DNA of 35,388 bases from positions 1 through 35,388 of IMG/VR virus record IMGVR_UViG_3300043409_000003; one strand, given 5' to 3'. This document shows positions 1 through 35,388 of this stretch, piece after piece. Origin of the DNA: a virus. Both the position numbers and the translations under genes were made by a program. The stretch's first letter is position 1. The number at the start of each line of letters is the position of its first letter. The notes beneath the pieces are model-generated. The model saw only the letters and a list, made by a program, of their open reading frames with translations, was not told the origin of the DNA and did not search any database.

Positions 1-187
1 GCAACTGGCTCAACTTTGGTAGGGTTTCCTGTTACGGGGTTGTACCAAATGACATCATCATCTGCCCAAGTTTCACCAAACGCAGAGCCATCGGTTGTAA
101 TTCCACGCACTAAACCATAAGTTGTAACTCGCCCAAAATCATTATGCGCCAAACTTTCCGTAGCTACGCCAATAATGTCGTTTGGGT
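1..187. repeat. Left copy of imperfect terminal direct repeat
   Basis: Bases 1-187 recur at 35202-35388. Positions 1-127 are identical; the remaining 60 differ at 128, 144, 147, 154, 155, 162 and 185. The whole repeat lies inside the tail-fibre frame. Most changes are silent; two change an amino acid (Val/Ile and Pro/Ala). The exact 127-base match equals a common maximum assembler k-mer, so a circular molecule whose end ran on into a strain variant is the simplest reading (inference). Confidence 0.9.
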
Positions 188-938
188 TTGTGATACCAGA
201 AATTGTGGGCGCAAAAGTAACAACTCCGCTTGCGCCTACCGTTCCAGTATGGTAAATAATTTGAAGTGGAGAGTCTGTAATTGCGGCAGAGGCTTTACCG
301 TAAATAAATAATTCTTCGCCAATTTGCTGAGTAATGTTTCCACCACCCATCCCCGCGTTCCATGAGCCAGTTGAGCCGTTGTACCAAATTTTTCCCGCGG
401 CTAAAGTTACCGCAGCGCCATCGCTAAATTGTTGCGACAAAATGCCACTTGCATTGCCCGTGTCATCAATGGTTGTAACGCTGTTTTGGATTAACTTGCC
501 CGTAGTAGTGTCAAATCTAGTAATGGCGTTATCGGTTGCCGAGGCAGGGCCAACCACATCACCGCTACCACCGCTAACCGCTAAATTGACCTCAGTACCC
601 ACTTGAGTCACCGTCACGCTTGCATTTGCTGACGCTATTGATGTGATGGTCTTTTCTGCGGGTAGGGTTACAAATACGTTCTTTGTGCCTTTGGTGAAGT
701 TAACCAATGCCCCACCGTTGGAAGAACTCAACACCGTGTCTCGGGTTAGCGTGTTAGATGAATAGATGCCTATTCCGACTTCCCAATCGGCATCGCCTTG
801 TATTGTGTAATAGGTGGTAGCACCGTCACCAAGGGACGCAAAGGGCTGAAATCCCACCGCCAATCCGCTAAGGGTAATAGTCCCCGTTCCTATCGTGGTA
901 GTAGTCTGCTTTACCCTATCAAGTAGGACTAGGCTCAT
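1..938 (-). CDS. Tail fibre / receptor-binding protein, N-terminal part (runs off left edge)
   Basis: This gene starts at the ATG at 938-936, which overlaps the portal stop codon as ATGA, and stays open to base 1. The N-terminus MSLVLLDRVKQTTTT, followed by Thr/Gly-rich beta sequence and a TLTRDTVLSSSNGG segment, resembles the start of many podovirus fibre proteins that dock to the tail. The frame joins exactly onto the fragment at 34172-35388 if the terminal repeat is collapsed, giving 655 aa. It is probably translationally coupled to the portal gene. The fibre role comes from composition and resemblance; the receptor is unknown. Confidence 0.75.
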   Translation of the reverse strand, partial: MSLVLLDRVKQTTTTIGTGTITLSGLAVGFQPFASLGDGATTYYTIQGDADWEVGIGIYSSNTLTRDTVLSSSNGGALVNFTKGTKNVFVTLPAEKTITSIASANASVTVTQVGTEVNLAVSGGSGDVVGPASATDNAITRFDTTTGKLIQNSVTTIDDTGNASGILSQQFSDGAAVTLAAGKIWYNGSTGSWNAGMGGGNITQQIGEELFIYGKASAAITDSPLQIIYHTGTVGASGVVTFAPTISGITNPNDIIGVATESLAHNDFGRVTTYGLVRGITTDGSAFGETWADDDVIWYNPVTGNPTKVEPV

Positions 939-3223
939 GTGACGATCTCAACGCCCGATGCCCTTCCGTCTGCACCCCTGACAATGCGTTTGGGTGCGCT
1001 AATTGCCTGCATCACGCCTGTGATCTGCCCAAGCGTTTCGCCATGCATATCAGCAAGGCGGTTAATTGCCTCGCTCATGCCGTCACCCAAAGTAGATTCA
1101 ATTTCCTCGGCTGCCGCCATCTGTGCGCTCATTGCAGCTTGATCAAGTCCAGCCTTTGCGCCAATTTGCGCCACCATGATCTTGGTCGCTGCGTCTAGTT
1201 CCGCTTTCCAACGATCATATTCCTCACGCCCTTGCATTTCACGGGCTTTGACTTGTAACTCATTGTTGGCAAGTTGTTGGGCAAACTGTTCTTTCATTTG
1301 CTCTAACTGCATATCTGCTTGGGCTTTCGCTTGTTGCATCTGCATCTCTAACTGCGCCTTGCCTTGCTCAAGTTGAGCCTGTGCTTGCATCTTCATCTGC
1401 TCGGTCTGCGCTTGGGCTTGCATACGCCCTTGTTCTGCTTGTTGTTCAGCCTGTAACTTCATCATCTCAGGGTCTTGTTGTTGTTGCGCTTGCTGTGCCT
1501 TGGCTTGTAGCGACTGCATCGCTTGCTCAATAGAAGACTCCAAACTGCGACCAGCCCTAAATCTGCGTACTGTAAACAAGAGCATCTCACCAAACAAGGG
1601 CAACATCTCTGGGGCTTGTTGCACCATAGGTAGCCCGTTTTGCAAGAACCCTGAGATCGCTTCAATCGCCTCCACCGCGTTCTGTTTCTCGGCTTGCTCG
1701 TCAATCTGCGCTAGTGTGTCTGCCTCAACTTGGATGTGGAAGTCTCGAATCGTGCTGTTTGAGAGCATCTGCACCGCAGCTTGCAACAGTTGCGGATTCT
1801 GACCCTCTGGAGTGTTCATCACCCCAGACATCTCAACAATCAACTCAGGTGGGTAGAACTTACAGACGATCTGCGCCTTGATGCGAAACAGATCAGTAGC
1901 AAACCTAGCCACATCGCCCTGAGTAGCCCTCAGTCTCAGGCTACCAAAGTTGGCTTTGAGTTGTTGCGCCCCGAGTGTCTCGTTTGCGTTGCTTGCACCA
2001 CGAATAATGTCCGATATTCCACAGATTTCGTAGATAGACTGCTTGACAACCTCTCGGGATTGATAAAGTTGCTGTAAGGTTTTGATGATGGCACTTGTGT
2101 CCATCATGTCTATCGCGCCTTTTAGCCCACCCTTTTCGCTCATCGCTGCCCACGCGGTCACGGGAAACAGTTTGTTATCCACGCCCTCTGTGAATAACCG
2201 CCCAAGTTCCTTAAACTCAGCGTTAAACACACCGACCGCCTTGCAAGCCTTCACCAGTAGGTAAATTCTCTGTGTAATGTTGTCTAATTCTTGGGCTTGG
2301 TCTTCATATTCGCAGTAATCGGGTACTGGAATCATCGACCCGTTTGTCGTAGTAGCCAGCAAAGGCTTTGGACAAGGGAAAAACCCCTCTAATTCGAGAG
2401 GGTCATCACGCTCATCAAGTGCTTGGGGGTATCCCTTGGCAACCCAACAAACCTTCTTTGTTCGTTTGTTCCATATCTCAGCGACTTTAGCCTTCTTCCC
2501 GTAGGTCGCTTTCGCGGTCATTGGGTTTTTAGCGTCTATATCGTCATTTTGGTCGTGCAGAGGTACGTTCTTGAACACATCACCAAAACGCTCGATGCCC
2601 TCTTCGGGTGTCATATAGACCCAACGGCTTACCCACCACACCTCATCCCATGTTCGGGCGGGTGAATGTAAGAAGTCTGTCCAATAGACATAATCCACAG
2701 GGCTATGCGCTGAGTCAACGCGCTCGACTTCCTCTGTGTTGGTAATCTCAATGCCTTCGTCTGGCTCAATGCCTGTGGCAGCTTCTGGAGCTTCTTGTCC
2801 AACAATGATTGGCTCATAACGCACCCACGCTGTACCGCGACCAGGCAACAAGCGGTCTTGCACCACGCCTTGCATGGCAGAGTCAAAGTCACCAAACTGT
2901 GTTACCTCGTACTCGATGACGCGCTCTAGCATCGTAGAGGCTAATCTTCCTACGGGGTCTTGATCGCTGTATCTACGACTTACCTCTGGCTTTGCCATGC
3001 GTCCGTAGAGTGCAGGGAATAAGACAGAGATGTTTGACCACAGGATGTTGAACTTCATCCTCGGCATCTCGATGGCATCGCGCTCATCGCGGTAGCGTCT
3101 TACTACCTTCTTACCGCGCTTTTCCCACTTGTCAAAGACCTTGGCAGCTTTATCTAGTTGGTCATGCCAATATGGGCCTTGGTCTTCCTCATAAGCCCCA
3201 TCGTCATAGGCGTTCTCGTACAT
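935..3223 (-). CDS. Portal protein
   Basis: A 762 aa protein, within the usual size of P22-like podovirus portals. It forms the dodecameric ring at the packaging vertex through which DNA enters and leaves the head. The N-terminal third carries the typical WSNISVLFPALYGR and LERVIEYEV segments; the C-terminal part (about residues 600-700) is a long Gln/Ala/Glu/Met coiled coil (repeated QAQ, QMQQ), as in portals with an extended barrel. It lies directly after the terminase genes, with one small gene between, and its stop overlaps the fibre start. Assignment rests on family resemblance, length and synteny. Confidence 0.88.
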   Translation of the reverse strand: MYENAYDDGAYEEDQGPYWHDQLDKAAKVFDKWEKRGKKVVRRYRDERDAIEMPRMKFNILWSNISVLFPALYGRMAKPEVSRRYSDQDPVGRLASTMLERVIEYEVTQFGDFDSAMQGVVQDRLLPGRGTAWVRYEPIIVGQEAPEAATGIEPDEGIEITNTEEVERVDSAHSPVDYVYWTDFLHSPARTWDEVWWVSRWVYMTPEEGIERFGDVFKNVPLHDQNDDIDAKNPMTAKATYGKKAKVAEIWNKRTKKVCWVAKGYPQALDERDDPLELEGFFPCPKPLLATTTNGSMIPVPDYCEYEDQAQELDNITQRIYLLVKACKAVGVFNAEFKELGRLFTEGVDNKLFPVTAWAAMSEKGGLKGAIDMMDTSAIIKTLQQLYQSREVVKQSIYEICGISDIIRGASNANETLGAQQLKANFGSLRLRATQGDVARFATDLFRIKAQIVCKFYPPELIVEMSGVMNTPEGQNPQLLQAAVQMLSNSTIRDFHIQVEADTLAQIDEQAEKQNAVEAIEAISGFLQNGLPMVQQAPEMLPLFGEMLLFTVRRFRAGRSLESSIEQAMQSLQAKAQQAQQQQDPEMMKLQAEQQAEQGRMQAQAQTEQMKMQAQAQLEQGKAQLEMQMQQAKAQADMQLEQMKEQFAQQLANNELQVKAREMQGREEYDRWKAELDAATKIMVAQIGAKAGLDQAAMSAQMAAAEEIESTLGDGMSEAINRLADMHGETLGQITGVMQAISAPKRIVRGADGRASGVEIVT

Positions 3224-3224
3224 A

Positions 3225-3494
3225 TTAAGCCGCGTAGAAGAATGTCACATCCAAAGTGCCACCAATGGTTGCGTAAACGCTACTGCTTACATAGGCGGGA
3301 AATCGGTGAAACCCAATCGCTGGTGTGATCGTCCCACTCATTACATCACCACTTGCACCGCCATTACGCAAGACTAGCGTTCCACTTGATGTATTGTTGA
3401 CATAGAACCCTATGAGTTGACAAGCCCCTGTCGAGACCGCCCCCGTTGCTGTGATGTTCTTGTATCCACCGACTTCTGCTACTGGTTGGCTCAT
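3225..3494 (-). CDS. Small beta-rich virion protein (possible decoration or fibre-tip protein)
   Basis: An 89 aa protein between terminase and portal, its start overlapping the terminase stop by 4 bases. It is rich in Gly, Thr, Ser and Val with few charges (for example VNNTSSGTLVLRNGG) and ends in an aromatic tip, TFFYAA. There is no signal peptide or membrane segment. The pattern suggests a compact beta-sandwich of the kind found in head-decoration or fibre-tip proteins. I do not recognise a named family; the role is inferred from composition and position in the head module. Confidence 0.6.
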   Translation of the reverse strand: MSQPVAEVGGYKNITATGAVSTGACQLIGFYVNNTSSGTLVLRNGGASGDVMSGTITPAIGFHRFPAYVSSSVYATIGGTLDVTFFYAA

Positions 3495-4810
3495 ATGCGT
3501 ACCTCTTTATGTGTAGTTTCAAAATCCCACAATTCGTCTAACGTAATCGTCTGTAAAGTCTTCCCTTTGGGGAGGGGTTCGTTTGACTTGTCTTGTCGAT
3601 ACGCGACTGCAAGCATTCTAAACGCATCTGCGGGGTGTGAACACCAATCATGCCTTGGAGTTTGACGAAAAGTTTTCTTGTCCTCATCATATTCTCTTTG
3701 GTACTGTCTGAGTGCCTCTAGCCCTTCATCACAGATTGGGTCAAAGTAGCACCTCAGGAGAATCATCCGCACCGCCTGTATCCCGTCTTGGACACCGATT
3801 TCTGGAACTATGGCTAGTTTGCCGATACCTCCAAGGTGACTAGCAAGTTGTTCAAGGATTGACTTGCCTCCCGATGCAAGGGTCTTGGCTCTAGCGTCAT
3901 GGGGTAGGAAGTGCTTGGTGTACCGATAGCCCTTGCTGTTCACAACATTGGCTATTTCCTCAATGGATGCGCCTGAGACCGCGTAGTAGTCCATCACATG
4001 AATCTCACCCCTGACTACCTGATACCACCAGATTGCGGTGTCATCTCGGTAGCCTAAGTCCCACGCTGTGAATACTGGCGCATCTGGGTCAAACTTGAGG
4101 TCTCTGACTCTGCCCTCGGTATCTACTTGGCGCATTTCTGTGCCGTAAAACGCCCCAAGGATAGCTGCCTCAAACGAGCACTCATACTCTTGATCGTATT
4201 GGTCTTGGCTCAATTGCTCTTGTGCAGCTTTCAATTCTGACGCAGGCAACAACTTGGATGCACTTGCTGGTAGGCGTAACAAGAACCAATCTGGGGTAGC
4301 TTGGCTAACCCTGTAAATGTCGTGAAACTGATTCTTTCCCTTTGGCGTTCCCCCAAACACAGCCCATCCGAGCCTGTCTGACAGCGTTGGGCGTATCACA
4401 TTACCCCACACGCTAGGTTTGAAGTCTCCATACTCGTCTAGGTATACCCCGTTAAATCCTAGTCCACGCATGGCATCTGCGTTGTCTGAGCCAAATAGTC
4501 TGATCTTTGCCCCGTTAACCAACTCTACTGTCAGGTCGCTCTCATTGGTGCTCTTACTTACGGGTTGGGCATAGAACTTAAGGTAATCCCACGCCACAGA
4601 CTTGGCTTGGCTTCTAAACGGGGCGATATAGGCGTACTGTGCTCTCACCCCACCCTCGGTTAGTGCTCTGCGTATCAGGTCGTTGATAGCCGCTACTGTT
4701 TTCCCTGCCCTTCTGTGTGCCACCAGACAAGACCATCTCTCCGTCCTTTGGTGAAAGGGCATGAATGCCTCTCTCGGAGAGTAAGGAATGATTACTTCGC
4801 GCTTTCCCAC
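3491..4810 (-). CDS. terL: Terminase large subunit (packaging ATPase-nuclease)
   Basis: A 439 aa protein that powers DNA translocation into the prohead and cuts the concatemer. Walker A is AHRRAGKT at residues 31-38 and Walker B with the catalytic Glu is VYLDEYGD at about 122-129. FGGTPKGKNQF at about 152-162 fits the coupling motif III. The RNase H-like nuclease domain begins with AWDLGYRDDTA (Asp about 251) and ends with HDWCSHPADAFR, which supplies late acidic/His residues. It overlaps the small-subunit gene by 19 bases, implying coupled translation. The sequence alone does not tell cos from headful packaging. Confidence 0.95.
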   Translation of the reverse strand: MGKREVIIPYSPREAFMPFHQRTERWSCLVAHRRAGKTVAAINDLIRRALTEGGVRAQYAYIAPFRSQAKSVAWDYLKFYAQPVSKSTNESDLTVELVNGAKIRLFGSDNADAMRGLGFNGVYLDEYGDFKPSVWGNVIRPTLSDRLGWAVFGGTPKGKNQFHDIYRVSQATPDWFLLRLPASASKLLPASELKAAQEQLSQDQYDQEYECSFEAAILGAFYGTEMRQVDTEGRVRDLKFDPDAPVFTAWDLGYRDDTAIWWYQVVRGEIHVMDYYAVSGASIEEIANVVNSKGYRYTKHFLPHDARAKTLASGGKSILEQLASHLGGIGKLAIVPEIGVQDGIQAVRMILLRCYFDPICDEGLEALRQYQREYDEDKKTFRQTPRHDWCSHPADAFRMLAVAYRQDKSNEPLPKGKTLQTITLDELWDFETTHKEVRI

Positions 4811-5109
4811 TTGATCACCATTTCGATTGGGCCTTCATCCGCGCCCGTTAGTTCGTGCCTAGCAAGTTTAGGCACATGGTATTCCACTACTGATTGAAAT
4901 AACTCAAATGCCTTTGCAGGGTTGGGTTTTATATCTTGGTCAGGAATGCCATCTGCGACCTTATCTAGCCACTCTGCTAATCTGTGTGCATTACCATCAA
5001 CGAACATTGCAATCGCCTCCCTTGCCTGTTGTGTGGTCTTGTTGGGCGTTCCTGATGTGCGCCCTCCCGCTTTCTTCCTACTTTTAACTACTTTAGTTTC
5101 TGTTGTCAT
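4792..5109 (-). CDS. terS: Probable terminase small subunit
   Basis: A 105 aa protein immediately upstream of the large terminase and overlapping it. The basic N-terminus (VKSRKKAGGRTSGTPNKTT) looks like a DNA-contacting arm, followed by helices around AREAIAMFVDGNAHRLAEWLDKVADG that fit an oligomerisation or HTH region. Small terminases recognise the packaging site and regulate the motor. Size and position fit; sequence is poorly conserved in this class, so the call leans on context. Its start overlaps the preceding stop by 4 bases. Confidence 0.75.
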   Translation of the reverse strand: MTTETKVVKSRKKAGGRTSGTPNKTTQQAREAIAMFVDGNAHRLAEWLDKVADGIPDQDIKPNPAKAFELFQSVVEYHVPKLARHELTGADEGPIEMVIKWESAK

Positions 5110-7703
5110 GCTAAAGCCTTAGCAAGTTCTTCTTCAATTGATGCTAAAGGTTGACCTTCTTTGATTGCCTTACGCATCTCTGGGGTTATGTCTAGGTATC
5201 TTACTGGCTCTTGTTTCATGGTTGGAACACTACTGCCTGCTGGTAAGTTGTCTATGCCAGTATTGACTTTAGTCTCACCTACTTGTGCGCCATACTTCTT
5301 ACCTAGTTTGTTTAGGTAGTTTGGATATATCTCGTCGTAATACTTTTTCATGCCTTCGCCACCGACTTGAAGATCAAGTCCTCTAAGAGTCATTCTTCCA
5401 CCACCTTTTTCGCCTTCTCCTTTGACAATTTTTTCAGCCACCTCTTTACCTAGAACGCTTGGCAATTCTTCAGCCGTATAAAATCTTTTTGGTAAATCAA
5501 CAGTTTCGCCATTTTTACCGACAACACCCAATTCAAATGTGTTGTTAGATGAACGCCTGTAATCAATTAAGTCGATCTGTTTGCTTAAGTCATATCTTTC
5601 TGCTTGTTGCGCCCCAGTAGTCAAACCTATCCTGTCATAGCCCTTGTCCACAGCCTCTTTGATTGCTCTCTTTAGGGCTAGTTGATGCCATGTGTCTTTG
5701 AATGGTGCGTCTGGTACACCACCAGCCGATGTTGCATTTAATTCATTTATAACGCCATTGATAGCACTCTGTCTGTTGTAATCTTTGTTAATAATAACGC
5801 TTGGATTGCTGTTATCTCTAACCACATACATGGTATCGCCATCAATTGTTTTTAACTCTTGCACAAAATAATTATCAGGTAATTCTGTAAGAGTTCCTTT
5901 TCCTTTGTATCCTTTTTCACGCCCCGCCTGATGCCAGTCTGATTGAACCTCCTCAATTAGCAACATCTTTTTGCCTTCAGCGTCTACTCGGTCATTGACC
6001 CTCATGTGAGCTAAAATGTTTGGTTCTTCAAAGTGGGAGGATTGGTAAACAGATGTTTTGGATTTACCACCGCTAAGAGCCATTGACCTTTCTTCTCTAG
6101 AAAGAAGATTCTCTAATTCATTTAATCTTGCTCTTTCTGTTGGATTTAAAGCCCCACCAAACATTTGCTGACCAAGTTTTTCATACTCAATCATATTAGG
6201 AGTTCTTGTTTCCTTTTGCGGCAAAGTCAGCAATAGTTCGCGGTAGTTCTCACCGCCAGGCAATTGGTATTTGTCGTATTTAGTAGGCGTTGACTCTGGC
6301 ACTACATAAGCTGCGTTAGCCTCTGCGTCTCTTGCATCGCGCAAAGCATTTATTTTTCGTTCAAATTCTCTTGTATCTAATGGAATTTTATTCATTCTTT
6401 CTAGTTCTGCGTTCGCCAGGTAATATCTATTCCAATCTTCTGTTGTCGGTATTGGTTGAGAGCCAAATAAATTTTCTCTATTTAATGCAGCATTGGCTTC
6501 AGCATAATTTTTCTTTGCCAAATTTCTAGCATTAACTATGTCTGTTGCATATTGCACTTTTTCATTATCCAAAGCCTGTATTTGCGGATCGTATTTATCA
6601 AATATTTCTTTTCGTTTGGCAATACCTATTGGGTCTTCTGTAATGTTTTCGCCTAATTGAACCTCTTGCACATCAAGTTTATTGTTGGCAATAAAGTCCT
6701 GCACCTCTTGGCGCGTCACATTGGGCTTGCCTTTGAGGTAGGTATCCAGACCCATAGCCTCGATCTCGTAATTCTTAACATCAGGTGCATTCATTAGGTC
6801 ATTAAGGAATGACTGACCCGTACCCTTGCTTCTTTCCAAGTTTATTGCAGCCTGTTCAGTTGCTGAATAGAACCCAAGGTTAGATACTGGTGCTGTAATT
6901 TCAGGTACAACAACTTCTTTAGCAACCCTGCCCATCGCTGGTAAAGACTTAAACTGTGCTTGTAACTCCCCAATCTGCTGGTTAATAGCACCAACATCGA
7001 CAGCAGAGGTTGCTACCTTCTTTTGCGCCAGCAATGCTTGCATCTTGTCCGTTAACTGCTGACGCATTGCAGATGACTCATCAGCCATACTTGGATTAGG
7101 TTCAACCGCAAACATGGCACTCTGAGGCTCTTTTAGCAGGCTTGGCAATACTGATCGTCCTGTGGCTAATCGGTCAGCCACTTCCATTCCTAATAAATTT
7201 AAACCTTTTTGCCCTGCCCGTACCGCAGGCATTGGGTTAATTGGCGCAAAGCTGCCTATCCTTCCCGCCACATCACCGACTGGTGTGTTTGACTTTAATG
7301 GCATTGTTTCTAAGTAATGTTCTGTATCAGGATACTTTTGCTGTCCTGTAAACGCTTGGCTAAAAAGTTGTAGCGGTCTGACCATTGGTATTGGTTGGTT
7401 AACTACATCGCCAAATAAGCCCCGTGTGCCTGCGACCCTACCCCTTAACAAGTCCACAGGCACATTGGCACTTGCCGTTATGTCTTGCTGAGACCGATAA
7501 GGTTTCATCTGCGGGAATACACCAAAGGCAGGGCTTTGCTCTGCCACCATGCGCTCAATCTCTTGTGGGGTTGGTTGCGAGGCAGTCATTCCCAAAAAGT
7601 TAGGCAACTTATATCCACTCTGAAACATCTTGATCGCATCAGGTGTACCTGTATCCATTGCATACGGGTCTAGGGCTTGGGCTAGTGCTCTGTAATCAGC
7701 CAT
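5106..7703 (-). CDS. Large virion-associated / polyvalent-like protein upstream of terminase
   Basis: An 865 aa protein. The N-terminal half is low in recognisable motifs (PDTEHYLETMPL, then linkers), with helical, charged sequence in the middle. From about residue 480 it carries a conserved block: PGGENYRELLLTLP, then EEPNILAHMRVNDR (about 557), IEEVQSDWHQAGREKGY (about 585), FKDTWHQLALKRAI (about 668) and TTGAQQAERYDLSKQ (about 697). I know this block from very large phage and conjugative-element polyvalent proteins, where it sits beside enzymatic domains and may be injected with DNA. No enzymatic domain is obvious here. Ejected effector or structural protein is inference. Confidence 0.55.
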   Translation of the reverse strand: MADYRALAQALDPYAMDTGTPDAIKMFQSGYKLPNFLGMTASQPTPQEIERMVAEQSPAFGVFPQMKPYRSQQDITASANVPVDLLRGRVAGTRGLFGDVVNQPIPMVRPLQLFSQAFTGQQKYPDTEHYLETMPLKSNTPVGDVAGRIGSFAPINPMPAVRAGQKGLNLLGMEVADRLATGRSVLPSLLKEPQSAMFAVEPNPSMADESSAMRQQLTDKMQALLAQKKVATSAVDVGAINQQIGELQAQFKSLPAMGRVAKEVVVPEITAPVSNLGFYSATEQAAINLERSKGTGQSFLNDLMNAPDVKNYEIEAMGLDTYLKGKPNVTRQEVQDFIANNKLDVQEVQLGENITEDPIGIAKRKEIFDKYDPQIQALDNEKVQYATDIVNARNLAKKNYAEANAALNRENLFGSQPIPTTEDWNRYYLANAELERMNKIPLDTREFERKINALRDARDAEANAAYVVPESTPTKYDKYQLPGGENYRELLLTLPQKETRTPNMIEYEKLGQQMFGGALNPTERARLNELENLLSREERSMALSGGKSKTSVYQSSHFEEPNILAHMRVNDRVDAEGKKMLLIEEVQSDWHQAGREKGYKGKGTLTELPDNYFVQELKTIDGDTMYVVRDNSNPSVIINKDYNRQSAINGVINELNATSAGGVPDAPFKDTWHQLALKRAIKEAVDKGYDRIGLTTGAQQAERYDLSKQIDLIDYRRSSNNTFELGVVGKNGETVDLPKRFYTAEELPSVLGKEVAEKIVKGEGEKGGGRMTLRGLDLQVGGEGMKKYYDEIYPNYLNKLGKKYGAQVGETKVNTGIDNLPAGSSVPTMKQEPVRYLDITPEMRKAIKEGQPLASIEEELAKALA

Positions 7704-7857
7704 ATTGTTTTACCAATGCTTTTGCCATTTCCTCTTTCTTGTCTGCCTTGACAAACTCTTTGGCAACCTTAACAGGAATGTCGGCTTTCTTGGCAAACTC
7801 AGGGTTGTGAGCCGCAGCTTGCATGAATCTGGCTTGTTTTGCGCTCGTACTAGGCAT
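7696..7857 (-). CDS. Small basic phage protein, 53 aa
   Basis: Starts at ATG 7857-7855 and stops at TGA 7698-7696, overlapping the genes on both sides by 8 bases (the glycosyltransferase upstream, the 865 aa gene downstream), a tight coupled arrangement. The protein begins MPSTSAKQARFMQAAAHNPEF and is rich in Ala and Lys (VAKEFVKADKKEE). This matches a widespread family of roughly 50-60 residue phage proteins of unknown function, typically found near packaging genes. No membrane segment is present. Confidence 0.75.
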   Translation of the reverse strand: MPSTSAKQARFMQAAAHNPEFAKKADIPVKVAKEFVKADKKEEMAKALVKQYG

Positions 7858-8527
7858 GAGCGTTTTCCTTCATGTTGATCAGCCCGTTAAGCATCCTTGA
7901 TTTTGTTTTGTGCCATTCTTGAGAATAGGCGCAATTCTTGTAATGCTCAAACTCTGGTATTCCTAAAGTGTAATGCGCTATCTTTGCGTTGTGTTGATCT
8001 TCCCCGACCAATACATTCCACTCTTCTGGTAACTCACCGATCTGATCGTCTTTGAGCCACTCAAATCTGTGTAGTTCACTTCCTGTATGGTCATCCACAA
8101 AGTCCATGTCCAGAACTTTGTTATCTGGATGCTCACAGTTCCACAGTATCAGGCTCGACCAGTTCTTTCTCGGATAGTTCTCGTTTTTGGTCTCCATCGC
8201 TGTGCCGATGTATTTCCTTTTGTGCTTGGTAAAGTAATTGTGCTTAACTACTTGTACCGCCTTGGTCGCATCGAACAACTTGTCCAGTTCGGCAATGTCC
8301 GCAAGCATCAGCATATCGCTTGCATCCATAAATATCGCCCTACCCTTAAACCCTGTGAAGTAAGGTACTAAAAATCTTTGGTAAATAAAAGTGTTCGACC
8401 CATCTCTTTGCTTGCCAAAGAAGGGAGTAATCGCCACCGCCTCGGAAGTGCGCTCGATCAAGGATTGGGTAAAAACATGATACCCAATCGCCTCTCTGGG
8501 GTCGTAGCCTGCAAAGATTCTGATCAT
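7850..8527 (-). CDS. GT8-like glycosyltransferase
   Basis: A 225 aa protein of the nucleotide-sugar transferase (GT-A) type. MIRIFAGYDPREAIGYHVF at the start is the typical opening beta strand and sugar-nucleotide loop. FIYQRFLVPYFTGF (about 48-60) and IFMDASDMLMLADIAEL (about 65-81) hold the metal-binding acidic pair, here D-A-S-D instead of a strict DxD. YPRKNWSSLILWNC and HRFEWLKDDQIGELPEEWN are further conserved blocks. Such enzymes are common in phages of freshwater bacteria, but their acceptor (host surface glycan, virion protein or DNA) is unknown. Its 3' end overlaps the 53 aa gene and its start overlaps the ferritin-like gene's stop. Confidence 0.82.
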   Translation of the reverse strand: MIRIFAGYDPREAIGYHVFTQSLIERTSEAVAITPFFGKQRDGSNTFIYQRFLVPYFTGFKGRAIFMDASDMLMLADIAELDKLFDATKAVQVVKHNYFTKHKRKYIGTAMETKNENYPRKNWSSLILWNCEHPDNKVLDMDFVDDHTGSELHRFEWLKDDQIGELPEEWNVLVGEDQHNAKIAHYTLGIPEFEHYKNCAYSQEWHKTKSRMLNGLINMKENAHA

Positions 8528-8892
8528 TTGAGTGTCAGTTTATACAAGGTCGAATCAATTAAAGCTGCTATCTCATCAATGATGTTTTGTAGTTGGCTCT
8601 CGTCTGGCATCGCCTTACGATTCTTCTTGACATACTCGGAAATGCTTTCCAAATACTTCACAGGCTCTTTAGCGTTGTGGAAATTCTCTGGAAAGTTTTT
8701 AATCTTTTCGTAGCACCCTGAGTAGGCTTCTGCAAACGAATCTGTTAATTCAATGATCTCTGTGTAGTACCCACCCAATGCCATGTGTACGGCAAATGAG
8801 TCGGTTGAGAGGTGCATGAAGTGGGTAACAGTTCCCGAATGGAGTAATGTGCTTATGAAGTCTGCAACATCTTTTTGGTTTTCGTAAGCCAT
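8524..8892 (-). CDS. Ferritin/Dps-like helical protein (DUF5856-type)
   Basis: 122 aa from ATG 8892, preceded by AGGA at 5-base spacing; the in-frame extension upstream would read through the hairpin and has no ribosome site. The protein is all-helical, with HFMHLSTDSFAVHMALGGYY and a Glu/Asp-rich segment EIIELTDSFAEAY, the His and acidic positions expected of a four-helix ferritin-like bundle. It resembles small phage proteins labelled DUF5856. Possible roles are iron handling or DNA binding; neither is shown. It lies just after an attenuator-like hairpin and is coupled to the glycosyltransferase by a 4-base overlap. Confidence 0.6.
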   Translation of the reverse strand: MAYENQKDVADFISTLLHSGTVTHFMHLSTDSFAVHMALGGYYTEIIELTDSFAEAYSGCYEKIKNFPENFHNAKEPVKYLESISEYVKKNRKAMPDESQLQNIIDEIAALIDSTLYKLTLK

Positions 8893-8901
8893 ATATATCC
8901 T

Positions 8902-8942
8902 AAAAAGGTGGGGGAGAGCACCCCCCAAAGGCAACTGCTCTC
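8902..8942 (-). terminator. Attenuator-like element: intrinsic terminator plus competing hairpin
   Basis: On the minus strand a G5/C5 hairpin (8921-8925 with 8910-8914, loop 6) is followed after three bases by T5 (8906-8902). A second inverted repeat, GAGAGCA (8942-8936 as transcribed) with TGCTCTC (8920-8914), uses the terminator's loop as its partner arm, so the two folds exclude each other. The upstream arm starts right after the HNH stop codon. The base pairing is seen; the switching is inferred. Confidence 0.6.
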
Positions 8943-9269
8943 TTACATTTTAATCTCAGGTACGGGTATGTCAATCGGCCATTGGTTTATATCCAATAAT
9001 ATTTTTACTGTTCGGACATGGGCTTTTAACCATAAATCTTGTCTTTGTTCTTTTGTCAAATTCTTGCCTTGGTCAATTTCGTAATGACAGGATTGGCAAA
9101 GCGCAGCTACTAGGTTGTCATCTGCCTTTATGCCCCGCCCCTTGCCACCGCCCCAATTTGTATGAGCCGCCTGACTACCGCTTGCCCCACACGATTGACA
9201 ATCAAGTTCTGAAACCGCCTTTAATAACTTTTTACTGCGTATGTATTGGTGTTTCAAAATGGATGCCAT
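8943..9269 (-). CDS. HNH-type zinc-binding nuclease-like protein (NinG/DUF1364 neighbourhood)
   Basis: 108 aa from ATG 9269 (a longer frame exists to 9302, but it lies deeper in ninB). DCQSCGASGSQAAH supplies a CxxC pair and the first His, and ALCQSCHYEIDQG the second CxxCH: a treble-clef HNH/zinc-ribbon arrangement. GGGKGRGIKADDNLVAAL between them is the usual loop and helix. Proteins like this sit beside NinB and RusA in lambdoid nin regions and probably act on recombination intermediates. It overlaps ninB by 38 bases. The exact substrate is unknown. Confidence 0.7.
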   Translation of the reverse strand: MASILKHQYIRSKKLLKAVSELDCQSCGASGSQAAHTNWGGGKGRGIKADDNLVAALCQSCHYEIDQGKNLTKEQRQDLWLKAHVRTVKILLDINQWPIDIPVPEIKM

Positions 9270-9651
9270 TGGTTGCCCCCCATGCGTGTAGCCATTCCAC
9301 AAACTCCGAGGCTTGCTCTTTAGTAAAGTTGCGCGTTTGCAACCCTAGCTGCACAATGCCATCGCCTGACAAATTAGGGATAACTGCGCCTGTTTTTAGT
9401 CCATTGTCTTTGCAAAACTGGTCTACTAACAATCTTTTCCAACTCTCAGCGTCCCATTTAGCACCCAAATGCTGCGCTTGTTTGGCTACCTCACCAATCA
9501 TGGCGTGGTACTTTTCCTCTTGGTGTCGGCTCTTGGTTGCGTCTTTGATCTCTAGCATTAGTTGCTTAGTCTGTAACGCTTTGAGCACTTTTGGCCATAA
9601 CCCCGTCATCAGGGCTTTAGCCTGCTTTTCGTCTGTTAGTTGGAATCGCAT
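9232..9651 (-). CDS. ninB: NinB-like recombination protein
   Basis: A 139 aa protein matching the lambda NinB (Orf) family, a single-strand-binding recombination mediator that can replace host RecFOR functions. The family pattern is visible: SRHQEEKYHAMIGEVAKQA (helical core), WDAESWKRLLVDQF, then GLQTRNFTKEQASEFVEWL and HAWGATNGIHF at the C-terminus. It is encoded with RusA upstream and an HNH protein downstream, overlapping both, the classic lambdoid late-recombination set. The protein has the usual family length. Confidence 0.82.
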   Translation of the reverse strand: MRFQLTDEKQAKALMTGLWPKVLKALQTKQLMLEIKDATKSRHQEEKYHAMIGEVAKQAQHLGAKWDAESWKRLLVDQFCKDNGLKTGAVIPNLSGDGIVQLGLQTRNFTKEQASEFVEWLHAWGATNGIHFETPIHTQ

Positions 9652-10064
9652 TCTTGCACCATGATGTTTGCGCCAGCAGTCTCGGCATAGACCTTGGTGA
9701 TGTGCGCCTCTACGATTTGGCTGTCATCTAAATAAACAATCCCGTTCATAGCATCTGTAATGCTTTTGTAAACATTATCAATATCTATTTTCTTGGGATA
9801 TTCAACGCCCCGTAAACAGGCTTCCTTGCGTTTTTTTGAATAGGATGGGGGGATGGTATAGCGGAGGTATAAAAACACAGTTAAAGCCCCTTTTAATGGC
9901 TCTGATGCGCCTATTGCTTGTCGGGCTTTCATTGCTACATGAGTTTCGTAGTCAATTGTCTTGGCATCTGTGTAGGTTTGGACAAACTGACCCCTACGGG
10001 CAAACCTTGGTCTGCCTTTCGGTACTGGGTCACCTTCGACCTCAAAAGTTACGATTAGTGTCAT
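9636..10064 (-). CDS. rusA: RusA-family Holliday junction resolvase
   Basis: 142 aa from ATG 10064, whose ATGA overlaps the preceding stop; the longer frame to 10097 only extends into the previous gene. The opening TFEVEGDPVPKGRPRF is the RusA N-terminal signature, and KKIDIDNVYKSITDAMNG followed by VYLDDSQIV holds the conserved catalytic aspartates. RusA dimers cut four-way junctions symmetrically, which resolves the branched DNA generated by phage recombination before packaging. It is grouped with ninB and the HNH gene. Confidence 0.92.
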   Translation of the reverse strand: MTLIVTFEVEGDPVPKGRPRFARRGQFVQTYTDAKTIDYETHVAMKARQAIGASEPLKGALTVFLYLRYTIPPSYSKKRKEACLRGVEYPKKIDIDNVYKSITDAMNGIVYLDDSQIVEAHITKVYAETAGANIMVQECDSN

Positions 10065-10738
10065 AAAAATGATTCTTGCAAAGGTTTGCTTTCCCATTTA
10101 AGGGGTGGGTTGGTTGAATCTATGCGTTTAGCCATACATCCCGCGCATGGGATGTGTTCTGCATGGTGTAGGGCAACATTGGTGGAGTCTGCGCTTGCCA
10201 ATGGCCACGGGCCTGCCGACTGACCCAACATTCTCAGTCCATGCACCCAAGGCAGCTTGCCAAAAGTCTTGGTTAAAGCGTTAAAAGCCTCATCCATTCT
10301 TCCGCACCATTTTGTCGTGCCTATTTGCCAATACTCACCAGCCGACCCAAAACACACGCGACCCCATTGGTCTGAGATTTCCAATAGGTAATCAATCGGT
10401 AGCCCTAAATGCCAAACAGGAATTCCAAACTCTTTGCGGAAAGGCCATGTTTTGACCATTTCCCGTTGTTGTTCAACTGTCCCATCAATCACATCTGGCA
10501 CAACCGCCCAATGCGGATGGGCTAACAAAGGTTCTACCCACTCATAAAACCCATCGCAGTTAAATTTAAGCCCACGGGTATAGGCACTAAATGCCCCGTT
10601 ATCTAACATTAGGCTTTGCCCAAGGCGCAAGCATCGTTTAAGGTCATCTGGTCTAGCGTAAGACACACAGAAATGTTTGCCTCCCATAGTTTCAATCGCT
10701 TTTATAGGCGATATGGGTGTGCCGTGATAATGAATCAT
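10061..10738 (-). CDS. TGT-like TIM-barrel protein of unknown substrate
   Basis: A 225 aa protein seen in many proteobacterial phages. It has segments reminiscent of the tRNA-guanine transglycosylase / DpdA superfamily: LMLDNGAFS (about 43-51; compare the DSGGFQ-type motif), VPDVIDG (80-86), CFGSAGEY (129-136), PWVHGLRMLG (163-172) and SADSTN (182-187). There is no full zinc motif (only CAGC near 198-201), and no 7-deazaguanine biosynthesis genes are visible nearby. Base exchange in RNA or DNA is therefore an open possibility, not an assignment. It is coupled by 4-base overlaps to its neighbours. Confidence 0.5.
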   Translation of the reverse strand: MIHYHGTPISPIKAIETMGGKHFCVSYARPDDLKRCLRLGQSLMLDNGAFSAYTRGLKFNCDGFYEWVEPLLAHPHWAVVPDVIDGTVEQQREMVKTWPFRKEFGIPVWHLGLPIDYLLEISDQWGRVCFGSAGEYWQIGTTKWCGRMDEAFNALTKTFGKLPWVHGLRMLGQSAGPWPLASADSTNVALHHAEHIPCAGCMAKRIDSTNPPLKWESKPLQESFL

Positions 10739-10941
10739 GTGGCCCGAATTTTCTTTGCCAACCAGTTTGATTGGGTAGGGGCTGAGTAGTGGGTGGCGTT
10801 TATGCGCTCTTCCTCACAAAGCAACGCACATTGTTCTTTCTGCCACTCTGCGCCCATCTCCCAAGCGTTCACAGCAAAAATAATGGTGTTTATGTCACAG
10901 TTTGCTATTTTCAGCATTTCAATTAATTCGTCTTTGCTCAT
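10735..10941 (-). CDS. Small protein of the EACA-VCD...AIRAR type, 68 aa
   Basis: A 68 aa protein with ATGA overlaps on both sides. Its second half, KEQCALLCEEE followed by NWLAKKIRAT, follows the same layout as a very common class of small phage proteins (EREACAKVCD ... AIRAR) of unknown function. A second member of this class is encoded at 15451-15711 on the other strand. The N-terminal half is helical and acidic. No catalytic motif or membrane segment is visible. Confidence 0.6.
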   Translation of the reverse strand: MSKDELIEMLKIANCDINTIIFAVNAWEMGAEWQKEQCALLCEEERINATHYSAPTQSNWLAKKIRAT

Positions 10942-11164
10942 GTAACACTTTTAGTCGTTGGACAATCAAGGTATTGAGAGTAGGAAAATCCGACTTCAGC
11001 AGCTTGGTCATGTGCCTGGCATGGTCTATCGTGCCTTTGTTCATGGCCATCAACGCATAGTGGTTGACCAGATAATCGAGGAATGTCTCCTGTTGTGTAT
11101 AAGGCTTGATTTGTAACAAGTAGGGACATGGGCTGTCCGTCACGGCATCGATTGAGGATTTCAC
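10919..11164 (-). CDS. Alternative overlapping frame, 81 aa
   Basis: A GTG-started frame offset by one base from the gene at 10938-11183 and covering nearly all of it. There is no clear ribosome site. Its second half (FLDYLVNHYALMAMNKG, then HMTKLLKSDFPTLNTL) has a natural amphipathic helical composition. Either two genes truly overlap here, or this is the C-terminal continuation of the upstream-started protein after a one-base shift (natural slip or assembly error). I list it so that the alternative is not lost. Confidence 0.35.
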   Translation of the reverse strand: MKSSIDAVTDSPCPYLLQIKPYTQQETFLDYLVNHYALMAMNKGTIDHARHMTKLLKSDFPTLNTLIVQRLKVLHEQRRIN

Positions 11165-11183
11165 GCGCTTGTTGCCTAGTCAT
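10938..11183 (-). CDS. Hypothetical protein, 81 aa, overlapped by a second frame
   Basis: Starts at ATG 11183, which shares one base with the preceding TGA (TGATG) and has a GGAGG ribosome site 7 bases upstream; it ends in an ATGA overlap with the next gene. The signals and the overlap pattern of this operon favour it. The N-terminus MTRQQAREILNRCRDGQP and LLVTNQALYTTGD look like known small phage proteins, but the second half is odd (His/Gln/Arg/Cys-rich), and the alternative frame over the same DNA looks more protein-like there. A frameshift is possible. Confidence 0.5.
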   Translation of the reverse strand: MTRQQAREILNRCRDGQPMSLLVTNQALYTTGDIPRLSGQPLCVDGHEQRHDRPCQAHDQAAEVGFSYSQYLDCPTTKSVT

Positions 11184-11419
11184 CAAAAATCCTCCTTTTC
11201 ATACCATTGCTGCACAGTCTGAGATACAGGCTTGGCAACGATAGGTCTGCGGTAATCAGCAGGGTCTTTAGCCCATTGATGCTCAGAACACTTAGGGCGG
11301 TCACCACTTAGATGGACAGTCCACCGCTTTGGGCAACCATAGACAGAGCACATAAGTTTTTGCTCTTCATCAAGCCCGTTGTCTTGTTTTTGGTTGTTTT
11401 TGAAATTAGTTAGTGCCAT
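11183..11419 (-). CDS. Small zinc-finger-like protein, 78 aa
   Basis: A 78 aa protein overlapping the replication gene by 14 bases. MCSVYGCPKRWTVHL then PKCSEHQW gives a C-x4-C ... C-x2-H arrangement that could hold one zinc ion. The remainder is polar (KDPADYRRPIV, QQWYEKEDF). Similar short proteins follow DUF1376 replication genes in many proteobacterial phages, which suggests a role near replication initiation, perhaps as a loader or adaptor; no experimental role is known to me. Confidence 0.65.
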   Translation of the reverse strand: MALTNFKNNQKQDNGLDEEQKLMCSVYGCPKRWTVHLSGDRPKCSEHQWAKDPADYRRPIVAKPVSQTVQQWYEKEDF

Positions 11420-12173
11420 GATATTTTCCTTCCACGATCTTTGCGAAATTGCTTGGTTTTAGTATCCACTCTAGGTCAGCCACAAAAGCCCGACCATCCT
11501 TGCTGTTGACCCTGCCTGTCAGAAACTTGGAAGTGCCAATATGAGTAAAAAACTCTGCCCACCAATTCAACACATCTTGGGCGGTTATTGGTTTGGCAGC
11601 AGATAACTCCAAAGCCACTTCTCGCCACCTCTGCCTAAGATAACCCTTACGGGTCTCGTTCCAGATTTCTACCTTGCGTAAAGTTGGCAAATGTATGTGG
11701 TAGAGGTCGATTACCTCTTCGTGAAAGCATTTTGGTAAACCTGTTTTGTCTTCTGGCTCACCGCTAGGTGGGCATATAGATATATCTGGTTTATGGTTAT
11801 TGGTTATTGGTTTATGGTTATTGGTTGCTATTGGGGTGGGATTAGGGGGGCTATTAGCCTCCCCATTAGCCCCCCATCTTTTAGCTGCGCCACGCTTGCC
11901 TGCCTCAGCAAATTCTTTAAACCTAGAAATCTCCTTATCGGCTCTTGGGTGAACAAAACCTTCTGGAGATGATAAAAAGAATTCGTCAAGGATTGTGAGC
12001 ACATCTTGTTCGTGTTCACGCATACCAATTTGGCGAGCAATGTTTTGTTGCTTTATGGGTTTTTCGTGAAGATAGTAGAAATCCAGTAGCCTGCGATAAG
12101 CAATGTCCTCAATGACGGACAGATGGCTAGTGTGTGACTTGTAGTCACCAATGTGAAAATTGTAATAGTGCAT
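11406..12173 (-). CDS. Phage replication initiator-like protein (DUF1376)
   Basis: 255 aa from ATG 12173: MHYYNFHIGDYKSHTSHL is the standard DUF1376 beginning, so the TTG at 12203 that would add ten residues is not used. The domain continues with IEDIAYRRLLDFYYLHEKPI and EFAEAGKRGAAKRWG. DUF1376 proteins occupy the lambda O position and are thought to recognise the origin and recruit host helicase. A low-complexity linker follows (about residues 130-150) containing a repeated NNHKPI unit encoded by imperfect tandem DNA repeats near 11785-11830. No phage helicase or polymerase is visible, so host replisome use is inferred. Confidence 0.8.
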   Translation of the reverse strand: MHYYNFHIGDYKSHTSHLSVIEDIAYRRLLDFYYLHEKPIKQQNIARQIGMREHEQDVLTILDEFFLSSPEGFVHPRADKEISRFKEFAEAGKRGAAKRWGANGEANSPPNPTPIATNNHKPITNNHKPDISICPPSGEPEDKTGLPKCFHEEVIDLYHIHLPTLRKVEIWNETRKGYLRQRWREVALELSAAKPITAQDVLNWWAEFFTHIGTSKFLTGRVNSKDGRAFVADLEWILKPSNFAKIVEGKYHGTN

Positions 12174-12276
12174 AACCTGACGTTCTCGGTTGCCGTTACT
12201 CAAAAGGAAACTATGGCAGGGCGGTAACGAATCGCCTTTTCCCCCGCTAAGGGTAGCCTAGCCTCCATTATATATC

Positions 12277-12429
12277 TTACTTGAACCACTTAGGCTTTAA
12301 AACTAACAATTGCCATATTCGAGCCTTGGGGACTGTCTTCCATTGCGAAACCGCAGCTTGGCTAATACCAAGAATGTCGGCAAGATCACGCTGTGAGCCT
12401 GCCAGACGGATAAGATGTTCTTTTGTCAT
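12277..12429 (-). CDS. cro: Cro-like helix-turn-helix repressor
   Basis: A 50 aa protein from ATG 12429 (53 aa if the in-frame ATG at 12438 is used). It consists almost entirely of the Cro-family fold: QRDLADILGISQAAVSQWK is a clear helix-turn-helix, followed by VPKARIWQLLVL. It is the first gene of the leftward operon and lies beside two TAAG-N4-CTTA operators. No good ribosome site precedes either start. A TAGAAT -10-like hexamer at 12442-12437 would put the transcript start at about the ATG, so a leaderless message is possible but unproven. No CI-type partner gene is present. Confidence 0.85.
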   Translation of the reverse strand: MTKEHLIRLAGSQRDLADILGISQAAVSQWKTVPKARIWQLLVLKPKWFK

Positions 12430-12444
12430 GCCCGACATTCTACA

Positions 12445-12456
12445 TAAGTGCGCTTA
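12445..12456. promoter_or_regulatory. Operator-like palindrome O2 (TAAG-N4-CTTA)
   Basis: Inverted repeat TAAG TGCG CTTA, only 6 bases upstream of the first possible cro start. It has the same half-site and 4-base spacing as the palindrome in the rightward promoter, so the two are probably bound by the same dimeric repressor, most simply the adjacent Cro-like protein. The repeat is seen; the binding is inferred. Confidence 0.6.
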
Positions 12457-12490
12457 AACAACACTAGGGAAACTACCTACAAAATAATTG

Positions 12491-12518
12491 TTGACATGGT
12501 TATAAGTTGGCTTATACT
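12491..12518 (+). promoter_or_regulatory. Strong rightward early promoter
   Basis: A perfect -35 TTGACA (12491-12496) and -10 TATACT (12513-12518, 5 of 6) with a 16-base spacer. Transcription would begin near 12525 and run into the rightward recombination operon starting at 12568. The -10 and spacer are overlapped by a 16-base palindrome, so repressor binding would block polymerase directly. Confidence 0.85.
12501..12516. promoter_or_regulatory. Operator-like palindrome O1 in the rightward promoter
   Basis: TATAAG TTGG CTTATA is a perfect 6-bp-arm inverted repeat lying between -35 and -10 and covering part of the -10. It contains the same TAAG-N4-CTTA core as the site at 12445-12456; the two centres are 58 bases apart. 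It is probably the main site for autoregulation and early shut-off by the Cro-like protein (inference). Confidence 0.75.
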
Positions 12519-12567
12519 TCTATCCATGCCCTAGCAAAACGCACGGGGTCTTTTAAAGGAAATCAAA

Positions 12568-12738
12568 ATGATGAATTGCAACTGGATGGTTACTCTAGCA
12601 ATTTCCCAACGCAAGGCTTTACTTGGTCTTGGCTATACAAACCAACAAGTAAACGCTATGAGTCTTAGCGAAACAACCCAAGAGTTAAAAACACTTGGCT
12701 ACGATTTCAAAACCAACTCACCATTTAAAAACAAATAA
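12568..12738 (+). CDS. First rightward gene, hypothetical 56 aa protein
   Basis: Starts at ATG 12568 (a second ATG follows directly) behind AAAGGA at 7-base spacing, about 43 bases after the predicted transcript start, and ends at TAA 12738. The protein is small and soluble with a helical pattern: LAISQRKALLGLGYTNQQV and SETTQELKTLGYDF. I do not recognise a family. As the first gene of the strong early promoter it could be an early takeover or antitermination protein, but nothing in the sequence proves that. Confidence 0.7.
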   Translation: MMNCNWMVTLAISQRKALLGLGYTNQQVNAMSLSETTQELKTLGYDFKTNSPFKNK

Positions 12739-12745
12739 ATTAAAC

Positions 12746-12759
12746 GGGGCGCAAGCCCC
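12746..12759 (+). other. GNRA-capped intergenic hairpin
   Basis: GGGGC GCAA GCCCC: a 5-bp G:C stem closed by a GCAA (GNRA) tetraloop, located between the stop of the 56 aa gene and the ribosome site of the next gene (AAGGA at 12763-12767). No T-run follows, so it is not an intrinsic terminator. It may stabilise or process the mRNA or tune translation of the next gene. Confidence 0.55.
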
Positions 12760-12772
12760 ATTAAGGAATCTT

Positions 12773-13045
12773 ATGACTTACCCCACCCAACACCCAGAGT
12801 TAGACCAAATGATCTGTGAGCACCATGATGTGCCTGGTCAAGACCTTGAGTGCTACTTTGCATCTGAGGGCGGTAGCCTTTGGTTTGTATACGCAAATGG
12901 TGCGTGTATTCAAGAACTACTGCGCGACACAGTAATCCAATCCCTAGAACGCGCTTATGCAAAAGCCTGTCAAGAAGAGGCTGACGCTGACGCTTTGGAC
13001 TCTGCCATTTCCCGTTATGAAAGCAAACACTATGAAACACTCTAA
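12773..13045 (+). CDS. Hypothetical acidic protein, 90 aa
   Basis: Start chosen at ATG 12773 with AAGGA five bases upstream; a longer frame from 12695 would overlap the previous gene and has no ribosome site. The protein is acidic, with a mixed alpha/beta N-terminal half (LECYFASEGGSLWFVYANG) and a helical, Glu/Asp-rich C-terminal half (KACQEEADADALDSAISRY). Not recognised. It is co-transcribed with the downstream recombination genes. Confidence 0.75.
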   Translation: MTYPTQHPELDQMICEHHDVPGQDLECYFASEGGSLWFVYANGACIQELLRDTVIQSLERAYAKACQEEADADALDSAISRYESKHYETL

Positions 13046-13169
13046 CTACACAGAACATGGGCTAGATGGCCCTTACCTCGCACCACCCACACTTGTTGAC
13101 AAAGTGCTTTTTTGGTTATCTGGCTTTGTCTGCGGTCTTATCTTTGCCCTACTTATCACAGGAAACTAA
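13032..13169 (+). CDS. Small single-pass membrane protein, 45 aa
   Basis: A 45 aa protein starting inside the end of the previous gene (14-base overlap). A polar N-terminus (MKHSNYTEHGLDGPYL) is followed by one hydrophobic helix, VLFWLSGFVCGLIFALLI (about 26-43), and a two-residue polar end. The ATG at 13032 is preferred over the one at 13017 because the latter lacks any ribosome site. Function is unknown; early membrane peptides of this kind may affect superinfection or host physiology (inference). Confidence 0.55.
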   Translation: MKHSNYTEHGLDGPYLAPPTLVDKVLFWLSGFVCGLIFALLITGN

Positions 13170-13170
13170 C

Positions 13171-13728
13171 ATGAAAAACATTGCTACTGCTCTAGTCAAG
13201 GCTCAAAAAGCCTTTGCACCCGCCTTAAAGAACGCTGTAAACCCTCATTTTCGTTCCAAGTATGTTGACCTAGCATCTTGTGTGGACAGCGTTATAGGGG
13301 CTTTAAACGACAATGGGATATTCCTATTCCAAACAACCACAGAGCACCCAGACGGGGTTATCTGTGAGACCAGTTTCTTACATGAATCAGGTGAACGGCT
13401 CGATTGCGGAAAACTGTTCTTTCCATCACCTAAACACGACCCGCAAGGGTTCATGTCATGTTTGACTTACATTCGTCGGGCGTCGCTTATGGCGGCTACC
13501 TCGCAAGCCCCGTCTGATGATGATGGCAATGCCGCATCTGTTAAGCCTGCCGAGAAAGCCAACCACAACCTTATGCAAGACCACATCACCTCTATCAGCG
13601 AGTCCACCACGCTAGAGGAACTCCAGACGCGTTTTAAAGAGGCTTATAAGTCTGCGGGTACGGATAAGGAATGGTTAGAGGCGGTTACTGGTGCTAAAGA
13701 TTTAATGAAAAGGAAACTCAAATCGTAA
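13171..13728 (+). CDS. erf: ERF-family single-strand annealing protein
   Basis: 185 aa from ATG 13171, with AGGA upstream. ERF proteins form rings that anneal complementary single strands and circularise or recombine phage DNA. The family signatures are clear: NPHFRSKYVDLASCVDSV near residue 23, then DPQGFMSCLTYIRRASLMAA and APSDDDGNAAS, matching the ERF core. The C-terminal third is a linker plus a helical domain (LEELQTRFKEAYKSAG). It pairs functionally with the YqaJ exonuclease two genes downstream; the pair is split by an inserted HNH-like gene. Confidence 0.9.
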   Translation: MKNIATALVKAQKAFAPALKNAVNPHFRSKYVDLASCVDSVIGALNDNGIFLFQTTTEHPDGVICETSFLHESGERLDCGKLFFPSPKHDPQGFMSCLTYIRRASLMAATSQAPSDDDGNAASVKPAEKANHNLMQDHITSISESTTLEELQTRFKEAYKSAGTDKEWLEAVTGAKDLMKRKLKS

Positions 13729-13757
13729 TGGTTTATAATCTGCTTGTATACCATTAC
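13725..13757. repeat. Inverted repeat at the erf / HNH boundary
   Basis: GTAATGGT (13725-13732) pairs with ACCATTAC (13750-13757) across a 17-base loop; the left arm includes the erf stop codon. The loop contains a perfect TATAAT (13734-13739) but no convincing -35. No T-run follows. It marks the left boundary of the A/T-rich inserted gene and could be a mobile-element end, an mRNA-stability hairpin or a weak promoter. Confidence 0.6.
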
Positions 13758-13768
13758 AAAAGGATTTT

Positions 13769-14344
13769 ATGAAATTGTCTTTTTTTTCTGTATCTGAAAC
13801 AAAGTCAAAAGATGGGCATATCAAATGGTTGTGCAAATGCTCTTGTGGTGATGTGTCTGAATACATTGCTACAAGAGTACGAAACAACCGAGTAACCCAA
13901 TGCAAACAATGTGCAATTAAAGCCAACGCAGAAAAAATAAAAACTCATGGAATGAGAAATTCAAAAGAATATTCCACTTGGTCTGCAATGAAAGTTAGAT
14001 GCACTCACACAAAAGCAAAAGATTTTGATAGATATGGAGGAAAAGGAATTTCAATTTGTAATGAATGGGCAAATAGTTTTGAGGCTTTTTTTAAACATAT
14101 TGGCTTTTCACCATCTGCCCAACATTCTATTGACAGGATAGATAACTCAAAAGGATATGAACCAAACAATGTGCGATGGGCAACCAAAACACAACAACAA
14201 AGAAATAAAAATAATTCGGTATTTGTAACAAACGGCAAAGATGTTTTTCACATAAACGATGTTGCAACAAAATTAGGCATCTCTAGGGGTGCAGCTCATT
14301 TAAGATTAAAAAGGGGTACTTTAAATGGATATTCAAAGAAGTGA
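13769..14344 (+). CDS. HNH-like homing-type endonuclease candidate with zinc ribbon and HTH
   Basis: A 191 aa protein behind AAAAGGA. N-terminal zinc ribbon CKCSCG ... CKQC (about 23-48); central block YSTWSAMKVRC, FDRYGGKGISICNEW, then SIDRIDNSKGYEPNN followed by VRWATKTQQQRN. This is the phage family often labelled HNH or AP2-associated, a treble-clef-like nuclease fold. The C-terminal INDVATKLGISRGAAHLRL is a helix-turn-helix. The gene is markedly richer in A/T than erf and yqaJ on either side, ends inside the yqaJ start (20-base overlap) and interrupts an otherwise continuous recombination pair, which suggests recent acquisition. Nuclease activity is inferred from family resemblance. Confidence 0.7.
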   Translation: MKLSFFSVSETKSKDGHIKWLCKCSCGDVSEYIATRVRNNRVTQCKQCAIKANAEKIKTHGMRNSKEYSTWSAMKVRCTHTKAKDFDRYGGKGISICNEWANSFEAFFKHIGFSPSAQHSIDRIDNSKGYEPNNVRWATKTQQQRNKNNSVFVTNGKDVFHINDVATKLGISRGAAHLRLKRGTLNGYSKK

Positions 14345-14948
14345 GGCATGGTTTCAAAGCAGGCTCGGTCGAGTTACCGCTAGTCGGGTGGCAGATGTAA
14401 TTGCCAAGACCAAATCAGGCTATTCCGCTAGTCGGGATAACTACATGGCGCAATTGATCTGTGAACGCCTAACTGGTCAACAAGGTGAATCGTTTACCAA
14501 TGCAGCTATGACTTGGGGAACTGAGACCGAGCCTTTGGCTAGATCGGCTTTTGAGGCTCATGCGGATGTAATGGTTGAGGAAGTGGGGTTTGTACCCCAT
14601 CCATCAATTGAAATGTCTGGCGCGTCTCCTGACGGGTTGGTGGGGCTGTTTGGTATGTTGGAGATTAAATGCCCTAACACAGCCACCCACATTGACACGC
14701 TGTTGACCCAGACTGTGCCAGGCAAATACATCACCCAAATGCAATGGCAGATGCGGTGCTGTGAACGCCAATGGTGTGAGTTTGTATCTTTTGACCCTCG
14801 TCTTCCCCAAGACCTTCAATTGTTTGTTAAAAGGGTTGAATTTGACCCTGAGTATGTATCAATGTTGGAGAAAGAGGTTATCCAGTTCTTAGCCGAGTTG
14901 GATGACAAAGTGAATAAATTAACTAATCTGAAAGTGAAAAATGTCTAA
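14325..14948 (+). CDS. YqaJ-like (lambda exonuclease family) recombination nuclease
   Basis: 207 aa from ATG 14325, with AAGGGG upstream. MDIQRSEAWFQSRLGRVTAS is the typical start; WGTETEPLARSAFE (about 64-76) supplies the first conserved acidic block; GASPDGLVG with MLEIKCP gives Asp 103, Glu 113 and Lys 115 of the PD-(D/E)xK site; YITQMQWQM provides the conserved Gln. It resects double strands 5' to 3' to make single strands for the ERF protein to anneal. The SSB-like gene follows with an 8-base overlap. Confidence 0.92.
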   Translation: MDIQRSEAWFQSRLGRVTASRVADVIAKTKSGYSASRDNYMAQLICERLTGQQGESFTNAAMTWGTETEPLARSAFEAHADVMVEEVGFVPHPSIEMSGASPDGLVGLFGMLEIKCPNTATHIDTLLTQTVPGKYITQMQWQMRCCERQWCEFVSFDPRLPQDLQLFVKRVEFDPEYVSMLEKEVIQFLAELDDKVNKLTNLKVKNV

Positions 14949-15159
14949 AACCCAATACGAAATTTCTGTCATTACTGGCAAATACACCAATAAAGACGGA
15001 CAAGAGAAAAACCGCTATCAGCGTATAGGCTCGGTAATCGAGACCAAGAACGGCCCAATGATCAAGTTTGACTGTATGCCCATTGTTGAGGGTGGGTGGT
15101 CTGGTTGGGCATATATGAACGCACCAAAGCCAAAGGCAGACTTTGATGATGACTTTTGA
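14941..15159 (+). CDS. Putative OB-fold single-stranded DNA-binding-like protein
   Basis: A 72 aa protein directly after the exonuclease. Its strands (ISVITGKYTNKDGQEKNRY, then RIGSVIETKNGPMIKFD) match a small phage family resembling an OB fold, and it ends KADFDDDF, an acidic tail finishing in Phe as in bacterial SSB C-terminal tips that recruit partners. With ERF and YqaJ it would complete a recombination set. The OB fold and SSB role are inference; I know of no direct evidence for this family. Confidence 0.5.
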   Translation: MSKTQYEISVITGKYTNKDGQEKNRYQRIGSVIETKNGPMIKFDCMPIVEGGWSGWAYMNAPKPKADFDDDF

Positions 15160-15454
15160 TCACCCAAGAGTAAGGCATAGCGACCCAATAACAAGTTGGG
15201 TGGCTGCGGGGTCTGCCAAAGACCTCGCCAAAGCCCACGCCACCAAAATCATCCAATGCCTCAAAGACCACGGAAGTCTGGGTAAGGATGGTATTGCTCA
15301 CTTCACGGGTCTAGATGCAAACCAAGTCGCTAGGCGGTTGCATGAGTTGGAGAGAGAGGGGGAAATCTGCTTAACTGGAAATGTGGTTAAGTCAAAATCT
15401 AACCGACTTGAAAGAGAATGGAAGATAACCCCAATCCAGAGGGAATTGCTATGA
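15146..15454 (+). CDS. Winged-helix DNA-binding protein
   Basis: 102 aa from ATG 15146 (or the adjacent ATG at 15149), overlapping the SSB-like gene by 14 bases. RHSDPITSWVAAGSAKDLA is a familiar phage opening. HATKIIQCLKDHGSLGKDGIA, then TGLDANQVARRLHELEREGEI and a short strand/wing ending in REWKI form a MarR/LexA-like winged helix. It is probably a transcriptional regulator or DNA-binding accessory of the early operon; the target is unknown. The stop overlaps the next start as ATGA. Confidence 0.72.
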   Translation: MMTFDHPRVRHSDPITSWVAAGSAKDLAKAHATKIIQCLKDHGSLGKDGIAHFTGLDANQVARRLHELEREGEICLTGNVVKSKSNRLEREWKITPIQRELL

Positions 15455-15711
15455 CACCAGATGAAATAATTGAGATGGCTATACAAGGTCATGCAAGCAC
15501 TCGTGATGCCATTCGTTGGGCAATGAACCAAGAGCGTGAGCGATTAACTGATGCCGCAATGAAAGCGGCTGAGAAAGCAGTTGATGTTGCCATTAAATTA
15601 GAGCGTGAGGCGTGTGCAAAGGTGTGTGATGTATTGGCATACCACCCTGAATTTGCCTCTGATGCAACTAAGTTAGCGGCTATGGCAATCAGAGCAAGGG
15701 GACAAGCATGA
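15451..15711 (+). CDS. Small helical protein of the EREACAKVCD...AIRARG type
   Basis: 86 aa from ATG 15451 behind GAGGG; an upstream in-frame ATG at 15418 lacks a ribosome site. It is almost entirely helical and Ala/Glu/Arg-rich; LEREACAKVCDVLA followed by LAAMAIRARGQA is the hallmark of a very common small phage protein class in betaproteobacterial phages, function unknown. A shorter relative is encoded at 10735-10941 on the opposite strand. ATGA overlaps link it to both neighbours. Confidence 0.72.
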   Translation: MTPDEIIEMAIQGHASTRDAIRWAMNQERERLTDAAMKAAEKAVDVAIKLEREACAKVCDVLAYHPEFASDATKLAAMAIRARGQA

Positions 15712-15929
15712 CACCAGAAGATGAAGAATTTGAACGAATTTCGCGTGAGATTAGACGCAATGCTGCTGAAGATGACGATATTCAAGACTATAAAAAGCCT
15801 TGGGTAGGGCTGACGGATGAGGAGATTGCAGATTGCGCTGAAAAAATGGAAGCATCAGACCCGACCGATAGTTTTTGGCGTGAATTTTTCAGAGGCATTG
15901 AAGCCAAACTCAAGGAGAAGAACACATGA
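15708..15929 (+). CDS. Small acidic protein with KPWVGLTDEEI motif, 73 aa
   Basis: A 73 aa, strongly acidic protein (MTPEDEEFERISREI, EDDDIQ). YKKPWVGLTDEEIADC is a short motif found again and again in small proteobacterial phage proteins, often at the end of early operons. The C-terminus WREFFRGIEAKLKEKN is helical. No function is known. ATGA overlaps with both neighbours show translational coupling. Confidence 0.7.
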   Translation: MTPEDEEFERISREIRRNAAEDDDIQDYKKPWVGLTDEEIADCAEKMEASDPTDSFWREFFRGIEAKLKEKNT

Positions 15930-16027
15930 TAGAGACAATCCTGACTATCTTTGTCTTGCTGTTCCTTGGCGCACTTGTAGGCGTAGGAATACTATTCGCT
16001 ATCCTTTGGTTTAGCCAAGAGAAGTGA
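15926..16027 (+). CDS. Tiny membrane peptide, 33 aa
   Basis: Starts at ATG 15926, with AAGGAG eight bases upstream and ATGA overlap with the preceding gene; stops at TGA 16027, directly abutting the stop of the convergent endolysin gene. The peptide is one hydrophobic helix (TIFVLLFLGALVGVGILFAI) flanked by MIETIL and a polar end WFSQEK. The excellent ribosome site makes it a real gene despite its size. Its role is unknown; a regulator of membrane function or lysis is possible. Confidence 0.65.
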   Translation: MIETILTIFVLLFLGALVGVGILFAILWFSQEK

Positions 16028-16627
16028 TTAGCCTAGAACCGCTAGAGCGTGTTGAACGTGCTTGATGCGGTCATCTAGCCCAATAGTGCCACCATTGATG
16101 ATCTTGGTGACTTTAGTGTAGTCAAGGGCATCCGCTGGAGCATTACAGTTGTGGGTAGACCAAAACCATCCCGCAGTAAGTGCGGCATATTTTGGATTAG
16201 AAGCCAGATCAGGGTTAGACACAAGATCCACACCCAATGCTTTACCAGCATGGAAATAGTTTGAGTAACCAGTAAGTTGAATACATCCACGCCCACGAAA
16301 ACGATAACCGTCACCAGAATTTTCGTCACGGTTGCCCATGCGAGAAGAATAGACCATATTTGCGATCTTTTTAGGATTTCCACCATATTCATTGGCTTTC
16401 TCCAAAGTGGGAAACCTTCTAGGCCACAGTTTCATTAGCGTTGCCGCCTTGTAGTTTAAGTTTTCCTCAAGGATGCGGAAGTTGCCACACTCATGGCTAC
16501 ATTGACCAATAAACATGGCTTTCTGGTTGTTTGAGGTCAGGTTAAAACGGGTAAATGTCTCATTCAAGGCATCCACCCATTCAGCACCAATGTGGAGTCT
16601 TTTCAGTTGTTCAGCGTTTACTGTCAT
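16028..16627 (-). CDS. Endolysin, GH19 chitinase-like muramidase
   Basis: A 199 aa protein, the last gene of the long leftward operon. FIGQCSHECGNFRILEENL places the catalytic Glu at residue 46 and a second acidic pair at 54-55; GYRFRGRGCIQLTGYSNY is the GH19 substrate-cleft signature, and GWFWSTHNCN with KIINGG are conserved later blocks. It degrades peptidoglycan in the periplasm. No signal peptide or N-terminal anchor is seen, so it should need a holin. It overlaps the spanin gene by 17 bases. Confidence 0.93.
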   Translation of the reverse strand: MTVNAEQLKRLHIGAEWVDALNETFTRFNLTSNNQKAMFIGQCSHECGNFRILEENLNYKAATLMKLWPRRFPTLEKANEYGGNPKKIANMVYSSRMGNRDENSGDGYRFRGRGCIQLTGYSNYFHAGKALGVDLVSNPDLASNPKYAALTAGWFWSTHNCNAPADALDYTKVTKIINGGTIGLDDRIKHVQHALAVLG

Positions 16628-17111
16628 TTACTTTCTCCATTACTGCTTGGTAGGCTGATATACACGCATTTAACTGCAATGTGTTTCTATCCCCTTGGGC
16701 TACTATTTCTGCGATGGCGGAGAGGGTTTGTCGCTCTGCTTCGTCAGCAGTTGAGTTAGCCTGTCCGTTAGGTTGGCTTCCCGCTTTTGCGCTATCTCCG
16801 TTGGCAACGGGGGTACTTGAACTGGTTTGTATACAACTTGTGGACGGGAGGCGCACCCTACCAGCACGAATAGCACGATCAAGACTAGACTGTTTTTCAG
16901 TAATGGCATTGTTAGCCTCCAAAAGTTTTGATGATTGGTCATTTAATTGTTTGGCAAGTTCTTGCTCTTTTACACGGGATTCCTCGTTCTTGACAGCAAT
17001 CTCTGCTTGCATCTCAGCATCACGCTCATCCCACCCTTTATGGTGTCCATAGAAATAGACGCTCACAGCCACCAAGATAGCACCCAAGATAACCCAAGGA
17101 TTAGGAATCAT
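16611..17111 (-). CDS. Rz: Inner-membrane spanin (Rz-like)
   Basis: A 166 aa protein with one N-terminal membrane helix (WVILGAILVAVSVYFYGHH, about 6-24) followed by a long charged coiled coil (DERDAEMQAEIAVKNEE onward) reaching into the periplasm: the Rz layout. It lies between the holin candidate and the endolysin, and an outer-membrane lipoprotein frame (16703-16909) is embedded within it. Together they fuse the two membranes in the final step of lysis. The call rests on topology and context; spanin sequences are poorly conserved. Confidence 0.85.
   Translation of the reverse strand: MIPNPWVILGAILVAVSVYFYGHHKGWDERDAEMQAEIAVKNEESRVKEQELAKQLNDQSSKLLEANNAITEKQSSLDRAIRAGRVRLPSTSCIQTSSSTPVANGDSAKAGSQPNGQANSTADEAERQTLSAIAEIVAQGDRNTLQLNACISAYQAVMEKVNDSKR
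16703..16909 (-). CDS. Rz1: Outer-membrane spanin lipoprotein (Rz1-like), embedded in Rz
   Basis: 68 aa from ATG 16909, preceded by a strong GGAGG site; an upstream in-frame ATG at 16942 lacks one. The signal peptide MPLLKNSLVLIVLFVLVGC carries a lipobox LVGC with Cys at residue 19, so the mature lipoprotein is about 50 aa. It is Pro/Gln-rich at first (VVYKPVQVPPLPTE), as is usual for Rz1. The whole gene sits within Rz in a different frame, the classical lambda-type arrangement. Confidence 0.88.
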   Translation of the reverse strand: MPLLKNSLVLIVLFVLVGCASRPQVVYKPVQVPPLPTEIAQKREANLTDRLTQLLTKQSDKPSPPSQK

Positions 17112-17614
17112 TGTTCAGCCTTTGCTAAAGCCCGTTCATTGGCTATATTCTCTTTCTCAGGGTCAACATAGTCAGGTGGCGTAGTAGGGGGTGGTGGCGC
17201 TCTCCATTCCTCATCCAAGACAGGATTTATCCATGTAGGTAATGCACCTGAAGGAGAAGTCCAAGTAGAGGTGCTAGGGGGCGTAGGGGGTGGTGTAGGG
17301 GTGCTAGGAGGGGGTGGAGGTGGTGCAGTAGAGGATAGTTTCTCAGAGACAGTCTGAACACCCTTACGACTCATCACGCCACCAATGCCACCAACAATGA
17401 GCAAAACAATGTCGTTTAGCATTTTGGCAAACGCTTGGTCAATCGGAGCCATGCTCTTGATAGGCTGGACTACAAAGGCTAGGCTATACAGCATAAAGAT
17501 AACGATACCAGCAAGGATGATTGTTACAATTAGGACTACGCAAGCCCAAACTCGTATCTCAATTTCCTCTTGGCTCAGAAGCCGATTGATTTGGAATTTG
17601 TGGTGGTTGGACAA
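17108..17614 (-). CDS. Holin candidate: two-helix membrane protein with Pro-rich tail
   Basis: A 168 aa protein next to the spanin pair (ATGA overlap). Two hydrophobic helices, VWACVVLIVTIILAGIVIFM (about 22-41) and DIVLLIVGGIGGVMS (about 68-82), are followed by a cytoplasmic or periplasmic Pro-rich region (PPPPPPSTPTPPP and APPPPTTPP, about 99-155) and a charged end. The two-helix topology and the place in the lysis block make it the best holin candidate. The long Pro-rich tail is unusual for a holin, so another membrane role is possible. Confidence 0.5.
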   Translation of the reverse strand: MSNHHKFQINRLLSQEEIEIRVWACVVLIVTIILAGIVIFMLYSLAFVVQPIKSMAPIDQAFAKMLNDIVLLIVGGIGGVMSRKGVQTVSEKLSSTAPPPPPPSTPTPPPTPPSTSTWTSPSGALPTWINPVLDEEWRAPPPPTTPPDYVDPEKENIANERALAKAEQ

Positions 17615-17780
17615 TGTTTTTCTCCAATATAGGTGCTACGAGGTAATCAGGACAATCTTGGGTGAATTGGCAGTCAGGGCGTTGGCAACGCTTGGCAGAG
17701 AAGTGCTTTGGGTCTTGGCAAAAATACCGATAGCGGTCTTCGCAACCAACTAAAAGCATAAGCACCAATAAATACTTCAT
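17559..17780 (-). CDS. Small cysteine-rich lipoprotein
   Basis: A 73 aa protein with a very short signal peptide and lipobox: MKYLLVLMLLVGC, Cys at residue 13. The mature part holds four further cysteines (YFCQDP, KRCQRPDCQF, QDCPDY) that could form disulfides in the periplasm. It overlaps the holin candidate by 56 bases and the preceding small gene by 4 bases. Similar short Cys-rich lipoproteins occur in lysis regions of betaproteobacterial phages; the function is unknown (superinfection exclusion or envelope role possible). Confidence 0.7.
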   Translation of the reverse strand: MKYLLVLMLLVGCEDRYRYFCQDPKHFSAKRCQRPDCQFTQDCPDYLVAPILEKNIVQPPQIPNQSASEPRGN

Positions 17781-17944
17781 TTAGATTCTTTCAGTTCTTG
17801 TTTCAACTTGCGTAACTCTTTCATCTCTCGTTTTAGTTGTGCTTTCATGTAAAGAGTCTCCACATAAGCCATTGAGGTTGCACCTACGACAACACAAAGC
17901 ATCACTCCGATTAAAACCCACCAGATAAGTTTTGCAGTTGCCAC
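17777..17944 (-). CDS. Small membrane-anchored coiled-coil protein, 55 aa
   Basis: Starts at GTG 17944 inside the end of the upstream gene (34-base overlap) and ends in an ATGA overlap with the lipoprotein gene. One membrane helix (LIWWVLIGVMLCVVVGATSM, about 6-25) is followed by a Lys/Glu-rich helix (KREMKELRKLKQELKESK). The layout is that of a small lysis accessory such as an XhlA-like or holin-antiholin partner. It was overlooked at a 60-residue cut-off but has continuous coding and coupled ends. Confidence 0.65.
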   Translation of the reverse strand: MATAKLIWWVLIGVMLCVVVGATSMAYVETLYMKAQLKREMKELRKLKQELKESK

Positions 17945-18600
17945 ATCAGCCACCCAAATATCAATGAAATAAACACAATAGCAACCCCTCCACTTACTAA
18001 CTCAATGACAAATATTTCTTGTTGTTCTTGTTCCCATCTTTGTTTTCTTAACTTCTTAACTTCTTCTGATCTAGCCCATTCTTGCTCTTGTTGAATTTTT
18101 GCATACATCTTTAGAAACCTTGTATATATCGCCTTGAGTTCTGCTGGCGCATATACAGTCATTTGCTCACGAATTTGTGCATCAAGGTTTTCCATTTGGA
18201 GTTCCACCAAGGCGCGTTCAATAGCCTTTTTAGAAGTATTTTGAGTTGGGTCATAGTGTTCCTTAGACTCTGCTTCCAAAGAAGCGTAATGGTTTTTTAA
18301 TTGGGCTTGTATATCAAAGAAGTTTCCTAGTTGGACACCAACATTGTTGATGACTTCCAACTCCATAGTTTCATAGGATTGTTGTTTTTTAAGGGCTTTC
18401 GCTTTTGCCACAGGCTTGGTTTCGGAGGGCTTGCTAGGCTTGCCAAACAAACCAATAAGCCAATCCCACAACCCTTTGAGAGCCTTAACATCTTCCAAAA
18501 CTCCTTCGGCAGTTGCTTTTGCACCTTCAAGTTGCATTCTGCCTTCGTGAAGCATAGAGCACCCCTGCTTGATAGCAGAGACAGCCCCTTGTGCCAACAT
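17911..18600 (-). CDS. Membrane-associated helical phage protein, 229 aa
   Basis: Begins MLAQGAVSAIKQGCSMLHEG, with an amphipathic helix and a GLWDWLIGLFG segment, continues as long charged helices (EEVKKLRKQRWEQEQQE) and ends with a C-terminal membrane helix (VSGGVAIVFISLIFGWLMW, about 203-221). Proteins with this beginning are frequent and unannotated in aquatic phage genomes, near the fibre and lysis genes. It may link tail or lysis functions to the membrane. I do not recognise a named family. Confidence 0.6.
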   Translation of the reverse strand: MLAQGAVSAIKQGCSMLHEGRMQLEGAKATAEGVLEDVKALKGLWDWLIGLFGKPSKPSETKPVAKAKALKKQQSYETMELEVINNVGVQLGNFFDIQAQLKNHYASLEAESKEHYDPTQNTSKKAIERALVELQMENLDAQIREQMTVYAPAELKAIYTRFLKMYAKIQQEQEWARSEEVKKLRKQRWEQEQQEIFVIELVSGGVAIVFISLIFGWLMWQLQNLSGGF

Positions 18601-18622
18601 GAGTAAGCTGAATGGGTCAATG

Positions 18623-18820
18623 TCACACCCCGATTAGTTTCTTGACAAACTCGGCAGCTACGCCAGGCCCTAGCAAGACGCAAGCAATAACCGCATAAAG
18701 CAAATACTCTATCTTGGTCATGCGCTTTTCACCCGTAGATAAAGACTCATCTATGCGCTTGTATCTTTCCGAGCACAGAACTTCGTGAATCGCTAGGCGT
18801 GTCTCAGTATCCTCAAGCAT
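18623..18820 (-). CDS. Small XhlA/holin-like membrane protein, 65 aa
   Basis: A polar, charged N-terminal helix (MLEDTETRLAIHEVLCSERY, then KRIDESLSTGEKRM) is followed by one C-terminal membrane helix (IEYLLYAVIACVLLGPGVAA, about 37-56) and a short basic tail. This resembles XhlA-type proteins that sit beside holins. It overlaps the preceding small tail gene by 8 bases. A role in lysis timing is inferred from topology and neighbourhood. Confidence 0.65.
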   Translation of the reverse strand: MLEDTETRLAIHEVLCSERYKRIDESLSTGEKRMTKIEYLLYAVIACVLLGPGVAAEFVKKLIGV

Positions 18821-18977
18821 CTAACTGCTCTTGAGTAGGTTTATCCAATGTTGGGTGTTCCCACTTGGCTATGTAATCGCCTTTGCCGTCAGAGTCGTTT
18901 TGTAGTGTGATTACAGTCAAGAAATCCTGTTGCGTAAGGCTAGGATATAGAACCATGATTTTTTCGTATAATGTCAT
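18813..18977 (-). CDS. XkdW-like small protein, 54 aa
   Basis: ATG 18977 to TGA 18813, one base after the fibre stop. VLYPSLTQQDFLTVITLQND then YIAKWEHPTLDKPTQEQL matches the short XkdW-type proteins encoded just downstream of phage fibre genes. Their function is not established; a fibre-assembly role is often assumed. It overlaps the next gene by 8 bases. The protein is below the 60-residue limit but clearly conserved in layout. Confidence 0.75.
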   Translation of the reverse strand: MTLYEKIMVLYPSLTQQDFLTVITLQNDSDGKGDYIAKWEHPTLDKPTQEQLDA

Positions 18978-18978
18978 A

Positions 18979-19812
18979 TTAAGCCGCTTTTACTAAAACT
19001 GCTTGAAACCAAGTAGAACTTGGGCCAGGGTTAATTGTGTTTGTTCCTGTTCCACCTTCAAAAAGATAAAATCCAATATAGTCTGTTGAACCATTTAAAT
19101 ATAAAAGAGCAGAAACCATAGAGCCTGTTGCAGTAGCAGTTGTATTATCTAGCCCTTGTTTGAATAAAGAACCATTTTTATAAACACCACATATTGCTCT
19201 AGTAAAAGTTGTTCCAGAACCAAGAGACCATGTTCCATTAACTTGGTAATAACCAGCAATAGTAGGCAAAAAAGAATAAGCGGGATTGCTTCCTACTGTG
19301 CTTCCTGTGTTATTAAAGTTTGAATTTGTATCAAACTCTTCTGTATTTGCGGGAACAATTGTCCATGTAGAGGCAGTTGCACTAAAACTTGCACTCGGGT
19401 AAGCACTAAACGCTGGCCCGTTACCCACCACATTAGTACCCAAACCCGCTTGCGGTAATCCAGTACAGTTAGTTAATACACCGCTTGCTGGTGTTCCTAG
19501 TGCTGGGGTCACCAAGGTGGGAGAGGTAGCCAATACATTGTTACCAGTACCCGTATTAGTAACGCTTACAAGATTTTTAGACGCATCTGTTGCCACCGCG
19601 CTAGAGGCTGTCAAAGTGGTATCCCTAGTGCCTTGGGCAAAAATAATCCGAGCCGTTGTGGTAGTTTGTCCGTCCTTGGTGATGGCGGTTGTTAAACCAG
19701 TAGCCAAGTCAGTAGTCAGAGAATTAAACGCTGAAGACGATATGACTGTGCCTGCTACTACTGGTTGACCAGTAGTGTTGATGGTGAATGTTCCACTTCC
19801 GTTGTACGACAT
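18979..19812 (-). CDS. Second tail fibre / minor tail protein with C1q-like end
   Basis: A 277 aa protein. MSYNGSGTFTINTTGQPVVAG with VISSSAFNSLTTDLATGLTT is a common phage fibre N-terminus. A Thr/Gly-rich shaft (SPTLVTPALGTPASGVLTN) leads to a C-terminal beta domain (about 130-277; FDTNSNFNNTG, AGYYQVNGTWSL, YLNGSTDYIGFYL) with the pattern of C1q/TNF-like trimeric jelly-rolls that bind surface glycans. It is probably a second receptor-binding protein, distinct from the long fibre crossing the window ends. Confidence 0.72.
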   Translation of the reverse strand: MSYNGSGTFTINTTGQPVVAGTVISSSAFNSLTTDLATGLTTAITKDGQTTTTARIIFAQGTRDTTLTASSAVATDASKNLVSVTNTGTGNNVLATSPTLVTPALGTPASGVLTNCTGLPQAGLGTNVVGNGPAFSAYPSASFSATASTWTIVPANTEEFDTNSNFNNTGSTVGSNPAYSFLPTIAGYYQVNGTWSLGSGTTFTRAICGVYKNGSLFKQGLDNTTATATGSMVSALLYLNGSTDYIGFYLFEGGTGTNTINPGPSSTWFQAVLVKAA

Positions 19813-19821
19813 GGTTTTTCC

Positions 19822-21639
19822 TTATTTTGACAATGCTTTGGTTAAAGCGTCATACTTAACTGCTTCTTCAACTTGTTTACTTAGTTGGCTTGTTTCTACC
19901 ATTTCTGACGCAGTTTTAGCAAGAGGGAAATGCAACTTGGCTAGTTTATCCAATCCCCTCATTACTACATTACCAGAATTAGAGTAATTTACAGAGCCTG
20001 GCGGTTTTACCAAAGCATCTTTTACCGCATCTCTTACCTCAACCAAAGTCTCTCGACCTTGTTTGCCAAACATATAAGTCAATTTATCTTCGCGGTCTAG
20101 CGTATCAATGGCGTTATTGAGTTTTGCAAAGGATAGTTGACCACTAGAGTTTTTGGTAAGTTGGTCTTTTAAATACTGAATGGTTTGCCCTTGTAACTCA
20201 GCATAAGCCTGTTGACCTTCTGTGCCACCCTTTTTCAAGAGTTTGGTAACAGTTCTCATTTCCTCTAAAGAACCATCTAAAACCACATGGCTAAATACAT
20301 CGTCTAGGGCAACGGCTCGGTCTTTATATCCTCCGCGAGTGCCTAAGAGTTTTGCCACCCGATAGGTGTTTTCAAAATCATTGCCTAACTGTTTGCGTTG
20401 CGTTCTAGCTGCGCGGTACAGATCACCGCCCACACCTTCAGTCATGTCATTTATAACGTCCTTAACTTGCTTCATAAATGTGCCAGAGGGTTTTCCAGCC
20501 TCACCCAATAAACCAGCAGATTTATACAATTCTTCTAAATCATCAATGGTAATTTGCCCATCTTTTATCTTTTTCAAAGCATCCAAGTCTGCTTTAATTG
20601 ATTTAATCTCAGGAACAGAAATAGATTTTCCCGCATTAGTTTCTAACCATTGATCAAGTTTGGTGGTATCTACCACTTGCTTGGTCTCACCCGCTTCCCT
20701 TGCCTTTTGGTAAGCATCATCAACCAATGATTTTTTATCATCAAACTGCTTGACTATGGTTTTGTCAACAATAGAACCAACCTTGCGATAGGCGGTAGGG
20801 TCGGCAAACTCTGCGCCTGTCTCATTAGACAATTGCTCAAAACGCCTCAAAATATCGCCTTTTTGACCTTCTTTGAACTGAATCAAAGCCTTGGCTAACT
20901 CTGGCTTTTCTTTAGCAATGTCAGACTCAAACTGCAATTGACCTAAGTCTTGGGTTTTTTCGCCCTTGGTTAAACGAATACCTTGCTCTTTCGCTCTGAT
21001 CTCTCTTGCTAATGGTTCGTCCACAGTAGCTGCGCCCATGCCTTGCATCTTAGGCTCTGGGGTTTTTAGGAGTGCAGCCATCTTTTGTGCGGTAGTGCTT
21101 GGGGCAACCAAAGAAGATGCTTGGCGCACCGCAGGCCCTGTCAGCGTAGAAAGTGCTGTTCCTGCGCTTGTTAACGGAGTGGGTGGTAATGAACCTAAAA
21201 CCTTTGCCATTGTGTCAACAATAGCAGGCCCTGTCTCCGTTCTTGGTTGATAAAACTGCGCCTCTGCCGTTTTTTGTGCTTCTAAACCACGTTGTGCGCT
21301 TGTCTCATTTAATGGGTAACCGCCTAAAAATCGAGCAACTGGGCCTGCCACCATTTTACCTAAACCGCCAACAACAATCGCAGGCGTTTCAAGCGTACCC
21401 ATAACGCGGTCTTGCATGGTTGGCTCTGGTCGCGCTACCGAGGTGCTAACTTGACCAGGTATCTGGCTTGCCATCTGTTGAGGCGCAACCATAGGAGTGG
21501 CAGTCAGCCCAATTTGTTTGTAAAACTGGTCTTTGGGTATATCAGCGTAAAACTTTTGATGCAAAGCATCAGCCAATGCCATATCGGGCATATCGTTGTA
21601 TTGCGGATATTGACTGCGTACTTCTGCTAGTGATGCCAT
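19822..21639 (-). CDS. Probable ejection (internal virion) protein
   Basis: A 605 aa protein. The N-terminal SLAEVRSQYPQYNDMPDMALA with ADALHQKFYADIP is a short module that I associate with phage internal and ejected virion proteins; it is followed by Ala/Pro/Gly-rich sequence and long helices (about 200-580). There is no membrane segment except a weak glycine-rich stretch near 90-105. It lies with two similar genes after the tail hub, the position of ejection proteins in P22-like phages. Function is inferred from synteny and composition. Confidence 0.55.
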   Translation of the reverse strand: MASLAEVRSQYPQYNDMPDMALADALHQKFYADIPKDQFYKQIGLTATPMVAPQQMASQIPGQVSTSVARPEPTMQDRVMGTLETPAIVVGGLGKMVAGPVARFLGGYPLNETSAQRGLEAQKTAEAQFYQPRTETGPAIVDTMAKVLGSLPPTPLTSAGTALSTLTGPAVRQASSLVAPSTTAQKMAALLKTPEPKMQGMGAATVDEPLAREIRAKEQGIRLTKGEKTQDLGQLQFESDIAKEKPELAKALIQFKEGQKGDILRRFEQLSNETGAEFADPTAYRKVGSIVDKTIVKQFDDKKSLVDDAYQKAREAGETKQVVDTTKLDQWLETNAGKSISVPEIKSIKADLDALKKIKDGQITIDDLEELYKSAGLLGEAGKPSGTFMKQVKDVINDMTEGVGGDLYRAARTQRKQLGNDFENTYRVAKLLGTRGGYKDRAVALDDVFSHVVLDGSLEEMRTVTKLLKKGGTEGQQAYAELQGQTIQYLKDQLTKNSSGQLSFAKLNNAIDTLDREDKLTYMFGKQGRETLVEVRDAVKDALVKPPGSVNYSNSGNVVMRGLDKLAKLHFPLAKTASEMVETSQLSKQVEEAVKYDALTKALSK

Positions 21640-21641
21640 AG

Positions 21642-23357
21642 TTATCTTCCAGGCAATCCCAAAGGATTATTTGCAGATACACCATCATTACTATTTGGAA
21701 CTCCTCCAGTAATGTTTCGTGCGCCTTGAGGCCCTGCCTGTATGCCCATAGCCTTGATTGCCAATTCTCTAGCATCTTGTTTTTGTTTTAAAACTTGCGC
21801 TGTGTCACCCGCTTGTGGGAAATACTTTTCGTCTTCTGTTCTAAATTCATTTGCCCCAATAGCTGCGCCCGACTCTTTGCGTAAGACTGCGGTAATGAAG
21901 TTTTGCTTTGCTTGGTCGTATTCTTGTTGACCGCTACTTGGGCCACCTAAAACGCTTGGCAATGGGTTCATAGAGGCTTTTACAGCAGATTGCAACTTAT
22001 CTCCTACAAGGGGCAACACACCTACTGTTGCACCAATTGTTTGACGAATTAAGCCTGTATTAGTAACGCCTTTATCTTCTAAGTTTTTAAGCAATTTATT
22101 AGATTCTGCCATTCTCATGCCAAACGCAGTAGCGTTGCCTTGAGCCTCAGTTAAAGGTTTAGGAACAATTGTCTCCATGACCCGAGCCTTTTCAATTTCT
22201 TGTAATGCTTTGGGGCTTAATTGGCTTAATGGTGTATATCCACCTTGTGCGCCTGCTACGGGCGCATTTACTGATGCGCCTGCTACTGGTGCGCTTGTTG
22301 GTGCTACCGCGCCAGCAACAGGAGGGCGCATAGGAGGTGCGTTAGTTGGTTGTGCAAGTGGGTTAACAAATGACCCACCGCCCGCTTTAATTCCTGTGTC
22401 AAAGAACAGTTGTTGTGCGCTAATATTGCGTCCGATTGCTTTATCAGCAAGGTCTGCTTTATCTTTTGCAGACAATTGATTAAATGCACGATCAGATATT
22501 TCTTTTTCTTGTTTAAGTCTAGCTGCAGTATCTGGGCTAAGTGCTTGCTCAACAGGGCCAATAATAATTTTATTACCAGACTCTGTTAAACCAACTCTAG
22601 TTGGAACTTTGTCAATAATTTCAACGTCAAAGTTTTTAATTTTATTTTGACCAGATAAATATTTAGCCAATTCAATAGCGCGAGGATCGCCACTCATTGC
22701 CAATATATTAGGATTTATATTGCCTGTTATACCGCCACCAATAGGTTGCATTCCACCCGTAGGTGCGGCAGACGCACCACCCATAGGTGCAGTAGGCGCG
22801 TTGCCCATGCCTGCACTTTTAAGAATATTTTGAAAGTTTTGGTTTTCTATGTTTTTGCTTAACAGAGCACTAGCCATTGCCGAGGTAAGAGGATTTCTCA
22901 TGCCTTGACCTAAATAGGCTTGCTGTTCTTCTTGGGTTCTTGCTCTTGTTGGAACACCCATTTGCGCGGGTTCTACCGCCATTCCTTGAGGATTAACTTG
23001 CAAATCCTTGCCCATCATTCCCATTTCACGATAGTCTGCCTCACTAGGCTTATAAGTCTGCTCTGGAGTATTTGGAGTGCCTTTTATGCCACCATAGTTA
23101 GCAATCCAATCAGTAGCCTCAGTTCCCACTCGATTAACTAAATTTCTTTGATCTTCACGGGCAGCTTTCTCCTCTGAGCCTGCCATATAGCCTTGCAGCA
23201 TCTTTGCCAATCCCATGTAAGGAGAGGCGCGAACCCCCGCTTGCTGTGGGACTTCTACGGGTTGTAATGCTTGTTGTCCAAGCAGTTGAGCCATTTGCAG
23301 TCTGCGCTGTATCGCTGCGCTTTCTGCTGTGTAAGGGTTTAGGTTAATGTCAGGCAT
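21642..23357 (-). CDS. Probable ejection / internal virion protein, Ala-Pro-Gly rich
   Basis: A 571 aa protein. Helical N-terminus (LNPYTAESAAIQRRLQMAQL), then long low-complexity Pro/Ala/Gly/Met linkers (NAPTAPMGGASAAPTGG near 190; VAGAVAPTSAPVAGASVNAP near 360) and a helical C-terminal third (FITAVLRKESGAAIGANEF, about 490). Such composition fits a protein stored in the head and threaded through the portal. Its end is spaced two bases from the next gene, and its start overlaps the S74-containing gene by 8 bases. There is no enzyme motif. Confidence 0.55.
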   Translation of the reverse strand: MPDINLNPYTAESAAIQRRLQMAQLLGQQALQPVEVPQQAGVRASPYMGLAKMLQGYMAGSEEKAAREDQRNLVNRVGTEATDWIANYGGIKGTPNTPEQTYKPSEADYREMGMMGKDLQVNPQGMAVEPAQMGVPTRARTQEEQQAYLGQGMRNPLTSAMASALLSKNIENQNFQNILKSAGMGNAPTAPMGGASAAPTGGMQPIGGGITGNINPNILAMSGDPRAIELAKYLSGQNKIKNFDVEIIDKVPTRVGLTESGNKIIIGPVEQALSPDTAARLKQEKEISDRAFNQLSAKDKADLADKAIGRNISAQQLFFDTGIKAGGGSFVNPLAQPTNAPPMRPPVAGAVAPTSAPVAGASVNAPVAGAQGGYTPLSQLSPKALQEIEKARVMETIVPKPLTEAQGNATAFGMRMAESNKLLKNLEDKGVTNTGLIRQTIGATVGVLPLVGDKLQSAVKASMNPLPSVLGGPSSGQQEYDQAKQNFITAVLRKESGAAIGANEFRTEDEKYFPQAGDTAQVLKQKQDARELAIKAMGIQAGPQGARNITGGVPNSNDGVSANNPLGLPGR

Positions 23358-24462
23358 TTATCCTCCCGTAATTAACCATCATGTATCCATCTGCGTGATG
23401 GATAACCGCTTGTGGCATTACTTGCTCAACTTCTTGCGCCATCACACCAATTTCGTGTCTGCCTTCAATGTCGTATTCGTAGATGCCAATTCCTAACTTA
23501 TGTGTACCAATACGCACAATATTAGATTTCAGCCTGCGGTCAGATTTAGCGTAACCATAAGACGCTGCACCGCCTAACGAATACAGACCCGCTAAGTTTT
23601 GGTTATATGTGCCTGTGTTTTGGTTAAAGGTGTTTTGGTCAAATTGCCCTTGTAGGGTAGCTGCGTTAGCAAGTGGTGGGGGCGCAACATTAGCACCCGT
23701 GTATTGCTGAAACTGAGGATTCTGTATCTGAGAGCCTTCCACCAACGCATTGACCTCGTTGAGAGGCATCTGACGCGCTTGAATGTCTTGTGCCAATTTT
23801 TGCCCTTGTGCCGTATTAGCAAACTGACCACCTTGTAAGGCTTGGTTAAAGCCTTGATTGTTAGAAGATATGTCTAAACCTAGACCTTGTAAGACCGCTT
23901 GGGTTCGAGCATCGTTTTCTTGTTGGCTGAGTAAGTTGATGGCGTTGTCATACGCCTCTGTGCCTGGTCGCAACCCCTGATTGATCAATTGAGTCTCTGT
24001 GCTCACTCGGTTTTTTGCTAGGCTAGGCTCTAATCTAGACATGATCGCCTCTTGACCCGTAGTGCCTGCGTTGACTGGCATTCTGGCTATTCCAGAGGTA
24101 TCTAGCGAGGTCTGCACGTTTGGGCCACCAAACGAGAAAGGCGTTCCCATTGATCTGTCAACCGCAGAAAACCCCTTACCCGCCAAATCTGTCAGTTTGT
24201 ACCCTAGTGCTTGTTGTTGTTCTAGTGTGCGTTGCGCGTTTGGGGTTAGCGTTTGTGTAACAGTAGGAATATCCCCGTTATAGGTAACTGTTTGGTTTCC
24301 ATAAGGAGAGTAAACATTGGGGTTTGACAGCATTGCCGTAGCCCGAGCCGACTCCAAGTTAGCTGCGCCCTGTGCCACAGCCGCCCCCGTATAGTCTGGG
24401 GCTGCGGGGGCTGATGGGGGCTTACCCACAATCACTTTTGTTAATTCGTTGAGCCAACCCAT
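23350..24462 (-). CDS. Virion protein with C-terminal peptidase S74 chaperone domain
   Basis: A 370 aa protein. The N-terminal part (MGWLNELTKVIVGKPPSAPA ... Gln/Asn/Ala-rich helices) looks like an ejection or internal protein, not a fibre. The last 64 residues form an intramolecular chaperone autoprotease: SDRRLKSNIVRIG (from 307; the Ser-Lys pair of S74), IYEYDIEGRHEIGVMAQEVE and DGYMMVNYGRI. In fibres this domain trimerises the shaft and then cuts itself off. Finding it next to ejection genes suggests a trimeric needle or plug; this is inference. Confidence 0.78.
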   Translation of the reverse strand: MGWLNELTKVIVGKPPSAPAAPDYTGAAVAQGAANLESARATAMLSNPNVYSPYGNQTVTYNGDIPTVTQTLTPNAQRTLEQQQALGYKLTDLAGKGFSAVDRSMGTPFSFGGPNVQTSLDTSGIARMPVNAGTTGQEAIMSRLEPSLAKNRVSTETQLINQGLRPGTEAYDNAINLLSQQENDARTQAVLQGLGLDISSNNQGFNQALQGGQFANTAQGQKLAQDIQARQMPLNEVNALVEGSQIQNPQFQQYTGANVAPPPLANAATLQGQFDQNTFNQNTGTYNQNLAGLYSLGGAASYGYAKSDRRLKSNIVRIGTHKLGIGIYEYDIEGRHEIGVMAQEVEQVMPQAVIHHADGYMMVNYGRINA

Positions 24463-24471
24463 ATATTTCTC

Positions 24472-26025
24472 CTAAAGAGTACCGCCACCAGCGAACACTA
24501 AGTCACTTGCTACCCATTGCAATTGTATTCCTTGGGAGGCACTTTTTATCAGAGGTGCGAATGAATAACCAATCTCCGTCACCCCTTGCCAAGTAGCGTT
24601 AGGAACTAATCCATCCCCCCAAATGCCTGTATCCCACAAAGACGTACCCCAAAGGGCATAAGTCTCAACAGTAAAGTCTAAGGAAACACTCTCATCTAGC
24701 GTGTTGTAGTCAACATTTACATTTCCATATATTTCTGGCGCACCATTGGTAAATAAGTGGTAACGAATCATCTCGCATTGCTTTTGATTGGCTTTGCCAT
24801 AGGTTTGGAACGATTGCAAACCAAATGATTGAATATCCGTTCCATCATCTGCGTTTGTATTCCACGCCCGTCCGACATACCCATCACCACCATAGTAAGG
24901 GTTATCTTGGTATAACACCCAACAATTAGCGTTCCAACCCGTGAAATTACACCAACTCTTAGTGATGTTGTTCATCACATATTGTTGTTGTGCGCCCGTG
25001 GAAATAGGCACATTCATAATCAATTGGTTTTCTTTGGGGAAATATAAGAGACACCAACCAAAATTAGTTGAGTAGTTTGATATTGCCTGACTCATGGCAT
25101 ATTGGATTTTGTTGGTAATCGACACCCTTGGGTCTAATCGAGAACTCTGCAATGCCCCCGACATCGGAACTACCCCATCCTGAGTGATGATCAAGAGGTC
25201 ACCACCAAACTTTGTATAACAACGATTCCCAATGGGTGCGCCAATTTGCCACAAACCAATCATGGCAATTCCAGACGGAGAGGTTGGGTCGGTTAACCGC
25301 CAAACAATTACTTCGCCCTTACTCGTGATAAATGCTAAATAGTCATCTATTCCGTACCCCGCATCTAGCGTCCAAGTCATACCCGCCACAAGGTATCCAC
25401 CCAATTGCGCGAGGGAAGACATATCCAGAGCGTTAGCTGCGCCCCCAATCGCGTTAATGGGCAAATACCACGCTTTTAGAGTGTTTTCCTGTACCAACCA
25501 AATACGATTTTTAAAGACTGTGATGTTGCTACAAGTCGAGGTATCTACGCCCGTGATGTCGTAAGGTGCGCCATCGCCATCTTTGTACCATGTCGTGTCT
25601 TTATAAACTCTGAGTTTGTCAGCCCCATTGACCATCATCAAATATGAGCCACCCGAGGTTGTAAAGTTTACATATTGCCACTTAGCATTGGTAAGGCTTG
25701 ATAAGTCAGGCGAACCAACCGCACCGCTAGAGGTAATGTTGTAGACGCTTGTACCCACAGCAGCAAACAGTTTGTCAGTTGTTCCCGAGGAGTACGTCAT
25801 TACAGTCTCGACTTGACCCGTCATGCCTGTGGCGTGTTTGGTGTATCCGTATCTTAAGACCACGGAGTTCGTGCCAGGCCACCAATTCGTCAGCGTCACC
25901 GCATCCTCTAACGCCATTGACCCAAGCGAATCCCTTGCGTTCCACCCCCCAATGGGGGCAGGCACAGTAATCGTATTTGCTGTTTGGGTGCGTGTTATAG
26001 CAAGTTTTTGGTAAGACTTTAGCAT
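24472..26025 (-). CDS. Tail hub / packaged-DNA stabilisation protein (P22 gp10-like)
   Basis: A 517 aa protein. PAPIGGWNARDSLGSMALED with AVTLTNWWPG near the N-terminus is characteristic of the gp10-like tail proteins that plug the head after packaging and carry the tail tip. The rest is beta-rich with repeated strand blocks (DKLFAAVGTSVYNI, VFKNRIWLVQ, DYLAFITSKGEVIVW, DLLIITQDGVVPMSG) fitting a beta-propeller. Position after the adaptor genes agrees. No enzymatic motif is present. Confidence 0.8.
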   Translation of the reverse strand: MLKSYQKLAITRTQTANTITVPAPIGGWNARDSLGSMALEDAVTLTNWWPGTNSVVLRYGYTKHATGMTGQVETVMTYSSGTTDKLFAAVGTSVYNITSSGAVGSPDLSSLTNAKWQYVNFTTSGGSYLMMVNGADKLRVYKDTTWYKDGDGAPYDITGVDTSTCSNITVFKNRIWLVQENTLKAWYLPINAIGGAANALDMSSLAQLGGYLVAGMTWTLDAGYGIDDYLAFITSKGEVIVWRLTDPTSPSGIAMIGLWQIGAPIGNRCYTKFGGDLLIITQDGVVPMSGALQSSRLDPRVSITNKIQYAMSQAISNYSTNFGWCLLYFPKENQLIMNVPISTGAQQQYVMNNITKSWCNFTGWNANCWVLYQDNPYYGGDGYVGRAWNTNADDGTDIQSFGLQSFQTYGKANQKQCEMIRYHLFTNGAPEIYGNVNVDYNTLDESVSLDFTVETYALWGTSLWDTGIWGDGLVPNATWQGVTEIGYSFAPLIKSASQGIQLQWVASDLVFAGGGTL

Positions 26026-26313
26026 TTATTTTTTGTTTCTCTCAGAGATTGCTCTAGCTGTTGCTACCGCATCTTCCTTAGAAGAAGCCCCCCATGCCTT
26101 TAGTGAAAGTGCTAATCGGGTGGGTTCTCCGTTCTTTTCCATCGGCCCTGCCGTTGCGCCCATACGCGCTAGGAAAGACGCTCTGCGAGGGTTATCGCCA
26201 CTCTTTACAGGAGGCTTCAAGTTCATGCCTTCTGCCTTTGCAGAGGCGCGTCCCTTAGCATTTAAACCGCCCTCGGGGTTCTTACCCTCTTTGCGTTGCC
26301 AAGCCGCGCTCAT
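26026..26313 (-). CDS. Small basic virion-associated protein (DUF6321-like)
   Basis: A 95 aa basic protein beginning MSAAWQRKEGKNPEGGLNAKG, with NPRRASFLARMGATAGPM in the middle. This pattern is the DUF6321-type family, widespread in phage structural modules and in giant viruses, function unknown. Lys/Arg/Gly content suggests nucleic-acid contact. It is tightly packed between the 52 aa gene (4-base overlap) and the tail hub gene. Confidence 0.72.
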   Translation of the reverse strand: MSAAWQRKEGKNPEGGLNAKGRASAKAEGMNLKPPVKSGDNPRRASFLARMGATAGPMEKNGEPTRLALSLKAWGASSKEDAVATARAISERNKK

Positions 26314-26468
26314 TTCTTCTTCTCAGGTTTGGCAGTCTTAGCAGCTTGTCTAAAATCTTTAGCAGTAGGTGCGCCCTCTGTGCCAACTTTTCTCATTTTC
26401 TCGCCTGAGCCAGAGGCTATTCTCTCCCTCTTTGCTTGGATATTTGCATAAAGTCCGTCTAATTTCAT
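26310..26468 (-). CDS. Small basic protein, 52 aa
   Basis: Start chosen at ATG 26468, which has AGGAGG upstream; the longer frame to 26516 runs back into the adaptor gene. The sequence LYANIQAKRERIASGSGEKM, then GAPTAKDFRQAAKTAKPEKKK, belongs to a very common class of short Lys/Arg-rich phage proteins encoded with the previous-type gene near tail-adaptor genes. Function unknown. ATGA overlap with the next gene. Confidence 0.8.
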   Translation of the reverse strand: MKLDGLYANIQAKRERIASGSGEKMRKVGTEGAPTAKDFRQAAKTAKPEKKK

Positions 26469-26479
26469 AACGCCTCCTG

Positions 26480-27397
26480 TTAAACGCTTGGCCAGTTGCC
26501 GTCTTGCACAGACCAAGGCCCAACCAATTGGTTCATGCCGACTGGTGCTAGAGACATCGCTGAGACTGGTACATCTTGAGCCTTGCAGTAACTCAATGCC
26601 CGTGTGAACTCTCCCAATTCAATGCCGTAATCTAGTTTTTTGGCTTTTAGGAAGTAGAACTTCAAACCCGCCATCATTAGGTCATCTGGAAATATAGAGG
26701 TGTCGGTATCCAAAGTAAAAGCGTTTTTTGAGCCTTGATCTGAGCCAGACGCACACACCCAGTAGTTTGAGACATACTCGAAAGAAAAGTTGTACACAGT
26801 CGTAAGGGCTTGGAAGATACGGAATTTGTTGTTGTAGATGCGATAACGCTCGCGTGGGCCAATCGAGATAATGCCACCTTGCAAGAACTGCCAATCCTGA
26901 GATGACTTAGTTCCAAGGTTGCGCCAATGGTCTGTTCTATCCCAATTGGTGTCTGAGATCATCCTGTCATAGCCGTCAGGTAAGTCGTAATCCTGTTTGG
27001 CAAAGGTCATGGAGACCGATGCAGTTGAGGTCGTTACTGGTGCGTTGAGCGTGACTTGTGTGCCTGAGTCAATTGTCAGAATCTCAGCGTAAGGGGTCTG
27101 TCCTGTCCCCGTGATCACATTCCCAACTTGTAATGATGCCGTACTTGGGATTGCTGTAATGACCCGTGAACCACTTGTGATCGTTCCTGTGGTGGAAACC
27201 GCAACTTGGGTTTGCCAGATGTAGGCTTGGACTAAGCGTTGCCACTCAAAATCCCGTACCAAGTCTTTTCCAAGCCTTTGGCATAAGGAGAGAAGTTGAA
27301 TGGTCTGGTTGTTTGTAGACCCTATTACTAGAGGCGGTTGGCTAAGTCCAAGTTCGCCTGAGACTTGATCAACCAACTCCAGTAGGGTATAGGACAT
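26480..27397 (-). CDS. Head-to-tail adaptor protein
   Basis: A 305 aa protein. N-terminal helices (LLELVDQVSGELGL, LLSLCQRLGKDLVRDFEWQ) are followed by an inserted beta domain at about 66-132 (GTITSGSRVITAIPSTASL, GTQVTLNAPVTT) of the type seen in podovirus adaptor and gatekeeper proteins, then YDLPDGYDRMISDTNW, IGPRERYRIYNNKFRIF and FPDDLMMAGLKFYFL. It should form the ring between portal and tail hub. The call comes from family resemblance and the location between the structural cassette and the gp10-like gene. Confidence 0.72.
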   Translation of the reverse strand: MSYTLLELVDQVSGELGLSQPPLVIGSTNNQTIQLLSLCQRLGKDLVRDFEWQRLVQAYIWQTQVAVSTTGTITSGSRVITAIPSTASLQVGNVITGTGQTPYAEILTIDSGTQVTLNAPVTTSTASVSMTFAKQDYDLPDGYDRMISDTNWDRTDHWRNLGTKSSQDWQFLQGGIISIGPRERYRIYNNKFRIFQALTTVYNFSFEYVSNYWVCASGSDQGSKNAFTLDTDTSIFPDDLMMAGLKFYFLKAKKLDYGIELGEFTRALSYCKAQDVPVSAMSLAPVGMNQLVGPWSVQDGNWPSV

Positions 27398-27979
27398 TTA
27401 TTCCACCAATTCTTTTTTAGGTCTGCCAGATTTTTTAGCAGATAACTGATTAACCAATTCCCTCAATTGTGCCATTTCTTCCTCTTGTTGTGCGAGTTTG
27501 GCATCCGTTTCAGCACGAATTTTATCGAATACTGCGCTATCTTTAGCCGCAGCGATAAACGCCCGAGCCTTATCCCGTAAGTCGTTAAAGCCCATGATCT
27601 TGTTGCCTACGCTGTCTGCAAGTTGTGCAAACTGATCAATCGTGAAAATATGCAAAGCCTTGAACTCTGCTTTTTGGGTTTCGCTAATTGCTGACCACAC
27701 ATCAATCGGAGTACCAGAGACCCGTTGTTCTTTCTTTTGCTCAAACCGCGCCCACTCGATTGGGTAGTCCTCAACATCTTGTTCTCTCATAGGACGATCA
27801 ACCACCAAAGTGGAATCCCCAGGCACTAATTTCTTCAAAAACACCTTTTCTTCAAAAATTGGACGCTTTTCAGTCATTGTCTTGAAGTTGTTTTGCACTT
27901 GCACAGTATGGAAAAACACCGCCATCTTGCCTCGGTTGTCTTCCATAAAACTATCATTTGTCCAGTTTGCGTCTTGCAT
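27398..27979 (-). CDS. Conserved structural-module protein with C-terminal coiled coil
   Basis: 193 aa, with AAAGGA upstream of its ATG. The core GTPIDVWSAISETQKAEF, then IFTIDQFAQLADSVGNKIMG resembles a family found near capsid genes in many phages (pattern: GTP-x-W, a TxxQ-type helix, a TIDQLA-like helix). The C-terminal 50 residues are a Glu/Gln-rich coiled coil ending in a basic KKSGRPKKELVE tail. Role unknown; scaffold- or neck-associated is plausible. It is separated by one base from the DUF115 gene. Confidence 0.6.
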   Translation of the reverse strand: MQDANWTNDSFMEDNRGKMAVFFHTVQVQNNFKTMTEKRPIFEEKVFLKKLVPGDSTLVVDRPMREQDVEDYPIEWARFEQKKEQRVSGTPIDVWSAISETQKAEFKALHIFTIDQFAQLADSVGNKIMGFNDLRDKARAFIAAAKDSAVFDKIRAETDAKLAQQEEEMAQLRELVNQLSAKKSGRPKKELVE

Positions 27980-27980
27980 A

Positions 27981-28718
27981 TTAGTTCCTTTGTTTAAGAA
28001 TTTTGGCAGTTTCCTGCATCAGCCCGTCACCATGAAATATAACCTCTGCGTCTTGAGTCTCCAAGAACTTTTCCATCTCTATTGCAGCTTGGCACATCTG
28101 CTTAGTAGTTTGGAATGTTCTCTCCCCCGCTTGGACTAGGATTTTTTCCTGTTCCTTGCCCAAGTGCTCACCCGCGTGTCTGCTCTCTGTAAAACTGTTA
28201 TCCATACCAAAAATATGGAACTTTCTATATCCAAGGGCTGCGCTCACATTCATTGCCCTCATACCTACTGATGACCCCCCACCGATTAGGCTCTCCATCC
28301 CCTCGGGGTGGTTCTCTGCTACCCAAGCGATTGTCCTCAGATCATCCCCGTTCACAAGATGCCATATCTTGACCTGATGCCTCTTTAAAGCCTCAAAGTA
28401 AGTCGGGTGGCACACAGATGCCAAAAGATACTTTGTAGCCTTCTGGGGCTTCTTTAGCATCCTTGCTTTGTGTTCTCTGGGATCACAATCAATATGCCAA
28501 TCAGGTGTTATCCCTCTATCCACTAGAAAGTCGTGCGCCCCTGAGACTGTGATGATCGGGCGTTTGATGTGCGTCCATGTGTCTAGGAGGCTTGGGCCGT
28601 AACAGACGATTGACACCCACCGATCATTAAACTTGTCTCGCTTTTTTAACAATGGGAGGTGTATCGACTTTCCCATCTGGTCGTGCCTCTGAGAATTGGT
28701 CATCACGCCTTTAAGCAT
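27981..28718 (-). CDS. Stand-alone DUF115 (Maf/MptE-like) protein
   Basis: A 245 aa protein homologous to the N-terminal half of the product of 29146-30762: shared CYGPSLL/ASGPSVA, HDFLVDRGITPDW, CDPREH/IDPQEH, LASVCH/IASQCH, KIWH/TIWH, LIGGGSSVGMRAM and FHIFGMDNSF. DUF115 includes archaeal 6-hydroxymethylpterin diphosphokinase (MptE) and the catalytic core of bacterial Maf flagellin glycosyltransferases that use nonulosonic acids. Here a sugar-transfer role is more plausible than pterin synthesis, given the fused and neighbouring transferases. The start at 28718 has GAGGG upstream and overlaps the methyltransferase end by 16 bases. Confidence 0.75.
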   Translation of the reverse strand: MLKGVMTNSQRHDQMGKSIHLPLLKKRDKFNDRWVSIVCYGPSLLDTWTHIKRPIITVSGAHDFLVDRGITPDWHIDCDPREHKARMLKKPQKATKYLLASVCHPTYFEALKRHQVKIWHLVNGDDLRTIAWVAENHPEGMESLIGGGSSVGMRAMNVSAALGYRKFHIFGMDNSFTESRHAGEHLGKEQEKILVQAGERTFQTTKQMCQAAIEMEKFLETQDAEVIFHGDGLMQETAKILKQRN

Positions 28719-29296
28719 TCAACCCTCATATCTCGAAATGGAAAATGGTAGTTTGGCTCACAAAATTTGATTTCTGTCATACCGACAGATTCAAGCATAT
28801 TTCTTAATGGAGTCTGAAACCAACCCCATTTGTGGCACATTGCCTCGCTTTTGTGTTTGGGGTCACCATATAAGGCAAGCAGGGTCATAAAGGGCTGTAT
28901 TGGTTCTTTTTTAACCACGCAGTTGTAAACGTAAGTAAATACCTTGTCCATGCAGGGCAACTCTAAGATCATCTTGCCTTGTGGCTTTAAAACCCGTTTC
29001 CACTCTGTTAGCACTTCAGCAACTTCCCACTCGTAAAAATGCTCTAGCACATGGATAGCTGCCACCGCATCTGCGCTGTCTGAGGCAATCTCTAGTTTTC
29101 TAAGATCGCACTTGATGTCGGAAATATCTGAATGGAGATCGACATTTATCCATCCGTCCCACTTCTTTTTTCCACATCCAAGGTTGTACGCAATGCCGTA
29201 AGTCTCTTCCACTTGTCGATCAGTATTCTTGGCGAGAATTCGTCCCTCACGAACTTCTGCGCCTTGGATATTTGGGTGTTGATGTCCTGTGTCCAT
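28703..29296 (-). CDS. SAM-dependent methyltransferase (class I)
   Basis: 197 aa from ATG 29296, with AAGGA five bases upstream. Motif I is AYNLGCGKKKWDGW (36-49), then INVDL with the acidic ribose-binding Asp at 53; AIHVLEHFYEW (80-90) and LKPQGKMILELP (103-114) are the standard later motifs. The first 151 bases overlap the end of the glycosyltransferase gene in another frame, so motif I itself is read from doubly coding DNA. It is probably a small-molecule/sugar or glycan O-methyltransferase, judging by its neighbours; no DNA target-recognition domain is present. Confidence 0.8.
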   Translation of the reverse strand: MDTGHQHPNIQGAEVREGRILAKNTDRQVEETYGIAYNLGCGKKKWDGWINVDLHSDISDIKCDLRKLEIASDSADAVAAIHVLEHFYEWEVAEVLTEWKRVLKPQGKMILELPCMDKVFTYVYNCVVKKEPIQPFMTLLALYGDPKHKSEAMCHKWGWFQTPLRNMLESVGMTEIKFCEPNYHFPFRDMRVECLKA

Positions 29297-30762
29297 TTAA
29301 TTCCTTCTCTTATGTTGCCTACATAAATATGGGGTATTCCTAAGTCTCTTTCGCTGACCACAAAACACCCTTGTCGGATTGCCTCTACTGCCCTATTAGG
29401 ACTCTTATATTCTGCTGTCGCAGGCATTAAGACAATATCTGCTCTCGCAAATTCTTCTAACATGGTCTCGTAAGACCAAGGAATAGCACCGCCAAAGTTA
29501 GAAACCACCCGTAAGTTATAACCATCTAGGTCTGGCAATATGCGCTCTAGACTGTGCTTATTAACTGCGTGACCATACCAAAGTAGGTTTAGCCCGTTGC
29601 AATGCGGTTTCTCTTCTGGGTACTCGTAAGGGTCACCAATCACAGTAGCATCCCGTCCATGCCCCTTGATAATCTTTGCCATTGTCTGTGTTGGGCAAGT
29701 CACCGCATCCGCTAGTCTCAATGCCTCTTTGTAGTGAACCCAATCAAAGTGGTCATCACAAAAATCCACGATTACCCACGCGCCCCTAGCCTTGGCTCTT
29801 GCCATCTCCATCAGTTCATTCGCTTGGGGTTTGGCAAAGATAAGGGTATCGGCTGAGAAATCATTGAGACTTGCCCACCCCTCGCTCACGATCTTGGCTC
29901 TGTATCGCCAACTAGCGGAAGTCTTGTCACCAAAGTGGATAAATGAAACCCTCTCGTTTGGCTCTGGTTTTTTGTCGATCAAGAATTGCAACTCAACCGC
30001 GTTCTCTTCCCTTTTCTTGATGATCGCTTGAATTAGCCCATGCCCAAACCCGTAATACTGCGCGTCTGGTAGGTAGTCGTAGTAAGTTTGGAAGTGCTCG
30101 GCTTGCAATGCCATAGCTGCGTTGCAATAAAAAGTCTCACCCTCTTGGTCTATCCTGATCTCTGTGAGTTGATCGCCTTCTTTGAGACCCGAGCCGTTGA
30201 CCCTCAGTTTGTCTCCGTCTAAACAAGAATCAAACCCAAATAAAGCAAAGTGTCTCCACCCAAGTACATAGAAAAGGGAAATAGCCCGTAGCCCCGAGGT
30301 CGTACCGCCACCAATCAATAGGCTGTTTTTAGGTCTGTTTTGACCCTTCATCACATACGGATGCCAGATCGTGACCTTATGCCCTTCAAGGTTGTCAAAC
30401 ATAGCCTTGTGGCATTGAGAGGCGATCATGTATTCCACGCCTGTATTGGGCTTATAGAACGATATTCGGTGTTCTTGGGGGTCTATTGCCAAAGCGTAGT
30501 CTGGTATCACCCCGTTGTCTATCAACCAATCGTGTGCGTCTTTAATCGCCACAATTAGGGTTGTTTTGGACATCTCTCTAATGACATCTATCTGCCCCGC
30601 CACGCTCGGCCCACTCGCCACTAGCGTGATCACACCCTCTTTTATTGGCTCTTGTTTTAAAACTTGGGGGTAGCCACGCGCTACCGCATTCTCCATGTTT
30701 TGAAACAAAGTCTCATCGTCAGCAACACACTTACCAACAATCTTTAGGGGAACAAATGCCAT
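29146..30762 (-). CDS. DUF115 domain fused to GT4-like glycosyltransferase
   Basis: A 538 aa protein. Residues 1-240 form a DUF115 domain: LVASGPSVAG (47-56), IDPQEHRISF, MIASQCH, TIWHPY, LLIGGGTTSGLRAI (148-161), FALFGFDSCL. Residues about 270-530 look like a GT-B/GT4 transferase: VSFIHFGDKTSASWRYRAK, LLWYGHAVNKHSL, and the donor-binding block SPNRAVEAIRQGCFVVSERD, then DEFSPRILIDKWKRL at the end. It resembles a fused Maf-type sugar transferase. It follows the capsid and decoration genes behind a hairpin that embeds its ribosome site, suggesting lowered or controlled expression. Acceptor unknown; virion proteins or host surface glycans are candidates. Confidence 0.75.
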   Translation of the reverse strand: MAFVPLKIVGKCVADDETLFQNMENAVARGYPQVLKQEPIKEGVITLVASGPSVAGQIDVIREMSKTTLIVAIKDAHDWLIDNGVIPDYALAIDPQEHRISFYKPNTGVEYMIASQCHKAMFDNLEGHKVTIWHPYVMKGQNRPKNSLLIGGGTTSGLRAISLFYVLGWRHFALFGFDSCLDGDKLRVNGSGLKEGDQLTEIRIDQEGETFYCNAAMALQAEHFQTYYDYLPDAQYYGFGHGLIQAIIKKREENAVELQFLIDKKPEPNERVSFIHFGDKTSASWRYRAKIVSEGWASLNDFSADTLIFAKPQANELMEMARAKARGAWVIVDFCDDHFDWVHYKEALRLADAVTCPTQTMAKIIKGHGRDATVIGDPYEYPEEKPHCNGLNLLWYGHAVNKHSLERILPDLDGYNLRVVSNFGGAIPWSYETMLEEFARADIVLMPATAEYKSPNRAVEAIRQGCFVVSERDLGIPHIYVGNIREGIKWTQDINTQISKAQKFVRDEFSPRILIDKWKRLTALRTTLDVEKRSGTDG

Positions 30763-30770
30763 TACAGAAA

Positions 30771-30794
30771 CCTCTCCCTTTTTAGGGGGAGAGG
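30771..30794 (-). promoter_or_regulatory. Hairpin between capsid genes and the glycosylation cassette, containing the ribosome site
   Basis: CCTCTCCC and GGGAGAGG form a perfect 8-bp stem with an 8-base loop. On the minus strand the 3' arm GGGAGAGG is also the only Shine-Dalgarno-like sequence (8 bases before ATG 30762). After the stem comes TTTCTGT, a weak U-tract. It can act as a leaky terminator after the abundant capsid/decoration message, as an RBS-hiding hairpin, or both. Confidence 0.65.
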
Positions 30795-30801
30795 AGAGGC
30801 G

Positions 30802-31335
30802 TTAGCCAGCACCAACCATCATTAAGCCTGCGTTGTTAACAACACAGAATGGGGCGGATGCAGAGGTTGCAGAAGTGTTTGCAACGATACCTTGGATGAA
30901 ACCAGCCGACACAGTTGTATCGTCCAATTTACCAGCCGTAGCAGTCGTATACAAAGGCACTTTAGGTTGGCAAGCAACCAACAAGTTGACTTTCACAACG
31001 CCATTCAATGCAATCCAACCGTAGTAGGAAGAAGTGATAGCGTTTTGTGCAAAGCCAACCATGTTCCAACCAAGCGCGGCAGCGTTTGTCGTAGTGACAG
31101 GCACAGCGCGGAGAACAGGAGTAACACTCGCTGAATCTCCAAATGTGCTCATAATCACAGCGTCATACGCTGCAATGTCTGACTCTGCGCGAGCAAAGAT
31201 ATAGACACCATTGTTGCTCGTGTTTACGCGAGTGCCTGGGGTGACAGGAAATAGCGACGTAGAGCCTGCGGAGGTTGACGCATAAGTTGCCGTCAAGTCA
31301 ACGCCAATTTTTCCATCGGTGATGTAATCAGCCAT
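30802..31335 (-). CDS. Head decoration-like protein
   Basis: A 177 aa protein encoded immediately after the capsid gene, with GGAG upstream. It is Ala/Thr/Val/Ser-rich and beta-forming throughout (FPVTPGTRVNTSNNGVYIFA, YDAVIMSTFG, GWIALNGVVKVNLLVA, PLYTTATAGKLDDTT). The segments around VPLYTTATAGKL resemble head-decoration proteins that stabilise HK97-type shells. No signal peptide or catalytic motif. Function is inferred from composition and the classic position. Confidence 0.65.
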   Translation of the reverse strand: MADYITDGKIGVDLTATYASTSAGSTSLFPVTPGTRVNTSNNGVYIFARAESDIAAYDAVIMSTFGDSASVTPVLRAVPVTTTNAAALGWNMVGFAQNAITSSYYGWIALNGVVKVNLLVACQPKVPLYTTATAGKLDDTTVSAGFIQGIVANTSATSASAPFCVVNNAGLMMVGAG

Positions 31336-31340
31336 GATTT

Positions 31341-32321
31341 TTACTCCGTCATAATGCCTTGGAACTGAAGTCCCGAGGCTGTCATGTTACCCGCCCATCC
31401 AATCAAGCGCACAATTGCATCTTGGTTGGTACTCATGCGCTCATCGCCTATTGGGACGAAGTTGCGGTTAGTGTGGGGACGGAAGAAAATGTATTTCGTG
31501 TTAAGGAAATACCCCGTGGATGTCGGAATATTACCCCCGATACCACCATCTAGAACCACATCTGCGTTCATGTACTTAGAGGCAACAAAGCCTAATTCGG
31601 CCATCTTGCTTGAGCCAGGGAAACGCTGAATGTTCTGTAAAGAAGCCATGAAGAATGACCACAAGTTGTTATCCAACAAGATCAAGTCCACAACATCTGA
31701 ACCGCGAGAGGTCTTGGCATACAAACGATTGAAACCAGTTTGAATGTTAGACGCGCTTGCGCTTACACCGAGGTCGCTAGAGAAGTCAAAGGTCTGGTTT
31801 TGCCAGAAAGACCAAGTAGCACGATCAATACCGCCAACAACACCAGTTGAGGGTGATGCGACAACCATTGCCTGCAAGCCTGTGATCTGCTTACCATTGT
31901 TCGCTGTTCCGTCCGAGTAAATACCCGTAGAGATCAAGTTCTCAATAGAAGCCTCTGCTACATCTAAACGGGCATCAAACAAATCAATGATCTGCTCTTC
32001 GCCTGAGTTTTGCAACATCTCAAGTCCGTTGATGGTAACTGCCACGGCAGCTTGTTTGATCGGGAACTGAGCCGCGCTGATCACATCCGCAGGGGATATG
32101 TTCAACACTTCAGCACCAGAGTAATACATGGCTGTGGAGTTTGCTTGGAATGACAATTCTTGAAGAATAGTCGAACCACCCGTAAAAGGCTTGTAACGGC
32201 CTTTCTCTCTCAGGCGCGTCAACAAAGCATTGTTTTTAGTCACGTTGTCTGCAACGATGCCAGAACGCGACTCAATGGTGGTTGCTAATACGTCTGAGTA
32301 ATTACTATTGGCGTATGCCAT
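31341..32321 (-). CDS. Major capsid protein
   Basis: A 326 aa protein behind AAGGGG. It has the layout of an HK97-fold coat: N-arm (LATTIESRSGIVADNVTKNN), E-loop region (GGSTILQELSFQANSTAMYY), long spine helix (EEQIIDLFDARLDVAEASIE) and the P/A domain with IYSDGTANNGKQITGLQAM, VDLILLDNNLWSFFMAS and SSKMAELGFVASKYMNADV. It closely resembles coat proteins of uncultured aquatic podoviruses. It is preceded by the scaffold gene and followed by the decoration gene. No cleavage site or protease gene is evident. Confidence 0.9.
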   Translation of the reverse strand: MAYANSNYSDVLATTIESRSGIVADNVTKNNALLTRLREKGRYKPFTGGSTILQELSFQANSTAMYYSGAEVLNISPADVISAAQFPIKQAAVAVTINGLEMLQNSGEEQIIDLFDARLDVAEASIENLISTGIYSDGTANNGKQITGLQAMVVASPSTGVVGGIDRATWSFWQNQTFDFSSDLGVSASASNIQTGFNRLYAKTSRGSDVVDLILLDNNLWSFFMASLQNIQRFPGSSKMAELGFVASKYMNADVVLDGGIGGNIPTSTGYFLNTKYIFFRPHTNRNFVPIGDERMSTNQDAIVRLIGWAGNMTASGLQFQGIMTE

Positions 32322-32332
32322 AAGAATTCCCC

Positions 32333-33370
32333 TTAATAGTTTGCAGTTCGTAATGCGTTAGCAATTACAGCCCTGCGATCAGTTTGATTTAATGCGGTAG
32401 ACAGACCCGCGCTTGGTGCGCCTTTGATTTGAACTGCCGCAGCTTTTGCTCTCTGGGCTTGACTCTGTGCTTGCAAGTTTTGTTGCTGTTGAGCAAACAT
32501 CTGTTGCGAAATCGCAGGGTCTAACCGAATGGCCGTTTCATACGCCAATTGCAATTTCTCGCGCTCAGACATATTTCCCGTGTCCCCGAGAATGTTCGGT
32601 GCTTGGAGAAGCGACAACATTCTGTCTTGGACTGCCTCGAAATGTGCATTCGCAGGGTCAGCCGCGAACTGCTGGATAACAGAGAGTGCTCTGTTTTCAT
32701 TCTGTTTCTGCGCCTCATACTGACTCTGCGTGATGTGCTGAGTCAGTTGTTGAACTTGTTGCGCAAGTTGATTGTAGTGATTATCTTGTTGCTGTGGTTG
32801 CCCGTTGAAATGGGACGCAACCTGATCTAGCGGTATTTGGAACTGCTGAATCATCTGTGCCACAGCCTGAGACTTCTGTTGTGGCGTTCCAGTTCTTAGA
32901 AGTGCTGCGGTCTGTAAGAGTGGCGCAATAGCCGTTGCAGGCGTTGCGTTCTCGTTTCTCAGCATCCACTCGTAGGGTTGAAAAAGGTCTGTAATTGACT
33001 TTGCCTCGGCATCCCGACTCTTGTAGTTAGTGATGCCACGCTCAAAGTCTGCCTCTCTCTGGGCTATTGCTTGGCGTAACTCAGGAGGGGCTTTCTCCCA
33101 ATGTGCTTTCATCTCAAACTTGAGAGACTTAGGCATATCGGGGGCTTGGATAGCGGGTTTTTCCTGTCTACTAGCAGGCGTAGGGAACTTGCTTGGGCGT
33201 TCTGCCCTAGCCTCTTTAGGCTCTTTGGTGTCTTTTTTGAGTGCCTCGCGGATTACCTCTGCTCTACTGAGAGGCTCTGCTTCTGCCTTTACTTCGGCAG
33301 ATTCCGTCTTAATCTCTGGTTCTGGGGGAGTTGGGTCAATCGTGTCGGGTGCGACAACTTCGTTTTCCAT
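32333..33370 (-). CDS. Capsid scaffolding protein
   Basis: A 345 aa, strongly charged and Gln/Ala-rich protein directly upstream of the capsid gene, the standard place for a scaffold. The acidic, Pro-rich N-terminus (PDTIDPTPPEPEIKTESAEV) leads into LKFEMKAHWEKAPPELRQAI and YKSRDAEAKSITDLFQPYEW, then Gln-rich coiled coils (QLAQQVQQLTQHITQSQ; FAQQQQNLQAQSQAQRAKA) and a basic end (QTDRRAVIANALR) that may bind coat subunits. It guides procapsid assembly and is lost from the mature head. The call rests on composition and synteny. Confidence 0.82.
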   Translation of the reverse strand: MENEVVAPDTIDPTPPEPEIKTESAEVKAEAEPLSRAEVIREALKKDTKEPKEARAERPSKFPTPASRQEKPAIQAPDMPKSLKFEMKAHWEKAPPELRQAIAQREADFERGITNYKSRDAEAKSITDLFQPYEWMLRNENATPATAIAPLLQTAALLRTGTPQQKSQAVAQMIQQFQIPLDQVASHFNGQPQQQDNHYNQLAQQVQQLTQHITQSQYEAQKQNENRALSVIQQFAADPANAHFEAVQDRMLSLLQAPNILGDTGNMSEREKLQLAYETAIRLDPAISQQMFAQQQQNLQAQSQAQRAKAAAVQIKGAPSAGLSTALNQTDRRAVIANALRTANY

Positions 33371-33793
33371 TTATCTCATCCTTTTCATTTGGTCTAGGGT
33401 CAACTTAATCATTTCTTTGCGCTCTGGCATGGGGCGATTATGCAACCGATTTGCCATCTCTACATTTAAATTTGACATCTTTGTGGGTGCTATCGGTGCG
33501 CTTGGTCGGTCAAACTCTTGCGTGACCGCTACTTGACCCCTGAGTCGGTCAATGTGGGCTGCTTTCTTTTTGTTCCACTCTTGTTGAGCATACTTAACAT
33601 CAGAATGCCCCATCTCGATGGAGTCTGTGCGCTTTAGGTGCTCTCGCCATTGGGCGCGACCCTCAATCATTACCCCGTCTGGAGACATAAAGGGAGTTAT
33701 ATCGCCCATCACGGAATATCGCTCGTTTGGTGAGCCGAGGTGCTTTTCGTAAGGCTCTGAGCCGTCAGATGGAAATACCCAAGTAGTTTTCAC
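33371..33793 (-). CDS. Conserved structural-module protein, 140 aa
   Basis: A 140 aa protein overlapping its upstream neighbour by 4 bases and ending next to the scaffold start. VMGDITPFMSPDGVMIEGRA followed by QWREHLKRTDSIEMG is a pattern I associate with small phage proteins encoded between portal and scaffold. The remainder is helical and basic (YAQQEWNKKKAAHIDRLRG; MPERKEMIKLTLDQMKRMR). The function is unknown; a head-assembly accessory is likely from its place. Confidence 0.65.
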   Translation of the reverse strand: MKTTWVFPSDGSEPYEKHLGSPNERYSVMGDITPFMSPDGVMIEGRAQWREHLKRTDSIEMGHSDVKYAQQEWNKKKAAHIDRLRGQVAVTQEFDRPSAPIAPTKMSNLNVEMANRLHNRPMPERKEMIKLTLDQMKRMR

Positions 33794-34143
33794 AAATACT
33801 CCAACAACATTTCTAAGTCTTGCTCGTCTTGCTCGTCATCTATTTGTTTGGCAATAGATTCTATTTGTAATAATAACGCATCATATTGAATTTTGCTCTG
33901 AACTGCAATTTCTAATATTTTGGGCGGTGCTACAACTTCTCTTTTCTCTTCTGGTAAGCCAAACAATGCTTCTTTAAGTGTTTGCTTTCTCTGAGCTTCT
34001 AGTTTGCGATCGTTTGCCCACTCAGCATTGCGCTTTTCCTCGTCAAACCCAAAATGCCCACCCAGTAAGACTTCTGGCGCTGGGGTTTCCGTAACGCCAA
34101 TTGTGGCAAAAGGTAATTCGGCAAATGAAGCAAAGCCAAACAT
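33790..34143 (-). CDS. Hypothetical structural-module protein, 117 aa
   Basis: A 117 aa protein beginning MFGFASFAELPFATIGVTE, an opening seen in unannotated proteins of aquatic phages, followed by a charged helix (EKRNAEWANDRKLEAQRKQ) and ending in a very acidic stretch (IDDEQDEQDLEMLLEYL). Its ATG shares a base with the stop of a 10-codon frame that starts at the fibre stop, and GAGG inside that frame provides the ribosome site. No domain recognised. Confidence 0.65.
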   Translation of the reverse strand: MFGFASFAELPFATIGVTETPAPEVLLGGHFGFDEEKRNAEWANDRKLEAQRKQTLKEALFGLPEEKREVVAPPKILEIAVQSKIQYDALLLQIESIAKQIDDEQDEQDLEMLLEYL

Positions 34144-34175
34144 CAGTACGCCTCAAAGATATTTAATTTTGTCAT
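34143..34175 (-). CDS. Ten-residue coupling ORF between fibre and downstream gene
   Basis: ATG 34175 overlaps the fibre TGA as ATGA, ten codons follow (MTKLNIFEAY), and the TGA overlaps the next ATG as TGATG. The short frame contains GAGG for the next gene. It may simply keep ribosomes moving from the fibre gene to the next one, or be the remnant of a longer N-terminus lost by frameshift. Low confidence as a functional peptide. Confidence 0.3.
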   Translation of the reverse strand: MTKLNIFEAY

Positions 34176-35388
34176 GTCCAGTTTCCTACCGAGATTACTG
34201 TGTTTGTTCCTACTGGGTAGCACTTAAACCAAGTGTCTACGCCAATAACTGCGGCACTAGCCGTTGTTAATTGTATGCTTGGAATGATTGTGCCAGCACC
34301 GTTGATTCTAAAAATACCTTTTACTATTGCAGATGCCGCAGTTCCAACTGCCGCAGTAACAATGTTTCCAGTCGCACCAACCGTTGCTCGCCAAGATGTA
34401 CCCCCCGCTGCCGCAGTTTGTTGAGTGGTTGAATCAAGTCCAAAAGCGTGCCATGCCGCACTTGTAAACGTAGCCGTTCCCGCCCCAACAATAGAAAATC
34501 CCATATTTCCCGATGTTGCAGACATAGCACTTACGTTAATGGACATTTCAAAAAAGTAAGAGGTTGATGCCCCAACCGTCAACGCACCACTTGTTAAACC
34601 TCCAGTACCCGTAGTATTATCAAATATTGACTGCAACAATGTGTTGCTAGTCATTGTCTTTGTGCCTGTTCTGGCAACAAAGTGTTCAATAACAGAAACC
34701 GCACGATTGCTTGCTATTGGAGTGGCGTAAAAAACTTTGCCATCATATTCGCACGCACCAGCCGCAGGGGTTGTTAAATTTGTGCCTGTTACAAAATCTA
34801 GTGGCGCAACTGTCGTAGTTCCTGCGCTTAAATTTACAGTAGAGAAATTGCCTGTATTGGGTGCTGTTCCACCAATAATCGGAGGGCTAGATAAGTCTAA
34901 TGTTCCACCCAAAGTAAGGTTGCCAGAGGAAGTGACTGTGCCTGTTAAGGTGATGCCGTTTACTGTGCCTGTACCGCCAACGCTTGTGACAGTTCCTAAA
35001 CCTAAAGCAGATGATGTGACATTTTTCCAATAGCCTGCCGCGTTGTCATACGCAATTAAATTGTTATTAGCCAAAGTTCCAAATTGAACATTGGAATCTG
35101 TACCACCAAGTGTAGAACCTCGTTGCAATCCCACTTGAAACGAGCCAGAACCGCCCGAACCCGCTTTGACTACAAGGCCAACTTGTACCTTGATGTAAGG
35201 TGCAACTGGCTCAACTTTGGTAGGGTTTCCTGTTACGGGGTTGTACCAAATGACATCATCATCTGCCCAAGTTTCACCAAACGCAGAGCCATCGGTTGTA
35301 ATTCCACGCACTAAACCATAAGTTGTAATTCGCCCAAAATCATTGTGTGCCAAAGATTCCGTGGCTACGCCAATAATGTCGTTTGCGT
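34172..35388 (-). CDS. Tail fibre / receptor-binding protein, C-terminal part (runs off right edge)
   Basis: Open from the right edge (405 full codons plus two bases) to TGA at 34172. It continues the frame of the left fragment: SLAHNDFGR, TTYGLVRGITTDGS and YNPVTGNPTKVEP are duplicated in the terminal repeat. The shaft (GTVTSVGGTGTVNGITLTG; NLTLGGTLDLSSPPIIGG) leads to a C-terminal beta domain, about the last 150 residues (YFFEMSINVSAMSATSG, GTATFTSAAWHAFGLD, GIFRINGAGTIIPSIQLTT, WFKCYPVGTNTVISVGNW), a frequent phage receptor-binding jelly-roll type. The apparent start at 35353 is a TTG inside the gene, not a real start. Confidence 0.78.
   Translation of the reverse strand, partial: ANDIIGVATESLAHNDFGRITTYGLVRGITTDGSAFGETWADDDVIWYNPVTGNPTKVEPVAPYIKVQVGLVVKAGSGGSGSFQVGLQRGSTLGGTDSNVQFGTLANNNLIAYDNAAGYWKNVTSSALGLGTVTSVGGTGTVNGITLTGTVTSSGNLTLGGTLDLSSPPIIGGTAPNTGNFSTVNLSAGTTTVAPLDFVTGTNLTTPAAGACEYDGKVFYATPIASNRAVSVIEHFVARTGTKTMTSNTLLQSIFDNTTGTGGLTSGALTVGASTSYFFEMSINVSAMSATSGNMGFSIVGAGTATFTSAAWHAFGLDSTTQQTAAAGGTSWRATVGATGNIVTAAVGTAASAIVKGIFRINGAGTIIPSIQLTTASAAVIGVDTWFKCYPVGTNTVISVGNWT
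35202..35388. repeat. Right copy of imperfect terminal direct repeat
   Basis: This is the partner of 1-187. Collapsing the two copies gives a 35,201 bp circle and joins the right-hand and left-hand fibre fragments in one frame. The diverged 60 bases at the extreme right carry mostly synonymous changes, including a two-base AGT/TCT serine swap. That is what related strains under protein-level selection show, not sequencing noise. Confidence 0.9.

Follow-up and report, generated by a model that had tools for sequence, protein, structure and literature searches.

The window analysed here, 35,388 nucleotides in length, is IMG/VR virus record IMGVR_UViG_3300043409_000003 (positions 1 to 35,388). 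The contig belongs to an Mx8-like podovirus: its genes for portal, capsid, p50, adaptor and amidase-like protein are homologous and follow the same order. Its capsid protein is 50–57% identical to the capsid proteins of phages Mx8, Mx9, BUCT555 and ppBjS10J-1, and comparison of the portal protein pointed to the same phages. Mx8 and Mx9 are Myxococcus phages, BUCT555 is a Stenotrophomonas phage and ppBjS10J-1 a Bradyrhizobium phage.

Three genes, DUFa_GT, a methyltransferase gene and DUFb, form a cassette flanked by the decoration gene on one side and the Mx8 p50 homologue on the other, all coded on the minus strand (Table 1). Along that strand the gene order is scaffold-like, major capsid, decoration-like, DUFa_GT, methyltransferase, DUFb, p50 homologue, adaptor, amidase-like and fibre genes. 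The decoration-like gene lies at a position homologous to Mx8 p49, and the p50 homologue adjoins head genes in deposited relatives too. The stretch between the capsid/decoration genes and the p50 homologue is hereafter called the slot.

Table 1. Features of the slot and its surroundings in the window.
Feature	Coordinates	Strand	Length	Basis
SU10-type adaptor / tail protein, behind the slot	26480..27397	-		PF24175, 27.3 bits (cut-off 27); phrog_6013, E 1.9e-42
p50 homologue (Mx8), right slot border	27398..27979	-		phrog_20268, E 6.7e-14
DUFb, stand-alone DUF115 protein	27981..28718	-	245 aa	PF01973, E 7e-17
SAM methyltransferase (Methyltransf_11)	28703..29296	-	197 aa	PF08241, E 8e-10
DUFa_GT	29146..30762	-	538 aa	DUF115/Maf-like domain, residues ~7-255; weakly GT4/GT-B-like domain, residues ~268-490
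Terminator-like hairpin, between decoration gene and DUFa_GT	30771..30794	-		Predicted structure
Decoration-like virion protein, left slot border	30802..31335	-		phrog_29386 (virion structural protein), E 4.3e-6
Major capsid protein, Mx8-like	31341..32321	-		phrog_9953, E 1.2e-103

An earlier note on this DNA had described two DUF115 proteins around a SAM methyltransferase, and profile searches bore this out at that place, with all scores above the Pfam cut-offs. PF01973 (MptE-like/DUF115) matched DUFb with 62.2 bits and the DUF115 domain of DUFa_GT with 63.5 bits (E 2.7e-17), each against a cut-off of 34.6, and Methyltransf_11 matched the methyltransferase with 39.7 bits against 21.2. The motifs that the note had picked out by eye (GPS, DPxEH, ASxCH, IWH and LIGGGxxxGxRA) were all present in both DUF115 proteins of the window and mostly kept across relatives; the two domains are about 32% identical.

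The methyltransferase gene starts while DUFa_GT still has about 150 bases to run, and its first ~50 codons overlap the latter in another frame. These codons include SAM motif I, LGCG, which is invariant in the alignment of related methyltransferases. In 81 relatives the two genes still share at least 130 bases, and in these the methyltransferase and DUFb genes overlap by 4–19 bases. Some 90 viral contigs of close relatives preserve the order and place of the three genes wherever this stretch is present. The dN/dS ratio was 0.03–0.10 for all three genes in relatives where it was computable; the trio is under strong purifying selection.

Comparison of predicted structures with Maf and MptE, a check proposed in the note, yielded matches for both DUF115 proteins (Z 12.8–18.4). 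The AF2 model of DUFb (pLDDT 77.7, pTM 0.81) was aligned by VIA-align with the Maf structure 5mu5 (Z 16.9, 195 residues aligned, rmsd 3.4), with MptE 8sd5 (Z 14.1) and with Cst-II 1ro7 (Z 10.6). The model of the DUF115 part of DUFa_GT matched 5mu5 with Z 18.4 (218 aligned, rmsd 3.0) and 8sd5 with Z 12.8. Overall, the best structural matches of the DUF115 models were Maf glycosyltransferase, MptE and sialyltransferases of families GT42 and GT29. At the sequence level, a DUFa profile found 5mu5 among PDB sequences at E 0.0044, and a phmmer search of PDB sequences with DUFb gave chance matches only.

Across the slot-wide alignment, overall identity is low, yet the nucleotide-pocket motifs (GPS, D, W-H, GGG and GxD) are retained. 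Single-motif deviations occur in a few slot DUF115 members. One feature counts against the sugar-transfer reading: the Asn of the Cst-II motif GNGPS is replaced here by Tyr or Ser.

The note had also claimed a GT4 domain fused to one of the DUF115 domains. The fusion is present; the GT4 assignment is weak, the C-terminal domain scoring below the Pfam cut-offs for both Glyco_trans_1_4 (17.7 against 27 bits, E 0.0044) and Glyco_trans_1_2 (15.4 against 25 bits). A match to either of two GT families at E 0.01 was reached by 3–4 of 12 members. The C-terminal model, of low confidence (pLDDT below 50 at residues 447–538), aligned with several GT-B enzymes at Z ~7–8, and the domain may be regarded as weakly GT-B/GT4-like.

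A tblastn search of 50,697 phage records with the three cassette proteins gave no match at E 1e-5. When E values up to 1 were admitted, only weak matches to the GT region appeared, in Justusliebigvirus/phi92-like phages. Two other slot DUF115 proteins had no match by tblastn at 1e-3, and a scan of 84,980 species genomes brought up no relative of the fusion protein. Eight deposited Mx8-like phages were examined; they contain the decoration-like gene and p50, and no DUF115 between capsid and adaptor. In BUCT555 the slot holds lysis genes (holin/endolysin).

The slot was then surveyed more broadly. A capsid-anchored scan of species genomes returned 52 loci, two of them with DUF115, both between the decoration gene and p50. 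One, in a Gemmatimonadaceae MAG (L174), has a lone DUF115; the other, in a Rhodopila MAG (L220), encodes a single 702-aa protein combining a phrog_1962 GT, DUF115 and an FkbM methyltransferase. In viral contigs the same kind of scan found DUF115 in 20 of 80 loci, always within the slot. Among 30 enlarged slots (>1200 bases, both borders visible), 20 contained DUF115 and 10 did not. HNH-like ORFs also occupy the slot in some loci.

To be independent of a capsid anchor, further scans used DUF115 itself as the key. The first one added 79 new loci, of which 71 showed both slot borders, seven showed one and one showed none, the borderless locus (L393) being a 5.5-kb fragment. A second scan with a different DUF115 alignment added 16 loci (nine with both borders, seven with one), bringing the sums to 80, 14 and 1 of 95, respectively. 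The first scan covered the best 80 of at least 559 relatives and the queries of both came from slot members; the result therefore covers this DUF115 subfamily rather than all phage DUF115 proteins, others of which could be missed. Eight diverse lone DUF115 proteins were aligned as well, and this alignment proved too divergent for use as a query. PF01973 was recognised at cut-off level in the window proteins, at the two genome loci and in 17/17 capsid-anchored slot proteins scanned, and with E of at most 0.001 in 54/54 DUF115-anchored slot proteins scanned.

The slot is thus a recurrent DUF115 site in environmental Mx8-like relatives, and the window cassette is one form of it. The term "phage cassette" used in the note describes a real unit and is too narrow for the site as a whole; the placement that it gave, behind capsid and decoration genes and ahead of tail-adaptor genes, was confirmed in the window and recurs across the survey. 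Mapped onto a capsid tree with 123 loci, DUF115 presence changes at least 13 times, which indicates that the slot was filled or emptied repeatedly. The slot protein of L340, contig IMGVR_UViG_2837455513_000003, whose number suggests an origin from an isolate, was searched against 299 genomes of the family and 385 of the class to which the Rhodopila MAG belongs; the MAG itself and a single distant match were all that came up. A DUF115 protein of a bacterial genome (L401) lies beside a terminase-like ORF and two sulfotransferase-like ORFs, all named by eye, with no Mx8-like head genes within 8 kb.

The enzymes accompanying DUF115 are swapped between loci. The window combines DUF115-GT4-like, Methyltransf_11 and DUF115. 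Elsewhere we found GT-DUF115-Methyltransf_24 fusions (L224, L252, L258, L285 and probably L227, whose N-terminal part lay outside the check), the GT-DUF115-FkbM fusion of L220, DUF115-FkbM (L226, read without the N-terminal part) and DUF115 joined to a methyltransferase of type 23/25 (L253, L276, L303). Separate genes are also common: a methyltransferase with GT-DUF115 (L265), DUF115 with a separate GT (L290, L414), GT-DUF115 with a separate FkbM methyltransferase behind it (e.g. L330, L359, L360), and FkbM with a sulfotransferase-like protein and GT-DUF115 (L366, L370). A hexapeptide acetyltransferase accompanies DUF115 in L301 and L383, and DUF115 stands alone in L266, L286 and L293. Methyltransferase families among the partners include Methyltransf_24/25/21. 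The partner GT was assigned to phrog_1962 by profile in L220, L265 and L290 and by a home-made profile elsewhere. The slot thus holds two apparently unrelated glycosyltransferase types, with partners either fused or separate. The constancy of DUF115 in the later scans is by design, since it was the search key; in the capsid-anchored scan, where it was not, DUF115 was still the commonest extra slot content.

The note had treated the DUF115 pair as the key feature and a hint of a heteromeric enzyme. As a key feature the pair was not supported: most relatives carry one DUF115, so a heteromeric paired enzyme is not required. Pairs occur in the window clade and, separately, in L375 and in L413, where the copies lie either side of p50. 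A recent duplication giving rise to DUFa and DUFb was considered as well; the DUF115 tree gave it no support, and joint and separate origin were not distinguished (p-AU 0.41).

We consider it moderately probable that the slot houses a modular Maf-like glycan-attachment unit, which O-glycosylates a virion protein and then extends and caps the sugar to give a short glycan. The sugar-transfer chemistry suggested in the note agrees with the Maf/MptE/sialyltransferase-like fold and with the GT, methyl-, sulfo- and acetyltransferase partners in the slot. From these data we infer a catalytic activity, a donor, an acceptor and an order of steps, although a common fold is in itself no proof of activity. 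Acting in the infected cell's cytoplasm, the DUF115 domain, Maf-like and of sialyltransferase fold, would attach a nucleotide-activated sugar directly to Ser/Thr residues of a virion protein. The donor would probably be a CMP-sugar of host origin, e.g. Kdo or a nonulosonic acid. The acceptor would be a virion protein from the same operon, most plausibly a decoration or head protein, and the decoration protein of the window is a candidate. The GT domain would extend the glycan after the first sugar, and the methyltransferase, or elsewhere an acetyl- or sulfotransferase, would cap it. More tentative is the general proposal that the fixed slot represents Maf-related cytosolic O-glycosylation of virions, in which the core transferase stays constant and capping enzymes are swapped, giving related phages different sugar coats; we regard this as a serious possibility that falls somewhat short of probable.

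Ser/Thr enrichment was tried as a pointer to the acceptor and dropped. The Ser+Thr fraction of the decoration protein was 0.197 in DUF115-positive and 0.160 in DUF115-negative phages, and this raw signal was not significant after phylogenetic correction (kinship-corrected p = 0.14). Values for capsid and adaptor (p = 0.01 and 0.03) did not survive nine tests.

The main rival, rather unlikely in our estimate, is that the module alters a host surface glycan late in infection, for superinfection exclusion or release, and that the slot merely tolerates extra genes. The classing of phrog_1962 glycosyltransferases under moron/host takeover speaks for it, as does the slot content: lysis genes and HNH-like ORFs are also accepted, and a third of the enlarged slots do without DUF115. 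Since such unrelated genes also enter the slot, position alone is no proof of a virion target. On the other hand, the window cassette encodes no flippase, membrane protein or lipid-carrier enzyme among its ORFs, and no membrane segment was detected in its proteins (highest 19-residue hydropathy 1.35). Such soluble proteins fit cytosolic protein modification as carried out by Maf, and the late head-operon position is kept in 94/95 DUF115-anchored loci. A virion target therefore appears preferable to the host surface, given the constant place in the head operon together with soluble enzymes. If the glycan were carried by tail or fibre proteins instead of the head, it would change host recognition. 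The p50, adaptor and fibre genes do follow the cassette in the same direction, and the Ser+Thr comparison leaves tail-side proteins among the possible acceptors; by position, however, the cassette adjoins the capsid/decoration genes and lies several genes away from the fibre gene, and we judge this version improbable.

Two further explanations dispense with glycan transfer by DUF115. MptE is the second-best structural match of both proteins and gives the Pfam family its name, which would suit an MptE-like pyrophosphokinase or other nucleotide enzyme without a glycan role. Maf nevertheless matches better, the partner enzymes are of GT, methyl-, sulfo- and acetyltransferase type, and the scan of slot proteins turned up no pterin genes, making this very improbable. 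The position among head genes would suit sugar-binding, non-catalytic structural components of the head; the retention of nucleotide-pocket motifs at low identity and the enzymatic nature of the partner domains argue against it, and we rate it the least probable of all.

Under the preferred reading, a virion-directed Maf-like unit, Maf itself is among the closest known systems. The C. botulinum enzyme, which was co-expressed with flagellin in a laboratory E. coli strain, attaches CMP-activated Neu5Ac or Kdo to flagellin Ser/Thr by O-glycosylation; the same source likens the central domain of M. magneticum Maf to Cst-II (PMC11339370). The phage DUF115 domains share with the central Maf_flag10 domain (PF01973, 5mu5) the Pfam family, the fold and the GPS and GGG motifs. 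Maf is soluble and acts on a cytosolic protein before assembly, and the same may apply to the phage proteins. In contrast, the N- and C-terminal domains of Maf are absent from the phage proteins: DUFb has just 245 aa, DUFa begins with DUF115, and the match covers approximately residues 244–503 of 5mu5. The phage domains, moreover, are encoded among head genes and joined to GT or methyltransferase domains, and no flagellin is involved. PF01973 and a similar fold are common to archaeal MptE/HPPK (8sd5), whereas the phage partners are glycan enzymes and no pterin-pathway neighbours were seen. With GT42 enzymes Cst-I/Cst-II, the fold (Z ~10) and the GPS loop are shared at ~11–14% identity.

Mycobacteriophages Che8 and Rita provide known examples of virion glycosylation, as reported in PMC11256854, with phage-encoded glycosyltransferases linked to sugar on capsid proteins. 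They are a different phage group, with no DUF115 reported in the text consulted, and the GT genes of Maravista lie near the genome end, unlike the slot behind the capsid gene in Mx8-like phages. Mx8, Mx9, BUCT555 and ppBjS10J-1 have the homologous head operon and slot borders, with a slot lacking DUF115. DUF115/Maf enzymes and phage virion glycosylation are each known separately; in the literature searched, which takes in few of the subscription journals, nothing described the two brought together in a fixed, modular slot of Mx8-like phages. Nor did that literature contain a characterised phage system of such composition, in line with the note.

Few cases of sugar-bearing phage particles are known. 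If the proposal is correct, a widespread environmental phage group glycosylates its virions with a family so far mainly tied to flagella, and a function would be assigned to a protein family hardly recognised by the phage family library used. Small soluble Maf-like transferases (245–270 aa) would then become available for structural work and in-vitro protein glycosylation. The fixed slot with exchangeable enzymes offers a simple genetic handle, through slot-positive and slot-negative relatives or slot deletion.

The hairpin upstream of DUFa_GT is conserved as a structure: it was predicted in 40 distinct sequences of relatives, among which the stem letters vary. We read it as an element of the operon that would reduce expression of downstream genes. 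A role as a cassette-specific regulator was ruled out: comparable hairpins follow the decoration gene in DUF115-negative relatives, and the hairpin is therefore a feature of the operon, not of the cassette. By eye, its 3' arm contains the sole Shine-Dalgarno-like stretch ahead of the DUFa_GT start.

The interval between DUF115 and the adaptor gene in many relatives encodes proteins of 119-141 aa that appeared Ser/Thr/Ala-rich by eye; these are possible candidates for a virion spike or acceptor. One such protein, in L382, weakly matched a major head protein family.

Features in the window and at loci in other viral contigs or genomes (L numbers)
Feature	Location	Strand	Position or host
Small Ser/Thr/Ala-rich (by eye) proteins	L379:6008-6391; L409:3682-4406; L413:9310-9735; others		DUF115-adaptor interval
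HNH-like ORFs (by eye)	L320, L331, L349, L352		Inside the slot, between DUF115 and methyltransferase
Out-of-frame DUFa_GT/methyltransferase overlap, ~150 bases	window 29146-29296
Ser/Thr-rich mosaic gene, apparently in two parts	window 3-938 and 34172-35386	-	Between portal and scaffold genes
Terminator-like hairpin	window 30771-30794	-	Between decoration gene and cassette
Adjoining ORFs: one terminase-like, two sulfotransferase-like, and DUF115	L401:2650-8056		Bacterial genome
Gene annotated alpha-2,3-sialyltransferase, with adjoining glycosyltransferase-like ORF	L315:7478-9315		Citrobacter phage phiNP

Because SAM motif I of the methyltransferase is encoded inside its overlap with the gene of DUFa_GT, the fused DUF115 protein, the GTxG at the DUFa_GT C-terminus may be a by-product. 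Across 40 distinct relative sequences, pairing of the terminator-like hairpin was maintained with changing stem letters. The 3' arm of this hairpin appears to serve as the Shine-Dalgarno site for DUFa_GT.

The apparently split gene at the window ends has a Ser/Thr content of 23-24%. The contig seems to have been cut within this single mosaic gene, and comparison with relatives suggests that the two ends are joined.

The genome carrying the L401 group belongs to the same class as the Rhodopila MAG; no Mx8-like head genes were found near this group. In phiNP, the annotated sialyltransferase gene precedes the terminase genes and has a glycosyltransferase-like ORF next to it; this unrelated phage may carry a module of comparable kind.
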